Shown piece after piece: positions 1-64,000 of a stretch of DNA of 64,000 nt. How positions within the stretch are numbered: position 1 is the stretch's first letter; every line of letters starts with the position of its first letter. The notes under the pieces are model-generated. The model searched no databases and was not told where the DNA came from. It saw only the letters and a program-made list of their open reading frames with translations. The position numbers and the translations under genes were made by a program. This DNA comes from Rhodanobacter humi (GTDB lineage: Bacteria; Pseudomonadota; Gammaproteobacteria; Xanthomonadales; Rhodanobacteraceae). The DNA lies in NCBI RefSeq assembly GCF_041107455.1, contig NZ_JBGBPY010000001.1:1984001-2048000 (forward strand). Direction: 5' to 3'.

Positions 1-377
1 GGCAGTTGCGCCGATTCGTCGTGGATCTTCTTGCGTGCCTGGTAAAACTGCTCCTGCACCTGCGACGGTGGTGTATTGTCGCGCAGCTCCATCACGGTGA
101 AGGCCAGGCCGGGACGGGTGAACGTCTCCGTGTGGTCGTACCAGCGCAACTCCTGCATGCGCTTTTCCAGGGGCTCGGCGACCTGATCCTGCATCTCCTG
201 AGCCGTTGCCCCCGGCCACGCGGTGACGATGGTCATCTGCTTGATCGTAAACGGCGGGTCTTCCGCGCGCCCCAGTTTGAGGAAGGCGATGACGCCTGCC
301 ACGGAGATCAGGATGATCAGGAACAGCGTGACAGAGCGTTCGCGGACAGCGAGCGCCGAGAGATTGAAACCGCTCAT
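1..377 (-). CDS. RND multidrug efflux permease, N-terminal part (runs off the window)
   Basis: Only the first 125 or so residues are present; the rest lies beyond the left edge. The reading starts MSGFNLSALAVRERSVTLF, followed by a hydrophobic helix and a stretch beginning LGRAEDPPFTIKQM, which is the typical start of an inner-membrane AcrB/HAE1-type proton-driven pump: first transmembrane helix, then the beginning of the periplasmic porter domain. Its ATG overlaps the stop of the adaptor gene in an ATGA junction, so the two are translationally coupled. With the adaptor (374-1504) and outer-membrane factor (2294-3754) it would form a three-part pump. The substrate cannot be read from this fragment. 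Family confidence is high, exact subfamily low. Confidence 0.9.
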   Translation of the reverse strand, partial: MSGFNLSALAVRERSVTLFLIILISVAGVIAFLKLGRAEDPPFTIKQMTIVTAWPGATAQEMQDQVAEPLEKRMQELRWYDHTETFTRPGLAFTVMELRDNTPPSQVQEQFYQARKKIHDESAQL

Positions 378-1504
378 CGCAAGCCTCCACGTTCTACGAT
401 CTCGGCCGTCTGTGTGGCGACATTCGAGGGCCGGACCTTTTCGCCGTCATGCAGTAGCGGGGCGCCGAGTGTCACGACCGGGGTACCGACCTCGAGTTTG
501 CCGTCGAGGCCGTCAACGCGTGCGGTGTCGTCGGTCAGGCTGAGCACTTTGACCGGACGCCATGCGACATGAGCCGGATTGCCGGTTACCACCCAGACGC
601 CCGTGCCCTTGCCCGGATCGAAAACGGCACCGATCGGTACCTGCATCCCAGTCTGCGCAGAACTTTCTTTATCCGGTATACGGATGGTGACAGTGGCACC
701 GAGCGGCGCATGGGCAAGTGCGCTCTCGAGTACATATCGCGCCTCATAGGTACGCGTCAGGGGATCTGCTGCGCTCGAGAGCTGTCGCAACTTCGCGGGT
801 ACGGCTGTCTGATCCCGGCCGTACAGCGTGGCCTCGCTCCCGGAGCCGATGGCCGGACGCAGCGTTTCAGGCAATTGGACGATGGCTTCGCGAGGGCCTG
901 CGTGTGCAAGACGCACCACGACTTGGCCCGCGCTGACGACCTGGCCGGGCTCGGCCAGCGTGTCCACGACGACGCCGTCGGCGTCGGCCAGCAATACGGC
1001 GTAGCTCGATGCATTGTTCGCTACATCGGCCTGCGCCTCGGCCGCCTGTAGGTCGGCGCGGGCGGAATCGGCTGCCGCCTTGATCTGACCATAGGCCGAC
1101 GCTGATACCGCGCCAGCAGCCACCAGTCCGCGATAGCGAGCTTCATCTTCGGCGGCCTGCTTCGCCCGGGCACGGGCCGCAGCAACCGTCTCCTTCCGTG
1201 CGGCCGCATCCAACCGCAGGTCGATCGGATCGATTCGCATGAGCACCTGGCCACGCTTGACCGTCTGTCCCGTATCGACCAGACGTTGCAGCACCTTTCC
1301 GGCGACACGAAAACCCAGGTCGCTCTGAACTCGGGCACCTACGACGCCGGTGAATGACAGCGACGCAGAGGGCGCCACCGTGACCGGTGCGATCCCGACT
1401 AGGGGAGCTTCGGTGCGCGGATCGGAAGCGTGTTTATTGCCACATGCCGCCAAGGCGAGTGGCAACAGGCATATGACGGATGACGCAATGTGGCGGCGGC
1501 GCAT
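374..1504 (-). CDS. RND efflux periplasmic adaptor (membrane fusion protein, HlyD/AcrA family)
   Basis: 376 residues, normal for an AcrA/MexA-type adaptor linking the inner-membrane pump to the outer-membrane channel. The N-terminus has a lipoprotein signal with lipobox LAAC (Cys21), so it is probably lipid-anchored in the periplasm. A lipoyl/barrel-sandwich half motif (LGFRVAGKVLQRLVDTGQTVKRGQVL) follows at about residues 63-90, then an Ala-rich alpha-hairpin (about 100-170), the second lipoyl half near 180-200 and beta-barrel and membrane-proximal regions to the C-terminus. It is first in the leftward operon and overlaps the permease start by 4 bases. A TetR-type operator lies upstream at 1546-1569 on a plausible promoter, which suggests repression by the neighbouring regulator. 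Confidence 0.93.
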   Translation of the reverse strand: MRRRHIASSVICLLPLALAACGNKHASDPRTEAPLVGIAPVTVAPSASLSFTGVVGARVQSDLGFRVAGKVLQRLVDTGQTVKRGQVLMRIDPIDLRLDAAARKETVAAARARAKQAAEDEARYRGLVAAGAVSASAYGQIKAAADSARADLQAAEAQADVANNASSYAVLLADADGVVVDTLAEPGQVVSAGQVVVRLAHAGPREAIVQLPETLRPAIGSGSEATLYGRDQTAVPAKLRQLSSAADPLTRTYEARYVLESALAHAPLGATVTIRIPDKESSAQTGMQVPIGAVFDPGKGTGVWVVTGNPAHVAWRPVKVLSLTDDTARVDGLDGKLEVGTPVVTLGAPLLHDGEKVRPSNVATQTAEIVERGGLR

Positions 1505-1533
1505 GAGGTCCTTCCTCGCAAGACAGGACCTAC

Positions 1534-1569
1534 ATTCTCATCTTAGTGACCAATTTAGTCAATAGTCAC
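1534..1569 (-). promoter_or_regulatory. Adaptor/permease promoter with TetR-type operator
   Basis: A 24-bp imperfect palindrome at 1546-1569 has the form GTGACCA-N10-TAGTCAC. The same 7-base ends and the same 10-base gap recur at 2243-2266 before the outer-membrane factor gene. On the minus strand a TTGACT box (1557-1562) is followed after 17 bases by GAGAAT (1534-1539), so the operator covers the -35 element. It lies between the adaptor gene and tetR. Operator identity is inferred from the duplication and from the neighbouring tetR gene; the promoter boxes are moderate matches. Confidence 0.7.
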
Positions 1570-1586
1570 CAACGACCTTCAGCCAG

Positions 1587-2204
1587 TCATGGCGCCAGGC
1601 TGCGCAGAACCAAGCCGGAAAGCCGCGTTGCGGCCTCGGCAGCGAGGTCGAGACTGTGCTGGAGCAAGAGCGGATTGACGTAGGGCCGCATCACCAGATA
1701 GATGGCGTTGGCTGTCTCGTCCAGAGGTGTTTTGCGCTCGAATTCGCCTGAATCACGACCTTCGACGATGATTTCCGTGATGAGCTGCTTGATATGTTCT
1801 TCATAGGCCTGCACCGAGGGCCATGGCCCGCTGGCCGCCGCGGCAGCAATGTCGTAGAGCTTGCGGTCGTGGAAAAACAGGTCGCTGCCGGCTTTCACGA
1901 GTGCCCGGAACATTCGGCGCAAACGCTCGGATGCAGTGGGAGCATCGGAAATGGCCTCGCCCACTGCCGTCATCATCGTAGTCAGGCAGCCAGAACAGAT
2001 CACTTCGCCAATCGCCTGTTTGGAACCGAAGAATTTGTAGATGTAGGCCTTGGAAAATCCGATGGCTTTGGCAAGGTCGGAAACGGTTGTCTTCTCGTAG
2101 CCGAAATGGCTGAAGTGCTCGGTTGCAGCTTCGACGATCTGGGTGCGGACGTCATGATCCGACGGTCCCCGCTCTTGCGGGACAAAGGAAGGGGCTTTGT
2201 TCAT
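1587..2204 (-). CDS. TetR/AcrR-family repressor of the efflux locus
   Basis: 205 residues, the usual TetR length. Residues about 20-66 form the N-terminal DNA-binding domain, with the helix-turn-helix segment TTVSDLAKAIGFSKAYIYKF (residues 39-58). The C-terminal part is helical and would hold the ligand pocket and dimer interface. The gene sits between the adaptor/permease genes, read the same way, and the divergent outer-membrane factor gene. Two copies of one 24-bp palindrome flank it, one before each efflux transcript, which is what a local repressor responding to a pump substrate should show. The 2243-2266 operator also lies just upstream of its own start, so autoregulation is likely. The inducer is unknown. 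Confidence 0.93.
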   Translation of the reverse strand: MNKAPSFVPQERGPSDHDVRTQIVEAATEHFSHFGYEKTTVSDLAKAIGFSKAYIYKFFGSKQAIGEVICSGCLTTMMTAVGEAISDAPTASERLRRMFRALVKAGSDLFFHDRKLYDIAAAAASGPWPSVQAYEEHIKQLITEIIVEGRDSGEFERKTPLDETANAIYLVMRPYVNPLLLQHSLDLAAEAATRLSGLVLRSLAP

Positions 2205-2232
2205 GCCAAGAGCTTACCGCGGCGGAGGAATG

Positions 2233-2266
2233 TTGACAACGAGTGACCATATCGTAATATAGTCAC
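2233..2266 (+). promoter_or_regulatory. Outer-membrane factor promoter overlapped by TetR operator
   Basis: TTGACA at 2233-2238 and TAATAT at 2255-2260 with 16-base spacing make a strong sigma-70 promoter for the gene at 2294. The palindrome GTGACCA-N10-TAGTCAC at 2243-2266 covers the spacer and -10 box, so a bound repressor would block polymerase. It also lies about 40 bases upstream of the divergent tetR start and may serve autoregulation. A second copy lies at 1546-1569. Confidence 0.8.
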
Positions 2267-2293
2267 CACTCAACTACCGTCCCGAGGACACTC

Positions 2294-3754
2294 ATGCTTC
2301 CCCGCCGTTCTCTCGCCCTTCTACTGTGCGCCAGCGTCATGGCCGGTTGCGCAGTGGGCCCGGATTATCGCCGGCCCGACGCACCGCTTCCGGCTCACTA
2401 CATCGGGCAAGCAGCGGTTGAACAACAACATGTGGCAAGCACGGCCGACCTCGCGACATGGTGGCAGGGTTTTGACGATCCGCTGCTGTCGCACTTCGTA
2501 TCGCTGGCCCTTGAGCAGAACCTTGATCTGGCGCAGGCGTCAGCACGTGTCACGCAGGCGCGTGCCGCGCTCGGTGGCGCCGACGCCGCGCTGCTTCCTT
2601 CGGGCAGCATCAGTGGATCGGCGGCCCGGGCACATCAATCGATTGAGACCCCGTTGGGGGAAGTACTCAATGCCACACCCAACTATGACCGATGGGGCAA
2701 CGCCTATGAAGCAGACCTGGGCGCAAGTTGGGAAATAGATGTTTTCGGAGGGCTGCGGCGCGGACGCGAGGCTGCATTGGCGGACTATCAGGCATCGGAA
2801 GCGGGCGTCGCTGCCACGCGGCTGGAAGTCACCGCCCAGACTGCGGATATCTACATCGCCGTCCGGGGGCTGCAGACCCGTCTTGAGATTGCCCAGCGGC
2901 AAGTGAAGGTCGAGCAGGAGTTACTGGCGAAAGTCAACTTGCTTTACGGCAAGGGCCTCGCCGCCGAATATCAGGTACGGCAAACGGAAGGGGAGCTGGC
3001 CCAGGTCCAGGCGACGGTGCCCGTCCTCCAGACCTACCTCGATGCGGCAATGAACGCGCTGGATGTGATGCTGGGGTCGCCTCCGGGTACGCACCGGGCT
3101 GAACTTGCGGCAGCCGCGCCGATACCGGCCACGCCGAAGATTGCCTCCCTGGGCTCGCCCGCGGATCTGCTCCAGCGCCGGCCCGACCTGATCGTCGCCG
3201 AACGGCATCTCGCTGCGGCCAATGCGAGGATCGGTGAGGCCATCTCCGAGTACTACCCGAAGTTTTCGCTTAGCGGCCTGTTGGGCAGTGCCACAGCGGT
3301 TTCCAGCGGCAACCTGTTTACCAGTGGAGCGAACCAAGCAGCGGGTGTGCTGGGCCTGCGCTGGCGCCTGTTCGACTTCGGTCGCATCAATGCGCAGATC
3401 AAGGCGGCCAAGGGGCGGGATACGGAAGCCTTGGCTGCGTATCGCCAAGCCGTTCTTCGCGCAACCGAGGATGTCGAGAACAGCTTCTCGGCATTGGTCA
3501 ACCGCGAGGAACAGGCCGTCACGCTGAGCCAGGGCGAAGCATCGCTGGCCCGGGCGCGCGAATCTTCATCGATTGCGTATCAGAACGGTGCCGCGAGCCT
3601 GATCGACGTGCTCCATGCCGACCAGACGCTCCTGCAAACCTCGGATGCGCGAGCGCAGGCGCAAATGGAATCAGCACGCGCAGCGGTCGCAACGTTCAAG
3701 GCACTCGGTGGTGGTTGGCAACCGCGCAAATCCGACGTGGTCGCCATCAAGTAG
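2294..3754 (+). CDS. Outer-membrane efflux factor, NodT/OprM family lipoprotein
   Basis: 486 residues, typical of the TolC-like outer-membrane channel of RND pumps. The signal peptide ends in a lipobox MAGC (Cys19), followed by AVGPDYRRPDAPLP, the hallmark start of NodT/OprM lipoproteins. Two repeats of the outer-membrane efflux domain follow (about 60-260 and 270-475), each with long Ala/Gln-rich helices; the second repeat begins near LLQRRPDLIVAERHLAAANA. The gene is divergent from tetR and driven by the operator-covered promoter at 2233-2266. Splitting of the channel gene from the adaptor/permease genes by the repressor is a little unusual, but the shared operator ties the two arms together. 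Confidence 0.94.
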   Translation: MLPRRSLALLLCASVMAGCAVGPDYRRPDAPLPAHYIGQAAVEQQHVASTADLATWWQGFDDPLLSHFVSLALEQNLDLAQASARVTQARAALGGADAALLPSGSISGSAARAHQSIETPLGEVLNATPNYDRWGNAYEADLGASWEIDVFGGLRRGREAALADYQASEAGVAATRLEVTAQTADIYIAVRGLQTRLEIAQRQVKVEQELLAKVNLLYGKGLAAEYQVRQTEGELAQVQATVPVLQTYLDAAMNALDVMLGSPPGTHRAELAAAAPIPATPKIASLGSPADLLQRRPDLIVAERHLAAANARIGEAISEYYPKFSLSGLLGSATAVSSGNLFTSGANQAAGVLGLRWRLFDFGRINAQIKAAKGRDTEALAAYRQAVLRATEDVENSFSALVNREEQAVTLSQGEASLARARESSSIAYQNGAASLIDVLHADQTLLQTSDARAQAQMESARAAVATFKALGGGWQPRKSDVVAIK

Positions 3755-4322
3755 AACTGGCCGGAGGGCCGACTTAAGCCCGGACGTCGAAGGCAAACGA
3801 GCTGGACAGTTCACGGTAGGCATCAATCTGCTACAGCACCGCGATTTTCCGCTCTACCATGCCCAACGGAATCGGCTTTTGCGACGAATCGACGAGGCAG
3901 CTCCGGCTGACTGACCAGAGTGATCAGCGCCTGGGCGAGCTTAGTGCTCCGCTTCAAAGGTTAGTGCCGCCCACCAGGCCTGCCCAAACGCTGGATCGTT
4001 GAGCGTACCTCTGCTTGGCATCGACCGATGCCGTCGGTTCGCCAAGGACGGGGAGCGCACCATCGAAAGCTCGACGGCTTGGGCTTGTATTACTCATATC
4101 TGGCGCTTGCGCAATTCCTCAGTTGGGGCACGGCTCCAAACCGAATACAAAAATTTGGCTTCCCAAAAGCGGACGCTCGTCAAGGTCGGTTTTGGGTCGA
4201 CTGTGGCCTTCTGATGGAGATCCTCCCCCATTGATCGGCACCGGCGGAGTGATCCCGTCCAACCGGAAACTAGGCTATGTTCGGCCCGCACGCGCAGGCG
4301 GGTGGCTAGCGTCTTGCAACAA

Positions 4323-4342
4323 GATCACCAGACCTGGTGATC
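4323..4342. repeat. 20-bp near-perfect palindrome
   Basis: Arms GATCACCAG and CTGGTGATC (4323-4331 and 4334-4342) separated by two bases. The gap is too short for a normal RNA hairpin, so a dimeric-protein site is more likely than a terminator. It lies in the gene-poor DNA beside the tRNA. Confidence 0.55.
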
Positions 4343-4439
4343 GTCCTCGCAGGAGCACGTACTGGCCAACCTTTGCTTACATCCACATTTGCGTACTGAC
4401 CAGTTTCCGTCAAAAACTGTCAACGGCATTACCACTGGA

Positions 4440-4459
4440 AAGTGTCAAAACTGACACTT
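4440..4459. repeat. 8-bp inverted repeat with 4-base loop
   Basis: AAGTGTCA (4440-4447) and TGACACTT (4452-4459) flank AAAC. It lies 41 bases from the 3' end of the tRNA. It could be a weak hairpin or a protein-binding site; no T-run follows on either strand. Confidence 0.5.
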
Positions 4460-4500
4460 ATCGGCTGAAAGACCAAAACTGGAAAACTGGCTGCAGAAGA

Positions 4501-4576
4501 TGGTGGGCCCGGAAGGATTCGAACCTTCGACCAAGGGATTATGAGTCCCCTGCACTAACCGCTGTGCTACAGGCCC
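4501..4576 (-). tRNA. tRNA with CAU anticodon, probably tRNA-Ile2 (lysidine type)
   Basis: The minus strand folds as a 76-base tRNA including an encoded CCA at 4501-4503. The acceptor arms GGGCCTG and CGGGCCC pair, the T-loop reads GGTTCGAATCC, and the anticodon loop is CTCATAA with CAU at 4541-4543. Automatic annotation would call it tRNA-Met. The region after the anticodon (ATCCCTTGGTCG) and the D-loop resemble tRNA-Ile2, whose CAU is changed by TilS to read AUA, more than elongator Met. This identity call is by family resemblance and is moderate; the tRNA itself is certain. Confidence 0.95.
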
Positions 4577-4700
4577 ATGGAGAACGAGCATGGCATGGTA
4601 GCGGCAGGGAATGTGGGCGTCGAGACGATCGCGTCTGCTGACAGCACGCTGTCAGCAAATCGGCATAGTCTGTCCGCTCCATCCCTGTGGAGATCCCCCC

Positions 4701-5072
4701 ATGAATACCGAAGCCATGGCGAAGCGATTGGTCGAGCTGTGCCGCAAGGGCGAGTACGAGCAGGCGCAGCGGGAGTTGTACGCACCCGATGCGGTGAGCA
4801 TCGAGATGCCGGGCGCGCCGGCGGGTGCCCTGGGCGACGCGAAGGGGCTGGAGGCGATCTACGAGAAGGGCCGCCAGTTCGCCGCGATGGTGGAGACGAT
4901 GCATGGCGGCACCGTCAGCGACCCGCTGGTGACCGGCAACTGGTTCAGCGTGGCGATGTCGATGGACGTGACGTTCAGGGGCCGCGGCCGCACGCAGATG
5001 TCGGAGCTGTGCGTGTACCACGTGCACGGCGGCAAGGTGGTGAGCGAGCAGTTCTTCTACGACATGGGCTGA
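4701..5072 (+). CDS. SnoaL-like / NTF2-fold small protein
   Basis: 123 residues of a single cone-shaped SnoaL/NTF2-like domain, with an N-terminal helix pair (AKRLVELCRKGEYEQAQREL), a mid-region of strands and the family-like C-terminal pattern KVVSEQFFYD. Such proteins are soluble ketosteroid-isomerase-fold proteins with varied or unknown catalytic roles, so no reaction can be assigned. The ATG at 4701 is preferred over upstream in-frame starts because the domain begins there and the upstream DNA includes the tRNA region. The gene stands alone between the tRNA and a decayed iron-transporter gene. Confidence 0.8.
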   Translation: MNTEAMAKRLVELCRKGEYEQAQRELYAPDAVSIEMPGAPAGALGDAKGLEAIYEKGRQFAAMVETMHGGTVSDPLVTGNWFSVAMSMDVTFRGRGRTQMSELCVYHVHGGKVVSEQFFYDMG

Positions 5073-5221
5073 GCACGGGCCGGATGCGGCGACAACCGTT
5101 TGCACGGTCGTCGTCGCACCCTTGCACCTCCTGCCCACCGGAGAGGAAGTACATGACCCGCTCCAAGTCAGGATAGGGGCACAGCGGCTTGGCCCTGCGC
5201 GTACGGCAACCGCAGCCTCGG

Positions 5222-5816
5222 CTAGATGACCTTACCAGCCAGCATGCCGACGCCTGCGGTCAACGCCATCGCAAACGCGCCCTATGTCACGACACGCATC
5301 GCCGGTTTCAATGCTTTGGCACCGCCGGTCCCGGCGCCGGCGATGCCGAGCAGGACAAGGCGCTGGATCGAACCCGTTGCCACCACCGGTACCAGCCGGG
5401 AATCCGGTGCTCCCAGCACCAGCGGCAGCGGAGTGGCGGCGCCGATGGAAAAGGTTGCCGCCGAGGTCGGTGCGGCCTGCGCCGGGCGTGTGGCCGTGCT
5501 CGGAAATGCCCAGCTCATCCCGCGCATGGGCGCCGAGAACGCCGTGGGCCTTGAGCTGTTCCGCCACATGCCGCGCCAGCTCCTTCGTCAATCCGCGTGC
5601 CACGTAGATCTGGGCCAGCTCCTTGGCTTCCGACTCCGGGGCTTCCGCCACTCGCGGCGCTCGCGCGCCAGGTCGGCATGCTCGGTGTCCGACTACGAGC
5701 TCACCAACACCTACTCGCCCGTCGCTATGGACATGGCACCGGCAATCCATCCCGCCAGGCCGGCGAGCAGCACCGCTGAGCGCAGCCCGCCCGGTGCGAC
5801 TCCCGATGCAGGCGAC
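5222..5816 (-). pseudogene. Decayed VIT1/CCC1-family iron/manganese transporter
   Basis: Pieces of a VIT family membrane transporter can be read on the minus strand in more than one frame. An N-terminal piece (LLAGLAGWIAGAMSIATGE) runs into in-frame TAG codons exactly where relatives have the conserved Tyr and a Gln before SDTEHADLARERRE. The cytoplasmic segment ELAQIYVARGLTKELARHVA continues in another frame. The C-terminal membrane half (about 5282-5440) lies in a third frame and ends in a premature TGA before AFAMALTAGVGMLAGKVI and the natural stop at 5222-5224. The first transmembrane helix with its GANDG motif is missing. At least two frameshifts, three stops and a deletion make loss of function certain if the sequence is right. 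Confidence 0.85.
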
Positions 5817-6383
5817 TCACGTCCCGCTGTCGCCCGTCATCCGCCGCAACACGCCGTCCTTGAGGACGTAGTGATGGACCAGCGCAACCGTGGCATGCAG
5901 GCCAGCCAGAATCACGATGGTCCAGCCGACAATGTCGTGAAGGTCGCCGAAGGTGTGCGCCAGCGGTCCGTTCCTGACGGTGGCGAAGCGCAGCGGGAAC
6001 AGCCCGAAGAACTGGAAGGTTTCGGCCTGCGCCCAGCGCCAGGCGAAACCGAGGATCACCTGGACTGCCAGCAGCAGGTAGAGCAGGTAGTGCATCGCCG
6101 TGGCCGCCTTGCCTTGCACCCCCTCGGCAGCCATCGGCAACCGCCTGCCGCGGGTGGCGCGCCACGCCAGCCGCAGCAACAACACCGCAGCGAGCACGAT
6201 GCCCAGCGAGATGTGCAGGGAATGCATCTGCGTGCGCGTGGCGCGGGGCAGAAAGTCCCAGAGCATGGCCAGCGCAAAAAGCACGAGCACCAGCAGCGCG
6301 GTGAGCCAGTGCAGGACGATGGTAGTGCGGTCGTAGCGGATCGCCGCAGCTCGCGCGGCAACGGTGGATGACGTCTGCATCAT
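5817..6383 (-). CDS. Cytochrome b561-family membrane protein
   Basis: 188 residues from the ATG at 6383 (a second ATG follows directly; the longer upstream frame is not protein-like). Four transmembrane helices can be seen, with conserved His in [15 protein letters not shown] (helix 1), [21 protein letters not shown] and [24 protein letters not shown]. These match the two haem b-ligating His pairs of bacterial cytochrome b561/YodB proteins, which pass electrons across the inner membrane, often from quinol. The stop is directly followed by the broken VIT gene, so the two may once have been co-transcribed. Electron partner unknown. Confidence 0.88.
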
Positions 6384-6582
6384 GGGCCTGCGCGCTCGTT
6401 GGTTCACTGGCACAACTGGTCTTGCGGCGTCCGGGGCAGGTACGGCAAAACCGGTCCGGTGATGCCGGCAAGCCGCCGGCAGACCGCAAGGCCGGGCGGA
6501 GCACACATGCTAGCTGCGGAAACTGTGGCATTTCTGAGCCGCAAGCGCCGCGTCTCGGAGCGGAATCGGCAGCCGCATGCGA

Positions 6583-6606
6583 CAACGGCCGCTTGCGCGG
6601 CCGTTG
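6583..6606 (-). terminator. Strong hairpin downstream of rpoD
   Basis: Perfect 10-bp inverted repeat CAACGGCCGC / GCGGCCGTTG with a 4-base loop, 23 bases past the rpoD stop. It probably ends rpoD transcription, but no U-run follows on the minus strand, so it may act as a transcript-end stabiliser or a weak terminator. Confidence 0.6.
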
Positions 6607-6628
6607 AAGGCTATGTTGCGGGTAACTG

Positions 6629-8500
<1,872 letters not shown>

Positions 8501-8532
8501 TCACCGACCGCCGCAGGGTTCAAGAACCGGAC

Positions 8533-8561
8533 ATTATAGCGATGTGTTGCTTTTTTGACCA
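8533..8561 (-). promoter_or_regulatory. rpoD promoter
   Basis: On the minus strand TGGTCA (8556-8561) and a perfect TATAAT (8533-8538) with 17-base spacing lie about 35 bases before the rpoD start. The A-rich spacer and exact -10 make this a convincing sigma-70 promoter, though the -35 is only moderate. Confidence 0.7.
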
Positions 8562-8646
8562 GTTTTCAAGGTGGAAATTTCGCCGGAACTGACAGCAAAA
8601 ATCGCGCCAGATCGCGGGTTTGCATGACAACTCCCGCGCCGGATGT

Positions 8647-9087
8647 TCAGCCGGTATCAAGCCGGAACGTCACCGGCCCGTCGTTGACCAGACTCACCAC
8701 CATATGGGCACCGAAGCGCCCGGTTTCCACTGCCGGATGCGCGGCGCAGGCCAGCTCCAGCAGCCGCTCGAACCAGCGCCGGCCGTGCTCGGGCGGCGCC
8801 GCGCCGGTGAAGCTGGGGCGCATGCCGGAACGGGTGTCGGCGGCCAGCGTGAACTGGCTCACCAGCAGCAGGCCGCCGCCGGTGTCGGCGAGCGAGCGGT
8901 TCATCTTGCCGGCGGCGTCGGCGAACACCCGGTAGCCGAGCAGGCGTTCCAGCATGCGCCGCGCCTGCGGCTCGCCGTCGTGCGGTTCCACCGCCACCAG
9001 GGCCAGCAGGCCGGGACCGATCGCTCCCACGGTTTCGCCTGCGACCTCGACACGGGCGGAGAGCACACGCTGGATCAAGGCGATCAT
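8647..9087 (-). CDS. dtd: D-aminoacyl-tRNA deacylase
   Basis: 146 residues from the ATG at 9087, giving the normal family start [15 protein letters not shown]; the longer frame upstream is not protein-like. The catalytic motif [16 protein letters not shown], the GMRPSF segment and the C-terminal NDGPVTF (family NxGPVT cross-subunit Gly-cisPro element region) are all present. The enzyme removes D-amino acids, and also mischarged Gly, from tRNA in the cytoplasm, protecting translation. It is encoded by itself and divergent from the acyltransferase at 9152 with a 64-base gap. No unusual features. Confidence 0.96.
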
Positions 9088-9151
9088 GGCGACTCGGCGG
9101 GAGGCGAAGTGCGCAGCATAAGCGCGCCGCGCGGCCGGTGGAAGGTGGTCG

Positions 9152-10072
9152 ATGACGATCCCGTACACTGCGCCGATGCGTGTCGACATCTACCTCCTTT
9201 ACCTGCTGCTGCGCCTGCTCGCCCTGCTGCCGCTGCGCACGCTGCAGGCCGCCGGCGCGCTGCTGGGCCGCCTCGCGCTGTGGCGGCGCACCCGCACCGC
9301 GCACCACGTGGCGGTGAACCTGGCGATCGCCCGGCCCGGGCTGGACGCGGCTTCACGCGCCGCACTGCTGCGCGAGGCGCTGGCCGAGAGCGGCAAGTCG
9401 GCCACCGAGATCGTGAAGATCTGGGGCGGCGGCGCCGAACGCGCGCTGCAGCTGGTGCGCGAGGTGCGCGGCGAGGCGCTGTTCGACGCCGCGCTGGCCG
9501 CCGGCAAGGGCGTGATCGTCGCCGCGCCGCACCTGGGCTGCTGGGAACTGCTGAACTACTGGCTGTGCCGCAAGACGCCGATGGCGATCCTGTACCGCCC
9601 GCCGCGCATCGCCGCGGTGGAAGGCCTGCTGCGCAAGGTGCGCGGCGCGCTGGCGCCGGAGCAGGTGCGCGCCGAGGGCGCCGGCGTGCGCACGCTGTAC
9701 AAGCGGCTCGCTGCGGGCGGCACGGTGGGCATCCTGCCCGACCAGAAGCCGCGCGCCGGCGAGGGCGAGTTCGCGCCGTTCTTCGGCCGCGACGCCCTGA
9801 CCATGGTGCTGCTGCCGCGCCTCGCCGCGCGCACCGGCGCCGCCGTGCTGTACGCCTTCGCCGAACGCCTGCCGCAGGGTGCCGGCTACCGCATCCACAT
9901 CCTGCCCGCGCCGGATGGCTTGGCCGACGCCGATCTCGGCGTGGCCTGCACCGCGCTCAATCGCGGCGTGGAAGCCTGCGTGGACCTCGCGTTTTCCCAG
10001 TACCAGTGGCAGTACAAGCGCTGGTCGGCGCACGACCGTCCCAGCCCGTACGACACGCAGAACCACGCGTAG
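9152..10072 (+). CDS. Lysophospholipid/lipid A acyltransferase (LpxL/HtrB family)
   Basis: 306 residues. An N-terminal hydrophobic anchor ([18 protein letters not shown]) is followed by the catalytic HX4(D/E) motif in [10 protein letters not shown] (about residue 130), a YRPPR segment and the later [13 protein letters not shown] block typical of LpxL/LpxM-like proteins. These inner-membrane enzymes transfer a fatty acyl chain from acyl-ACP to a lipid A precursor; the exact acyl position cannot be read. The ATG at 9152 has an AAGGTGG element upstream; relatives often start at the second ATG (9176), so the start is uncertain by eight residues. A REP-like palindrome (10106-10186) follows the stop. 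Confidence 0.9.
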
Positions 10073-10105
10073 GCGGGCTGATACCGGCCTGTATCCGTGG
10101 CATCG

Positions 10106-10186
10106 CTGTAGGAGCGCACCCTGTGCGCGAATGTTTTTGTTCCGATCAGCGCCAAAGCATTTCGCGCACAGGGTGCGCTCCTACAG
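10106..10186. repeat. REP-like palindrome, copy 1
   Basis: Perfect 26-bp inverted arms at 10106-10131 and 10161-10186, with core GGAGCGCACCCTGTGCGCGA, separated by a 29-base spacer. Nearly the same element occurs at 20158-20233, with arms identical over 24 bases and a related spacer. The right arm contains the stop codon of the GH94 gene (10181-10183). It is a dispersed REP/REPIN-type element; no RAYT transposase is in the window. Confidence 0.9.
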
Positions 10187-13100
10187 TTGACCCAGCACCA
10201 CGCGCACGAGGTGGTCTCCGCCGTCGTCGAGCAGCGCGACGGGCTCGCCTGCGGGCAGCGGCTGGCCATCCAGCTCCAGTGTCGTCACGCCACGGCAGAC
10301 GCCATGCGGGTTTTCCACGCGGATCGTGTAGCGGGTGCGGCCGCGGTGCCGGTAATCGAGGTCGAAGCCGGGCCACGCCTTCGGTATGCACGGGTCGATG
10401 CCCAACGCGTCGCCCTGCTTGCGGAAGCCAAGAATGGCTTCCAGCCCCGCGCGGTACAGCCAGGCAGCCGAACCGGTGTACCAGGTCCAGCCGCCGCGGC
10501 CGGCCAGGTCGCCCACCGAGTACACGTCGGCGCAGGAGACGTAGGGCTCGACCTTGTAGCGCGCCACCGCGTCGGCATCGTCGCTGTGGCGGATCGGGTT
10601 GAAGAACCCGAACAGCTCGTCCGCGCGGTCGCCGTCGCCCAGTGCGGCCCAGGCGAAGATCGACCACACCGCGCCGTGGGTGTACTGGCCGCCGTTCTCC
10701 CGCACGCCGGGCGGATAGCCCTTGATGTAGCCGGGATTCTCCGCACTGCCCTGGTCGAACGGCGGCGTGAACAGGCGTGAGAGCCGATGTTCGTGATCCA
10801 CCAGCTCGCGCTCGTTCGAGGCCATCGCCTGCGCCGCGTGCGCGGCATCGGCGGCACCGGCCAGCACGCTCCACGACTGCGCGATGGTGTCGATGCGGCA
10901 GGCGTCACTGGTGTGCGTGCCCAACGGTGCGCCGTCGTCGTAATAGCCGCGGCGATACCAGGCACCATCCCAGGCCTGTTCCAGTGCCGCTCGCATCGCC
11001 GCGGCGTAGTCGCGCCAGGCCCTCGCGCGGACGATCTCGCCGCGGCTTTCGGCCAGGGGCGCATAGGCCTCGATCGTGCGTATCAGGAACCAGCCCATCC
11101 AGCTGCTTTCGCCGCGGCCACCCGCACCCACGGCGTTCATGCCGTCGTTCCAGTCGCCGGTGCCCATCAGCGGCAGGCCGTGCGCGCCGCGGGTGAGCGC
11201 GGAGTCCAGCGCGCGGGCGCAATGCTCGTGCAGGCTGGCCTTGTCGTTCGAGCTGCCGGGCTGGAAATAGGCGTCGGTGGCGCCATCGGGAATCGCCTGC
11301 CCGGCGAGGAAGGGCAAGGCCTCATCCAGTACCGCCACGTCGCCGCTGACCTCGACGTAGTGCGCGGCGACGTGCGCCAGCCACACGCGGTCGTCGCTGA
11401 TGCGGGTACGTATGCCCTGCCCGTCCGGCGGCAGCCACCAGTGCTGCACGTCGCCCTCGGCGAACTGGCGGCCGGCCGCACGCAGCAGGTGTTCGCGCGC
11501 AAGGTCGGGACGGCTCACGCACAACGCCATCACGTCCTGCAGCTGGTCGCGGAAACCCCAGGCGCCGCTGGCCTGGTAGTAGGCGGTGCGCGCCCACAGG
11601 CGGCAGCCGGCGACCTGGTAGAGCAGCCAGTCGTTGAGCATCAGGTCCAGCGCGCGGTCGGGCGTGCGCACCTGCACCGCGTCGAGCAGGCCGTTCCACT
11701 GCGCGGCGATCGCAGCCAGCACGGCGTCGATATCGATCGCGCGGTACTTCGCCACCAGCGCCTGCGCACCGGCCTCGTCGGCGGCATCACCCAGCAGCCA
11801 GCGCAGTTCGAGCTCGGTGTGCGGCGGCAGCTCGATGCGCAGCTGCAGCGCGCCGCAAGGGTCGAGCCCCGCGCCGAAGCGGCCGGGCAGCGGCGCATCG
11901 TCATGCAACGCCGCCGGACGATCCGGCGCGCCCAGCGGGCCGAGGAAGGCCGCGCGGTCGCCACTCATCGACTGCTGGGCACCTTCGAGGTCGGCGAAGG
12001 CCACGCGCTCGCCGAAATCCGGCCGCCAGTGGTTGCGCGCGAACAACGCACCGGTGCGCAGGTCGCGCGCCGTCTGCACGAAGGGCGCGGGCACGGAACC
12101 GTTCGGGCCCAGCGCCCATTCCACGTAGGCGGTGAGCGAGAGCTGCCGCGTGCGTGCGGAGCGATTGGCCAGGCGCAGCCGCGCGAGCTTCAGCGAGTCG
12201 TCCACCGGCACGCATTGCACGAGCTCCAGCGCGATGCCGTGGGCATCGGTCTCGAAGCGGCTCCAGCCCTTGCCGTGGGTGGTGGCGTAGTTCGCGCCGG
12301 CCACGCGGATCGGGGCCGCGGTAGCACTCCACAGCGCACCGTTGTCCGCATCGCGCAGGTACAGCACCTCGTGCGGGCAGTCGCTCACCGGATCGTTCGG
12401 CCAAGGCGTCAGCGGGTTCTGCTGGCTGTTGATCGACCATGCGTAGCCGCCGCCCTCGGCCGAGACGAGGAAGCCGAAGTTCGGGTTCGCGATCACGTTC
12501 ACCCAGGGCTGCGGCGTGCAGCGGCCCTCGGTGAGTTCGATGCGATAGGCACGACCCTGCTCGACGAAGCCGCCGATGCCGCTGGGGAATTCCGGCGATG
12601 CGGCGGCCGCGGCAAGCTCGCGCGCCTGCGCGGTGGCGCGCAATGGCGGCGCGGGTGTCGATGCCGCGCTTGCCGCGGCCGGCCGCGCTGCGGTTTCACC
12701 GTCCAACACCAGCCGCGCCACGCAGGCCAGGCCGTCGCGCAGTTCGTCGCCGATCGCGCCTTCCTGCAGCGCGAACAGCTCGGCCTTGGGCAAGGTCTCG
12801 TCGGCTTTCAGTTGCGCCTGCCGTGCCTGCACCAGCGCAGCGAGCGCCGTCTGCGCCGCGGCACCGCCCGCATCGAGCAGCACCACGTCCACCGCGCAAC
12901 GTTGCGCGTGCCACAGTTGCTGCGCACGCAGCAGCTCCTGCACGCGCGGCAGATCGCCTTCGCCGTGCAGGCTCAGCAGCGCGATCGGACGATCGCCGGA
13001 AATGCCTGCGGCCCACAGCGTGGGCGCGCCACCGCGGCCTTGCGCGATGGCCTCCGGTGCGGCGCGTTGCGCGGCATCGCTGACCAGCAGCGCATCCAGC

Positions 13101-14053
13101 CAGTGCGCGGCGCGGTCGGCCTCCGCATCGTCGATGCCGAACTCGCGCAAGCGTGCCTGCGCCTGCTGCGCGGCGCCGTCGAACAGCCGCGCGGCGGCAC
13201 CCGCATCACCCGCCTGCGCGGCGAGCGCCAGCACGCCGTCGCGGCTGTCGGCCAGCCGCGTCCACAGCAGCACGGTGACTTCGCTGTCCGGCGCCAGCGT
13301 GAAATGACGGCGCTGCGCGAACACCGGGTCGAGCACGCAGCCCGAGCCGCCGCCCAACGCGGCGCCTGCCTGCAGTGCCTGCGCATGGCGCAGCGCGCGG
13401 CCGCGGCCGAGGAAGGCCATACGGTCGGTCTCGACCTCGGACGCGGCGGTTTCGGCCGTACCGACGACACGCAACGCCTGTGCGGCCCAGATCGTGGCCT
13501 CGTCGTTCGAACGCTTGCGGCGCGTGCCCAGCAGCAGGCCGCTTGCGGCATCCCATTCGGTGCGCACGAACATCTTGGAGAACGCGGGATGCGCGTCGTC
13601 CGCGCCCGCCGGACCCAGCACCAGTTCGGCGCAGCTGGTGATCGAGAGACGCCGCACGCGGTCGCCGTGGTTGCTCAACGTGAGCCGGCGCAGCTCCACG
13701 TCCGCATCGGCGGCCACCGCCACCTCCAGCGTGCTGTGCAGGCTGTGGTGGCGGCGCCGGAACGTGGCGCGGCCGGGCTCGAACTGCACGGCGTCGTCGG
13801 GTGCGTCGTGACCGAACGGTTGCCGCGTGGGCGACCGCACTTCGCCGCTGTCCTCGTCGCGCAGCAGCAGCCAGCTGCCCCAGCCGTCGACCACCGGATC
13901 CTCGCGCCAACGCGTCACCGCGAGGTCGCGCCAGCGGCTGAAGCCCGTGCCATGACGGTCGAGCATCACGGTGCTGCGACCGTTGGAAAGCAGGCAGTGT
14001 CGCGGCGTGGCGGCGATCATCGGCGGAGTTTCATGCGGGGAAGCGTCGAGCAT
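10181..14053 (-). CDS. GH94-type beta-1,2-glucan phosphorylase (cyclic-glucan-synthase C-terminal module)
   Basis: 1290 residues. Two beta-sandwich segments of the Glyco_transf_36 type (about 20-320 and 520-790) are followed by an (alpha/alpha)6-barrel catalytic domain (about 820-1230). The GH94 catalytic-acid signature GTGDWNDGMNAVG is present near residue 980, with RDQLQDVMALC and the PPGVRENGGQYTHGAVW block also typical. This corresponds to the C-terminal part of NdvB-type cyclic beta-1,2-glucan synthases, but the N-terminal membrane GT84 synthase part is absent and there is no membrane anchor. Reversible phosphorolysis or trimming of beta-1,2-glucan in the cytoplasm is the likely job. It is divergent from a GH144-like gene (77-base gap). 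The stop codon lies within a REP-like arm. Confidence 0.85.
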   Translation of the reverse strand: MLDASPHETPPMIAATPRHCLLSNGRSTVMLDRHGTGFSRWRDLAVTRWREDPVVDGWGSWLLLRDEDSGEVRSPTRQPFGHDAPDDAVQFEPGRATFRRRHHSLHSTLEVAVAADADVELRRLTLSNHGDRVRRLSITSCAELVLGPAGADDAHPAFSKMFVRTEWDAASGLLLGTRRKRSNDEATIWAAQALRVVGTAETAASEVETDRMAFLGRGRALRHAQALQAGAALGGGSGCVLDPVFAQRRHFTLAPDSEVTVLLWTRLADSRDGVLALAAQAGDAGAAARLFDGAAQQAQARLREFGIDDAEADRAAHWLDALLVSDAAQRAAPEAIAQGRGGAPTLWAAGISGDRPIALLSLHGEGDLPRVQELLRAQQLWHAQRCAVDVVLLDAGGAAAQTALAALVQARQAQLKADETLPKAELFALQEGAIGDELRDGLACVARLVLDGETAARPAAASAASTPAPPLRATAQARELAAAAASPEFPSGIGGFVEQGRAYRIELTEGRCTPQPWVNVIANPNFGFLVSAEGGGYAWSINSQQNPLTPWPNDPVSDCPHEVLYLRDADNGALWSATAAPIRVAGANYATTHGKGWSRFETDAHGIALELVQCVPVDDSLKLARLRLANRSARTRQLSLTAYVEWALGPNGSVPAPFVQTARDLRTGALFARNHWRPDFGERVAFADLEGAQQSMSGDRAAFLGPLGAPDRPAALHDDAPLPGRFGAGLDPCGALQLRIELPPHTELELRWLLGDAADEAGAQALVAKYRAIDIDAVLAAIAAQWNGLLDAVQVRTPDRALDLMLNDWLLYQVAGCRLWARTAYYQASGAWGFRDQLQDVMALCVSRPDLAREHLLRAAGRQFAEGDVQHWWLPPDGQGIRTRISDDRVWLAHVAAHYVEVSGDVAVLDEALPFLAGQAIPDGATDAYFQPGSSNDKASLHEHCARALDSALTRGAHGLPLMGTGDWNDGMNAVGAGGRGESSWMGWFLIRTIEAYAPLAESRGEIVRARAWRDYAAAMRAALEQAWDGAWYRRGYYDDGAPLGTHTSDACRIDTIAQSWSVLAGAADAAHAAQAMASNERELVDHEHRLSRLFTPPFDQGSAENPGYIKGYPPGVRENGGQYTHGAVWSIFAWAALGDGDRADELFGFFNPIRHSDDADAVARYKVEPYVSCADVYSVGDLAGRGGWTWYTGSAAWLYRAGLEAILGFRKQGDALGIDPCIPKAWPGFDLDYRHRGRTRYTIRVENPHGVCRGVTTLELDGQPLPAGEPVALLDDGGDHLVRVVLGQL

Positions 14054-14130
14054 GCGGGGCCGTACGCATTCACGGCGTCAATGCAGCGCGGGCGGCACGC
14101 TGGCTGGCGAACATTCCGCCACGTCCGCGC

Positions 14131-15456
14131 ATGCCCACCATCACTTCGCATCCTCCGCTGGAATCCGGCCCGCAGCTGCAGCATCTGCAGAACAAGGCCT
14201 GGGCGTATTTCCAGTACGAGACGAATCCGCACAACGGCCTGGTGGCGGACAAGACCGCGCCCGACTGGCCCGCCAGCATCGCCGCCACCGGCATGGCGCT
14301 CAGCGCGTATCCGGTGGCGGTGGAGCGCGGCCTGCTGGCCGAGCGCAGCGCGATCGCACGCACCCTGGCCACGCTGCGCTTCTTCCGCGACAGCGTGCAG
14401 GGCGAGGCACCCGACGCCACGGGGTATCGCGGCTTCTACTACCACTTCCTCGACATGCAGAGCGGCAAGCGCGCATGGCAATGCGAGCTATCCACCGTGG
14501 ACAGCGCCTTCCTGTTCGCCGGCATGCTCACCGCGGCGGCGTACTTCCGCGCCGACACGCCGGAGCAGCGCGAGATCCGCGAACTGGCCGACCTGCTCTA
14601 CCGCCGCGCCGACTGGGCCTGGGCGCAAGCCGCGGACGGCACCATCGGCCACGGCTGGCACCCGGAGAGCGGTTTCATCCCGCACCAGTGGCAGGGCTAC
14701 GACGAAGGCCTGCTGCTGTATACGCTGGCGCTGGGCTCGCCCACGCACGCGCTGCCGCCCGCCGCGTTCGCGGCCTGGGCCTCCACCTACGAGTGGAAGC
14801 ACGCCTACGACCTCGACTACCTCTACTGCGGGCCGCTGTTCACCCACCAGCTGTCGCACGTGTGGATCGACTTCCGCGGCATCCGGGACGCCTTCATGCG
14901 CGGCAAGGGCATCGACTACTTCGAGAACAGCCGGCGCGCCAGCCTGGTGCAGCAGCGCTACGCGGTCGACAACCCGCTGGGCTTCAAGGGCTACGGCGCG
15001 GAGTGCTGGGGCATCACCGCCAGCGACGGTCCCGGCGAAACCACCCGCACCGTCGATGGCGTCGCACGCCAGTTCTACGGCTACGTGGGTCGCGGCGCGC
15101 CGTGGGGCATCGACGACGGCACGCTGTCGCCATGGGCGGTGGTGGCCTCGCTGCCGTTCGCACCCGAGATCGTGCTACCCACGCTGCACTACTTCATCCA
15201 CACGCTGGCGCTGCACGACAAGCACCCCTACGGCTTCGAGGCCAGCTTCAACCCCAGCTGGGGCGGCGACGCGGCCTGCGGCTGGGTCTCGCCGTACTTC
15301 TTCGGCATCAACACCGGGCCGATCCTGCTGATGGTCGAGAACCAGCGCAGCGGCCTGCTGTGGAAGCTCTTGCGCAGCTGCCGGTATATCGTGGACGGCC
15401 TGCGCGCCGCCGGCTTCAGCGGCGGCTGGCTGGACGCGCAGGGCAAGCGATCCTGA
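14131..15456 (+). CDS. Glucoamylase-like GH144-family protein (endo-beta-1,2-glucanase type)
   Basis: 441 residues matching the Glycoamylase (PF10091-type) domain. Typical blocks are YFQYETNPHNGLVADKT near the start, GFYYHFLD and STVDSAFLFAGML, WQGYDEGLLLYTLALGSP in the middle, and GAECWGITASDGP with AFNPS-like FNPSWGG near the end. Members are beta-1,2-glucanases (GH144), and the same fold forms the middle domain of cyclic beta-1,2-glucan synthases. No signal peptide or lipobox is seen, which argues for a cytoplasmic place or a missed upstream leader. It is divergent from the GH94 gene, and the two together should break down or remodel beta-1,2-glucan. Substrate is inferred from families. 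Confidence 0.85.
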   Translation: MPTITSHPPLESGPQLQHLQNKAWAYFQYETNPHNGLVADKTAPDWPASIAATGMALSAYPVAVERGLLAERSAIARTLATLRFFRDSVQGEAPDATGYRGFYYHFLDMQSGKRAWQCELSTVDSAFLFAGMLTAAAYFRADTPEQREIRELADLLYRRADWAWAQAADGTIGHGWHPESGFIPHQWQGYDEGLLLYTLALGSPTHALPPAAFAAWASTYEWKHAYDLDYLYCGPLFTHQLSHVWIDFRGIRDAFMRGKGIDYFENSRRASLVQQRYAVDNPLGFKGYGAECWGITASDGPGETTRTVDGVARQFYGYVGRGAPWGIDDGTLSPWAVVASLPFAPEIVLPTLHYFIHTLALHDKHPYGFEASFNPSWGGDAACGWVSPYFFGINTGPILLMVENQRSGLLWKLLRSCRYIVDGLRAAGFSGGWLDAQGKRS

Positions 15457-15518
15457 AATCCCGCGGTGGGCGCGCACAACGCGCCGCCGCATCCCTTCAA
15501 TACACGTGGAGCAAGGCG

Positions 15519-16430
15519 ATGGAACTGGGCATGGTCGGGCTGGGCAAGATGGGCGCCTACATGGCGGAGCGGCTGGTGCAAGGCGGCCACAAGGTTACCG
15601 GCTACGACCCCAGCGCCGACGCGCGCCAGGCGGTGGCGGCCAAGGGCATTGGCGGCGCCGACTCGCTGGCGGCGCTGGTCAAGGCGCTGCCCGCGCCGCG
15701 CGTGCTGTGGCTGATGGTGCCCGCGGGCAAGATCACCGACGACACCGTCAACGCGCTGCTGCCGCTGCTAGCCAAGGGCGACACCGTGATCGACGGCGGC
15801 AATTCCAACTACAAGGACACGCTGCGCCGCGCCGCACTGTACGCCGAACACGGCCTCGGCTACGTGGACTCCGGCACCAGCGGCGGCATCTGGGGCCTCA
15901 AGGAGGGCTACAGCATGATGGTGGGCGGCGACGAAAAAACCGTCGCGGCGCTCAAGCCCATCTTCGAGACGCTGGCGCCCGCCGCGGACCAGGGCTGGGG
16001 CCGCGTCGGCCCGGTGGGTTCCGGCCACTTCACCAAGATGGTCCACAACGGCATCGAATACGGCCTGATGCAGGCCTACGCCGAAGGCTTCTCCATCCTC
16101 GCGCACAAGAAGGAATTCGGCCTCGACCTGCACCAGGTCGGCGAGATCTGGCGCTACGGCAGCGTGGTGCGCTCCTGGCTGCTCGACCTCACCACCGACG
16201 CGCTGGGCAAGAATCCCTCGATGGACGGCATCGCGCCCTACGTGGTCGATTCCGGCGAAGGCCGCTGGACCGTGGACGAGGCGATCGACCTCGACGTGCC
16301 CGCCCCCATCATCACCGCCTCGCTGATCGAACGCCTGCGCTCGCGCGACACCGAATCGTTCTCCGACAAGCTGCTCTCGGCGATGCGCAACGAGTTCGGC
16401 GGGCATGCGATCAAGAGCGAGGCGAAGTAG
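15519..16430 (+). CDS. gnd: 6-phosphogluconate dehydrogenase, decarboxylating (short GndA type)
   Basis: 303 residues, the short (about 300 aa) class, often NAD-preferring, rather than the 470-residue E. coli type. It has an N-terminal Rossmann motif GMVGLGKMGAYMAERL, the substrate motif IDGGNSNYKDTLRR, SGTSGGIWGLKEGY and the catalytic helix GSGHFTKMVHNGIEYGLMQ with Lys and His/Asn residues. The C-terminal helical domain ends at about 300. It turns 6-phosphogluconate into ribulose-5-phosphate plus CO2 in the oxidative pentose phosphate pathway. A ribosome site GGAGCAAGG precedes the ATG. It lies 62 bases after the GH144 gene on the same strand, so co-transcription with glucan use is possible. 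Confidence 0.94.
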   Translation: MELGMVGLGKMGAYMAERLVQGGHKVTGYDPSADARQAVAAKGIGGADSLAALVKALPAPRVLWLMVPAGKITDDTVNALLPLLAKGDTVIDGGNSNYKDTLRRAALYAEHGLGYVDSGTSGGIWGLKEGYSMMVGGDEKTVAALKPIFETLAPAADQGWGRVGPVGSGHFTKMVHNGIEYGLMQAYAEGFSILAHKKEFGLDLHQVGEIWRYGSVVRSWLLDLTTDALGKNPSMDGIAPYVVDSGEGRWTVDEAIDLDVPAPIITASLIERLRSRDTESFSDKLLSAMRNEFGGHAIKSEAK

Positions 16431-16533
16431 GTCGTCCACCCTGCCTCGTCTTTGCGCTGCCTGCGGGCTCGTTTGACGTGCCCGGGCACAACGTCGCCTT
16501 GTTGCGTGATACGCAACATGCTACGGTGTCGGC

Positions 16534-16813
16534 ATGATCGAGTCCTTTCGACACAAGGGGCTGCGTCGTCTCTTCGAGACAGGGAACGCATCCGGTGTCC
16601 AGGCAAGCCACGCCAAACGGCTGCGCTTGCAACTCTGTGGCCTTGGACACCGCCAAGGCCATCGAGGACATGGATATTCCCGGTTTCCGGCTCCACCCGC
16701 TGAAAGGCTCCATGAAGGGCCGCTGGTCGATCAACGTCAACGGCAACTGGCGTATCACCTTCGAGTTCAGGGAAGGCAACGCCTACGTGCTGGACTACGA
16801 GGACTACCACTGA
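16534..16813 (+). pseudogene. higB: HigB-type toxin (RelE superfamily), frameshifted
   Basis: The N-terminal third reads MIESFRHKGLRRLFETGNAS and on to KRLRLQL in one frame. The rest (ALDTAKAIEDMDIPGF, GRWSINVNGNWRITFEF and the final YVLDYEDYH) is in another. The switch is at about 16635-16640, where one extra or missing base breaks what would be a normal 92-residue HigB/RelE mRNA interferase that cuts mRNA on the ribosome. The original stop overlaps the higA start (TGATG). A start at 16595 could make the C-terminal 72 residues alone, which lack the N-terminal helices. Either the toxin is dead or there is a sequencing error. Confidence 0.85.
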
Positions 16814-17106
16814 TGAACATGCACAACCCGCCTCACCCCGGTGAGTTCATCACCGGCGTCTACCTTGAGCCCAACGACATCAGCGGCCGCGAACTCGCCG
16901 AAAAGCTCGGTGTTGCACCGTCCACGCTGAGTCGTGTCCTCAACGGTTCCAGCCGTCTTACTCCCGAAATGGCGCTGCGCCTTTCCAAGGCGCTCGGCCG
17001 CAGCCCGGAGAGCTGGCTGGCCATGCAGGGCATGCACGATCTGTGGCTCGCGCGCCAGCACGTCGACCTGCAAGGCGTCGGCAAACTCAAGCTGGCTGCA
17101 GCCTGA
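16813..17106 (+). CDS. higA: HigA-family antitoxin (XRE-type HTH)
   Basis: 97 residues of the short HigA class: the PPHPGEFITG start, then a helix-turn-helix from about residue 24 (SGRELAEKLGVAPSTLSRVL, followed by NGSSRLTPEMALRL) and a C-terminal tail. It should bind the higBA promoter and neutralise HigB. Its ATG overlaps the higB stop in TGATG, the usual coupling. The antitoxin is intact while the toxin frame is broken, so it may now be an orphan regulator. Confidence 0.93.
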   Translation: MNMHNPPHPGEFITGVYLEPNDISGRELAEKLGVAPSTLSRVLNGSSRLTPEMALRLSKALGRSPESWLAMQGMHDLWLARQHVDLQGVGKLKLAAA

Positions 17107-17113
17107 GAGCACC

Positions 17114-17368
17114 ATGGACACCATCGCGACGCCCGCGCAACCCGATCCTGAAGGAACACTCGAGGTCTCGCGATCGATCGCCCGAGGTGAGGTCATCCCG
17201 GGAGAAGTCGTTCATGCCTGGCTGGCGTCATGGGGCACAACCAACGAATTGCCGCCGCCAGTGGCGCCTGACCCCCGCAAGCTCAGGGATAAAACGGCCA
17301 GAACTTCGGGATCAGCCACATCGACAGCGCGCAGAACAGCGCGATCAGCGGGATGCCCACCTTCATGA
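17114..17368 (+). CDS. Possible small antitoxin-like remnant
   Basis: An ATG seven bases after the higA stop opens an 84-codon frame. Its first 50 or so residues (SRSIARGEVIPGEVVHAWLA, then SWGTTNELPPP) look like the C-terminal tail of small antitoxin/CopG-like proteins. From about 17283 on it runs antisense over the end of the SLC13 gene and no longer looks protein-like. The N-terminal DNA-binding part is lacking. This is probably a truncated relic rather than a working gene; the resemblance is weak. Confidence 0.25.
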   Translation: MDTIATPAQPDPEGTLEVSRSIARGEVIPGEVVHAWLASWGTTNELPPPVAPDPRKLRDKTARTSGSATSTARRTARSAGCPPS

Positions 17369-19049
17369 AGTCGGTGAAGCGGTAGCCGCCGGCGTAATAC
17401 ACCATGGTGTTGGTGGGATAACCGACGGGTGTGGCGAACGAGGTGGCGGCGGCGAAGGCCACGGCCACCACGAACGGGCGCGGGTCGGCGTGCACGGCGT
17501 GCGCCACGCTGGCGGCGATGCCGACCATCAGCACCACCGAGGGGTTGTGGCCCATCAGCTCGGTGAGCAGGGCGGTAAGCAGGTACACCATCACGAGCGC
17601 GGCCAGCGGGCCGTGGTTGCCGATCAGGCTGAGGCCCGCCTGCACCACTTCCTGCGACAGGCCGGTCTTCTCGATCGCGGTGCCCAGCGGCAGGATCGCG
17701 CCGAGCAGGATGATGATCTTCCAGTCCATGCCCTCGTAGACGTCCTTGCGGCCGAAGCAGCCGGTGAGCGCCATCGCCGCCGCGCCGCAGATCGCCGCCA
17801 CCGGGATCGGCAGCCAGCGCAGGCCGGAGACCACCACCACGCCGGCCATGATCGCCGCGGCCACGATCGCCTTGCGCGACATGCGCCGCGCGTCGTCGCG
17901 CTCGCTGAGCACGATGAAGGCGTCGTCGCCGCGCAGCTGCGGCATGCTGCCCTCGTCGACCAGCACCAGCAGCACGTCGCCCACCGCGAGGCTGACGTCG
18001 CTGAGCTTGTCGCGCAGCACCTGGCCGCGGCGGTGGATCGCCAGCACCACCGCGTCGGGGCGGCGGCCGAGATCGGTCTCGGCCAGCCGGCGGCCTTCGG
18101 CGAGGCTGGCCGGCGCCACCATGATCTCGGCCAGCACGCGCGGATGGTCGGGGTCGCGCACGTAGCGGCTTTCCGGCACGTTGTGCAGGTGGGCGCGACG
18201 CTGGAACTCCTCGATCTTCTCCCAGTCGCCGCGCACCAGCAGCACGTCGCCTTCCTCCATCTGCTGCGAGCGCGGCGACCACATGCGCCGCTCGCCGCGC
18301 AGCAGCTCCAGCGGATACACGCCGTAGCGCTCGCCCAGTTGCGCCTCGCCGATGCTCTTGCCCAGCAGCGGCGAAGACGCGGTGAGCGCGAGCTCGGTGA
18401 CGTACTTGCCGATCTCCACCTCCTCGATCTCGTCGGCGTCGATGTGGCGCGGCAGCAGCCAGCGCCCCACCAGCATCAGGTAAAGCATGCCGGCCACCGC
18501 CAGCAGCGCGCCCATGCCGGTGAACTCGAACACACCGAAGGCGGGCAGGCCATGCTGCTGCGCCAGCGAATCGGCGAGCAGGTTGGAGGAGGTGCCGATC
18601 AGGGTGCACACGCCGCCCATCTGCGCGGCATAGGCCATCGGCATCAGCACCCGCGCCGGCGAGGTGCCGGTGCGCTGGCACACGCGCAGCGCCAGCGGCA
18701 GGAAGGTGGCGACCAGCGCGATGTTCTTCACGAACGCGCCCATCGGCGCGATCGCCAGCATCAGGGCCAGCGTGAGCAGCCACGGCTTGCGGATGCGCAT
18801 CAACAGCCGGCTCAGCGGCTCCAGCACGCCCGAGCGCTCGATGCCGATGGAAAGCGCGAACATCGCCGCCACCGTCACCGTGGCCTCGTTGCTGAAGCCG
18901 GACAGCGCCTCGCTGGGGCTGACGATGCCCAGCACCACCAGCGCGGCCAGCACCAGCAGCGCCACCAGGTCGATGCGCAGCTTCTCGCTGGCGAACAGCG
19001 CCATCGCCACCGCGATCACGGCGACCACCGCCCAGGCCTGCCAGCTCAT
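17283..19049 (-). CDS. SLC13/DASS-type permease with two RCK_C (TrkA-C) domains
   Basis: 588 residues. Five or six membrane helices at the N-terminus (about 5-200) with the motif FVKNIALVATFLP and the loop GGVCTLIGTSSNLL are followed by two cytoplasmic TrkA-C/RCK_C domains (about 210-375) and another set of helices (about 395-588) with the second signature TSFATPVGYPTNTMVY. This is the usual plan of the divalent anion/sodium symporter branch, often transporting sulfate or dicarboxylates across the inner membrane. The substrate cannot be read. It is divergent from the patatin gene at 19205 and convergent with the HigBA remnant. Confidence 0.9.
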   Translation of the reverse strand: MSWQAWAVVAVIAVAMALFASEKLRIDLVALLVLAALVVLGIVSPSEALSGFSNEATVTVAAMFALSIGIERSGVLEPLSRLLMRIRKPWLLTLALMLAIAPMGAFVKNIALVATFLPLALRVCQRTGTSPARVLMPMAYAAQMGGVCTLIGTSSNLLADSLAQQHGLPAFGVFEFTGMGALLAVAGMLYLMLVGRWLLPRHIDADEIEEVEIGKYVTELALTASSPLLGKSIGEAQLGERYGVYPLELLRGERRMWSPRSQQMEEGDVLLVRGDWEKIEEFQRRAHLHNVPESRYVRDPDHPRVLAEIMVAPASLAEGRRLAETDLGRRPDAVVLAIHRRGQVLRDKLSDVSLAVGDVLLVLVDEGSMPQLRGDDAFIVLSERDDARRMSRKAIVAAAIMAGVVVVSGLRWLPIPVAAICGAAAMALTGCFGRKDVYEGMDWKIIILLGAILPLGTAIEKTGLSQEVVQAGLSLIGNHGPLAALVMVYLLTALLTELMGHNPSVVLMVGIAASVAHAVHADPRPFVVAVAFAAATSFATPVGYPTNTMVYYAGGYRFTDFMKVGIPLIALFCALSMWLIPKFWPFYP

Positions 19050-19204
19050 GCGGCGGCTCCGGCTGGCGCGGTCGGCGACGACGCCCCGCGTGCTGTCTGC
19101 ATCGGTCTCACCCTGGTGGCGGTTCCACCTTCATGCTACGCGACGGCGGCGCAGCCGCAAACCGCGCACGGTGCATTCACCCCGATCCGGCGCAGAATGC
19201 GCGG

Positions 19205-20140
19205 ATGAATGCGCCGCTCCCCCTCGCAGCCGCCGACACGCGCCGCCAGCCCACCGTGGCGCTGGCACTGGGCTCGGGCGGCGCCAAGGGCCTGGCGCAC
19301 ATCGGCGTGATCGAGGAGCTGGAGGCGCAGGGTTACCGCATCACCGCGATCGCCGGCAGCTCGATGGGCGCGCTGATCGGCGGCATCCACGCGACGGGCA
19401 AGCTGGACGTCTACCGCGACTGGGTCAGCGCGCTGGCGAAGTTCGACGTGCTGCGGATGGTGGACTGGACCTTCTCCGGCGGCGGCTTGATCAAGGGCGA
19501 GAAGATCATCGGCACGCTGCGCGGGCTGATCGGCGACGCGCTGATCGAGGAGCTGCCGCTGGCGTTCACCGCGGTGGCGGTGGACCTCGACCGCGAGCGC
19601 GAGGTGTGGCTGTCGCGCGGCCCGCTGTTCGATGCAATCCGTGCCTCGATCGCGATCCCCACCGTGTTCCGCCCGCATCACATCGACGGTCGCCGGCTGG
19701 TGGACGGCGCCCTGCTCAACCCGGTGCCGGTGACGCCGCTGATCCGCGAACCGGCGGACTACCTGATCGCGGTGAGCGTGGACGGCGCGGCCACCGAACC
19801 CTCGCCGCCCCCGCCGGCCGGCGAGGAAACCGCCGACGCGCCCGGCTACCGCCAGCGCATCGGTGCCTTCATCGGTCGGCTGATGCCGCACGGCGGCAAC
19901 GGCGACGCGACGCGCGAGCCCGGCGCGCTCGAGCTGCTCACCCAGGCGATGGACCTGATGCAGGCGAACCTGGCGCGGCTGCGCCTCGCCGCCTACGAGC
20001 CGGATCTCCTGATCCAGCTGCCGCGCAACATGGCCAGCCCCTACGAGTTCTACCGCGCCCGCGAGCTGATCGAGCTGGGCCGGCTGGCCGCGCGCGAGGC
20101 GCTGGCGCACTGGCCGCGCGGCGCCACGCCGCTGACGTGA
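19205..20140 (+). CDS. Patatin-like phospholipase (RssA/NTE type)
   Basis: 311 residues from the ATG at 19205. The oxyanion-hole motif GSGGAKGLAHIGV (about 23-35), the nucleophile elbow GSSMG (Ser about 52) and the catalytic DGA in LVDGALLNPVPV (about 170) form the Ser-Asp dyad of patatin lipid acyl hydrolases. The C-terminal third is helical and ends RAREALAHWPRG. No signal peptide, so it is probably cytoplasmic or membrane-associated. It is single-gene, divergent from the SLC13 gene. A second, longer patatin protein with a cyclic-nucleotide domain occurs at 35943. Confidence 0.92.
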   Translation: MNAPLPLAAADTRRQPTVALALGSGGAKGLAHIGVIEELEAQGYRITAIAGSSMGALIGGIHATGKLDVYRDWVSALAKFDVLRMVDWTFSGGGLIKGEKIIGTLRGLIGDALIEELPLAFTAVAVDLDREREVWLSRGPLFDAIRASIAIPTVFRPHHIDGRRLVDGALLNPVPVTPLIREPADYLIAVSVDGAATEPSPPPPAGEETADAPGYRQRIGAFIGRLMPHGGNGDATREPGALELLTQAMDLMQANLARLRLAAYEPDLLIQLPRNMASPYEFYRARELIELGRLAAREALAHWPRGATPLT

Positions 20141-20157
20141 CCCGGCGCGGATGGCCC

Positions 20158-20233
20158 GTAGGAGCGCACCCTGTGCGCGAATGCTTCTGCTTCGATCAAC
20201 GCCAGAGCTTTCGCGCACAGGGTGCGCTCCTAC
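20158..20233. repeat. REP-like palindrome, copy 2
   Basis: Perfect 24-bp inverted arms at 20158-20181 and 20210-20233 around a 28-base spacer. The arms are identical to those at 10106-10186, and the spacer is similar (about three-quarters of bases). It sits between the patatin stop and the DUF488 stop, a convergent intergenic place typical of REP elements. Confidence 0.9.
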
Positions 20234-20254
20234 CCGTAGCGGTAGCCATGCGCG

Positions 20255-20623
20255 TCAGCGCGGCCCGTGCGTGCGCAGCCAGTTTTCCAGGTAGGCCTTC
20301 ATCACCACCGCGTTGTTGTGCTCCTCGTCGCGGGCGCCGTAGAGCAGGGTGACGGGATGTTTCGCGGCGCGCTCGGCGAGCGGGTGCCAGTGCTCGGTGC
20401 GCTTGTCCAGCTCGCCCGCGTAGCGCTGGCGGAAGCCTTCCCACTTCGCCGGATCGTGGTCGAACCACTGGCGCAGCGCGGTGGACGGCGCCAGCTCCTT
20501 GGCCCACAAATCCAGCGGCACGTCTTCCTTCTTCAGTCCGCGCGGCCACAGGCGGTCGATCAGCACACGATAGCCGTCGGACTTCGCCGGCGGCTCGTAG
20601 ACGCGTTTCACGGCAATGCTCAT
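20255..20623 (-). CDS. DUF488 family protein (YeaO-like)
   Basis: 122 residues. The family block RVLIDRLWPRGLKKED and the following WAKELAPSTALRQWFDHDP, with C-terminal LLYGARDEEHNNAVVM, are all present. Function in the cell is not established. The ATG at 20623 is chosen because GGGAG sits seven bases upstream; a GTG one codon earlier is possible. It lies downstream of the glycosyltransferase gene on the same strand, 67 bases away. Confidence 0.9.
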   Translation of the reverse strand: MSIAVKRVYEPPAKSDGYRVLIDRLWPRGLKKEDVPLDLWAKELAPSTALRQWFDHDPAKWEGFRQRYAGELDKRTEHWHPLAERAAKHPVTLLYGARDEEHNNAVVMKAYLENWLRTHGPR

Positions 20624-20690
20624 CACGCAACTCCCTGCAGGGGAATGCGTTCCAGCATACGCCCGCGCCGTCGCGCAGGCGTGACCCAGA

Positions 20691-21407
20691 TCAGAGCTCC
20701 TCGACGCGGGTCACCTTGCCCCGGCGCATCAGCCAGGCCACGCCGCGCAGGTCGGCGAGGCCCACCCACAGGCGGTCCAGCATGCCGTACTTGGAGACAC
20801 CGGCGGTGCGCGGGCGGTGACCCACCGGCACGCTGGTGCTCTGGAAGCCGGCGCGCTTCACCAGCGCGGGCAGGTAACGGTGCATGTGGTCGAAGTAGGG
20901 CAGGCGCAGGAACACCTCGCGGTCGAACAGCTTGAGCCCGCAGCCGGTGTCGGGGGTGGCGTCCTTGAGCATGCGCGAGCGCACCGCGTTCGCGATCTTC
21001 GAGGAGATGCGCTTGTTGAAACTGTCGCGCCGCGTGGTGCGCCAGCCGGCGAACAGCTTCACCTCGGCCGCGGCGCCGTCGCGGGCGGCGAGCAGCTTCG
21101 GGATGTCGGCGGGATCGTTCTGGCCGTCGCCGTCCAGCGTGGCGATCCACGTGCCGCGCGCCGCGCGCACGCCATTCCACACCGCCGTGCTCTGGCCGCT
21201 GCGGGTGACGTGGTGCAGCACGCGCAGCTCGGGGTGCTGCGCCTTCTGCGCATCGAGCACGGCGCGGCTGTCGTCGCTGGAATCGTCGTCGACGTAGACC
21301 ACCTCGTAGTCGACCCGGCCGCGCAGCGCGGCGGCGATCTCGGCGAGCAGCGGCGGGATGTTGTCGCGCTCGTTGAACACGGGGACGACGACGGACAGTT
21401 GCGGCAT
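20691..21407 (-). CDS. Family 2 glycosyltransferase (polyprenyl/dolichyl-phosphate hexose synthase type)
   Basis: 238 residues. A GT-A fold starts at once (LSVVVPVFNERDNI), with the first Asp pair VYVDDDSSDDS, then the metal-binding DGDGQND (about 93) and TPDTGCGLKLF and HRYLPALVKRAG blocks. These match the DPM1/GtrB-like enzymes that load a sugar onto undecaprenyl phosphate for envelope glycan changes. There are no C-terminal membrane helices, unlike GtrB/ArnC, so it resembles soluble DPM1-type proteins. The ATG at 21407 gives the normal family start; upstream codons are not conserved in character. Acceptor and sugar unknown. Confidence 0.88.
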   Translation of the reverse strand: MPQLSVVVPVFNERDNIPPLLAEIAAALRGRVDYEVVYVDDDSSDDSRAVLDAQKAQHPELRVLHHVTRSGQSTAVWNGVRAARGTWIATLDGDGQNDPADIPKLLAARDGAAAEVKLFAGWRTTRRDSFNKRISSKIANAVRSRMLKDATPDTGCGLKLFDREVFLRLPYFDHMHRYLPALVKRAGFQSTSVPVGHRPRTAGVSKYGMLDRLWVGLADLRGVAWLMRRGKVTRVEEL

Positions 21408-21525
21408 GGGGCGGGCCTTCGGCGGAAACGGGCGCCGCGGACGCGCGGCGGCAGCGCAGTTTAATGCCTCGCGGCACGGGTCGCCGGATGGCAATGCTCC
21501 GAGCATCTTGCGAGCTCCAAAAATT

Positions 21526-21637
21526 GTCATTCCGGCGCAGGCCGGAGGAGCTTCACAACAGCGAAGCTGGTCATCCAGTGACGGTGCGGCCTGAGCTGGC
21601 CTTGCCGCTACTGGATCCCGGCCTGCGCCGGGATGAC
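21526..21637. repeat. Inverted repeat of the GTCATTCC...GGGATGAC type
   Basis: An arm starting GTCATTCCGGCGCAGGCCGG at 21526 and its partner ending CGGCCTGCGCCGGGATGAC at 21637 form a long stem. The same layout with other stem bases occurs at 50191-50270 and in short form at 51668-51695. It is a common dispersed palindrome class in proteobacteria. Confidence 0.75.
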
Positions 21638-21753
21638 GACTGGCGAGTCCGGGGCAGTGCCCGGAACGGGGGCGCAAACCCGCTGTAATGAAATCCGCCC
21701 CCGCCGGGTCATCTACCGCAGCCGGAATCCTCCGGCATCCACGGGAGACACCC

Positions 21754-22062
21754 ATGCAAGCCCAGACCATCCTCAGCTCCGCCCTGCTCAGCCTGCTCGC
21801 CGCCGGCGCGCTGGGCGCCGCCAGCACCGCCCACGCCGCCGACAAGATGGCCGCGCAGGCCACCCAGAAGTGCTACGGCGTCAACGCCGCGATGAAGAAC
21901 GACTGCCAGTCGCCGGGTCATTCCTGCGCCGGCCAGGACAGCAAGGCACGCGATCCGCAGGCCTTCGTGGCGGTGCCGGCCGGCTTGTGCGGCAAGATCG
22001 ATGGCGGTTCGCTGCAGGCCCATGCCGCCATGTCGCACGACGACATGATGAAGAAGAGCTGA
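21754..22062 (+). CDS. bufA1: Bufferin precursor BufA1 (DUF2282 family)
   Basis: 102 residues. A Sec signal peptide (1-29, ending STAHA-AD) is followed by a short Cys-containing core with Cys40, Cys51, Cys58 and Cys79 in the family order KCYGVN, KNDC, GHSCAGQ and GLCGKI. In characterised bufferins the cysteines are altered by the DUF692 enzyme and the mature periplasmic peptide binds copper. The linker between Cys58 and Cys79 differs from the usual DYQGNAW-type segment, and the tail ends in a His/Asp/Met-rich HAAMSHDDMM, both potentially relevant to metal choice. It is first in the operon bufA-bufB-bufC-DoxX. The ATG at 21754 has GGGAG upstream. Confidence 0.9.
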   Translation: MQAQTILSSALLSLLAAGALGAASTAHAADKMAAQATQKCYGVNAAMKNDCQSPGHSCAGQDSKARDPQAFVAVPAGLCGKIDGGSLQAHAAMSHDDMMKKS

Positions 22063-22067
22063 TAGCC

Positions 22068-22994
22068 GTGTTCCCGTCACGCCCCGTGCGTGCGCAGCCG
22101 ATCCCGACGCAGGTCGGGATCGGGCTGCGGCCGGCGCACGTCGCTCACGTGCTGGAACATCGCCCCGCCGTGCCGTTCTTCGAACTGCACAGCGAAAACC
22201 TTTTCTGCGCCGGCGGCGCGCTGTGGGATGCGTTCGACGCCGTGCGCCGCGACTACCCGGTGAGCCTGCACGGCGTGGGCCTGTCGCTGGGTTCGGCCGA
22301 TCCGCTGGACCCCGCGCACCTCGCCGCGCTGCGTGAACTGATGCGTCGCGCCGAGCCCGCGCTGGTGTCCGAGCACGTGTGCTGGGGCGCGATCGGCGGC
22401 CGCCACTACAACGACCTGCTGCCGCTGCCATACACCGACGAGGCGCTGGACCTGATGGTGGCGCGCGTGGCGCAGCTGCAGGACGCGCTGGGCCGCCGCG
22501 TGCTGGTGGAGAACGTCTCCAGCTACATCCACTACACCCATTCGACGATGCCCGAGTGGGAATTCCTCGCCACGCTCGCCGAGCGCAGTGGCTGCGGCCT
22601 GCTGCTCGACGTCAACAACGTCTACGTCAACAGCGTGAACCACGGCTACGACGCGCACGCCTTCATCGCCGGCATCCCCGCCGCCGCGGTGGGCGAGCTG
22701 CACCTGGCCGGCTTCACGCGCAAGCAAGGCTTGGGCGGGCCGCTGCTGATCGACTCGCACGACCGCCGCGTCGATCCCGCCGTGTGGGCGCTGTACGACT
22801 ACACGCTGGCGCGCCTCGGCGCGCAGCCCACCTTGATCGAATGGGACCAGGACCTGCCCGACTTCGCCGTGCTGGAGGACGAGGCGCGGCTCGCCACGGC
22901 CTGCCTCGACCAGCACCGCCCCGATGAGCGAGGCCTCGATGAACACCATCCCGACGAGCACGCCCATGCCGGTCTCGCCGCCCTCGCTGGCTGA
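22068..22994 (+). CDS. bufB: Bufferin-maturing MNIO enzyme BufB (DUF692)
   Basis: 308 residues of the TIM-barrel DUF692 family, now called multinuclear non-haem iron-dependent oxidative enzymes. Metal-ligand type segments are visible in order: FFELHSENLF, VSLHGVGLSLGS, VSEHVCWG, LVENVSSYIHY, LLLDVNNVYVNSVNHGYD, GELHLAGF, IDSHDRRVDPAVWALY and LIEWDQDLP. The enzyme should oxidise Cys in the BufA core, working with BufC. The GTG at 22068, five bases after bufA, is the best start since the barrel begins soon after; no ATG fits. The C-terminal tail is extended and His/Asp/Glu-rich (HRPDERGLDEHHPDEHAHAG), overlapping the bufC start. Confidence 0.93.
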   Translation: MFPSRPVRAQPIPTQVGIGLRPAHVAHVLEHRPAVPFFELHSENLFCAGGALWDAFDAVRRDYPVSLHGVGLSLGSADPLDPAHLAALRELMRRAEPALVSEHVCWGAIGGRHYNDLLPLPYTDEALDLMVARVAQLQDALGRRVLVENVSSYIHYTHSTMPEWEFLATLAERSGCGLLLDVNNVYVNSVNHGYDAHAFIAGIPAAAVGELHLAGFTRKQGLGGPLLIDSHDRRVDPAVWALYDYTLARLGAQPTLIEWDQDLPDFAVLEDEARLATACLDQHRPDERGLDEHHPDEHAHAGLAALAG

Positions 22995-23724
22995 GCTGCA
23001 GCGCGCGTTCGCCGGCGCCATCGTCGACGGCGCCGCGCCCGCACTGGAGCCGTGGATCGCCGCACGCGGCATCGCGCCCTCCGCACGCCTGCGCATCTAC
23101 CGCAATGCGAACCTCGCGATCCACGTCGACGCCCTGGCCACCAGCTACCCCGCGCTGCAGCGCCTGCTCGGCGACGACTGCTTCGACGGCCTCGCCACCC
23201 GCCACGCCGCGTACCGCGGCAGCCGCAGCGGCAACCTGCAGGACTATGGCGCCGATTTCGCCGACTACCTCGCCGCGCAGCCGGAAACCGCGGCATGGCC
23301 GTGGCTGGGCGACGTGGCGAGGCTGGAATGGTTGCGCCAGGAAGTCGCGCTGGCCGCGGACGAGGCGCCCGCCGATGCCGCGGCGCTGATCGCCGCGCTC
23401 GCCGATGTGGACCACGCGCTGCGCCTGCGGCCCTGCATGCGCGTGCTGTCCTCCGCCTGGGCGGTGCTCGACCTGTGGCGTTACGCGCAGTCGTCGCAAG
23501 CCGGCGATCTCGATCCCGCCATCCCGCAATCCGTGTTGCTGTGGCGCGAGGACGGCCAGGTGGCGATGCGCGCGATCGCTCCCGCGCAAGCCGCGTTCGT
23601 GCGCGCGCTGCAGCACGAGGCATCGCCAGCCCTGGCGCTCGCGGCCGCGCAGCTCATCGATGCACAGGTCGCACCCGAGACCCTGCTGCTTCCCCTGCTC
23701 GAACACGCGCTGCTCGCCGCGTGA
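22924..23724 (+). CDS. bufC: BufC, DUF2063 partner protein of the MNIO enzyme
   Basis: 266 residues. The N-terminal DUF2063 helical domain (about 20-110) carries the typical LRIYRNANLAIHVDALATSY and FADYLAAQ blocks; the C-terminal part (about 120-260) is the winged/NTF2-like accessory region with LPLLEHALLA at the end. In bufferin systems this protein docks the precursor peptide and helps the DUF692 enzyme. The frame overlaps bufB by 71 bases from the first ATG; the second ATG (22939), with GAGG five bases upstream, may be the real start. Tight overlap implies coupled synthesis of B and C. Confidence 0.9.
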   Translation: MSEASMNTIPTSTPMPVSPPSLAELQRAFAGAIVDGAAPALEPWIAARGIAPSARLRIYRNANLAIHVDALATSYPALQRLLGDDCFDGLATRHAAYRGSRSGNLQDYGADFADYLAAQPETAAWPWLGDVARLEWLRQEVALAADEAPADAAALIAALADVDHALRLRPCMRVLSSAWAVLDLWRYAQSSQAGDLDPAIPQSVLLWREDGQVAMRAIAPAQAAFVRALQHEASPALALAAAQLIDAQVAPETLLLPLLEHALLAA

Positions 23725-23755
23725 TCCATCACTTCACCTCGGAGGAATCGTCCAC

Positions 23756-24262
23756 ATGAACGCTACCCTCGCCATCGCCCGCTGGTCGCGCCTCACCGCA
23801 CAACTCGCCGTGCTCACCCCGCTCGCCCTGCTGCTGTTCCGCGTGTTCGTGGCGCTCGCGTTCTGGCGCGCCGGCGTCGTGAAGTGGGCCGACCCCAGCG
23901 GCACCGCCTACCTGTTCGACAACGAATACCACGTGCCCCTGCTCGCGCCCGCGCTGGCCGCCGCGCTCGCCACCTGGACCGAACTGGTGCTGCCGTGGTT
24001 CCTCGCGTTGGGCCTCGGCACCCGCGTCGTCGCCGCCGTGCTGTTCGTCTACAACATCGTCGCCGTGGTCTCGTACCCCGACCTGTGGCCGCACGGCTTC
24101 TGGACCGGCCTGATCGGCGGCGACTTCAACGACCACAAGGCCTGGGGGCTGATGCTGCTGGCCTTGGTGGCGCTGGGGGCGGGAAGAGTATCGGTGGATG
24201 GGGTGGTGAAGCGGGTATTTCGGCGTAATGCCACATCGGCCCCACAGGCTGCGGGACGATAA
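23756..24262 (+). CDS. DoxX-family membrane protein of the bufferin operon
   Basis: 168 residues with four membrane helices (about 17-40, 62-82, 86-106 and 132-150) and the DoxX features RVFVALAFWRAGVVKWADP and WTELVLPWFLALGLGTR. DoxX proteins of this kind regularly end DUF2282-DUF692-DUF2063 operons; they may act in thiol or quinone redox chemistry, but their role there is unproven. A strong GGAGGA ribosome site precedes the ATG and the gap from bufC is 31 bases. Likely the last gene of the bufferin transcript. Confidence 0.9.
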   Translation: MNATLAIARWSRLTAQLAVLTPLALLLFRVFVALAFWRAGVVKWADPSGTAYLFDNEYHVPLLAPALAAALATWTELVLPWFLALGLGTRVVAAVLFVYNIVAVVSYPDLWPHGFWTGLIGGDFNDHKAWGLMLLALVALGAGRVSVDGVVKRVFRRNATSAPQAAGR

Positions 24263-24297
24263 AGCAGCTCACCAGATAGAATCACGCCATCAGCCGG

Positions 24298-25092
24298 ATG
24301 GTGGATATCACGAAAATGATGGGCGTCTGCGCTCTTTGCCACAAGCACGGTGATTTGCAGAATAGCCATCTGATCCCGGCATGGTCCTATCGCAGGATTT
24401 GCGAGGTTGATGCTTCAAATCCAAAGGCACCAATACATATTTCTGGCGGAACCGCAGCCCTTACCAACAGACAGACCACAAAGCACCTCCTTTGTGCTCG
24501 CTGCGAAAAGCTCTTCTCCAAGAGCGAGGATCATTTGGCAAGGCTTACAAAGCCAGATAACGACCAGATCATGCTTTTCAAGCATGTCACGCGACTCGAT
24601 ACGCCGAGGAAAGTATTGGCGCTCCTGAATCGCGTTGAAGACGGCGATCACCTAGCGTATTTCGCAGCCAGTGTAGTGTGGCGTGCAAGCGTGATGACTA
24701 GCAGCTGCAGGCTAGGACCCTATGAGTCAACATTTCGGCAATACCTTCTTGGTGAGGCACAGTTCCCTCGCGAGGCTTCAATATCCGTCGCACTATTAGA
24801 GAAGTCGCCTACTGTTGATGCCAGAGGCTGGGTTTCAGAACCATCTTCCAGCAGGGTGAATATAGGCTGGTTGCATGGATTTCTGCTTGCCGGCCTTGCG
24901 TTTCGGTGTTTTGTTGGAAAAACGATTCCTATGGAATGGCAAAAGGTTTCATTGGCGGGTGCCAATTTGAAGAAGTACGTGTCGATCCTCAAGCCCGAAG
25001 AGTGCGCTGATTTCCTAGCAGCAGCTGAACTGGCCGGGACCGCCGAGCCGCGAGGGAAGTTTGCGAAGACTTATCCCTCAAGTCTTGAATGA
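24298..25092 (+). CDS. HNH-like zinc-finger protein of unknown function
   Basis: 264 residues. The N-terminus has two CxxC pairs (Cys11/Cys14 and Cys66/Cys69) around a His (His24, in LQNSHLIPAW). This is the pattern of HNH/McrA-type nucleases with a structural zinc, although the second catalytic His/Asn cannot be confirmed by eye. The remaining 180 residues are alpha/beta and match nothing I know. Codon use is far less GC-biased than in the neighbours (many A/T-ending codons), which suggests recent arrival. It sits between the bufferin operon and the sigma/anti-sigma pair with no partner gene. Nuclease activity is inference only; a defence or mobile role is possible. Confidence 0.75.
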   Translation: MVDITKMMGVCALCHKHGDLQNSHLIPAWSYRRICEVDASNPKAPIHISGGTAALTNRQTTKHLLCARCEKLFSKSEDHLARLTKPDNDQIMLFKHVTRLDTPRKVLALLNRVEDGDHLAYFAASVVWRASVMTSSCRLGPYESTFRQYLLGEAQFPREASISVALLEKSPTVDARGWVSEPSSSRVNIGWLHGFLLAGLAFRCFVGKTIPMEWQKVSLAGANLKKYVSILKPEECADFLAAAELAGTAEPRGKFAKTYPSSLE

Positions 25093-25229
25093 CTGCTTTG
25101 AGTCAACAACGAGCGCCCCCACGTGCTCGTATCACGCTTCCCGGTCGTCAGCAAAATTCAGCTCAGGCAATCGGCGAGCCAGGGCCTCGCGGTTGACGCG
25201 GTCCTGTATGCGAAGAAACGCCATCACCC

Positions 25230-26000
25230 TCAAGGCGCCAACCGCCCCGGCTCCTCATCCACCGCGCCGCTTCCCGCCGTTTGCACCCCACCCACCCCAT
25301 CAATCGCCACCCGCCACCCCCGCGCCACCGCATCGAAGTGCGGCGCGCCGCTGCGGTCGGTGAGCATCACCAAGGTGCCGTGAGCGAGTGGCACGATGCG
25401 GCCGTGCCAGCCGTCGCGGTGGAAGTCGCGGGCTTGCGCTACCTGCTTGTGCGGCAGGTAAAGCACGGCCACCGGGGTGCCGTCGATGCGGCTGACCAGG
25501 TGCACGGTCTTGTACGGGCCGACCGGGCAGTCGTGCACGTAGGTGACGTCGGCGGGCGCGGGGCCGCGCAGGCTGACGCCGCGCACGGCGAAGCCGGCGG
25601 CGATGGCGGCTTCGCTGATGGGTTGGTTCAGGTCGAGCGAGTGGATTTCGCCGGGCATGTGCGCCACCGCCAGCGCGGGCAGCGAGCGTGCATCGAGCTG
25701 GCGCCAGCCGTAGCCGCCGACGCCCAGCGCGAGCAGCAGCGAGGCGGCCAGCGCGAAGGCCACGTGGCGGCGGCGCACCTGCTGCTGCCGGCGCTCGTCG
25801 GTGGCCTGGGCCAGCAGCACGCGGTCGGCGAGGCCGGCCGGCACGGGCACCTCCAGCGCTGCCAGCAGTTCGCGCTCGAACACCTGGGCGCGTTCCCACG
25901 CGGCGGTGCAGGCGGCGCAGCTGTCGCGGTGGGCGAGCAGCTCGGGATCGCGCGACTGCGGCTCGGCCGCTAGCCGGCGGCGGAATTCAAGGCAGTCCAT
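25230..26000 (-). CDS. Anti-sigma factor, DUF3379/zinc-finger type
   Basis: 256 residues. The N-terminal cytoplasmic domain (1-70) has the zinc-binding-anti-sigma look, with HRDSCAAC spacing at about 24-31 after MDCLEFRRRL. One transmembrane helix follows at about 80-97 (HVAFALAASLLLALGVGGYG), and the periplasmic part of about 155 residues ends in a DUF3379-like domain (LPHKQVAQARDF, GRIVPLAHGTLVML). It should hold the ECF sigma factor at the membrane until a periplasmic signal arrives. Its start overlaps the sigma stop by 14 bases, so the two are coupled. The signal is unknown. Confidence 0.87.
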   Translation of the reverse strand: MDCLEFRRRLAAEPQSRDPELLAHRDSCAACTAAWERAQVFERELLAALEVPVPAGLADRVLLAQATDERRQQQVRRRHVAFALAASLLLALGVGGYGWRQLDARSLPALAVAHMPGEIHSLDLNQPISEAAIAAGFAVRGVSLRGPAPADVTYVHDCPVGPYKTVHLVSRIDGTPVAVLYLPHKQVAQARDFHRDGWHGRIVPLAHGTLVMLTDRSGAPHFDAVARGWRVAIDGVGGVQTAGSGAVDEEPGRLAP

Positions 26001-26532
26001 GCTGCACCTCCGGGCGGCGGCCCTGCAGGATGGATTTCAGCTTCTGCCGCGCGCGAAACAATTGCGTCATCACCGCGCCGGGTTGCTGGTCCAGTTCGGC
26101 GGCGATCTCCTCGCAGCTCATGCCGCCCAGCACCTGCAGCAGCAGCGGTTCGCGGTATTTGTGCGGCAGTCTCGACATGGCTTCACGCAGTTCGGCGGCG
26201 TCGCCGTGGCGCTCGGGGCTGGCCCAGGCGGCGTCCTCGGCGAGATTGTCGTCCAGCTCGACAGTGTCCAGCGGCTTGCGCTCGTGCAGGCGCGCGTGCT
26301 CGCGGCGCAGGATGGTGAGCAGCCAGGGCTTGGCGGACTCGGCCTCGCGCAGCGCGTCGAGGCTTTTCCACGCGCGCAGCAGGGTTTCCTGCACCAAGTC
26401 CTGGGCCAGCGCGTCCTGCCCGCACAGCCAGTAGGCGTAGCGGTACAGGTCGCCGGCGTGCGCGCGGGTCAGCGCCTCGAATTGTCGCTGTCGGGGGTTC
26501 ACGACTAGAGAGACCGGCCCGAGGCGTTTCAT
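25987..26532 (-). CDS. ECF-type RNA polymerase sigma factor
   Basis: 181 residues. Sigma region 2 (about 20-85) includes DLYRYAYWLCGQDALAQDLV and LLRAWKSLDAL; region 4 (about 115-170) has LPHKYREPLLLQVLGGMSCE and the HTH IAAELDQQPGAVMTQLFRAR. No region 3 or long N-terminus, as usual for group IV factors. It is followed by and overlaps a membrane anti-sigma gene. The pair reads leftward while the bufferin operon reads rightward towards it with the HNH gene between, so control of the bufferin genes is conceivable but unproven. It lies 14 bases past the parB stop and may be co-transcribed with parAB. Confidence 0.93.
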   Translation of the reverse strand: MKRLGPVSLVVNPRQRQFEALTRAHAGDLYRYAYWLCGQDALAQDLVQETLLRAWKSLDALREAESAKPWLLTILRREHARLHERKPLDTVELDDNLAEDAAWASPERHGDAAELREAMSRLPHKYREPLLLQVLGGMSCEEIAAELDQQPGAVMTQLFRARQKLKSILQGRRPEVQHGLP

Positions 26533-26546
26533 CTTTCAAGCCATCG

Positions 26547-27413
26547 TCAGCGGATCTTGCCGAGGATGCCTTCGAGCTCGTCGTTGCTGTGGTAGTGGAT
26601 CACCAGCTTGCCGCGGCCGCCGCGGGCGGCGGCGAGTTCGACGCGGGTGGCGAAGCGCTCGGCCAGCTCGCGTTCCAGCGCGGCGATGTTGGGGTCGCGC
26701 GGCGGCGTGCCCTTGGCCTTGCCCTTCGGCGCGGCCTGCGCGCGGCGCGCGGCGTCTTCCAGATCGCGCACCGACCAGCCCAGGGTCACCGCCTGGCGGG
26801 CCAGCGGCACGGCGAGGGTTTCGTCCAGCGTAAGCAGGCAGCGCGCGTGGCCCATCTCCAGCTTGCCGTCGTCGAGCAGCCGCTTGATCGGTTCGGGCAT
26901 CTCGGTGAGGCGCAGCAGGTTGGACACGGAGGCGCGCGAACGGCCCACCGCGTCGGCGGCCTGCTGGTGGGTGAGGTCGAAGTCCCCGATCAGGCGCTTG
27001 ATCGCGTCGGCCTCTTCCAGCGGGGTGAGGTCCTGGCGCTGGATGTTCTCGATCAGCGCCATCGCGGGCACCGCGACTTCCGGCACGTCCTTCACCAGCG
27101 CGGGAATCTCGCTCATCTGCGCGCGCTGGGCGGCGCGCCAGCGGCGCTCGCCGGCGATCAGCTCGTACTGGTGCTTGCCGATCGCGCGCACCACCACCGG
27201 CTGGATCAGGCCCTGCGCCTTGATCGAGGCGGCCAGCTCGTCCAGCGCTTCGTCGTTCCAGTGGCGGCGCGGCTGGTACTTGCCGGGCTGGATCTGCTGG
27301 ATCGGCAGCATGCGCAACTCGCCCTCCTGCTCCAGCACCGGCGTGGCGGCGCCTTCGCCGCCGAGCAGCGCATCCAGCCCGCGACCCAGTCCTCGTTTCT
27401 TTGCAGCAGCCAT
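26547..27413 (-). CDS. parB: Chromosome partition protein ParB (Spo0J family)
   Basis: 288 residues. The basic N-terminal box MAAAKKRGLGRGLDALLGGE, which contacts ParA, is followed by the ParB/Srx CTPase domain with PGKYQPRRHW and the GERRWRAAQ box (about 50-125), then the HTH DNA-binding domain (about 145-200, ADAVGRSRASVSNLLRL) and a C-terminal dimer domain. It binds parS, slides as a CTP clamp and organises the origin for segregation. Two perfect parS sites are inside recF at 60945 and 61569, some 33 kb away in this window. It is the second gene of the parA-parB pair, nine bases downstream. Confidence 0.97.
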   Translation of the reverse strand: MAAAKKRGLGRGLDALLGGEGAATPVLEQEGELRMLPIQQIQPGKYQPRRHWNDEALDELAASIKAQGLIQPVVVRAIGKHQYELIAGERRWRAAQRAQMSEIPALVKDVPEVAVPAMALIENIQRQDLTPLEEADAIKRLIGDFDLTHQQAADAVGRSRASVSNLLRLTEMPEPIKRLLDDGKLEMGHARCLLTLDETLAVPLARQAVTLGWSVRDLEDAARRAQAAPKGKAKGTPPRDPNIAALERELAERFATRVELAAARGGRGKLVIHYHSNDELEGILGKIR

Positions 27414-27422
27414 TCCTCAGCC

Positions 27423-28304
27423 TCAATCCTGGTGGTTGGCGGCGGGTGCCTTGAGCACCACGCCATGCGCGCCCGCGGGGGACGGCTCGATCATGTCGGT
27501 TGAATCGTCGGCCTCGTGCGACTCCACCGCCACCGGCGGCAGGCCGCGTTCGCGGCGGATGATCTCGCCGGCGAGGCCGATGTAGGCGATCGCGCCGCGC
27601 GAGCTGCGGTCGTACAGGTGGATGGGCTGGCCGTGGCTGGGCGCCTCGGCGAGGCGCACGTTGCGCGGGATGATCGAGCGCAGCACCTTGTCGCCGAAAT
27701 GCTGGGTGAGCTGGGCCGAGACCTCGTTGCCGAGGTTGTTGCGCACGTCGTACATGGTGCGCAGCAGGCCTTCGATCTCCAGCTTCGGGTTCAGCCGCTG
27801 GCGCACCGCCTTGACCGTCTCCAGCAGGCTGGAAAGGCCTTCCAGCGCGAAGTATTCGCACTGCACCGGGATCAGCACGCCGTCGGCGGCGGTGAGCGCG
27901 TTGAGCGTGAGCAGGTTCAGCGAGGGCGGGCAGTCGACCAGGATGGTGTCGTAACGGCCGGCCACCGTGGCCAGTTGCTCCTTCAGCCGGTGCTCGCGCG
28001 CCAGCGTGTCCATCAGCTTCAGTTCGGCGGCGGTGAGATCGCCGTTGCCGGGCAGCAGGTCGTAATGGGCGTCGGTGGCGACCACCGCATCGGCCACCGT
28101 GGCTTCCTCCAGCAGCACCGCGCAGCCGTTCGGCCGCGCCGCGTGCTTGTCCACGCCGGAGGCCATGGTGGCGTTGCCCTGCGGGTCCAGATCGACGAGC
28201 AGCACGCGGCGCTTCGCCGCGGCCAGCGCCGCCGCGAGGTTCACTGCCGTGGTGGTCTTGCCGACGCCGCCCTTCTGGTTGGCGACAGCGAGGATGCGTG
28301 CCAT
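27423..28304 (-). CDS. parA: Chromosome partition ATPase ParA (Soj family)
   Basis: 293 residues. The deviant Walker A motif KGGVGKTTTAVNLAAAL (about 11-27) with the signature first Lys, the Walker A' DLDPQGNAT (about 39) and Walker B VDCPPSLNLL (about 122) are all there. It is a short chromosomal ParA without the plasmid-type N-terminal HTH. It binds nucleoid DNA and moves ParB-parS complexes apart. The C-terminus has a poorly conserved extension of about 35 residues after RRERGLPPVAVE. Order rsmG-parA-parB is normal for origin-proximal loci. Confidence 0.97.
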   Translation of the reverse strand: MARILAVANQKGGVGKTTTAVNLAAALAAAKRRVLLVDLDPQGNATMASGVDKHAARPNGCAVLLEEATVADAVVATDAHYDLLPGNGDLTAAELKLMDTLAREHRLKEQLATVAGRYDTILVDCPPSLNLLTLNALTAADGVLIPVQCEYFALEGLSSLLETVKAVRQRLNPKLEIEGLLRTMYDVRNNLGNEVSAQLTQHFGDKVLRSIIPRNVRLAEAPSHGQPIHLYDRSSRGAIAYIGLAGEIIRRERGLPPVAVESHEADDSTDMIEPSPAGAHGVVLKAPAANHQD

Positions 28305-28360
28305 GTCGTCGTTTCGTGTCGCGAAAGGAGACGTAGATTAGCAGGCCCGGCAGGACGGGT

Positions 28361-28996
28361 TCAGTCGCCGGTGCGGCCCAGCACCACCAGGCTGCGTTCG
28401 GCGTCCAGCCCCGGCACCGCCAGCGCGTGGATGCCGCGCACCGCGAAACCGGACGGCACGCCGGGCAATTCCTCGTCCGGCGCCTTGCCCTTCATCGCCA
28501 GCCAGACGCCGCCCGGCGCCAGCAGATGGCCGCCCCAGCCCAGCATGTCGGCGAGGCTGGCGAAGGCGCGCGCGGTGATGCAGTCGAACGTGCCTTCCAC
28601 GTCCTCCACCCGCGACTGCACGGCGCGCACGCCGTCGAGTTGCAACGCGCGGATCGCCTCGCGCAGGAAGCGCACCTTCTTGCCGTTGGAGTCCACCAGC
28701 AGGATCTGCCGGCCCGGCGCGGCGATCGCCAGCGGGATGCCGGGCAGGCCGGGGCCGGTGCCGAGATCGGCGAGCGTCTCGCCCTGCACGTAGGGCAGGA
28801 TCGCCAGCGAGTCGAGCAGGTGGCGGGTCACCATCTCGGCGGGATCGCGGATCGCGGTGAGGTTGTAGGCGGCGTTCCAGCGTTCCAGCAGGGCCTGGTA
28901 ATCCAGCAGGCGCTCCGCCGCGCCCACGGGCAGGGTGAGGCCGAGCGCGGCGACGCCTTGTTCCAGGCGGGCTTGCAGGGCGGCGCGGGCGGTCAT
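28361..28996 (-). CDS. rsmG: 16S rRNA (guanine-527-N7)-methyltransferase
   Basis: 211 residues from the ATG at 28996. The SAM-binding motif I LADLGTGPGLPGIPLAI (about 72-88), the following LLVDSNGKKVRFLREA and the ITARAFASLADMLGW block are the RsmG/GidB hallmarks. It adds a methyl group to G527 of 16S rRNA; loss gives low-level streptomycin resistance in other bacteria. Codons upstream of 28996 read into a repeat and are not part of the protein. It precedes parA by 56 bases on the same strand. Confidence 0.96.
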   Translation of the reverse strand: MTARAALQARLEQGVAALGLTLPVGAAERLLDYQALLERWNAAYNLTAIRDPAEMVTRHLLDSLAILPYVQGETLADLGTGPGLPGIPLAIAAPGRQILLVDSNGKKVRFLREAIRALQLDGVRAVQSRVEDVEGTFDCITARAFASLADMLGWGGHLLAPGGVWLAMKGKAPDEELPGVPSGFAVRGIHALAVPGLDAERSLVVLGRTGD

Positions 28997-29046
28997 GCGG
29001 AATCCTGTGGAGCGATGGAAGGGCCGGCCAGTATCCGGTAATCCAT

Positions 29047-29098
29047 CCTTGCGATCATCCATGATCGCGAAGATCAAACGGGCAGCCATCCTTGGTCA
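29047..29098. repeat. Dispersed 51-bp repeat, copy A
   Basis: Starts CCTTGCGATCATCCATGATC and runs through AAACGGGCAGCCATCCTTGG. Close copies are at 33435-33482 and, inverted, at 55115-55172. It lies just upstream of rsmG. It contains the small palindrome GATCATCCATGATC. Confidence 0.75.
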
Positions 29099-29131
29099 CA
29101 CTGCTCAACAAGATTTGCGTATAGCAAGCGC

Positions 29132-29255
29132 ACGCGGGGAGCGGCCACGGATGGTTGCGCTCTGGGAAGCGAGGAAGTCGAAGCGCCCGGCGGCGATATC
29201 ACCCTTCGACTTCCTCGCTTCCCAGAGCGTGGCCATCCGTGGCCACTCCCCGCGT
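29132..29255. repeat. Long hairpin-forming inverted repeat
   Basis: 52-base arms (29132-29183 and 29204-29255) match at about 48 positions around a 20-base loop. They carry the phrases GAAGCGAGGAAGTCGAAG and GGCCACGGATGG that recur in other intergenic regions (49359-49541, 54899-54955). The 29041-29420 interval has no gene and consists mostly of such repeats. Confidence 0.8.
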
Positions 29256-29330
29256 AGGCCCTGCGGGCCTACGCTCAGGGCGAACGGTGGGGTATGGCTG
29301 AGCTTTGTCGCTAGTCAGGCGGCCACAAGC

Positions 29331-29358
29331 TCAAAGAAAACCCGCCGGGTGGCGGGTT
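29331..29358 (-). terminator. Intrinsic terminator of the SPFH gene
   Basis: Stem AACCCGCC / GGCGGGTT (29339-29346, 29351-29358) with loop GGGT, followed on the minus strand by TTTTCTTT. It lies 65 bases past the stop of the gene at 29423. Confidence 0.85.
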
Positions 29359-29422
29359 CAAGGCTTGCTTCATTCCCCTGTCGCGCGGCGCTCTCGGGCG
29401 CTCTGCGCGGAGCCGTGGTGGA

Positions 29423-29881
29423 TCAGGCGAAGTCCAGTTCCACCCGGGTCACCATCACGCCGCGCGAGCGCAGCGTGCCGTTGAGGCTCTGCTTGAGCTG
29501 CTGGCCCAGCGCGCGCCGATCGTCGGCGTTCGCCTCGGCCTCGCCGTGCAGTGCTTCCAGCGCGCCGCGGCGGATCAGCTGGTCGGCCTGCTCGATCACC
29601 GCGTCGGCACGCTCGGGCTCCAGCACCTGCCAGTACACCGTGCCGCGTACGTCGCGCGCGTCGGCCAGCGGCTCCTCGAAGCGCAGCACGCGACCACCGA
29701 GATCGATGCGATGACCGACTCGGTCCAGCAGCGGCAGCACCACGTGGGTGCCCGGCTGCAACAGGCGCACCGGCTTGCCGTGGCGGTAGAGGCTGTAGAC
29801 CTGCCCGTCGGGCACATGCTTCACCGCGATCGCGGCAAGCGCGAGCAGGCTGAGGGCGGCGGCGAGGATCAGTGCGAACAT
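29423..29881 (-). CDS. Small SPFH/Band-7-domain membrane protein
   Basis: 152 residues from the ATG at 29881. One N-terminal membrane helix (about 3-22) is followed by the start of an SPFH domain: VPDGQVYSLYRHGKPVRLLQPGTHVVLPLLDRV, then VYWQVLEPERAD and LGQQLKQSLNGTLRSRGVMV. It is much shorter than slipins/HflC (250+ residues) and ends with the domain, lacking the coiled-coil tail. Such proteins may form membrane scaffolds. The start is uncertain; a longer version from 29956 would add 25 residues, and neither start has a clear ribosome site. Single gene with its own terminator. Confidence 0.7.
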   Translation of the reverse strand: MFALILAAALSLLALAAIAVKHVPDGQVYSLYRHGKPVRLLQPGTHVVLPLLDRVGHRIDLGGRVLRFEEPLADARDVRGTVYWQVLEPERADAVIEQADQLIRRGALEALHGEAEANADDRRALGQQLKQSLNGTLRSRGVMVTRVELDFA

Positions 29882-29956
29882 GGCTAGAAAAATCAGTGGG
29901 TTATCTATCGTTTGTTGTGGTTCGACAGCAACTTGAGGATACAGCCACATGAACAT

Positions 29957-30467
29957 GCGAAGATTAATCTTTATTTAACGCCGGTCCTGCGTGGCTTGCA
30001 AGCACCGCCGTCTGAATCTGTGTCGGCATCGACCGACTCGCCTGAAGTCAAGCATCAGCCGTACCAGCCGCACCGGCAGGAAGCGCACACGGCCGTGCAG
30101 CGCGCGCTTCCGGGCAGGCGGTCACGCCGGGTATGTCGACCGGTTTGCTTTTCGCCCTACCGCGCCCATCCGCGCGGGCGGTACGCCGGCGGCAGGGCCA
30201 AACCCCGACCTGCGCGGCCGGGGCAGCTGTGGACGCGGCGCGTCAGTGTTTGTGAAAAATTCCACATCCTGTGGAATTTTCCAGTCGCGAGTCCGGCTCA
30301 TGTGTGCATGCCATCCATGGCATGCCCCCTTCGGGCCAGCCTGCGGCTGTCCAAATCCGCTCCAGACGTATTTGTCCGTACTCGCTCCCGCGAATCAGGC
30401 ACATGGGTGCCTGACCCGCGACCGGCCATCCGTGGCCGGACTGAGAGTCTGTTTGTTTCACAGACCC
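29957..30467. other. Gene-free intergenic stretch with palindromes
   Basis: About 510 bases without a convincing gene. It holds a perfect 11-bp inverted repeat AAAATTCCACA / TGTGGAATTTT (30256-30266, 30270-30280) with a 3-base loop, then smaller palindromes such as GCATGCCATCCATGGCATGC near 30307 and GGCCATCCGTGGCC near 30423, and an imperfect hairpin beside the pirin stop. It looks like piled-up dispersed repeats; no RNA gene recognised. Confidence 0.6.
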
Positions 30468-31301
30468 TCAGAACTTGCCGGCGCGGAAGTCGGCAATCGC
30501 CTCGTGGATCTGCTCGGGCGTGTTCATCACGAACGGCCCGTAGCGAGTGACCTGCTCGTTCAACGGCTTGCCGGCGACCAGCAGCACGCGTGCCGGCGCT
30601 GCGCGGCCGGCGATGCGCACGCTGTCGCCCTCGGACAACACGGCCAGCTCGCTGCGTGCGAGTTTCTCGCCGGCCACCTCGGCGTCCGTGCCGTCGAACA
30701 CGTAGGCGAAGGCGTGGTGGCCTTCGGGCAGCGGAATCTCCACCTGCGCGCCCGGCTCCACCGCGATGTCCAGGTACACCGGCGCGGTGACGATGCCGGC
30801 CACCGGGCCGGTGGCACCGGCCAGCTCGCCGGCGATCACCTTCACCGTGACGCCGGCGGCCGGCTGCACGGTGGGAATGCGTTCGGGGCCGATGTCCTGG
30901 TAGCGCGGCGCGGTCATCTTGTCGCTGGCCGGCAGGTTCACCCACAGCTGGAAGCCCCACATCAGGCCGTTCTCCTGCTGCGGCATCTCCGAGTGCAGGA
31001 TGCCGCGGCCGGCGGTCATCCACTGCACGCTGCCGGGCACGAGGTCGCCGCGGTTGCCGTGGTTGTCGCCGTGCTGCATGTGGCCGGCGAGCATGTAGGT
31101 CACGGTCTCGAAGCCGCGGTGCGGATGCTCGGGGAAGCCGGCGATGTAGTCGTCGGCGCTGTCGGAACGGAACTCGTCCAGCAGCAGGAACGGATCGAGC
31201 ATGTCCAGCGCGGGCTGGCCGATGACGCGCTTCAGCTTCACGCCCGCGCCGTCGGAGGTGTCGGTGCCGCGGATGCGGCGGAGGATGCGGCGTTCGCTCA
31301 T
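30468..31301 (-). CDS. Pirin family protein (cupin, quercetinase-like)
   Basis: 277 residues from the ATG at 31301. The N-terminal cupin holds the pirin metal motif FPEHPHRGFETVTYMLAGHM, with QHGDNHGN and LHSEMPQQ supplying further His/Glu iron ligands (about 55-105). The C-terminal cupin follows, with the pirin_C pattern GHHAFAYVFDG near 200. Bacterial pirins such as YhhW act as quercetin dioxygenases or modulate enzymes; the substrate here is unknown. Single gene. The upstream frame before 31301 is not protein-like. Confidence 0.93.
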   Translation of the reverse strand: MSERRILRRIRGTDTSDGAGVKLKRVIGQPALDMLDPFLLLDEFRSDSADDYIAGFPEHPHRGFETVTYMLAGHMQHGDNHGNRGDLVPGSVQWMTAGRGILHSEMPQQENGLMWGFQLWVNLPASDKMTAPRYQDIGPERIPTVQPAAGVTVKVIAGELAGATGPVAGIVTAPVYLDIAVEPGAQVEIPLPEGHHAFAYVFDGTDAEVAGEKLARSELAVLSEGDSVRIAGRAAPARVLLVAGKPLNEQVTRYGPFVMNTPEQIHEAIADFRAGKF

Positions 31302-31466
31302 GGCGGTGCTCCGGTGAGGTGATGCCGCCAAGATGATCGCGCGCGGGGCGTTATCCAAGCGCCACGGCGGGAACGGATCGTTTCCCTGCACGTGTGAAGC
31401 CTGGCGTCAGAGCGCAAGGCGAAACCGCTGCTGGATGTCCGGGACGCGCATTCCTGCGTGGCCCAC

Positions 31467-31492
31467 GAGGCCGCCGCGTGCGCAGCGGCCTC
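31467..31492 (-). terminator. Possible hairpin at the end of the UPF0149 gene
   Basis: GAGGCCGC / GCGGCCTC (31467-31474, 31485-31492) with a 10-base loop, overlapping the stop codon at 31491-31493. There is no U-run, so it may only be a stabilising hairpin. Confidence 0.35.
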
Positions 31493-32180
31493 AGTGCACC
31501 CAGTGCCCGCTGCGGTGGCGCGGCGGGGTGCCGTCGTGGTCGGTGTCGGGCGCGGTGTGCCGCTGCACCATCGCCTCCACTTCGGCCTCGGTGGCGGGCT
31601 TGGCCTGCCAGTACTGGCCGACCGCGTCGAGCACGGCGGGCACCTGCGACAGGCACTCGTCGTATTCGTCGTCGCTGAGCTTCTCGAACTCGGCGTCGGC
31701 GCTGAGCACACCGTCGTCCACCGCCAGCGCCATCACCGGGCCGAGCAGTTCCATCAACTGCGGATCGTCGGCGAGCCGGCCTTCCCACAGCGCGGCGCGC
31801 AGGTCGATGCCGCGGCTGAAGCCCTCGCACCAGCCGGCGGCGGAGAGCTGCGGGCCGGTCTCGGTATCGATCTCGCCGAGAATGGGCTCGTAGGCGTCCA
31901 CGTCGAGTTCTGCGCTGATCGAGTCGTTGAGCTTGGCCAGCAGTTCCAGCACGCGGTTGCCCTCGCGCTCGTTCGCGAAGGGTTCGTGCAGCACCTCGGG
32001 CAGCCATTCGTCCGGCAGCACCTGCAGCGGACCGACCGCGAGCGCGCTGAGCAGGCCGTGCACGCCGTCCAGCAGCAGGCGGTCGTCGCCCTCGCGGACG
32101 TGGGCGCGCAGGTAGCGGTCCAGTTCGTCGAGCTCGTCGTCGGTGAGCGAGCTGGGCCAATCGGTCTTGCTTGTAGTCAT
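31491..32180 (-). CDS. UPF0149 (YgfB/YecA) family protein
   Basis: 229 residues. Features of the family include LLLDGVHGLLSALAVGP near residue 35, LPDEWLPEVL, the helical middle and AGWCEGFSRGIDLR (about 117), followed by long acidic helices. No C-terminal SEC-C zinc motif is present, unlike E. coli YecA; it ends instead in a His-rich tail. Function is not established. Its start overlaps the xth stop in ATGA (32177-32180), so it is translated together with exonuclease III. Hydrophilic and cytoplasmic. Confidence 0.85.
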   Translation of the reverse strand: MTTSKTDWPSSLTDDELDELDRYLRAHVREGDDRLLLDGVHGLLSALAVGPLQVLPDEWLPEVLHEPFANEREGNRVLELLAKLNDSISAELDVDAYEPILGEIDTETGPQLSAAGWCEGFSRGIDLRAALWEGRLADDPQLMELLGPVMALAVDDGVLSADAEFEKLSDDEYDECLSQVPAVLDAVGQYWQAKPATEAEVEAMVQRHTAPDTDHDGTPPRHRSGHWVH

Positions 32181-32956
32181 CGGGTATCCAGTTGCAGCGT
32201 CACCGGCGTGTGGTCGGAGGGGCGTTCCCAACGTCGCGGTTCGCGGTCGATCGCCGCGCCGACGGCGGCGGATTTCAGGGCCTCGCCGACGAGGATCAGG
32301 TCGATGCGCAAGCCCATGTTGCGCCGGAACGCACCCTGTCGGTAGTCCCACCAGCTGTAGTGGCCACCGTCCGATTCGAACAGCCGGAAGCTGTCGTGCA
32401 TGCCGAGGTCGGTGATCGCCTTGAGCGCGGCGCGCTCGGGCGGCGAGCACAGGATGTCCTCGCCCCAGGCGGCCGGATCGTGCACGTCGCGCGCGTCGGG
32501 CGCGATGTTGAAGTCGCCCAGCACCACCAGGTTCGGATGGCGCGCGATCTCGCCGGCGAGGAACTCGCGTACGCGTTCCAGCCAATGCAACTTGTAGGCG
32601 TATTTCTCGTCGCCCACCGCCTTGCCGTTGACCACGTAGAGGTCGACGATGCGCAGCCCGCCGACTCCGGCGGCGAGGATGCGCCGCTGCGGATCCTCCA
32701 GCCCGGGGATGTCGGTGACCACGTCGGCGAACTCGCCCAGCCCCTCGCGGGCGAGGATCGCCACGCCGTTGTAGGTCTTCTGCCCCGAATACACGCTGCG
32801 GTAGCCGGCCGCGGCAAGCTCCGCGGCGGGGAACTTCGCGTCCTCCAGCTTGGTTTCCTGCAGCGCCACGATGTCCGGGCTGGCGTCCGCCAGCCACTGC
32901 GTCAGCTGCGGCAGGCGCACCTTCAGCGAGTTCACGTTCCAGGAGGCGATCTTCAT
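32177..32956 (-). CDS. xth: Exodeoxyribonuclease III (AP endonuclease)
   Basis: 259 residues of the endonuclease/exonuclease/phosphatase fold. It has [15 protein letters not shown] at the start, the metal Glu in [12 protein letters not shown] (Glu about 34), the Tyr/Asp blocks and [17 protein letters not shown] (about 145), SWWDYR and the catalytic RPSDHTPV (His about 249). It cleaves DNA at abasic sites and removes 3' blocking groups in base-excision repair. It is the upstream gene of the pair with UPF0149. Divergent from the cold-shock gene at 33165 with a 208-base gap. Confidence 0.96.
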
Positions 32957-33164
32957 GCGGATATTGTACGGGATGCCCGTGAACCGGCCTGGGTACGGGC
33001 TGCCGCCAGCTGAATCGCCGGCGACCGCGGCCGACGCCGCGACGCGTTTCCGTGTAAGCTCGTCCGGGCAAGGGCCGGGGAGGACCCGGATTTCCTGCTA
33101 CATCCTGCGCTCGGTTGCACCCGCTCCCGGCCGCAAAATCATTCATGTTTCAAGGGTATGTGTC

Positions 33165-33374
33165 ATGTCGGAACGTCAAAGCGGTACGGTCAAGTGGTTC
33201 AACGATGCCAAGGGCTTCGGCTTCATCACGCCGGAAAGCGGTGAAGACCTGTTCGTGCATTTCCGCGCGATCCAGGGCAACGGCTTCAAGTCGCTGCAGG
33301 AAGGCGAGCGTGTCACCTTCGTGGTCACCAAGGGCCCGAAGGGCCTGCAGGCCGAGGAAGTGCAGAAGGCCTGA
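33165..33374 (+). CDS. Cold-shock domain protein (CspA family)
   Basis: 69 residues: a single OB-fold cold-shock domain with RNP1 KGFGFI and RNP2 LFVHF, starting [16 protein letters not shown]. It binds single-stranded RNA/DNA as an RNA chaperone. The 208 bases before the start are gene-free and long enough for the structured 5' leader that controls cspA in other bacteria, but I cannot prove one here. A perfect terminator follows at 33394-33427. Confidence 0.97.
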
Positions 33375-33393
33375 GCCTGCTGCCTCCTGCTGC

Positions 33394-33427
33394 AAGAAAA
33401 AGCCCGCCGCATGGCGGGCTTTTTCTT
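33394..33427 (+). terminator. Intrinsic terminator of the cold-shock gene
   Basis: Perfect 15-bp arms AAGAAAAAGCCCGCC / GGCGGGCTTTTTCTT around GCAT, with the T-run after the G/C stem. The A-run on the other side could make it work for both strands, but the peptidase transcript coming from the right ends earlier. Confidence 0.95.
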
Positions 33428-33434
33428 GGTTTTT

Positions 33435-33482
33435 GCGATCGTCCCTGATCGCGAACGTCGAACGAGTGGCCATCCGTGGCCG
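33435..33482. repeat. Dispersed 51-bp repeat, copy B
   Basis: TTGCGATCGTCCCTGATCGC followed by GAACGAGTGGCCATCCGTGG, related to the elements at 29047 and 55115. It lies between the cold-shock terminator and the end of the oligopeptidase gene. Confidence 0.7.
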
Positions 33483-33509
33483 CCCCCGCTTCGTTTCAGT
33501 CCCGTCGTT

Positions 33510-35570
33510 TCAGTCCAGCAAGCCGTGGCTGCGCAGCAGCGCTTCCGGCTCGGGCTTGCGGCCGCGGAAGGCGACGAAGCTTTCCAGCGCGGGGCGGCTG
33601 CCGCCCACCGCGAGCACCTCGTGGCGAAAGCGCGCGCCGGTGGCGGGGTCGATCACGCTGCCGGTTTCCTTCGCCGCATCCTCGAATGCGCCGAACGCGT
33701 CGGTGCTGAGCAGCTCGGCCCACAGGTAGCTGTAGTAGCCGGCCGCGTAGCCGCCCGCGAAGATGTGGCTGAACGCGTGCGGGAAGCGCTGCCACGCCGG
33801 CGGATGCAGCACCGCGACCTGCTTGCGCACCTCTTCCAGCACGGCCAGCGCGCGTGCCCCGGCGGCGGGGTCGTAACCCAGATGCAGGCTGAAGTCGAAC
33901 AGCGCGAATTCCAGCTGGCGCACCAGGAACAGGCCGGCGTGGAAATGCCGCGCGGCCAGCATGCGCTGGAACAGTTCCTCGGGCAGCGGCTCGCCGGTCT
34001 GCCAGTGCCGCGCGAACAGGTCCAGCGCCTCGCGGTTCCAGCCGAAGTTCTCCATGAACTGGCTGGGCAGCTCCACCGCGTCCCACTCCACTCCGTCGAT
34101 GCCGCCGATCGAGGGCAGGGCGATTTCGGTGAGCAGGTGGTGCAGGCCGTGGCCGAATTCGTGGAACAGGGTGAGCACGTCGTCGTGGGTGAGCAGCGCC
34201 GGGCGACCCTCGGTGGGCGGCGCGAAGTTGCAGGTGAGGAAGGCCACCGGCAGCTGCTTCGCGGCACCGTCGTCGAAGCGGGCGCGGCACACGTCCATCC
34301 ATGCGCCGCCGCGCTTGCCGGTGCGCGCGTAGAGATCGACGTAGGCGCCGGCGAACACGCGGCCGTCGCCGTCCTGCACGTCGTAATAGCGCACCTCGGG
34401 ATGCCAGACGTCGACGCCTTCGCGCGGGGCGAGGCGGATGCCGTAGAGCTTGTGCACGATCGCCCACAGGCCATCGATGACCGCGGGCAGCGGGAAGTAG
34501 GGCTTGAGCTGTTCCTCGTCGAGCGTGTAGTTCCGCTGGCGCAGCTTCTCAGACGCGTAGCCCACGTCCCAGGGCTCGAGGTTGGCCAGCTCCAGCTCGT
34601 CGCGCGCGAACGCGCGCAGCGACGCCAGCTCGCGCTGCGCCACCGGCTTCGCGCGCGCGGCGAGGTCGTGCAGGAACTCCATCACCTCGGTGGGCGTGCC
34701 GGCCATCTTGGTGGCCAGCGATTCCTCCGCCGCGTTGGCGTAGCCGAGCAGCCGCGCGGCCTCGTGGCGCAGCGCCATGATGCGTTCGATGCGCGCGCTG
34801 TTGTCGTACTTGCCCGCGTGCGGGCCCTGCTCGGAGGCGCGGGTCTGGTAGGCCCAGTACATGCGCTCGCGCAGGCCGCGGTTGTCGGCGTAGGTGAGCA
34901 CGGCCTGCACGCTGGGCTGCTTCAGCGTGACCAGGAAACCGTCCAGCTCCTGCTCCTTCGCGTACTGGCGCAGCACCGCCAGGCCGGACTCGGGCACGCC
35001 GGCGAGGTCGCGCTCGTCGGTGACGTGCTCGTGCCAGGCATCGGTGGCGTCCAGCACCGCGTTGGAGAACTCGGTGGAGAGTTTCGACAGCTCCACGCCG
35101 ATCTCGCGGAAGCGGCTGCGCGCGGGTTCCTCCAGCGCGACGCCGGACAGCCTGAAGTCGCGCAGCGCGTGTTCCACCAGCGCGCGCTCGGGCCGGCCCA
35201 GCGCGGCATGGCCCGGCGCGTCGGCCACCGCCTGCACGGCGGCGTACAGCGCACGGTTCTGGCCTTGCTCGAGGCCGTAGTCGGTGAGCTGCTCCTCGGC
35301 CGGGGCGTAGGCCTCGCGCAGCGCGGGGTTGTCGGCCACCGAATGCAGGTGCGACACCGGCGCCCAGGCGCGGGCCAGGCGCTGCTCCAGCCGTTCCTGC
35401 GCCAGCATCACGTGGGCGAAGTCGCGCGGCGCGCCGGCCGCGGTGAGCGCGTCGATCGCGGCGCGGTCGTCGGCGAGGATGGCGTCTATCGCCGGCGCGA
35501 TGTGCTCGGGGCGGATGCGCGAAAACGCGGGCAGCGCGTCGTCGGCCAGCAGCGGGTTGTCGTGATTCAT
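33510..35570 (-). CDS. prlC: Oligopeptidase A-type M3 metallopeptidase
   Basis: 686 residues, full length for the M3 thimet/oligopeptidase A family. The zinc motif HEFGHGLHHLL (about 470) with the downstream Glu ligand region (FMENFGWN), the GAYVDLYARTGKRGGAW block and CNFAPPTEGRPALLTHDDV are present. It is a cytoplasmic peptidase that cleaves short peptides, including signal-peptide fragments. The ATG at 35570 has AGGAGC upstream. The longer upstream frame belongs to the nested repeat at 35655 and is not coding. Single gene. Confidence 0.95.
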   Translation of the reverse strand: MNHDNPLLADDALPAFSRIRPEHIAPAIDAILADDRAAIDALTAAGAPRDFAHVMLAQERLEQRLARAWAPVSHLHSVADNPALREAYAPAEEQLTDYGLEQGQNRALYAAVQAVADAPGHAALGRPERALVEHALRDFRLSGVALEEPARSRFREIGVELSKLSTEFSNAVLDATDAWHEHVTDERDLAGVPESGLAVLRQYAKEQELDGFLVTLKQPSVQAVLTYADNRGLRERMYWAYQTRASEQGPHAGKYDNSARIERIMALRHEAARLLGYANAAEESLATKMAGTPTEVMEFLHDLAARAKPVAQRELASLRAFARDELELANLEPWDVGYASEKLRQRNYTLDEEQLKPYFPLPAVIDGLWAIVHKLYGIRLAPREGVDVWHPEVRYYDVQDGDGRVFAGAYVDLYARTGKRGGAWMDVCRARFDDGAAKQLPVAFLTCNFAPPTEGRPALLTHDDVLTLFHEFGHGLHHLLTEIALPSIGGIDGVEWDAVELPSQFMENFGWNREALDLFARHWQTGEPLPEELFQRMLAARHFHAGLFLVRQLEFALFDFSLHLGYDPAAGARALAVLEEVRKQVAVLHPPAWQRFPHAFSHIFAGGYAAGYYSYLWAELLSTDAFGAFEDAAKETGSVIDPATGARFRHEVLAVGGSRPALESFVAFRGRKPEPEALLRSHGLLD

Positions 35571-35654
35571 GGAAGCTCCTTTCGAACCGGAAGCGTGGCG
35601 AGCGCCCTCGGCGAAATCAAGCGTGGCCGTGTGACGGGGTCGGCTGTCATGCTG

Positions 35655-35924
35655 AAGAGCCTGTTCAGTGCTTCCGCATAGCCCGCGTTGCCTTGCCGTG
35701 GCCGTCAGGTGGTGGCGTGTGGCGCAGCGCCTGCCTGGCTGGCAGGTCAAGCCACGCGCTGCCGCATGGCGGCCACGGCAAGGCAACCCAAAGGGCCGGA
35801 TCTGTTTGCCCGCATCCCTGCGTCATCACTCAGTCGTGGACGGACGTCCACTCCCTCGTTCTTCCTTGGTCTGCGCGCAAACAGCTTCCGGCGCGAGCCA
35901 TGCGGAAGCATTGAACAGGCTCTT
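35655..35924. repeat. Nested inverted-repeat element, copy 1 (about 270 bp)
   Basis: Outer 25-bp arms (35655-35679 and 35900-35924) match with one mismatch and read AAGAGCCTGTTCA outwards. Inside are perfect 17-bp arms (35687-35703, 35771-35787), and inside those a hairpin CCTGCC-TGGCT-GGCAGG (35730-35746). A related element with the same order, the same TGGCT loop and a shared GGGCCGG...GCATCCCT block occurs in reverse at 47392-47676. There is no gene inside. It is MITE-like or a structured RNA/DNA element. It lies between the divergent prlC and cNMP-patatin genes and so also contains their promoters. Confidence 0.85.
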
Positions 35925-35942
35925 GGGCGTAGCATCCGCCGC

Positions 35943-37664
35943 ATGTCGCCGACCGATCTGGCCGAACTGCTTGGACGCACCGCGATGTTCGCGCACCTGG
36001 GCGACGCGCAACGCGCGGCGCTGGCGCGGCAGCTGCGCTGGCTGTGCCTGCCCGGCGGGCAATACCTGTTCAAGGCCGGCGAGCCGGCCGACGCGCTGTA
36101 CCTGCTGCGCAGCGGCAGCCTCGGCGTGTTCGACGGCCCCACCACCTTGCTGCACCAGCTCGCCGCCGGCGAATGCGTGGGCGAGATCAGCCTGCTCTCG
36201 GGCGGCCACCACCGCCTCGCCGTGCGCGCGCTGCGCGACTCGGAACTGCTGCGGCTGGACCGTGCCGCATTCGAGGCGCTGGTCGAGCATCACCCGCGCG
36301 CAATGCTGGACGTGGCCCGTGTGGCGATGCAGCGCCTGCTGCAGAACGAACGTCGCGACACCGCGCCGGACGCACCGCGCACCTTCGCGATCGTGTCGGT
36401 GGACGCCGGCGTGCCGGTGCGCGCGCTGGCGCTGCAGCTTGGCCAGGCGCTGGAGGCGCACGGCAACTGCGTGGTGATCGACGCCGAACTGGGCGCCGGC
36501 CGCGGCAGCGACTGGTTCGCCGAGCGCGAGGCGCAGGCACGCTTCGTGATCTACCTCGACAGCAGCGGCGACGCGCTGTGGCGCCAGCGCTGCCTGCGCC
36601 AGGCCGACGTGCTGCTGCTGCCCGCGCTGGCCGCGCAGCCGGCGCGGCCGTGGCCGGAAGCGGCGCCCGGCCATCCATCGCGCGCACGCCATCGCCCACG
36701 TCACCTGTTGCTGCTGCACGCGGGACACCAGGTGCAGGCCGGCGCAGCGCGGCGCTGGCGCGCGCAGTTCAGCGGCGAGTTCATGCACCACCACATCCGC
36801 GGCGAGGACGACATCGCGCGGGTGGCGCGGCTGGTCAGCGGCCACGGCCGCGGCCTGGTGCTGGCCGGCGGCGGCGCGCGCGGGCTGGCCCACCTCGGTG
36901 CTATCCGGGCGCTGCGCGAGGCCGGCCATACGTTCGACGCGATCGGCGGCACCAGCATCGGCGCGATCATCGGCGCCGGCGTGGCGGACGGCTGGGACAC
37001 GCCGACCTTGCTGCACAAATTCCACGCCGCCTTCGTGCGCGGCCGCCCGCTGTCGGACTGGACCTTGCCGCTGGTGGCGCTGACCCGCGGCCGCCGCGCC
37101 GCCAGGCTGCTGCGCGAGGCGTTCGGCGCGATCGACATCGAGGACCTCGCCAAGCCGTTCTTCTGCGTCTCCACCAACCTGTCCGGCGCCGGCCGCGTGG
37201 TGCACCGGCACGGGCCACTGTGGTTGTGGCTGCGCGCCTCCAGCGCGATCCCCGGCGTGCTGCCGCCGGTGCTGCACCACGGCGAGGTCTACGTGGACGG
37301 CGCGCTGGTCGACAACCTGCCCACCGACGTGATGGCCGCCGACGGCCTCGCCCACCTCACCGCCGTGAGCATCCGCGCCGACATCGAGCTGCGCAGCGGC
37401 ATCGAGGACTTCGCCACGCCACCGTGGTGGCGCCTGCTGCTGCAACAGCGTCGCGGCCCGCGCTGGCCGGGCCTGGTCTCCACGCTCACCCGCGCCGCGA
37501 TGGTCAACAGCGAGGAGACCAGCGAACACTGCCGCGCGTTGCCGCAGCGGCTGATCACCCCGCCGCTCGACCACATCGGCATGCTGGATTGGAAGGACTG
37601 GCAGCGCGCGGTGGAGGCGGGCCACAACGAGACGATGCGGGTGCTGGAAGCGGAGCGCGGCTAA
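35943..37664 (+). CDS. Cyclic-nucleotide-binding patatin-like phospholipase (NTE family)
   Basis: 573 residues. An N-terminal cNMP-binding/CRP-like domain (about 10-125, with AGECVGEISLLSGGHHRLAV as the phosphate-binding cassette) and a middle alpha/beta region (about 145-285) precede a patatin domain (about 300-480). The catalytic dyad motifs are GGGARGLAHLG, GTSIG (Ser about 340) and DGALVDNLP. This is the plan of eukaryotic neuropathy-target-esterase and bacterial NTE-like lysophospholipases. No signal peptide is seen. The cAMP/c-di-GMP-binding residues need a structure check. It starts 18 bases past the nested repeat. Followed by GGGAGAGG-type repeats. Confidence 0.9.
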   Translation: MSPTDLAELLGRTAMFAHLGDAQRAALARQLRWLCLPGGQYLFKAGEPADALYLLRSGSLGVFDGPTTLLHQLAAGECVGEISLLSGGHHRLAVRALRDSELLRLDRAAFEALVEHHPRAMLDVARVAMQRLLQNERRDTAPDAPRTFAIVSVDAGVPVRALALQLGQALEAHGNCVVIDAELGAGRGSDWFAEREAQARFVIYLDSSGDALWRQRCLRQADVLLLPALAAQPARPWPEAAPGHPSRARHRPRHLLLLHAGHQVQAGAARRWRAQFSGEFMHHHIRGEDDIARVARLVSGHGRGLVLAGGGARGLAHLGAIRALREAGHTFDAIGGTSIGAIIGAGVADGWDTPTLLHKFHAAFVRGRPLSDWTLPLVALTRGRRAARLLREAFGAIDIEDLAKPFFCVSTNLSGAGRVVHRHGPLWLWLRASSAIPGVLPPVLHHGEVYVDGALVDNLPTDVMAADGLAHLTAVSIRADIELRSGIEDFATPPWWRLLLQQRRGPRWPGLVSTLTRAAMVNSEETSEHCRALPQRLITPPLDHIGMLDWKDWQRAVEAGHNETMRVLEAERG

Positions 37665-37781
37665 CTCCCCTCTCCCGCTTGCGGGAGAGGGGCCGGGGGG
37701 AGAGGGTTTGCTCTTGCCGCAGCGTCAACGCTAGCCCCGCACCCTCTCCCCAACCCCTCTCCCATAGGGAGAGGGGCTTTC
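37665..37781. repeat. CCCTCTCCC/GGGAGAGGG palindrome array
   Basis: Several mutually complementary CCCTCTCCC and GGGAGAGGG units in about 115 bases: CCCCTCTCCCGC / GCGGGAGAGGGG at the left, and CCCTCTCCCATAGGGAGAGG at the right. A related single hairpin is at 52541-52566. Could also end the patatin transcript. Confidence 0.75.
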
Positions 37782-37803
37782 ATGCGCCGCTACAATGCCC
37801 GTC

Positions 37804-38334
37804 ATGAACTCCCTGCGCAGCTACAAGGGCATCGCCCCCGTCCTCGGCGAACGCGTCTACGTCGACCCCGCCGCCAGCGTGATCGGCGACGTGGCGCTGG
37901 CCGACGATGTCTCGATCTGGTCCGGCGCGGTGCTGCGCGGCGACGTGAACCACATCCGCGTGGGCGCGCGCACGAACATCCAGGACGGCGCGATCGTGCA
38001 CGTGGCGCACCAGGGGCCGTACGGCCCGGGTTTCCCCTGCCTGATCGGCGCGGACGTCACCATCGGCCACGCCGCGGTGGTGCATGCCTGCACGGTCGAG
38101 GACGGCTGCCTGATCGGCATGCACGCCAGCGTGCTGGATGGCGCCGTGGTGAAGCGCCACGGCTTCGTGGGCGCGGGCGCGGTGGTGCCGCCGGGCAAGG
38201 TGGTGGGCGAACGCGAGCTGTGGCTGGGCAACCCGGCGAAGTTCGTGCGACTGCTCAGCGACGCCCAGGTCGCGCAGCTGCTGTATTCGGCCGCGCATTA
38301 CGTGCGGCTGAAGGACGACTACCTCGCGGGTTGA
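37804..38334 (+). CDS. Gamma-carbonic-anhydrase family protein (YrdA/PaaY-like)
   Basis: 176 residues of left-handed beta-helix hexapeptide repeats (VIGDVALADDVSIWSGAVL, and so on). The three metal His and partners appear in NIQDGAIVHV, VTIGHAAVVHAC and LIGMHASVLDGA (His about 87, 92 type positions), ending in LYSAAHYVRLKDDY. Such trimers bind Zn/Fe/Co; some are carbonic anhydrases, others thioesterases or of unknown role, so catalysis is not certain. Single gene; convergent with the gene at 38341 with only 6 bases between stops. Confidence 0.92.
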   Translation: MNSLRSYKGIAPVLGERVYVDPAASVIGDVALADDVSIWSGAVLRGDVNHIRVGARTNIQDGAIVHVAHQGPYGPGFPCLIGADVTIGHAAVVHACTVEDGCLIGMHASVLDGAVVKRHGFVGAGAVVPPGKVVGERELWLGNPAKFVRLLSDAQVAQLLYSAAHYVRLKDDYLAG

Positions 38335-38340
38335 GCGGCT

Positions 38341-38886
38341 TTATCGCGGCACGGCCGCATCCGCCTGCCGGGCGCTGATCGCCGCCGCTTCCTGCGCGTG
38401 CTGCTGGCGCTGCAGCTTGCGTTGCGCATCGAGGTAACTGCCGAGCAGAACCAGCCGGTAGTTGCTGGAATGCATCTCGTAGTGCGCCGGGTCGTACTTG
38501 TAGTTGCCGACATCGTAGGCACGCAGCAGCTGCAGCTCGCGTTGCGCCTCGTCGAGGTCGCCCGTGGCGATCGTCCGCTCCACGTCCTGGCTGGCCGGCT
38601 TGAACGCATCGCGCAACTGGTCCAGTGCGGTGCGATTGTGCGGATCGAGTTGCAGCACGCTGAAGTAGAACTCGAACGCGTTGCTGCCCACCGGCGCCAC
38701 CAGGCGGCCGTCGTGCAGCGCGTCGCCGGCGAGGCCGAGCAGGATGCGCGTGCCGCCGTCGTCGGCCGTCGGCGCGGCCGCGGCGCGCGCGTTCCAGTGC
38801 CACCAGCCGCCACCGGCGAGGATCAGCACCAGGAGGCCGCCCAGCCAGAGCTTGCGGCGAGAAAGGAGGGTTGCGAGAGCTTGCAT
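38341..38886 (-). CDS. Membrane-anchored TPR-like protein, similar to the N-part of some TonB-like proteins
   Basis: 181 residues. One transmembrane helix (about 12-30) is followed by an Ala-rich linker and a helical region with TPR-like repeats (SNAFEFYFSVLQLDPHNRTALDQL, GDLDEAQRELQLLRAYD, NYKYDPAHYEMHSSNYRLVL). Xanthomonadales have proteins with a similar region followed by a TonB C-terminal domain; here the TonB domain is missing and a charged coiled tail replaces it. That likeness is from memory and moderate. Function unknown. It lies downstream of nothing else in its direction. Confidence 0.65.
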   Translation of the reverse strand: MQALATLLSRRKLWLGGLLVLILAGGGWWHWNARAAAAPTADDGGTRILLGLAGDALHDGRLVAPVGSNAFEFYFSVLQLDPHNRTALDQLRDAFKPASQDVERTIATGDLDEAQRELQLLRAYDVGNYKYDPAHYEMHSSNYRLVLLGSYLDAQRKLQRQQHAQEAAAISARQADAAVPR

Positions 38887-38997
38887 GACACCTGTGCCTG
38901 ACCGGAACCGCGGTCGCGGCCGTCCATCGGGACGACCGCGACCGTGGCGGCAAGCTAGCGGCGCATCATGTCAGGCCGATGACTCGCGCTTGCGCGT

Positions 38998-40755
38998 TCA
39001 CCAGTCGAGCAGTGCACTGCCCTGGTCGGGCGAGCCGTCCGGATGGCTGAACCAGTACACGCCGTTCTGCCCACCGGGGCAGCCCTGGCCGCTGCTGTAC
39101 GCGGTCACCGCGCCCGCTGCCGAAGCCACGTCCGCGCGGTAGCAGCCGCCCAGCGAATCGCGGTAGGCGAACGCCTGCGTGCTGGCCTGACCGCTGTGCC
39201 CGGTGAGGTTGCCGCTGGCGTCGAAGTCCAGCGTGTCGGCGCTGTCCACCGTGTTGTCCACGTGGTCCGCATACAAGGTGATGCCGGCGAACGCGCGCGA
39301 ACGACGCAGCGAGTAACCCTGCTGCACCGTGGTGGCCGCGGCGAAGCTGCCGTCCGCGGCCACCGGCTGGTCGTAGTCCACGTGCAGCGGATAACTCACC
39401 TGCTGCCGGTACTCGCGGGTGACGATCGGCCCGATGCGGCTGCGGCTCACCCCGTCCATCGCGGTGAGCTGGTCGGTGACCTGGCGATAGGTGCTCGCGT
39501 TGACCGTGAAGGCCTGGGTGTCGGCGAAGCTCACGGTCTGGTCCACCGAGTTCTGCACGCGGCCGTGCGAGGTGTCGACGTAACCCTCGATCACGAAGTG
39601 GCGCGAGAGGTTCGTGGTGATGTCGCCGTTGCCGCTGCCGTCCAGCGTGCTGGCAATGGTCGGCACGGGCGCCTGGCCGACCAGGGTGTTGCGCGTCACT
39701 TGGCCGCTGACCTGCTTCTTGTGAGGGTCCTGGTACACCAGCAGGGTCGCGGCGGTGGAGAAGTAGTTGTTCGCGCCGGCCACGCTGAGCGCCACCGTGT
39801 GCTGCGCACCATCGCTGAGCACGCCCGCGAACGGGCTGAGGTCGACCCGGTAAGGCATGAAGTTCATCGTCTGCACGCCGGGGACCGGCCGCCACAGGTA
39901 GGGATCGATGCCGCCGGTGTAGATCCACGGATAGATCGGCGCCACGCCGGCCGGCTGGCCGTCGATGCTCACCTCGGCCTCGCGGAAGTTGCCGCCGCCG
40001 CACTCGTTCACCGCCGCGGCGTACTGGTCGGGCACGCAGGTGTACCAGAACTCGTCGGCGTTCTGGCTCTGCGCGAACACGTCGAGGTAGGCGCGTTCCA
40101 CGTTGCGCGGCAAGCTCAGCGTCTTGGCCAGCTGGTCGGTGGACGTGGACAGGTTGGTGACGCTGCCCACCGGGTCGCTGCCCAGCGGAATCACCTGGTC
40201 GGGCACGCGCGGGGCGGGCGCCCGTCCCGACGCCGGGTAGAACAGCAGCTTCGCGCTGCCGTGGAGCACGCCGGTGTAGGTGCCGTTGACCAGGTTCCAC
40301 AGGATCGCCTGGCCCTGGCCGGCGTTCCTGAGCAGCGCGCTGTAGTCGGTGAGGTCGCGCTCCACGTGCCAGCTCCGCGCCACCGTGGCCGAAGGCTCGG
40401 CGGTGGTGCCGAAATACAGGTTCACGCCGCCTAGCCAGATCGAGCCGGTGCGATCGAATTGGCGGCCCGCGGTCACGGAGAAATCCGCCTCCAGCACCAC
40501 CTTGGCCCAGTGCGTGCCGCAGCCGACGGGCGGCGCGTAGCTGTAGGGGCGGGTGCCGAAGTCGTTGAAGGTGTCGTTGCTGAACAGCTGCACCGCGCAG
40601 GGCTGGCCCGGCGGGCGCGGCACGGTCGGATCGGCGGTGGTGGTGTTGGACGAACCGACCGGGCTGGCGCCGGCATCGGCGGCGTAGGCACTGCAGGCAA
40701 AGCACGTCAGCCCGGCGATGGCCAGGCTGCGAGCGAACACTCCCATGCGCAACAT
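38998..40755 (-). CDS. Secreted peptide-N4-(N-acetyl-beta-glucosaminyl)asparagine amidase A (PNGase A-like)
   Basis: 585 residues with a Sec signal peptide (about 1-25, AYA-AD). It matches the PNGase A family known in plants and fungi and some bacteria: an N-terminal beta-sandwich (LGGVNLYFGTTAEPS, WHVERDLTDYSALL), the block NADEFWYTCVPDQY, EAEVSIDGQPAGVAPIYPWI, then PYRVDLSPFAGVLSDGAQHTV and a C-terminal all-beta domain. The enzyme would remove N-linked glycans from glycoproteins outside the cell. Many Asn/Gly/Ser codons and several Cys suggest a stable exported protein. The family call is by pattern and good; the exact substrate is unknown. Single gene. Confidence 0.82.
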   Translation of the reverse strand: MLRMGVFARSLAIAGLTCFACSAYAADAGASPVGSSNTTTADPTVPRPPGQPCAVQLFSNDTFNDFGTRPYSYAPPVGCGTHWAKVVLEADFSVTAGRQFDRTGSIWLGGVNLYFGTTAEPSATVARSWHVERDLTDYSALLRNAGQGQAILWNLVNGTYTGVLHGSAKLLFYPASGRAPAPRVPDQVIPLGSDPVGSVTNLSTSTDQLAKTLSLPRNVERAYLDVFAQSQNADEFWYTCVPDQYAAAVNECGGGNFREAEVSIDGQPAGVAPIYPWIYTGGIDPYLWRPVPGVQTMNFMPYRVDLSPFAGVLSDGAQHTVALSVAGANNYFSTAATLLVYQDPHKKQVSGQVTRNTLVGQAPVPTIASTLDGSGNGDITTNLSRHFVIEGYVDTSHGRVQNSVDQTVSFADTQAFTVNASTYRQVTDQLTAMDGVSRSRIGPIVTREYRQQVSYPLHVDYDQPVAADGSFAAATTVQQGYSLRRSRAFAGITLYADHVDNTVDSADTLDFDASGNLTGHSGQASTQAFAYRDSLGGCYRADVASAAGAVTAYSSGQGCPGGQNGVYWFSHPDGSPDQGSALLDW

Positions 40756-40906
40756 GCGATTTCCCCTTGCATGTGGGCCTGCCCGTGACTTCTCGCGTCA
40801 TTGCGGACCGGCACCGTCACCCCCTGCGCCGAACATGCTGGCACCGGGATTTTTAGACGGGGTCAAATGCCGGCGCGAAAGAGTGACGCGCTTGGCAAAG
40901 GTGTGC

Positions 40907-41737
40907 TCAGCCCGCCGTGCGCAGCGCCTGGTACACCGGCTCGGTGTCGGGGCGACGGCCGTGCCACAGGGCGAACGCATCGGCCGCGGTTTCCACCAGC
41001 ATGCCGAGGCCGTCGAAGGCGTAGCGCGCGCCGGCCGCCTTCGCCCAGGCGAGGAAGCCGATCGCCGCCGCGCCGTAGGCGAGGTCGCAGCAGAGCGCGC
41101 GGGCGCCCACCAGCGACGGCGGCAGTTGCAGGCCGCCGCCCAGCACGCCGGCCGAGGTGGCGTTGACGATCAGGTCGTAGCTGCCGAGGTTCGCGAGGTC
41201 GTTCCAGTAGCGGGTATGCACGCGCGCCGGCTCGCCGATCGCGTCGGCCAGCGCATCGGCGGTTTCCGGCGTGCGGTTGACGATGGTCAGCGTCTGCACG
41301 CCCGCGTCCAGCAGCGACCACGCCACGCCGCGCGCGGCGCCGCCCGCGCCCAGCATCAGCGCGTCGTGGCCGCGCAGGTCCACCTGGTGCCGTTCGGTGA
41401 GGTCGCGCACCAGGCCGTCGCCGTCGGTGTTGTGCGCGGCGAGCCGGCCGTCGGCGAGGCGGGTGAGCACGTTCGCGCTGCCGGCGCGCATCGCCGCCGC
41501 GCTGCGCTCGTCCGCCAGCGCGAACGCCGCGCCCTTGTGCGGCAGGGTGACGTTGGCGCCCGCGCCGCCCGCGGCGAAGAACCCGCGCACCGCCGCCACG
41601 AAGTCCGCCGGCGCGGCGTCGATGGTGCGGTACTCCAGCGCGATGCCGAACTGCCGCGCGAAGGCCTCGTGGATGCGCGGCGACAGCGAATGCGCGATCG
41701 GATGGCCGAACACGGCGAACTGGGCGGGCTGGCTCAT
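40907..41737 (-). CDS. aroE: Shikimate dehydrogenase (NADP+)
   Basis: 276 residues from the ATG at 41737 (AGGAG ahead). The N-terminal catalytic domain has [16 protein letters not shown] and [11 protein letters not shown] with the active Lys (about 65), and [12 protein letters not shown] (Asp about 102). The NADP Rossmann motif is [15 protein letters not shown] (about 127), followed by [12 protein letters not shown]. The C-terminus has ATSAGVLGG and the family's closing helix. It reduces 3-dehydroshikimate to shikimate in aromatic amino acid synthesis. Single gene. Confidence 0.97.
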
Positions 41738-41769
41738 GCGGGGCTCCTGGGAAGGGACGGCCATTGTAC

Positions 41770-41833
41770 GTAGATCGGGCTTCAGCCCGGCATCGGCGCT
41801 GCCCGGGCGGGAAGTCGGGATGAATCCCGACCT
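41770..41833. repeat. Small palindromes of the CGGGCTTCAGCCCG type
   Basis: CGGGC-TTCA-GCCCG (41776-41789) and GTCGGGAT-GA-ATCCCGAC (41814-41831), common intergenic hairpins in Xanthomonadales, between aroE and the small membrane protein. Confidence 0.6.
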
Positions 41834-41924
41834 GCAACGTCCAAACCGACTGCCTCAGCTGCCGTCGCGGGTTTTGAGATAGCCCGTCGGCATGCTGGCT
41901 CCATCGTCCCGCGAGGAAGCCGCC

Positions 41925-42176
41925 ATGCGCCCCACCATCATCGACCACCGCCGTCACGACCGCCTGCTCGCCATCGCCCTGCTGTGGCTGGCCATCGGCG
42001 CGGCGCTGCTCGTCACCACCCTGGTGCCGGCGCATACCGCGCTGCTGGGCTGGGCGCCGCTGGTGTGGCTGTTGCTGGCGCCGCTGGCGCTGCTGTTGAT
42101 CCTCGAACCGGGTCTGCCGCGGCAATGGCTTGCATGGCGGCATGCGCGGCGCGGGCACGCGACGCGCCGTCACTGA
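41925..42176 (+). CDS. Small two-helix membrane protein of unknown function
   Basis: 83 residues from the ATG at 41925, preceded by GAGGAAG. Two membrane helices (about 14-36 and 40-58) are joined by a short loop, and the tail is very basic (RQWLAWRHARRGHATRRH). No homologue recognised. The good ribosome site and composition argue it is real. It is convergent with the ATP-grasp gene at 42300 and close to no partner. Confidence 0.6.
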   Translation: MRPTIIDHRRHDRLLAIALLWLAIGAALLVTTLVPAHTALLGWAPLVWLLLAPLALLLILEPGLPRQWLAWRHARRGHATRRH

Positions 42177-42299
42177 ATTCCATCTGGCAGTGGAACGGCC
42201 CGCGGCCGGGATGCCGCGGACCAGGGAGTGCATTGCGCGAGGGAGCGCGCCCGGTGCCGGATGCCGCAGGGATGCGGCATCCGGCACGATCCCTTTCAG

Positions 42300-43814
42300 T
42301 CAGCTGCCGGCATGCTCGCGCTGCGGCACCCGGCTGCCGATGCCCTGCCGCTTGCGTTCCATCCGGCGCAGGAATTCGCGCATCACGCGCAGGTACAACT
42401 CCTCGCCGAGGTGGACGTCTTCCACGCCGGCATCGATCGACGGGTTGTCGTTGACCTCGATCACCACCGGCTTGTCGCCGACCTGCTTCAGGTCCACGCC
42501 GTAGAAGCCGTCGCCGACCGCGCTGGTGGCCTTCAGCGCCAGCTTCACCACTTCGGCCGGCGCGCCGGCCACCGCGACGGTTTCGGAGCCGCCGGTTTTT
42601 GCCGTGCCCTTGGCGCCGTGGTTGTAGATCTGCCAGTGATTGCGCGACATGTAGTACTTGCACGCATACAGCGGCTCGCGGTTGAGCACGCCGATGCGCC
42701 AGTCGAACTCGGTATAGACGTATTCCTGCGCCAGCAGCAACGCGCTGTGCTGGAACAGTTCGCCGCTCGCCTTGCCCAGCGCCTCCTCGTTCTCCACCTT
42801 CACCACGCCGCGCGAGAACGAGCCGTCGGGGATCTTCAGCACCAGCGGGTAGCCGAGCCGGGCCGCGACTTCCTTCATGCCTTTGCTGTCGTCGCGGTAG
42901 AGGATCTCGGTGCGCGGCACCGCGAGCTTGCGCGAGACCATCAGGTCGTTGAGGAAGATCTTGTTCGTGCAGCGCAGGATCGAGGCCGGGTCGTCGATCA
43001 CCACCATGCCTTCCTTCTCCGCGCGATGGGCGAAGCGGTAGGTGTGGTTGTCGCTGGCGGTGGTCTCGCGGATGAACAGGCCGTCGTACTCGGCGAGGCG
43101 CTGGTAGTCGTTCTTGCCGATGGTGTCGACCTCGATGCCGAGCTCCTTGCCGGCGGCGACGAACTGCTTCAGCGCCTTCCTGTTCGACGGCGGCATCTGC
43201 TCGTTGGGATCGACCAGCATCGCGAGGTCGTAGCGGTACAGCTTGCGTGCGCGTGGCTTGCGCCACAGCTTGCGCGAGAAGCGGTCCAGCTCCTCGGCGA
43301 ACGCGTCCTCCTGGGCATCGTCCAGCGTGTGCAGGCCCACCGGCTTGATCGAGCTGACCTGCCACACGCGGTCGCGCTCGAACTCGATGCGCAGCAGCGG
43401 GCAGGGGAAGGATTCGAACACCTGCCGCGACAGGTCCTGCAGCGCGGGATACGCGGTCTCGCCGAAGTAGACCAGGATGCCGAAATCGGTGGTGTCGCGG
43501 CCGCCGGCGGGCAGGAAGTGGGTGAGATTGGTGTTGAGGTCCTCGATGTCCACGCCGTACAGCGAGCGCCGGCCCAGGTCGTTGATGGTGCGCACCGATG
43601 GCATCACCTTGTGCCCGCGCGCCTCGGCCAGCAGCGACACGTAATAGCCGGTGCCCAGGTACTTGTAGCTGCGGCACAGGTTGATGACGTGGGTGCGCTC
43701 GTCGTCGCTGCCCGCCGGCTCGCGCAGGTAGTCCGCCGCGCTGACCACGTCCACGGACGGGTAGTAGGAACCCCAGTCGGAGGCTTTCTCGACCACGATG
43801 ACCAGACGGGCCAT
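42300..43814 (-). CDS. RimK-like ATP-grasp ligase with RLAN N-terminal domain
   Basis: 504 residues from the ATG at 43814. The N-terminal RLAN (RimK-like ATP-grasp N-terminal) domain, about 1-180, is followed by an ATP-grasp module (about 240-480). The latter includes FIRETTASDNHTYRFAHRAE, NKIFLNDLMVSRKLAVPRTE, PLVLKIPDGSFSRGVVKVEN and the Mg/ATP motif VVIEVNDNPSIDAG. Relatives ligate amino acids or peptides to carboxylates. In other genomes these genes often sit beside a GNAT/peptidase C39 gene; here a GNAT gene is divergent at 44047. Substrate unknown. Confidence 0.9.
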   Translation of the reverse strand: MARLVIVVEKASDWGSYYPSVDVVSAADYLREPAGSDDERTHVINLCRSYKYLGTGYYVSLLAEARGHKVMPSVRTINDLGRRSLYGVDIEDLNTNLTHFLPAGGRDTTDFGILVYFGETAYPALQDLSRQVFESFPCPLLRIEFERDRVWQVSSIKPVGLHTLDDAQEDAFAEELDRFSRKLWRKPRARKLYRYDLAMLVDPNEQMPPSNRKALKQFVAAGKELGIEVDTIGKNDYQRLAEYDGLFIRETTASDNHTYRFAHRAEKEGMVVIDDPASILRCTNKIFLNDLMVSRKLAVPRTEILYRDDSKGMKEVAARLGYPLVLKIPDGSFSRGVVKVENEEALGKASGELFQHSALLLAQEYVYTEFDWRIGVLNREPLYACKYYMSRNHWQIYNHGAKGTAKTGGSETVAVAGAPAEVVKLALKATSAVGDGFYGVDLKQVGDKPVVIEVNDNPSIDAGVEDVHLGEELYLRVMREFLRRMERKRQGIGSRVPQREHAGS

Positions 43815-44046
43815 GTCACCACTCAGGCTTGCGATTGCGGGGAAGCGCCCTGCGCGCAGGGCGGCGGAGTCGCGAGCGCGCAGTGTCGCACAGCAAGACC
43901 GCTCCACAAGGCGTGGCACTGAACCTTTTCTGAGCGTCCGCACGACATCGCGATTGCCGCACCGCGAGCCCGGCACTACAGTCCGCCCCGGCCGACGGAC
44001 TTGCTGCGCGGCCGGCTGCACCCGCCGTCAACCGAGGCCGTGATCC

Positions 44047-44514
44047 ATGACGCCAGCCGCCACCGTGCGCATCCGCTCCGCCGAACTCTCCGACCTCGAC
44101 GACCTGGTGGCGCTGGAGGAACACAGCTTCACCAGCGACCGGCTGAGCCGCGCGCAATTCCGCCGCCACCTCGACAGCGACAGCGCCAAGGTGCTGGTGG
44201 CCAGCACCGGCCCGCACCGCTTCCTCGGCACCGCCGTGGTGTTCTTCCGCAGGCGCAGCGGCGTGGCGCGGCTGTACTCGATCGCCACCCACCACGCGGC
44301 GCGCGGCCAAGGCGTGGGCTCGGCCCTGCTCGACGCCACCGAGCAACTCGCGCGCCGCCGCCGCTGCCGCGCCCTGCGCCTGGAAGTGCGCGCCGACAAC
44401 CCCGCAGCGGCCCGCCTGTACGAGCGCCTCGGCTATCGTCGGTTGGCGGCGCTGGAGAGCTATTACGAGGACGGCGGGGATGGCTGGCGCTACGAGAAGC
44501 TGCTGACTGGCTGA
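44047..44514 (+). CDS. GNAT-family N-acetyltransferase
   Basis: 155 residues. The acetyl-CoA motif A pattern is HHAARGQGVGSALLDATE (about 80-97), with an N-terminal VRIRSAELSDLDDLVALEEH and C-terminal NPAAARLYERLGYRRLA typical of RimI-like GNATs. It transfers an acetyl group to an amino group; target unknown. In related loci the GNAT domain is fused to a C39-like peptidase; here the peptidase part is absent. Divergent from the ATP-grasp ligase with a 232-base gap, a good place for shared control. Confidence 0.9.
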   Translation: MTPAATVRIRSAELSDLDDLVALEEHSFTSDRLSRAQFRRHLDSDSAKVLVASTGPHRFLGTAVVFFRRRSGVARLYSIATHHAARGQGVGSALLDATEQLARRRRCRALRLEVRADNPAAARLYERLGYRRLAALESYYEDGGDGWRYEKLLTG

Positions 44515-44527
44515 GCAGTCGCGGGCA

Positions 44528-45037
44528 TCAGGGCTGGCGCGTCTCGACGCCTTTCGCCATCGGCATCCAGTGCACCTGGTCGAGCGAGTATTCCTGCCGG
44601 TAGTCGATGCGGTCGCGGCCGGTGAACACGTTCACGGTGCGCGCGTAGACGGTCTTGCCGTGGTCGCTGAACTGCCACGGGAAGGTCCAGCGTTCGCCCT
44701 CGACGATCAGCGTGCCCGCGCCGCCCGCATCGCCGTCGACGGGGATGGCGTGGGTGACGTAGTGATCGCCGTCCTTGCCGCGCTGGAACACGATCAGCGC
44801 CTTGGGCTGGCCGTCCACGATCTGCTCGCAGGCGTAGAACGCGCGGCCGCGCCAGCAGTCGTTGTGCAGCGTGCCGGTTTCCTTGCCGACCTTGCTGTAC
44901 GGCGTGGTGTAGTGCTCGGCTTGCGTATGCCAGGTGCCGGCGTAGACCGTGATGCGGTCCAGCCCGTCGCTGGCCGCCTGCGCGGCGACGCTGACGAACA
45001 GCAGGCTGGCGCAGCACCAGGGTGAAAGATTTCGCAT
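44528..45037 (-). CDS. Exported protein of unknown function
   Basis: 169 residues with a signal peptide (1-21, AAQA-AS). The mature part is a beta-rich domain with DRITVYAGTWHTQAEHYTTP, NDCWRGRAFYACEQIVDGQ and a closing YRQEYSLDQVHW, with two Cys likely disulfide-bonded. It has the look of DUF1579/lipocalin-like periplasmic proteins but I cannot assign a family. The gene at 45116 lies upstream on the same strand, also exported, and may be co-transcribed. Confidence 0.75.
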   Translation of the reverse strand: MRNLSPWCCASLLFVSVAAQAASDGLDRITVYAGTWHTQAEHYTTPYSKVGKETGTLHNDCWRGRAFYACEQIVDGQPKALIVFQRGKDGDHYVTHAIPVDGDAGGAGTLIVEGERWTFPWQFSDHGKTVYARTVNVFTGRDRIDYRQEYSLDQVHWMPMAKGVETRQP

Positions 45038-45115
45038 GGCTTCGTCTCTCCGTCGATCCGGCCTCGCCGCGGCAGCGGCAAGGCCGGGTTGCGATTCACG
45101 CGCGCGCCGCGGTCG

Positions 45116-45394
45116 TCACTTGCGGTCGTGGTTCGCCGCTTCCGCCGCCGCCTTGAGCTCGCGGTTGGCCTGGTCGAGCAGATCCTTCGCCTTCGCCGCG
45201 TGGCCGTCCATGTCCCATTCGTTCGCCTGCTGCGCGGCGACGATGCGGTGGTAGGCCTGGTCGGTGAGCCGCTGCGCCGCGGCGATGTTCGGATGACGAT
45301 GGCCGCTGACGTCGCGTACCGGCTGCGCAGCGAACGCGGCGGCGGCGACCAGCGCCAGCGCGGCGGCCGAAACGGCCCCTGTGAGCTTCTTCAT
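45116..45394 (-). CDS. Small exported helical protein
   Basis: 92 residues from the ATG at 45394. A signal peptide (1-22, AAFA-AQ) is followed by an all-helical mature part with HPNIAAAQRLTDQAYHRIVA and AKAKDLLDQANRELKAAAEA, which resembles small periplasmic four-helix or DUF4398-like proteins. No catalytic residues. Function unknown. Ordinary codon use; the start is clear from the signal sequence. Confidence 0.75.
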   Translation of the reverse strand: MKKLTGAVSAAALALVAAAAFAAQPVRDVSGHRHPNIAAAQRLTDQAYHRIVAAQQANEWDMDGHAAKAKDLLDQANRELKAAAEAANHDRK

Positions 45395-45552
45395 GTGCGT
45401 CTCCCCCGGTGGTGTGGATGCCACGGGCGGCGCACGGTCGCGCCCTCGTGGCGACGCGAAATCTAGCGCGGCCGCGCTTCAAGTTCCTGCGTCGCCTTCG
45501 TTCGGCAGGTGCGGGGGCTCCTGCGCCGGTTGGCCGGATGGCGACTCCGCCG

Positions 45553-46242
45553 CTAACCGCCCAGCGGCGAGCTGATGCGTTGCTGCGTGGCCGCGTCCGG
45601 CCGCGCCACCAGCGCGCCATCGCGGGCGAGGCTCACGCTGTAGTGGCCGCCGTCGACCAGCGGCAGGAAGGCGCCGCTGCCGTAGACCGCGTCCACCATC
45701 GGCAGCGCCCGCGGGTATTGTCGGCGCAGGTCGAGCAGGTCGAAGCCGTCGGTGGAACCGAGGCCGACCACGGTGCGCGGCGCGCTCGCCTCCTGCGCGG
45801 GATCGTCGTAGCGGCCGTCGATGCGGGCTAGCCGGTACAGCGGCGGCAGGCCGGCGAGCACGGCCGGCAGTTTCCACTTCAGCACCACCGCCTCGACGCG
45901 CCAGTCGTCGCCGGCCAGTTCGAGCCGGCGCGTGCTGCCGTCGGGCCAGGCGAGCGTGACGGCCCAGCGCTGCGGCGAGAGGATGTGCGCGTCGATATCG
46001 ACCACCGGCGTCTCCTCGCCCAGCAGGCGATAGCCGCGCAGCGCCCAGCCGCCGGTGCCGAGCAGCACCGCCAGCGCGAAACACGCCACGCACAGCAGCC
46101 CATGCCAGCACGCCGCCAGCCGCGCGCCGGCGTCGAGGCGACGACGCAACGTCACCAGCTGCAGCAGGCACAGCAGCAGCAGGACCGCCGCCAGCACCAG
46201 CAGCACGGTGGCGGGCAGGCGCAGCAGTTCGATCGGGTTCAT
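45553..46242 (-). CDS. Two-helix membrane protein of unknown function (multidrug-transporter-labelled family in Xanthomonadales)
   Basis: 229 residues. Two N-terminal membrane helices (about 7-33 and 43-66) are followed by a soluble beta-rich domain of about 150 residues (WALRGYRLLGEETPVVDIDA, GLPPLYRLARIDGRYDD, VVGLGSTDGFDLLDLRRQYP). Related proteins are sometimes labelled efflux or multidrug transporters in databases, but the two helices cannot make a transporter. Function unknown. Divergent from lptM with a 126-base gap containing a TATACT-type -10 at 46296-46301. Confidence 0.75.
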   Translation of the reverse strand: MNPIELLRLPATVLLVLAAVLLLLCLLQLVTLRRRLDAGARLAACWHGLLCVACFALAVLLGTGGWALRGYRLLGEETPVVDIDAHILSPQRWAVTLAWPDGSTRRLELAGDDWRVEAVVLKWKLPAVLAGLPPLYRLARIDGRYDDPAQEASAPRTVVGLGSTDGFDLLDLRRQYPRALPMVDAVYGSGAFLPLVDGGHYSVSLARDGALVARPDAATQQRISSPLGG

Positions 46243-46368
46243 CGGGCTTTCCGGGGCAGGGGCGTGCGCATGATAAGCCGCGCGGATGCGCTCGCTATAC
46301 TGCGGACGTTCCCGGCGACCACGGTCGCCGCGTGCGCCTTCCCGCCCATTTCCCTCTGGTGTCCGATC

Positions 46369-46557
46369 ATGCGCCGTCCGCTGCTGCTGCTGCCGCTCTG
46401 CCTCGCCGCCGCCCTGCTTGCCGGCTGCGGCAACAAGGGTCCGCTGTACTTGCCGAACAACCCGCATCCGCCGGTCCACGTGCCGCCGCAGCCCGTGCCG
46501 GCGCAATCGGCGCCGGCCCCGGCGAGCAGCAGCGCCGCGCCCGCCGCCACGCACTGA
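46369..46557 (+). CDS. lptM: LPS-assembly lipoprotein LptM (YifL-like)
   Basis: 62 residues. A lipoprotein signal with lipobox LAGC (Cys20) is directly followed by the conserved GNKGPLYLP of LptM/YifL, then a Pro/Ala-rich tail. LptM helps mature the LptDE outer-membrane machine by aiding disulfide pairing in LptD. It is eight bases ahead of dapF, the usual order in gammaproteobacteria, and the two likely share a transcript. Confidence 0.9.
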   Translation: MRRPLLLLPLCLAAALLAGCGNKGPLYLPNNPHPPVHVPPQPVPAQSAPAPASSSAAPAATH

Positions 46558-46565
46558 GCGCGGCG

Positions 46566-47402
46566 ATGCTGCGCTTCTCCAAGATGCACGGCCTGGGCAA
46601 CGACTTCGTCGTGCTCGATTGCCGCAGCGCGCCGTTCGCGCTGGACGTGGCGCGCATCCGCGCGCTGGCCGACCGTCGCACCGGCGTCGGCTTCGACCAG
46701 CTGCTCAGCGTGGAGCCGGCGCGCGATCCCAGCTGCGCGTACTACTACGGCATCTGGAACACCGACGGTTCGCCCTCGGGCCAGTGCGGCAACGGCGTGC
46801 GCTGCGTGGCGGCGTGGCTGCACCGCGCCGGCGCGCTGGCTCTGGGCGAGGCAGTGCGGCTGGAGAGCCCGTCCGGCCCGGTGACGGTGCGCCTGCTCGC
46901 CGCGCACGAGGTCACCGTGGACATGGGCGAACCGGCGTTCGCGCCGGCGCGCATCCCGTTCGCGGCGGCGGCCGAGGCGGATCGCTACGCGATCGAGGTC
47001 GACGGCGCCACGCTGGAGATCGGTGCGGTGTCGATGGGCAATCCGCACGCGGTGGTGATAACGGACACGCTGGCCGCGGACGCGCCGGCGCAGCTGGGCC
47101 CGGCGCTCAGCACGCATGCACGCTTCGCCGAGGGGGCGAATGCCGGCTTCGCCGAACGCCTCGACCGCGGCCGCCTCAAGCTGCGCGTGCACGAGCGCGG
47201 CGCGGGCTGGACCCAGGCCTGCGGCACCGGCGCCTGCGCCGCGATGGCGGTGCTGCGCCGGCGCGGCGAGGTGGACGAAAGCGTGCGGGTGGAGCTGCCC
47301 GGCGGGGTGCTGCGCATCGATTGGCGCGGCCCCGGCCACACGCTGTGGATGACCGGCCCCGCCGCGTTCGTGTTCGAAGGTGAATGGCTCGGGATGCTCT
47401 GA
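46566..47402 (+). CDS. dapF: Diaminopimelate epimerase
   Basis: 278 residues. Both catalytic cysteines are present: Cys74 in SGQCGNGVRC and the second near 218 in QACGTGACAAM. The start MLRFSKMHGLGNDFVVLD and the internal GNPHAVV are family hallmarks. It turns LL- into meso-diaminopimelate for lysine and peptidoglycan. The last four codons lie in the left outer arm of the nested repeat (47392-47676), so the C-terminus and stop may have been altered by that element. Preceded by lptM. Confidence 0.97.
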   Translation: MLRFSKMHGLGNDFVVLDCRSAPFALDVARIRALADRRTGVGFDQLLSVEPARDPSCAYYYGIWNTDGSPSGQCGNGVRCVAAWLHRAGALALGEAVRLESPSGPVTVRLLAAHEVTVDMGEPAFAPARIPFAAAAEADRYAIEVDGATLEIGAVSMGNPHAVVITDTLAADAPAQLGPALSTHARFAEGANAGFAERLDRGRLKLRVHERGAGWTQACGTGACAAMAVLRRRGEVDESVRVELPGGVLRIDWRGPGHTLWMTGPAAFVFEGEWLGML

Positions 47403-47676
47403 TTGGTCCCGGCACAAACGACACCGATCTGTCTGCCTGCAGACCACAGGTGCGACGTTGAAGGCAGACTGGCCGTCTGTCGAAACGGCGCGCCGAAGGG
47501 ATGCAGGCAGACAGACCGGCCCTGCTTTTGAATTCGAATGATGGGGTGATGCCCAGAAGGCGCGCACATCGCCGCGCGCGTCTTGCCCAGACAGCCAGTC
47601 TGGGCAGCGCCACGCACGACAATCTGCGCGCCTTCTGGGCATCATGTCGTTTGTGCCGGGGCCAATCAGAGCATCC
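47392..47676. repeat. Nested inverted-repeat element, copy 2 (285 bp)
   Basis: Outer 32-bp arms (47392-47423, 47645-47676) with one mismatch, inner perfect 20-bp arms (47547-47566, 47625-47644) and an innermost hairpin CCCAGAC-AGCCA-GTCTGGG (47586-47604), whose complement has the loop TGGCT as in the copy at 35655-35924. There is also an arm pair around TGCCTGCA / TGCAGGCA (near 47430 and 47500). Read in reverse it shares with copy 1 the block GGGCCGG-TCTGT-TGCC-GCATCCCT. The left arm includes the dapF stop. No gene lies inside. Confidence 0.85.
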
Positions 47677-47739
47677 TTTATTGATCCCTGCGCGCGTCCA
47701 TCGCACACTCCGGGCATGACCGGCCCGAGGAAAACGCGC

Positions 47740-48426
47740 ATGAACGTCCCGCTGTCCGACGATGCCACCGAGGCCGGCGCCGTCGCGGCCTACCTGAAAC
47801 AACACCCTGCCTTCCTCAGCGACTACCCCGAGCTGGCCGCCCAGCTCACCTTGCCGCGCGAGCAGGGCGCGGTGGCCTCGCTGGCCACCTACCAGCTGCA
47901 GCAGTTGCGCGAGAAGAACGCGGAGCTGGAGCGCCGCCTCGCCGAGCTCACCGCGATCGCCGCCGACAACGAGCGGCTGATGGAACGCGTGCACGCGCTG
48001 ACCGTGGCGCTGCTGCGCGCGAACACGCTGGAAGTGACCACGCGCACCGTGATGGCGCGGCTCAGCGAGGATTTCCACACCGAGCAGGTGCGCCTGCTGC
48101 TGTTCGGCAACAACCCCGACCTGCCGCGCTCGGACTGGCTGCGCCAGGTGGGCGGCGGCGCCGCCGAGCTGCCCGAGCTGGCCGAGCTGCTGCAGCGGCA
48201 CGAGCCCGTCTCCGGCCGGTTGTCGGCCGACAAACTGGCGCGGCTGTTCGGCGACGAGGCTGCCGCGATCCGCTCGGCGGCGCTGATGCCGCTGGGCGAT
48301 GCCGGCATCCTCGCGATCGGCAGCCAGGACCCGGACCGCTTCCAGCCCGGCATGGGCACGCTGTTCCTGAAGATGATCGCCGCCACCGTCACCGCCGCGC
48401 TGGCACGGGCGCACGACCTCACTTGA
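47740..48426 (+). CDS. DUF484 family protein (GAF-like)
   Basis: 228 residues from the ATG at 47740, which has GAGGAAA upstream; an ATG at 47716 is also in frame. The block VAAYLKQHPAFLSDYPELAA at the N-terminus, a coiled coil (about 55-95) and a GAF-like C-terminal domain with LGDAGILAIGSQDPDRFQPG and GMGTLFLKM are typical. The gene always sits between dapF and xerC in many gammaproteobacteria; function unknown. Four bases before the xerC start, so co-translated. Confidence 0.92.
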   Translation: MNVPLSDDATEAGAVAAYLKQHPAFLSDYPELAAQLTLPREQGAVASLATYQLQQLREKNAELERRLAELTAIAADNERLMERVHALTVALLRANTLEVTTRTVMARLSEDFHTEQVRLLLFGNNPDLPRSDWLRQVGGGAAELPELAELLQRHEPVSGRLSADKLARLFGDEAAAIRSAALMPLGDAGILAIGSQDPDRFQPGMGTLFLKMIAATVTAALARAHDLT

Positions 48427-48430
48427 GTCC

Positions 48431-49318
48431 GTGAGCACGCCCCCGCAGCAGGTCGAGGCCTGGCTGGCCCGCCTCGCCGGCGAGCGGCAGGCCTCGCCGC
48501 ACACCGTGGACGGCTACCGCCGCGACCTCGCCAAGCTCACCACCTGGATGGAGGCGCAGGGCATCGCCGGGTTCGCCGCGCTGGAACCGAACCGCCTGCG
48601 CCAGTTCGTCGCCGCCCAGCATCGCGCGGGACTGGCGCCGAAGAGCCTGCAGCGCCTGCTGTCCTCCTGCCGCAGCCTGTTCCGCCAGTTGAGCCGCGAA
48701 GGCGCGCTGGCGCACGACCCGCTGGCCGGCGTGCGCGGCCCCAAGGTGCAGCGCAAGCTGCCGGTGGTGCTGGACGTGGACGAGGCCGCCAGCCTGGTGG
48801 AAGCGGGCGGCGATGGCGCGCTGGGCGTGCGCGATCGCGCGATGCTGGAACTGTTCTATTCCTCCGGCCTGCGCCTGTCCGAACTGGTCGGCCTGCGCTG
48901 GGGCGACCTCGACCTCGACGGCGGCGAAGTGCGCGTGCTGGGCAAGGGCCGCAAGACGCGCATCGTGCCGGTGGGCCGCCACGCCGTGGCCGCGCTGCGC
49001 ACATTGGGCGAAACCGAAGGCCGGGCGCCGGAAGCGCCGGTGTTCCGCGGCCGCGGCGGCGCGACGATCAGCCCGCGCACCGTGCAGGCGCGGCTGCAGA
49101 AACTCGCACTGATGCACGGTTTCGCCAAGCACGTGCATCCCCACCTGTTGCGCCACACCTTCGCCAGCCACATGCTGGAATCCTCCGGCGACCTTCGCGC
49201 GGTGCAGGAACTGCTCGGCCACGCCGACATCGCCACCACCCAGATCTACACGCACCTGGATTTCCAGCATCTGGCGAAGGTGTACGACGCGGCGCATCCA
49301 AGGGCCCGAAAAAAGTAA
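48431..49318 (+). CDS. xerC: Tyrosine recombinase XerC
   Basis: 295 residues from a GTG start. An N-terminal SAM-like core-binding domain (about 1-90) precedes the catalytic domain (about 105-285) with Arg in SSGLRLSELVGL, Lys in LGKGRKTRIVPV, HLLRHTFASHML (His-x-x-Arg), LLGHADIATTQIYTHLD (His and the nucleophilic Tyr). With XerD it resolves chromosome dimers at dif. Length and motifs are complete. Co-transcribed with the DUF484 gene; hslVU follow after a repeat-rich gap. Confidence 0.95.
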   Translation: MSTPPQQVEAWLARLAGERQASPHTVDGYRRDLAKLTTWMEAQGIAGFAALEPNRLRQFVAAQHRAGLAPKSLQRLLSSCRSLFRQLSREGALAHDPLAGVRGPKVQRKLPVVLDVDEAASLVEAGGDGALGVRDRAMLELFYSSGLRLSELVGLRWGDLDLDGGEVRVLGKGRKTRIVPVGRHAVAALRTLGETEGRAPEAPVFRGRGGATISPRTVQARLQKLALMHGFAKHVHPHLLRHTFASHMLESSGDLRAVQELLGHADIATTQIYTHLDFQHLAKVYDAAHPRARKK

Positions 49319-49324
49319 ACGCGC

Positions 49325-49560
49325 TTGTTGCGTTTGCCCCTTCTCCCCTCCGGAGAGCACGCGGGGAGACGCCATGGATGGCGTCGGCTTTGAGGAGCGA
49401 GGAAGGTTGGGATGAGGGGCGGGTGCTTACGAGAGTATTCATCGAAGCTCGCTTCGACTAAATCCTTCGCGAAAGTGCCCCCTCACCTCAATCCTCTTCC
49501 TCGCTCCTCAAGGCAGGGCCATCCATGGCCCTTCCCCGCGTCCCAAAGGGGAGAGGAGGC
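49325..49560. repeat. Long imperfect palindrome with rat-tail arms
   Basis: The left arm (49359-49419) and the right arm (49479-49541) are complementary over much of their length, with the shared phrases TTTGAGGAGCGAGGAAG and CTTCCTCGCTCCTCAAGG and the ends ACGCGGGGA / TTCCCCGCGT. Outer CCCCTTCTCCCCTCC / GGGGAGAGGAGG add a further stem. It is related to the elements at 29132 and 54899. The 321-base xerC-hslV gap holds no gene. Confidence 0.75.
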
Positions 49561-49639
49561 GAACGTGCCATGCAGTTTCGTTCCGCATTGAAGCGCCGGC
49601 GACACGACCCCATGTCGTCCGCTCAACATTGGAGCTTTT

Positions 49640-50176
49640 ATGGAATCCTTCCACGCCACCACCATCATCAGCGTGCGCCGCAACGGCAAGGTCGTGATCG
49701 GCGGCGACGGCCAGGTCACCTTCGGCAACACGGTGATGAAGGCCAACGCGCGCAAGATCCGCCGCCTCGGCAAGGACCAGAACGTGCTGGCCGGCTTCGC
49801 CGGCGCCACCGCCGATGCGTTCACCCTGTTCGAGCTGTTCGAACAGAAGCTGGACAAGCACGGCAACAACCTCACCCGCGCCGCGGTGGAGATGGCCAAG
49901 GAATGGCGCACCGACCGCCGCCTCGGCCGGCTCGAAGCGATGCTGGCGGTGGCCGACAAGGAGGCCTCGCTCTTGATCTCCGGCAACGGCGACGTGCTGG
50001 AACCCGAGCACGGCCTGATCGCGATCGGTTCCGGCGGCCCCTACGCGCAGTCCGCCGCGCTGGCGCTGATGGAGAACAGCGAGCTGGACGCGCGCGGCAT
50101 CGTCGAGCGCGCGCTGAAGATCGCCGGCGACATCTGCATCTACACCAACCACAACACCACGATCGAAGAACTGTAG
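49640..50176 (+). CDS. hslV: ATP-dependent protease subunit HslV
   Basis: 178 residues. The N-terminal Thr nucleophile is exposed by removing the first six residues (Thr7 in [10 protein letters not shown]). The N-terminal-hydrolase fold follows, with [31 protein letters not shown] and the Gly-rich [16 protein letters not shown]. It forms the proteolytic core of the HslUV complex. 125 bases ahead of hslU, separated by a palindrome (50191-50270). Confidence 0.97.
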
Positions 50177-50190
50177 GCGCGCTTCAATGC

Positions 50191-50270
50191 CGTCATTCCA
50201 GCGAAAGCTGGAATCCAGTGCCTCTGCCGCCCGCGAAAGACGCTGGATCCCAGCTTTCGCTGGGATGACG
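50191..50270. repeat. GTCATTCC-type inverted repeat between hslV and hslU
   Basis: The 50191-50218 and 50243-50270 arms are complementary with the cores CCAGCGAAAGCTGG and CCAGCTTTCGCTGG. The arrangement is like 21526-21637. It may attenuate transcription into hslU. Confidence 0.75.
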
Positions 50271-50301
50271 AGCCAGCAAGACTCCATTTTCCGGTGACTT
50301 C

Positions 50302-51642
<1,341 letters not shown>

Positions 51643-51667
51643 CAGGGTGGCGCCTGCGCCACGCCAA

Positions 51668-51695
51668 CGTCATGCCCGCGAAAGCGGGCATGACG
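51668..51695 (+). terminator. Hairpin after hslU
   Basis: CGTCATGCCCGC-GAAA-GCGGGCATGACG, a perfect 12-bp stem with a GAAA tetraloop, 26 bases past hslU. No U-run follows, so it may be a 3' stabilising hairpin or REP-like element; it belongs to the GTCAT...ATGAC class. Confidence 0.5.
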
Positions 51696-51823
51696 CCAGA
51701 ATAGGGCGCGTCGGCGCCAGATATCCCACCAAATCCCGTAATTGCCGCATTTTGTTGGCACGTTCGCCGAACTTATGTCGTTTGAACAAGCCAGAGAGGC
51801 CACTCTGCTAAAATAGGTCCGCT

Positions 51824-52438
51824 ATGGCAAAGATTCTCGAGTTCAAGACCAATGGCCTGCGCGCCCAGCTGCGCGAGGCCCAGCAGCAGCACACCATGGT
51901 GCGCCTGTGGCGCAGCGAGTTGGAACACGGCAGCTTCTGCGGTTACGTGGGCGGTGTCGGCCGCGAATTCATCCTGCTGTGGGTGCTCGGCGACGGCATC
52001 ACCGACGACGGCATCTACGTGATGCGCCACCGCGACATCTCCGAGCTGGAGTCGCCGGAGCGCCACCACGTCTTCATGGCCAAGGCGCTGGAACTGAAGG
52101 GCATTGCCCCGCAGCTGCCGCGCGGCTTCCCGCTGGACGGCATCCGCGAGGCCGTGCAGGCCGCCGGCGCGATGTCGCCGGTGATCGGCGTGCACGTGGA
52201 CACCGAGGAAGAAGAGGAGGTCTGCTACATCGGCCACCTAGTGCGCGTCGACGACGACGGCTTCTACCTGCAGGAACTCAGCCCCGACGCGGAATGGATG
52301 CGCCAGGCCTCGTTCTTCGCCTGGGACGAAGTCTCCACGCTCAGCATCGGCGACGGCTACGCGCAGTCCCTGCTCGCCGTGGCCGGCCCCGCGCCGGCGC
52401 TGGAACCCGGCGACGCCGGCATCGAGCACATGCACTGA
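51824..52438 (+). CDS. Conserved protein of unknown function
   Basis: 204 residues, soluble, no signal or membrane helix. It starts MAKILEFKTNGLRAQLREAQ and has two similar-looking halves: the first with GSFCGYVGGVGREFILLWVLGD and the second with VCYIGHLVRVDDDGFYLQEL, each following a short helical region. This suggests an internal duplication of a small beta-barrel-like domain. Typical for Xanthomonadales but unassigned. Followed by a clear terminator at 52464-52494, so it is a single-gene unit. Confidence 0.8.
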   Translation: MAKILEFKTNGLRAQLREAQQQHTMVRLWRSELEHGSFCGYVGGVGREFILLWVLGDGITDDGIYVMRHRDISELESPERHHVFMAKALELKGIAPQLPRGFPLDGIREAVQAAGAMSPVIGVHVDTEEEEEVCYIGHLVRVDDDGFYLQELSPDAEWMRQASFFAWDEVSTLSIGDGYAQSLLAVAGPAPALEPGDAGIEHMH

Positions 52439-52463
52439 CGGCACGCTTGGTCGCCACACCTCG

Positions 52464-52494
52464 ACGCCCGCCGCACCCCGGCGGGCGTTTTGTT
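52464..52494 (+). terminator. Intrinsic terminator of the gene at 51824
   Basis: ACGCCCGCCG-CACCC-CGGCGGGCGT (10-bp perfect stem, 52464-52488) followed by TTTTGTTT. Confidence 0.92.
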
Positions 52495-52540
52495 TGGGCT
52501 TTGCGCATCCTTCCCACGAAGGCAAACTGCGCGCTCTGCT

Positions 52541-52566
52541 CCCCTCTCCCGCAAGCGGGAGAGGGG
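52541..52566. repeat. CCCTCTCCC hairpin just ahead of rbsK
   Basis: CCCCTCTCCCGC-AA-GCGGGAGAGGGG, arms of 12 bases with a 2-base loop, ending 28 bases before the rbsK ATG. Related to the array at 37665-37781. It could fold in the leader of the rbsK mRNA. Confidence 0.7.
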
Positions 52567-52593
52567 ACACACCAACACCGCACAGGAACCCCC

Positions 52594-53487
52594 ATGCCCC
52601 GCATCGTCGTCGTCGGCAGCATCAACATGGACCTGGTCACGCTCGCGCCGCGCTTTCCCGGCCCGGGCGAAACCCTGCTCGGCAGCCGCTTCCTCACCGC
52701 GCACGGCGGCAAGGGCGCGAACCAGGCGGTGGCCGCCGCGCGGCTGGGCGCCGAGGTGGCGATGGTCGGCGCGCTGGGTTGCGATGCGTTCGGCGACCAG
52801 TTGCACGCCGGGCTGGCGCGCGAAGGCATCGCCCTCGACCACGTCGTCCGCCTGGCCGACGAAGGCAGCGGCAGCGCATCCATCACCGTGGCCGCAGGCG
52901 AGAACCAGATCATCGTGGTGCCCGCCGCGAACGCGCGCGTCAGCCCGGCCCAGGTCGAAGCCGCGCGCGACGCCATCGCCCGCGCCGACGCCGTGCTGGT
53001 GCAGCTGGAAATCCCGCTGGATGCCGTGGAAGCCACGCTGCGCCTGGCCCGCCGCGAAAACGTGCCGGTGATCCTCAACCCTGCGCCCGCGCAGAAGCTG
53101 CCCGCCGAGTGGCTCAAGCTCGCGAGCTACCTCACCCCGAACCAGCACGAACTCGCCACCGCACTGGGCGCCGACGAGCAAACGGACTTCCGTGAACTGA
53201 TGCGCCGCGCCCCGTGCCCCGTGGTGCTCACCCGCGGCAGCGAAGGCGCCTGGTACCGCGACGACGTCCACCCCGAACCCGCGCACCAAGCCGGCTTCAA
53301 AGTCGACGCGATCGACACCACCGGCGCCGGCGACACCTTCAACGGCGCGCTCGCGGTATTCCTGCACGAAGGTTTGCCCGCGGCCGTGCGCAAGGCTTGC
53401 GCCGCCGCCGCGTTGTCGGTGACCAAGCTGGGCGCGCAGGGCGGCATGCCGTCCGCACACGAGGTGGTGGCCCTGCTCGCGCACTGA
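52594..53487 (+). CDS. rbsK: Ribokinase (PfkB family)
   Basis: 297 residues. The PfkB motif 1 region AHGGKGANQAVAAARLGAEV (about 39) and the C-terminal signature with the catalytic base DTTGAGDTFNGALA (Asp about 249) are complete; the substrate-side start is VVVGSINMDLV. It phosphorylates D-ribose at O5 in the cytoplasm. No ribose transporter or regulator lies nearby, so it may serve nucleoside salvage. A hairpin stands just before it. It is convergent with mnmE, with a gap of nine bases. Confidence 0.93.
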   Translation: MPRIVVVGSINMDLVTLAPRFPGPGETLLGSRFLTAHGGKGANQAVAAARLGAEVAMVGALGCDAFGDQLHAGLAREGIALDHVVRLADEGSGSASITVAAGENQIIVVPAANARVSPAQVEAARDAIARADAVLVQLEIPLDAVEATLRLARRENVPVILNPAPAQKLPAEWLKLASYLTPNQHELATALGADEQTDFRELMRRAPCPVVLTRGSEGAWYRDDVHPEPAHQAGFKVDAIDTTGAGDTFNGALAVFLHEGLPAAVRKACAAAALSVTKLGAQGGMPSAHEVVALLAH

Positions 53488-53496
53488 CCGCGTCGG

Positions 53497-54843
53497 CTAC
53501 TTGCCGATGCAGAACGACCCGAAGATCGCGCCGAGCAGATCATCGCTGGTGTAGTCGCCGGTGATTCCGCCCAGCGCATGCTGGGCCTGGCGCAGTTCCT
53601 CGGCGGCGAGTTCGCCGGCGCGGGTGGTGGCAAGCGCGTGGGCGGTGTGGGCGAGATGGGTGCGCACGGCTTCGAGCGCGAGCACGTGGCGGCGGCGTGC
53701 GCTGAAGGCGCCTTCGCCGCTGCCGGCACCGGCAAGTAGCTTCAGGTGTTCGCGCAAGGCGTCGAGACCGTCGCCGGTTTTCGCGGAGGCCCACAGCCAG
53801 CGGATGCCGTCGCGGGTTTCCGCATGCGGCGCGGTGTGGGCAAGGTCGATCTTGTTGACGAGCACCACGCGCTCGGCACCGGCGGGCAGGGCGTCGAACA
53901 GGGCGAGGTCGGCGGCGGCGTGTTCGGCGTCGGTGACCAGCAGGGCGGCGTCGGCGCGCGTGAGTTCGCCGTGGGCGCGGCGCACGCCTTCGCGTTCGAC
54001 TTCGTCGTCGGTGTCGCGCAGGCCCGCGGTGTCGGCGAGTTCCAGCGCCACGCCGTCGAGCGCCACGCTTTCGCGCAGCACGTCGCGGGTGGTGCCGGCG
54101 ATGGCGGTGACGATGGCGCGGTCGCTGCCGGCCAGCGCATTGAGCAGGCTGGACTTGCCGGCGTTGGGGCGGCCCACGATGGCCACGCGCAGGCCGTCGT
54201 TGAGGCGCAGGCCGCGTTGCGCTTCGCGCAGCAGTTCGTCGAGTTGCGTGCGCAGCGCGTCGAGTCGTTGCGCGATGGCGGGGTCGGCGAGGAAGTCGAT
54301 CTCCTCCTCGGGGAAGTCGATCGCGGCCTCGATGTGCACGCGCAACGCGATCAAGGATTGCAGCAGCGCCTTGACCTTGCGCGAGAACACGCCTTCCATC
54401 GAGCGCAGCGCGGCGCGCGCGCCGGCCTGCGAGCGCGCGGCGATCAGGTCGGCGACGGCTTCGGCCTGGGCGAGGTCGAGCTTGCCGTTGAGAAAGGCGC
54501 GCTCGGTGAATTCGCCGGGACGCGCCAGCCGCGCGCCGAGTTCGCAGACGCGGCGCAGTAGTGCATCGAGCAGCACGGCGCTGCCGTGGCCTTGCAGCTC
54601 CAGCACATGCTCGCCGGTGTAGGAGGCGGGGGCGGGGAAGTGCAGCAGCAGGCCGTGGTCGATCGGCTCACCCTGCGCGTCGCGGAAGCAAGCGAAGTGC
54701 GCGTGGCGCGGTTGCGGTGCACGGCCCAGCAGGACTTGCGCGATCGCCGGCACCTGCGGCCCCGACACGCGCAGCACACCGACGCCGGCGGCGCCGGGCG
54801 CGCTGGCGATGGCGGCGATGGTGTCGTCAGGCTGGACGGTCAT
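53497..54843 (-). CDS. mnmE: tRNA modification GTPase MnmE (TrmE)
   Basis: 448 residues. The N-terminal folate-binding domain (about 1-118) has DTIAAIASAPGAAGVGVLRVSG. A central helical domain holds the G domain (about 215-370) with GRPNAGKSSLLNALAGSDR (G1), GTTRD (G2), DTAGLRDTDDEVE (G3) and NKIDL (G4). The C-terminal CIGK ends with the required Cys. With MnmG it makes the 5-carboxymethylaminomethyl change on wobble U34 of tRNA. It lies downstream of yidC as in relatives, separated by 329 bases of repeats. Confidence 0.97.
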   Translation of the reverse strand: MTVQPDDTIAAIASAPGAAGVGVLRVSGPQVPAIAQVLLGRAPQPRHAHFACFRDAQGEPIDHGLLLHFPAPASYTGEHVLELQGHGSAVLLDALLRRVCELGARLARPGEFTERAFLNGKLDLAQAEAVADLIAARSQAGARAALRSMEGVFSRKVKALLQSLIALRVHIEAAIDFPEEEIDFLADPAIAQRLDALRTQLDELLREAQRGLRLNDGLRVAIVGRPNAGKSSLLNALAGSDRAIVTAIAGTTRDVLRESVALDGVALELADTAGLRDTDDEVEREGVRRAHGELTRADAALLVTDAEHAAADLALFDALPAGAERVVLVNKIDLAHTAPHAETRDGIRWLWASAKTGDGLDALREHLKLLAGAGSGEGAFSARRRHVLALEAVRTHLAHTAHALATTRAGELAAEELRQAQHALGGITGDYTSDDLLGAIFGSFCIGK

Positions 54844-55172
54844 GGCGGGGCTTCACAAGTCGCGCTCTGGTCTGGACCAAGATTTTGCCGCACGCATTGT
54901 CCTTCGACTTCCTCGCTCCTCAAAGTTGCAGCCATCCATGGCTGCTCCCCGCGTGCGCCGCTGTGCGGCTACGCTCAGGACGAACGGGTCAACTTGCCCC
55001 TGCACCGTTCTCCCTGAGCGTAGCCGCGCAGCGGCGGAGTCGAAGGGCGGGCAAAGCCGGAGTTTACAAACGAAGACGGCCGCGGCGGTTGCCCGGCGCG
55101 GCCGCTTCAATTGAAAGTGCAACCAGGGATGGCTGCCCGTTTGATTCTCTCGATCACGGACGATCGCAAGGT
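54844..55172. repeat. Repeat-filled yidC-mnmE gap
   Basis: 329 bases without a gene. It contains a CTTCCTCGCTCCTCAAAG / GCAGCCATCCATGGCTGC unit (54905-54955), an inverted pair GCTACGCTCAGGACGAACGG / CCGTTCTCCCTGAGCGTAGC (54967-55028) and the inverted copy of the 51-bp repeat at 55115-55172. A GC stem GGCCGCGGC / GCGCGGCCGC lies near 55078-55106 and may end yidC transcription. Confidence 0.75.
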
Positions 55173-56885
55173 TTACGCCTTGGTCGCCGCTTCCTCGCGA
55201 TCCACGTGGTGGGTGATCCACCACTGCTGGCCGAGGCCGACCAGGCCGTTCACCGCGTAGTACAAGCACAGACCCGCGGGGAAGAAAGCGAACATCACGG
55301 TGAACAGCAGCGGCATCACCTTCATCATCTTCGCTTGCGTGGGGTCCATGCCCACGGTAGCCGGGTTCAACCACTGCGTGCCCAGCATCACCAGCGCGTA
55401 GATGATCGGCAGGATGTAGTACGGATCGGGCGCGCTGAGGTCGGGCATCCACAGGAACGGCGCGTGGCGAAGTTCCAGCGAGTACTCCAGCACGTAGAAC
55501 AGGCCGTAGAACACCGGCAAGGTGATCAGCACCGGGAAGCAACCCGCCATCGGGTTGACCTTCTCCTTCTTGTACAGCTCCATCTGCGCCTGCTGCAGCT
55601 TCACCTTGTCGTCGCCGTAGCGCTCCTTGAGCGCCTGCACGCGCGGCGCCAGCTTGCGCATCTTCGCGCTGGAGCGGTACTGCATCGCGGTGAGCTTCCA
55701 GGTGGCGGCCTTGATCGCGAGCACCAGCAGGATGATCGCGAGGCCCCAGTTCTTCACGAGGGAATGGAAGAACGAGAGGATGCCGTGCATCGGCACGGCG
55801 ATCGCCTTGAACATGCCGTAGTCGATGGTGAGGTCCAGCCCCGGTGCGATCGCGTCAAGCTTGCCCTGCACATTCGGGCCCACGTAGAGGCGCGCCTTGG
55901 CGTCCACGCTCTGCCCCGGCGCCACGCTGAGCGTGGGGCCGATCGCGCGGATCAGGTAACGCGGGTGCGCGCTGCCCGGGTTCACCGTGTCGGTGGCGTA
56001 GTGCAGGGTCTCGCCGGCCGGCGGAATCCACGCGGCGAAGAAGTACAGCCGCAGCATCGCCGCCCAGCCGTTCTTGAAGTCGCCGTTGAGCGTGTCCTTG
56101 GACTCGCTGAAGTCCTTGAACGGCAGCTTCTCGAACTTCTCGCCGGTGTACCACGCCGCGCCCTGGAAGCTGCGCGACTCGGGGTTGGAGATGTTCTTCA
56201 GCCAGTTGCCGGCGTGCGGCGGCTCGGTGCGCAGCAGCTGGGTGTAGGCATTGCCCTGCCAGGCCGTGCTGCCGCCGTTGGCGATCTTCTGGTCCAGCGC
56301 GATGACGTAGCTGCCGCGGGTGAAGCGGTAGGTCTTGGTGACGGTGAGGCCCTTGGCGTCCTGCCAGGTCAGCGGCACGTCGAGTTCGTTCTGGCCCGGC
56401 GCCAGTGTGTAGCTGGATTGCGCGGCGACGAACGCGGCGAGATGGTTCGGCTGGTCCGCGGCCACGGGATCGCTGCTGCTGACCAGGCCGTTCTGCGCCA
56501 CGAAGTAATGCGTGTTGGTGTTGTCGAACAGGGTGACCGGCGCGGGATTCGGATCCTTGTGCGTGCGCGGCGCCACCGGGTAGTCGAGCAGTTGCGCCTG
56601 CACCAGGCTGCCGCCGCGGGTGTCGATGGTGAGGCGCAGCACGTCGGTGGTGACCGTGACCAGCGACGAGGGCGCGTTCGCGCCGGCGGCGTTGCTGATC
56701 GTCGGCGCCACGGGCGCGCTGCCGGGTTGGGCGTTCGGCACGCCGGGCGCGCTGGCCGCGTTCGCGACGCTGCTGCTCGCGGCGGGCGCGGGCGGCGGCG
56801 TCAGGTAGTCCTTCTCCCAGGCCATGAACAGGAAGTAGGCCACGGCGAGCAGGGCGAACAGGAGGAAATTGCGGGTCTGGTTCAT
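55173..56885 (-). CDS. yidC: Membrane protein insertase YidC/Oxa1
   Basis: 570 residues from the ATG at 56885 (MNQTRNFLLFALLAVAYFLF). The first helix is followed by a large periplasmic beta-supersandwich domain (about 60-345) and then the conserved five-helix insertase core (about 355-560) with NWGLAIILLVLAIKAATWKL, the cytoplasmic hairpin with YGDDKVKLQQAQMELYKKEK and MAGCFPVLITLPVFYGLFYV. It inserts and folds inner-membrane proteins with or without SecYEG. The gene follows rnpA with 92 bases between; no yidD gene is in that gap. Confidence 0.98.
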   Translation of the reverse strand: MNQTRNFLLFALLAVAYFLFMAWEKDYLTPPPAPAASSSVANAASAPGVPNAQPGSAPVAPTISNAAGANAPSSLVTVTTDVLRLTIDTRGGSLVQAQLLDYPVAPRTHKDPNPAPVTLFDNTNTHYFVAQNGLVSSSDPVAADQPNHLAAFVAAQSSYTLAPGQNELDVPLTWQDAKGLTVTKTYRFTRGSYVIALDQKIANGGSTAWQGNAYTQLLRTEPPHAGNWLKNISNPESRSFQGAAWYTGEKFEKLPFKDFSESKDTLNGDFKNGWAAMLRLYFFAAWIPPAGETLHYATDTVNPGSAHPRYLIRAIGPTLSVAPGQSVDAKARLYVGPNVQGKLDAIAPGLDLTIDYGMFKAIAVPMHGILSFFHSLVKNWGLAIILLVLAIKAATWKLTAMQYRSSAKMRKLAPRVQALKERYGDDKVKLQQAQMELYKKEKVNPMAGCFPVLITLPVFYGLFYVLEYSLELRHAPFLWMPDLSAPDPYYILPIIYALVMLGTQWLNPATVGMDPTQAKMMKVMPLLFTVMFAFFPAGLCLYYAVNGLVGLGQQWWITHHVDREEAATKA

Positions 56886-56977
56886 CGGCTCACGGATCCG
56901 GACGACGCCACGCAGCACGCGGCCACAGGGGAAAGGGAAAGGTCAACGCGCGATTGTGGCGGCGGCATCCACCGGCA

Positions 56978-57376
56978 TCAATGGTGCGGATCGGATGCCG
57001 CGGGCGCGGCGGCGGGCGGCGGCGCCAGCCGGATCGCCGCGAGGCGTTGCCACAGCGCGTCGGCTTCGGCCAGCAGCTCCGCACCCGGCAGGCCGGCAGC
57101 CACGTCGCGCGCCATCACCACGACGTCCACCGGCGGCAGCTGGTCGCGGATGCGACGGAACGATTCGCGCAGCAGGCGCTTCAGCCGATTGCGTTCCACC
57201 GCGCGCTTGGACACCCGCTTGGAAATCGCCAGGCCCAGCCGCGCATGCCCCAGTCCGTTGGGCCGGTAGCGCACATGAAAACAGCGGCCGCCGAGGCGAC
57301 CGCTGCTCGTGCGCAACGCTGCGAAGTCGCCGGCCAGACGCAGCCGCAACTCGCGCGGCAGGCCGGCAGGGTGCAT
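56978..57376 (-). CDS. rnpA: Ribonuclease P protein component
   Basis: 132 residues. The RNR motif SKRVSKRAVERNRLKRLLRE (about 53-72) and the N-terminal RLRLAGDFAALRTSSGRLGG pattern are as in all RnpA; the C-terminal VDVVVMARDVAAGL is the central strand. It helps the RNase P RNA bind pre-tRNA. The C-terminal tail is Pro/Ala-rich with a final HH. It follows rpmH by 14 bases, and the two are probably co-transcribed. Confidence 0.96.
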   Translation of the reverse strand: MHPAGLPRELRLRLAGDFAALRTSSGRLGGRCFHVRYRPNGLGHARLGLAISKRVSKRAVERNRLKRLLRESFRRIRDQLPPVDVVVMARDVAAGLPGAELLAEADALWQRLAAIRLAPPPAAAPAASDPHH

Positions 57377-57390
57377 GGCGCGCGCGCCGC

Positions 57391-57525
57391 TTACGGGATC
57401 AGGCGCTTGCGGCCCTTGGCACGGCGGGCGTTGAGGATCTTGCGACCGTCGGCGGTGGCCATGCGGGCACGGAAGCCGTGGGTGCGAGCGCGCTTGAGCT
57501 TGCTGGGCTGGAAGGTCCGCTTCAT
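57391..57525 (-). CDS. rpmH: 50S ribosomal protein L34
   Basis: 44 residues: it opens [20 protein letters not shown], then [20 protein letters not shown] and ends RLIP. The standard L34 features are all present. It is too short for automatic frame lists but unmistakable. It is the first gene of the rpmH-rnpA(-yidC) transcript, which reads away from dnaA. Confidence 0.98.
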
Positions 57526-57549
57526 GGCGTGGCTCCGAAGGGAAGTGTA

Positions 57550-57736
57550 TGTGGATAAAAAGGTTGGAAATTATGCGGGGCTGCGGGCTGTGATGTCAAA
57601 TCGGCGCGGTTTGCCGGGTAAAGCGCCGGGCCGCGACTTGTGGATATCCGTGTGGACGAGTCGGGGATCGGCGAGCTGGAGCGTGCTGCTAGACTTGTCC
57701 GTCCACCCCGCGCGCAAGCGCCCCTGCCTGTGGACG
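57550..57736. promoter_or_regulatory. DnaA-box cluster between rpmH and dnaA
   Basis: The 221-base rpmH-dnaA gap holds one perfect DnaA box TGTGGATAA (57550-57558), a near match TGTGGATAT (57639-57647) and weaker TGTGGACGA sites near 57650 and 57728. This probably serves autoregulation of dnaA and possibly part of origin function. No clear sigma-70 promoter could be fixed. Confidence 0.65.
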
Positions 57737-57746
57737 AGAAACATTC

Positions 57747-59087
57747 ATGAGTGAGTTGTGGCGGCGCTGCCTGGAGCGTCTGGAAGGCGAATTGAGCGCC
57801 GAGGATCTGCATACCTGGCTGATGCCGCTGCAGGCCCGCGAGGACGACACCGGGCTGGCCCTGTTCGCTCCCAACCCGTACACGCTGGACACGGTGCGCG
57901 AGCGCTACCTGGCGCAGATCACCCTGCTGCTCCGCCAACTGGCCGGCCGCGAGTTGCCGGTGCGTCTGGAAGTGGGTTCCAGCGCGCCGCGTGCCGCCGC
58001 CAGGCCCGCCGCCGCGCCACGTGCCGGCGCGGTGGCCGAGCCGGCCGCGGTGCCCGCACCAGCGTTCAACCACAACCTCGACCCGCACTACACCTTCGAG
58101 ACCTTCGTCGAGGGCAAATCCAACCAGCTGGGCAAGGCCGCCGCGATGCAGGTGGCGCAGAACCCCGGCCGCGCCTACAACCCGTTGCTGCTGTACGGCG
58201 GCACGGGCCTGGGCAAGACCCATCTGATGCACGCGGCCGGCAACCTGATGCGGCAGAACAACCCGGCATGCAAGGTGCTGTACCTGCGCTCGGAGCAGTT
58301 CGTGGGATCGATGATCGAGGCGCTGCGCACCAAGAGCATGGACCAGTTCAAGCTGCGCTTCCGTTCGGTGGACGCGTTGCTGATCGACGACATCCAGTTC
58401 TTCGCGGGCAAGGACACCACGCAGGAGGAGTTCTTCCACACCTTCAACGCGCTGTTCGAATCCAAGCAGCAAATCATCCTCACCTGCGATCGTTATCCCA
58501 AGGAAGTGGACAAGCTGGAGCCGCGGCTGAAGTCGCGCCTGGGCTGGGGCTTGTCGGTGGCGATCGAGCCGCCGGACTTCGAGACACGCGCGGCGATCCT
58601 GCTGGCCAAGGCGCAGGACAAGGGCGTGGCGGTGGACGCGCATGTGGCGATGCTGCTGGCCAAGCGCATCCGCTCGAACGTGCGCGACCTGGAAGGCGCG
58701 CTCAACACGCTGGCGGCGCGCGCGAACTTCTACGGCAAGCCGATCACCATCGACTTCGCCGAGGAAACCCTGCGCGACCTCCTGGCCACGCATGCCCAGG
58801 CGGTGACGGTGCCGAACATCCAGAAGATCACCGCCGAATACTTCAACGTGCGCCTGCAGGACCTGCTTTCCAAGCGGCGCGTGCGCTCGCTGGCGAGGCC
58901 GCGGCAGATGGCGATGGCGCTGTCCAAGGAACTCACCGACCACAGCCTGCCAGAGATCGGAGAGGCCTTCGGCGGGCGCGACCACACCACGGTGCTGCAC
59001 GCCTGCCGCACGATCAAGAAGCTGTGCGAGGCCGATGCGCGCATGCGCCAGGACTGGGAACAGCTGATCCGCACCCTTACCGGTTGA
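57747..59087 (+). CDS. dnaA: Chromosomal replication initiator protein DnaA
   Basis: 446 residues. Domain I (about 1-75) is [20 protein letters not shown] and on; domain II is a short Ala/Pro-rich linker (about 82-108). Domain III is the AAA+ with Walker [14 protein letters not shown] (about 150) and Walker [13 protein letters not shown] (about 212). Domain IV has the DnaA-box HTH with the signature [15 protein letters not shown] (about 410). It opens oriC for replication. Boxes lie on both sides of the gene. Start ATG at 57747 as in relatives. Confidence 0.99.
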
Positions 59088-59339
59088 GTTTTTCGCCCGG
59101 CATGCGCACAAGTTCTTGATAAGCTGGGTGGGAAGCTGTGGATAATGCGTGGACGAACGAGGCGGCAAAGTTATCCACATTCCGCCCACTTCGAAAGCAC
59201 GGCTTTCCGCACACCTTGGAAACCAGGCAACACATTGATTTTCAAAGCATAAACGGCGAGAAAAAGTTATCCCCGCCGCCTACAACAACCACCAACTTCT
59301 TTTCAAAGACAGAACAGCAGGCATAGGGGACGCGCAGAC
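59088..59339. other. Predicted oriC between dnaA and dnaN
   Basis: 252 bases with perfect DnaA boxes TGTGGATAA (59137-59145) and TTATCCACA (59171-59179), one near match TTATCCCCG (59267-59275), and further half-sites such as GATAAGC near 59119. An AT-rich patch (59235-59265, TTGATTTTCAAAGCATAAAC) sits between and may be the unwinding element. The dnaA-dnaN gap is the known origin place in Xanthomonadales and many others. The dnaN promoter must also be here. Confidence 0.8.
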
Positions 59340-60440
59340 ATGCAATTCAGCATCCAACGAGAAGCTCTGCTCAAGCCGCTGCAACAGGTCGTTGGCGTGG
59401 TGGAACGCCGGCAGACCCTGCCGGTACTGGCCAACTTGCTGGTCAAGGTCGCCGACGGGCAACTGTCCCTGACCGGCACGGATCTGGAAGTGGAAATGAT
59501 CGCCACCACGGCGGCCGACAAGCTGGCCGACGGCGAGATCACCATCCCGGCGCGCAAGTTCTTCGACATCGTGCGCGCGTTGCCCGATGGCGCCAACATC
59601 GAGCTCAAGCTCAACGGCGACCGCGTGGCGTTGAACGCGGGCCGCAGCCGCTTCACCCTGACCACCTTGCCGGCCAGCGAATTCCCCACCATCGACTCGA
59701 TCGAACTGGTGGAAAAGGTCAGCCTGCCGGAAGAGGCGCTGCGCGACCTGATGGAGCGCACCGCATTCGCGATGGCGAACCAGGACGTGCGCTACTACTT
59801 GAACGGCATGCTGCTGGACCTTCAGGAGCACAGCCTGCGTTGCGTGGCCACCGACGGCCACCGCCTCGCGATGAAGGAAACCAGTCTGGCCACCTCGGTG
59901 CAGGCGCGCCGGCAGATCATCATCCCGCGCAAGGGCGTCAACGAGCTGATCGGCCTGCTGGAACCGGGCGAGGGCGAGGTGGAGCTGGAATTCGGCCGCA
60001 ACCACCTGCGCGTGCGTCGCGGCGGCGTCACCTTCACCTCCAAGCTAATCGACGGCCGTTTCCCCGATTACGAAGCGGTGATCCCGCTGGGCGCCGACAA
60101 GACCGCCATCCTGGATCGCGAGGTGCTGCGCGGCGCGCTGCAGCGCGCGGCGATCCTGTCCAACGAAAAGTACCGCGGCGTGAAGCTGGAGCTGTCCCCG
60201 GGCAAGCTGCGCATCGTGGCGCACAACCCCGAGCAGGAAGAGGCCGTGGAAGAGGTCGAGGCCGACACCCACGTCTCCGATCTCGCGGTCGGTTTCAACG
60301 TGGGTTATCTGCTGGATGCGCTGTCCGCGCTGCGTGGCGACCAGGCCAGGCTGAGCCTGCGCGACGCGCAGTCCAGTTGCCTCGTGCAGGAACACGATGG
60401 CGAGCAGGCCCGCCACGTGATCATGCCCTTGCGCCTCTGA
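59340..60440 (+). CDS. dnaN: DNA polymerase III beta sliding clamp
   Basis: 366 residues, three similar clamp domains (about 1-120, 130-245, 246-366). It starts MQFSIQREALLKPLQQVVGV and ends VQEHDGEQARHVIMPLRL, the normal C-terminal peptide. CVATDGHRLAMKE in domain 2 is highly conserved. It tethers the polymerase to DNA and binds many partners through its cleft. Order dnaA-dnaN-recF-gyrB is conserved. A hairpin follows at 60475-60507. Confidence 0.99.
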   Translation: MQFSIQREALLKPLQQVVGVVERRQTLPVLANLLVKVADGQLSLTGTDLEVEMIATTAADKLADGEITIPARKFFDIVRALPDGANIELKLNGDRVALNAGRSRFTLTTLPASEFPTIDSIELVEKVSLPEEALRDLMERTAFAMANQDVRYYLNGMLLDLQEHSLRCVATDGHRLAMKETSLATSVQARRQIIIPRKGVNELIGLLEPGEGEVELEFGRNHLRVRRGGVTFTSKLIDGRFPDYEAVIPLGADKTAILDREVLRGALQRAAILSNEKYRGVKLELSPGKLRIVAHNPEQEEAVEEVEADTHVSDLAVGFNVGYLLDALSALRGDQARLSLRDAQSSCLVQEHDGEQARHVIMPLRL

Positions 60441-60474
60441 CGCATGCGGTCGGTCGGACACGGCAAAAACGAGC

Positions 60475-60507
60475 AACGCCGGAGTCGTCGCCAGACGCTC
60501 CGGCGTT
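60475..60507 (+). terminator. Hairpin between dnaN and recF
   Basis: AACGCCGGAG / CTCCGGCGTT (60475-60484, 60498-60507), a 13-base loop, then CTTGCTTTGG. It is likely a partial terminator that reduces recF/gyrB read-through from dnaN; the T-tract is poor. Confidence 0.6.
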
Positions 60508-60529
60508 CTTGCTTTGGGCATGGGCCGGC

Positions 60530-61609
60530 ATGAGGCTGGAACGCCTGCGCATCCAGGGTCTGCGTTGCCTGCACGAGGTCGATCTGACGCTCGCGCCCAG
60601 CCTCAACGTCTTCGTGGGTGCGAACGGGGCGGGCAAGACCAGCGTGCTGGAGGCGGTGTTCCTGCTCTCGCATGCGCGCTCGTTCCGGAGTGGGGCAAGG
60701 GAAGCCTTGCTGTGCCGTGGTGCCGCGCGTCTTTTCGTGTTCGCGGAGTTGCGGCAATCGGGCGACCGCCTGTTGCGCGTCGGACTGGGTCGCGAAGCTT
60801 CCCGCTGGGAGGCACGGCTGGAAGGCGAGGGCGCAAATCTCGGTGCATTGATCGCCGAGTGCGCCGTGACCTGCTTCGAACCCGGTTCGCATGCCTTGAT
60901 CGCTGGCAGTGCCGAGGAGCGCCGTCGTTTCCTCGACTGGGGTGTGTTCCACGTGGAACATGCTTTCCTGGATGCCTGGCGGCGCTACCAGCGCGCCCTG
61001 AAGCAGCGCAACAGTCTGCTGCGCGCGGGGACGGAACCGGGCTCACCGCTGTATGCGCCATGGGAAACCGAGCTGGCCGGCCTTGCAGACTGGATCGATG
61101 GTCATCGCCGCGGCTATCTGGATCGTCTGCGCCCCCAGTTGCACGCCAGCGTCGCCGCCTTGCTGCCGGAATTGGGCGAGCCCGACTTGCGTTATCGACG
61201 GGGCTGGTCCGAGGAAGCAGATCTGCGCGGACAACTGGAGGCCCAGCGGGGCCGCGACCTCGCCCGCGGGCATACCAGCCTCGGCGCACACCGCGCGGAC
61301 TGGACACTGGCCTTCGAGCACGCGCCGCAGCGCGAACACCTGTCCCGTGGTCAGGAAAAGCTCGCCGCGCTGGGCTGCATGCTGGCGCAGGCGCGGCTGT
61401 ACGCCGAGCAGCACGGCGAATGGCCGATCATCTGTCTCGACGACCTCGCGTCCGAACTGGACGAGGCGCACCAGGCTGCGGTGATCGCCCAGCTTGCGGG
61501 GAGCGGGGCGCAGGTGCTGGTGACCGGCACCGACTTGCCGGCGCCCTTGCGCAGCTTGCCGCACCGCCTGTTCCACGTGGAACAGGGCCGCCTGACGCCC
61601 CTGCTATAA
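60530..61609 (+). CDS. recF: DNA replication and repair protein RecF
   Basis: 359 residues from the ATG at 60530. Walker A GANGAGKTSVLEAVFLLSHA (about 30-49), the signature LSRGQEKLAALGCMLAQA (about 268) and Walker B ICLDDLASELDEAHQ (about 300) of SMC-like ABC ATPases are visible. It helps load RecA at gaps. Two perfect parS sites lie in the coding region (60945-60960 and 61569-61584), encoding FHVEH and FHVEQ. Starts 89 bases after dnaN. Confidence 0.97.
   Translation: MRLERLRIQGLRCLHEVDLTLAPSLNVFVGANGAGKTSVLEAVFLLSHARSFRSGAREALLCRGAARLFVFAELRQSGDRLLRVGLGREASRWEARLEGEGANLGALIAECAVTCFEPGSHALIAGSAEERRRFLDWGVFHVEHAFLDAWRRYQRALKQRNSLLRAGTEPGSPLYAPWETELAGLADWIDGHRRGYLDRLRPQLHASVAALLPELGEPDLRYRRGWSEEADLRGQLEAQRGRDLARGHTSLGAHRADWTLAFEHAPQREHLSRGQEKLAALGCMLAQARLYAEQHGEWPIICLDDLASELDEAHQAAVIAQLAGSGAQVLVTGTDLPAPLRSLPHRLFHVEQGRLTPLL
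60945..60960. promoter_or_regulatory. parS site 1 (ParB-binding), inside recF
   Basis: TGTTCCACGTGGAACA, a perfect 16-bp palindrome identical to the parS used by ParB of pseudomonads and close to the universal TGTTTCACGTGAAACA. The window also encodes ParA and ParB. Confidence 0.92.
61569..61584. promoter_or_regulatory. parS site 2 (ParB-binding), inside recF
   Basis: The second exact copy of TGTTCCACGTGGAACA, 624 bases from the first and 26 bases before the end of recF. Both copies lie in the same reading-frame phase. Confidence 0.92.

Positions 61610-64000
<2,391 letters not shown>

Follow-up and report, generated by a model that had tools for sequence, protein, structure and literature searches.

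The two large palindromes in the analysed window, a stretch of 64,000 nucleotides from Rhodanobacter humi (contig NZ_JBGBPY010000001.1, positions 1,984,001 to 2,048,000), are best read as members of a large MITE superfamily for which no description was found in the literature searched. It is probable, in our judgement, that these elements are moved in trans by IS5-family transposases, that their folded arms act in propagation and that sense-oriented copies are better tolerated. As far as sequence can tell, the anatomy of both elements is that of non-autonomous transposon copies of ~268 bp. The type of the first element (35655-35924) is called F1 and that of the second (47392-47676) F2, while core denotes P2, the centre and P3 together; the features are as follows.

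35657..35922, + strand: non-autonomous insertion F1, GAGCC...GGCTC, 266 bp, between the triplets GAA and TTG (copies aligned with their flanks, empty sites).
35656..35683, + strand: P1, left terminal inverted repeat, AGAGCCTGTTCAGTGCTTCCGCATAGCC (repeat search, fold, aligned copies).
35687..35787, + strand: P2, left hairpin arm GTTGCC...GGCAAC with tip CTGCCTGGCTGGCAG (repeat search, fold, alignments).
35787..35795, + strand: F1 centre CCC-AAA-GGG, almost invariant between families (alignments).
35796..35890, + strand: P3, right hairpin arm, with the arm motif CAAGG...tip...GACGC on its minus strand (fold, arm alignment).
35793-35898, - strand: match of arm model R3 to P3 of F1 (57 bits, E 7e-10).
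35836..35851, + strand: P3 tip hairpin GTGGAC-GGAC-GTCCAC, several pairs of which are swapped in other lineages (alignments).
35896..35923, + strand: P1', right terminal inverted repeat (repeat search, aligned copies).
47392..47676, - strand: insertion F2, 285 bp, ends GGATGCTCTGATTGG...CCAATCAGAGCATCC, its first 12 bases being those of the IS5-family element of the same genome.
47418..47648, - strand: F2 core (P2, centre, P3), found by covariance model R1 at 105 bits.
47544-47651, - strand: match of arm model R3 within F2 (32 bits, E 2e-4).

Both palindromes lie where a preliminary description had placed them, with nested inverted repeats whose folds are far better than those of shuffled sequence. 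The inverted-repeat search returned for F1 a pair of 47-nt arms that are 81% complementary (35641-35687/35892-35938), a second pair of 37-nt arms at 84% (35687-35723/35751-35787) and a third of 13 nt at 92% (35802-35814/35872-35884), and for F2 it returned 32-nt arms at 97%, 32-nt arms at 88% and 36-nt arms at 78%. Folded as single strands, the elements reach -194.7 kcal/mol (F1, z = -16.4) and -207.6 kcal/mol (F2, z = -17.6), and 0 of 200 shuffles equalled either value. The palindrome is nested as described, but a second long hairpin arm (~35796-35890) stands beside the first hairpin and not inside it; its bounds of 35655-35924 place the element correctly, the insertion proper being corrected to ~35657-35922 (GAGCC...GGCTC). 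The TGGCT loop is there as claimed, as is the stem swap between CCTGCC/GGCAGG and CCCAGAC/GTCTGGG, whereas the supposedly conserved block GCATCCCT is not strictly kept (GCATGCCT, GCAGGC and others occur) and it is instead the CCC-NNN-GGG centre that is almost invariant. The proposed relationship between the two elements is borne out: model R1 (214 positions, 73 pairs), built from the first type without F2, detects the second at 105 bits, and F1 and F2 are therefore homologous. The window copy of F1 sits between divergent genes by our own reading, and the arm model R3 detects only its right arm, on the minus strand.

Evidence for insertion comes from copies, ends, target sites and empty sites. 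DNA searches of the organism's own genome (G000, 4.15 Mb) returned 42 F1 matches, 22 of them long and the rest partial or on the reverse strand, and 13 F2 matches, 4 of them long, a genome-wide abundance that the preliminary description had not seen. The copies are short (~268 bp), dispersed and without coding sequence, and terminal inverted repeats, target duplications and empty sites were all found among them, as expected of MITEs, one of the candidates named at the outset. Aligned F1 copies have common ends, AGAGCCTGTTC..., outside which similarity ceases, and the named contigs with the same core belong chiefly to Rhodanobacter and Fulvimonas, with some from Frateuria and Luteimonas. From a set of 178 copies in the own genome, relatives and named contigs, 161 were full length and 17 were left out; palindromes matched again on the reverse strand did not count as further copies, and Alignment A3 includes one reverse-strand L001 match. 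The outer inverted repeat scored at least 14 in 156 of the 161 full copies and at least 9 in 159, against 0 of 270 control windows at 14 or more (maximum 13) and 38 of 270 at 10 or more.

Dropping the 2 full copies without a terminal repeat left 159, and dropping 40 of these without located F1-type ends left 119 copies with both ends located. TNA flanks the left end of 81 of them and the right end of 82, with 62 having it at both ends. Where it stands on both sides, the middle base is the same in 44 of 62 pairs against 18.3 expected, the counter-figures being the 18 pairs that differ at the middle base and the 57 of 119 copies without TNA at one or both sides. A related genome (G018) carries 21 near-identical copies with ends GGGCGTGTCATCAATC, 20 between CTAG/CTAG and 1 between TTAG/CTAG; their near-identity suggests recent movement, and their flanks would fit a 4-bp duplication, although CTAG, being constant in these copies, could instead belong to the ends. 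For the window copy, the joined flanks match unbroken over the junction in 11 of 14 other genomes of the same genus (two of the remaining three match one flank only and one gave no match), and the insertion is absent from all seven of the 11 in which the junction was read, the best at 96% identity. Target duplications and empty sites, which the preliminary description had proposed to look for, are both present for F1; at the 4 F2 copies no target duplication was seen. A putative empty site in Pseudoalteromonas (HL-AS2) was discarded because the region fails to align at the junction.

The absence of a transposase noted earlier holds for the neighbourhood but not for the genome, where a complete IS5-family element has the ends of F2. 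Four places in the own genome match PF01609, and two of these are copies of a 1188-bp element, one on the chromosome (L044) and one on the 59-kb second contig (L045), with ends GGATGCTCTGAT... that are the same as those of F2, flanks CTAA/CTAA and TTAG/TTAG, and a protein identified as an IS5-family transposase (NF033581, E 6e-105; also PF01609 and PF05598). The arm model R3 finds no match in either copy at E 0.05. No DDE transposase of the kind that defines the IS5 family is present in the window elements, and at 266-285 bp they are too short for a transposase gene, so that they may be IS5 derivatives and not autonomous members. Among the 33 places with the F1 end pattern (14-mer, at most 1 mismatch), no two are set apart by the length of an insertion sequence. 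An exact 15-mer search with the G018 ends likewise showed no autonomous partner, nor did one appear for the GGGCCTGTTAACA ends among the places listed, which belong to two of eight genomes; these searches reach near-exact ends, and partners with more divergent ends would escape them. The IS5 family has subgroups with IS5-type (YTAR) and IS1031-type (TNA) ends. The present elements resemble that family in their target sites, and F2 also in its ends and in having a full-length partner in the same genome; they differ from it in being gene-less and in adding two mirrored hairpin arms. In the mechanism that we favour, IS5-family transposases would recognise the terminal inverted repeats, move the element in trans and duplicate TNA or CTAG/YTAR.

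Evaluating the interior revealed a dyad-symmetric core of two mirrored hairpin arms of ~103 nt, joined at CCC-NNN-GGG. Comparison of the left arm with the reverse-complemented right arm gave a mean z of 5.8 with 45 of 54 elements above 3, against a mean of 0.0 and 2 of 54 in the forward-orientation control (16 of 70 elements having been dropped by number or length). When 34 arms from 17 elements were aligned jointly, CAAGG, the tip hairpin and AACGC coincided. Of the three CCC-NNN-GGG pairs, two are intact in all 37 sequences compared and the third in 36. Because the core consists of two mirrored arm copies, each half of the element (end plus arm, ~132 bp) has the make-up of an equivalent transposon end module. 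Steps in which GA faces GA occur in the inner loop, which is rich in purines, at a rate of 1.36 per arm, compared with 0.66 in letter-shuffled arms, and 116 of the 155 such steps are in one register (92 arms; 16 of 108 were left out where no tip hairpin was found); tandem sheared G.A pairs are a possibility there. A pseudoknot between CAAGGC of P2 and GCCTTG of P3 was considered and rejected, since the two strings are the same motif in the mirrored arms. Small hairpins of the CCCCGCTTTCGCGGGG and GAGTCCATGGATGGACTC kinds occur at varying places inside L015, L016, L057 (in P2), L018, L021 and L033, as if they were nested REP-type insertions.

The same core extends far beyond the genus. Of 398 genomes sampled from the order (which we take to be Xanthomonadales), 120 have a match to model R1 at E 0.001, as do 43 of 369 from the class; a class-wide model, R2, matched at E 1e-4 in 98 of 398 from the phylum. 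These counts each include the own genome and consist mostly of matches not inspected individually, with five or six candidates scored per genome under strict filters. We examined 70 places, 67 of them outside the own genome, hand-picked from the covariance matches so as to take in weak E-values too. Each of the 70 has an outer inverted repeat of at least 16, a repeat that lies beyond the model except for its innermost six pairs, against a maximum of 13 in 270 control windows, and the length is 265-275 bp in 54. At 42 of the 70 left ends and 42 of the right ends a YTAR is found no more than 6 bp away, and 32 places have one near both ends, compared with 32 of 680 control windows. A phylum search added 18 loci of the same build, each with an outer repeat of at least 16. 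On this one core sit distinct ends (GGGCCTGTTAACA, GGGCGTGTCATCA, AGTACTCTTTCAAGG, AGAGCCTGTCTGTGAATAAAT, GGGAAGCTCTGCATAACC, GGGAACCTCTGAACAA, GGGGGCGTTCTCACAC and others), and its hosts span dozens of bacterial families, on chromosomes, plasmids and one viral contig. In the copies compared, pairing within the arms has survived long divergence, whereas the terminal repeats vary by lineage and look like those of various IS5-type elements; terminal repeats would on this account have been exchanged many times.

Searches of mobile DNA were mixed. With one distant element as query, 4 of 4 named plasmid records (Azotobacter, Pseudomonas, Halomonas) matched at least 80% of it; with a second, 13 of 14 plasmid records did so, with matches in Pseudoalteromonas, Vibrio and Catenovulum; and a third gave four partial plasmid matches, one in Methylophaga. 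There was no match for the F1 query in plasmids and phages, for the F1 pattern or a distant arm pattern in viral contigs, or for one distant element in plasmids and E. coli genomes. In one genome (G752) a single end sequence recurs 247 times (at most 1 mismatch), for more than 100 copies by estimate, and these matches include 22-bp end-to-end palindromes with nothing between (e.g. C2:55625-55646). The viral contig, IMGVR_UViG_3300022695_000189, whose proteins we take to be Mu-like from their look, holds two copies between same-strand ORFs (L420:3119-3386 and L421:5233-5499); the upstream ORF stops 5-6 bp before each, and the next ORF (99 and 147 codons) has its ATG, along with a GGAGG, inside the right repeat. 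Elsewhere, a t44 RNA (RF00127, 72 bits) at L338:1330-1422 (-) adjoins a distant copy, a Pseudoalteromonas copy apparently lies inside the loop of a terminator-like hairpin GGGAAGCC...GGCTTCCCTTTT (L407:2440-2830), and a Rhodanobacter copy near 5571-5598 of L131 lacks half of P2 and seems to bear ends of another kind altogether (GGGCCGGGCCATGACC), which may be an exchange of ends at an early stage.

A bolder form of the reading given above would make these elements a phylum-wide class of parasites that needs a folded nucleic acid, with mirrored arms carrying repeated GA/GA steps that are read by a protein, and with the arms kept while the ends are swapped to suit any available IS5-type transposase; we offer it tentatively, as somewhat short of an even chance.

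The compensatory changes that the preliminary description saw between two copies are real and far above chance. Among 37 class-wide sequences, 91.3% of cells pair and 63 of the 73 pairs show two-sided change. The covariation score of 0.540 compares with 0.150 when shuffled and at most 0.094 for slid partners, in an alignment that was fitted to the model and hence favours pairing. A covariance check of the kind that it had proposed supports paired changes. The further step, from compensatory change alone to a selected RNA, is not borne out, as the class-wide changes run mostly from Watson-Crick to Watson-Crick pairs (200 double changes in the P2 stem, against 39 G.T and 25 A.C) and show no clear strand preference: among the 67 elements outside the own genome the + strand folds better in 26 (p = 0.12), and G.T and A.C number 159 and 125 in P2 (p = 0.05) and 143 and 177 in P3. 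With few G.U steps and no such preference, covariation does not by itself prove RNA, and a DNA hairpin or palindrome fits as well; strand asymmetry as a general proof of RNA was likewise rejected because none was clear in this distant set.

The signals within the order lend more weight to a rival in which a + strand RNA is the functional product, a structured 3' UTR RNA (mRNA stabiliser, RNase III site or terminator/antiterminator) for which mobility is secondary, a proposal that we regard as unlikely overall. Of 123 copies, 85% fold better as the + strand than as the - strand. In 75 own-order copies (mostly of the own family, copies more than 95% alike or beyond length limits having been removed) the first hairpin, P2, shows an excess of G.U that points to a + strand RNA: 15 of its columns are rich in G.T and 0 in A.C. 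Counted by cells, G.T and A.C stand at 60 and 56 in P1, the internal control, and at 14 and 30 in the P3 stem. Against this, the rare one-step change columns are symmetric even in the own order (G.T and A.C 6/6 at the base of P2, 12/8 in its middle), G.T intermediates are few class-wide, and the distant elements, as above, have no clear strand preference. The two arms, moreover, mirror each other and carry their motif on opposite strands, and close copies differ by one-sided changes.

Placement beside genes favours the RNA proposal, copies often sitting exactly at a stop codon. Upstream + genes end within 10 bp of the element in 79 of 102 cases, and among 147 copies the two flanking genes share the + strand in 75 and the - strand in 28 (p = 4e-6; 12 of 159 copies without a called gene within 400 bp on both sides were left out). 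With ORFs of at least 100 codons, one ends within 8 bp of the element end in 139 of 214 copies, against 10 to 27 of 212 for control boundaries shifted outward by 40-160 bp; with ORFs of at least 150 codons, 80 copies are co-oriented, 37 opposed, 13 both and 84 neither (p = 9e-5; 12 of 226 copies with short flanks were left out). The bias to + orientation is 49:23 in the own family with near kin and, separately, 20:7 in the distant set, and is not significant in the own genome alone (7:5). The two viral-contig copies, which separate ORFs of one strand and whose right repeats supply GGAGG and a start codon to the following ORF, also agree with an RNA role. Young G018 copies, however, have no significant orientation bias (11:7 in the ORF test, 5:7 in the flanking-gene test). 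Under transposition in trans, the orientation would reflect greater tolerance by the host of copies that read in the same sense, on their + strand, as the gene that ends beside them.

A neutral palindrome, with a core that is merely inherited and stems whose complementarity is maintained by hairpin-templated (template-switch) repair from one arm to the other, appears a little less likely still. Between close copies (4-8% divergence) the ratio of double to single changes is 0.13 in P2 and 0.08 in P3, changes thus being one-sided, whereas P1 changes on both sides early (0.85); at 28% divergence or more double changes prevail, with ratios of 1.27 in P2 and 4.13 in P3, with the caveats that these pairwise counts lack independence and that a few divergent lineages make up the bin of longest range. 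The joint change of the P1 arms between fairly close copies is what arm-to-arm copying predicts, as are Watson-Crick to Watson-Crick changes with few intermediates, and the failure of P2 and P3 to change together at the same distances goes against it. One locus that accords with such copying is L119 (arm match 3565-3669), which is without P2 and whose 5' strand is, by our own reading, the complement of its own 3' arm, a pattern that template switching, or arm-to-arm DNA copying, may have left. Template copying alone would be insufficient to keep CCC-NNN-GGG, CAAGG and the tip hairpin across dozens of families. One-sided decay of single copies together with pairing over long divergence suggests selection during propagation: we read the inserted copies as decaying neutrally, with selection on the lineage that keeps moving, and the terminal repeats as undergoing faster concerted change than the arms. 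For the transposed element that we prefer, the role of the folded arms would lie in propagation, where the transposition machinery or a host factor would read them as hairpins of single-stranded DNA or of RNA.

REP/BIME elements are 20-40 bp palindromes with a RAYT gene. Movement of such an element by a Y1 (RAYT/IS200-type) enzyme on single-stranded DNA would suit the folded hairpins and intergenic position and is nonetheless very improbable here, because target duplications are present, which together with terminal inverted repeats are to our knowledge not REP features, and because the element, at ~268 bp, is ~10 times the length of a REP.

Among other known repeats, ERIC/IRU, Correia/NEMIS and RUP are short, near-palindromic and dispersed, often in transcribed intergenic DNA; the present element is longer, three-armed and built on a mirrored core, with TNA/CTAG targets, many ends and a wider host range. 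Closest in kind is MITEPsy1 of Pseudomonas syringae, which in the excerpted account is a non-coding element of 100 nt with 18-nt repeats like those of the IS5-family ISPsy2, duplicates CTAG or YTAA, was trapped transposing in the cell and has relatives in several genera, its mover being inferred to be the ISPsy2 transposase (PMC3189936). The likeness lies in the non-coding sequence, the IS5-family-like inverted repeats, the CTAG/YTAR-type targets and the inferred mover; the present element, in contrast, is ~268 bp long with conserved arms, and the same excerpts report no conserved internal arms for MITEPsy1 (PMC3189936). The dispersed intergenic repeats R6, R26 and R200 of Pseudomonas fluorescens, some termed MITE-like in the available part of the source, misfit ~268 bp in their sizes (e.g. 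177, 352 and 320 bp), a comparison by size and not by sequence (PMC2718517). The earlier statement that no named family applies agrees with Rfam 15, which has no match on an element in the window and 15 other loci; a search of the element region alone gave five matches, all under gathering scores (best E 0.016). Literature searches by words listed MITE and repeat papers, none recognised as an account of this architecture; a DNA-string search gave one match (PMC6514802), and single members may have been reported before.

These observations carry a warning that compensatory change in a mobile palindrome is not by itself evidence of a functional RNA, and the covariance models can be used to annotate such elements. 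Bacterial MITEs are usually regarded as insertion-sequence remnants with arbitrary interiors. Here an interior of nearly fixed length and geometry stands behind many different ends, which raises the questions of what reads the interior and how the ends are swapped.
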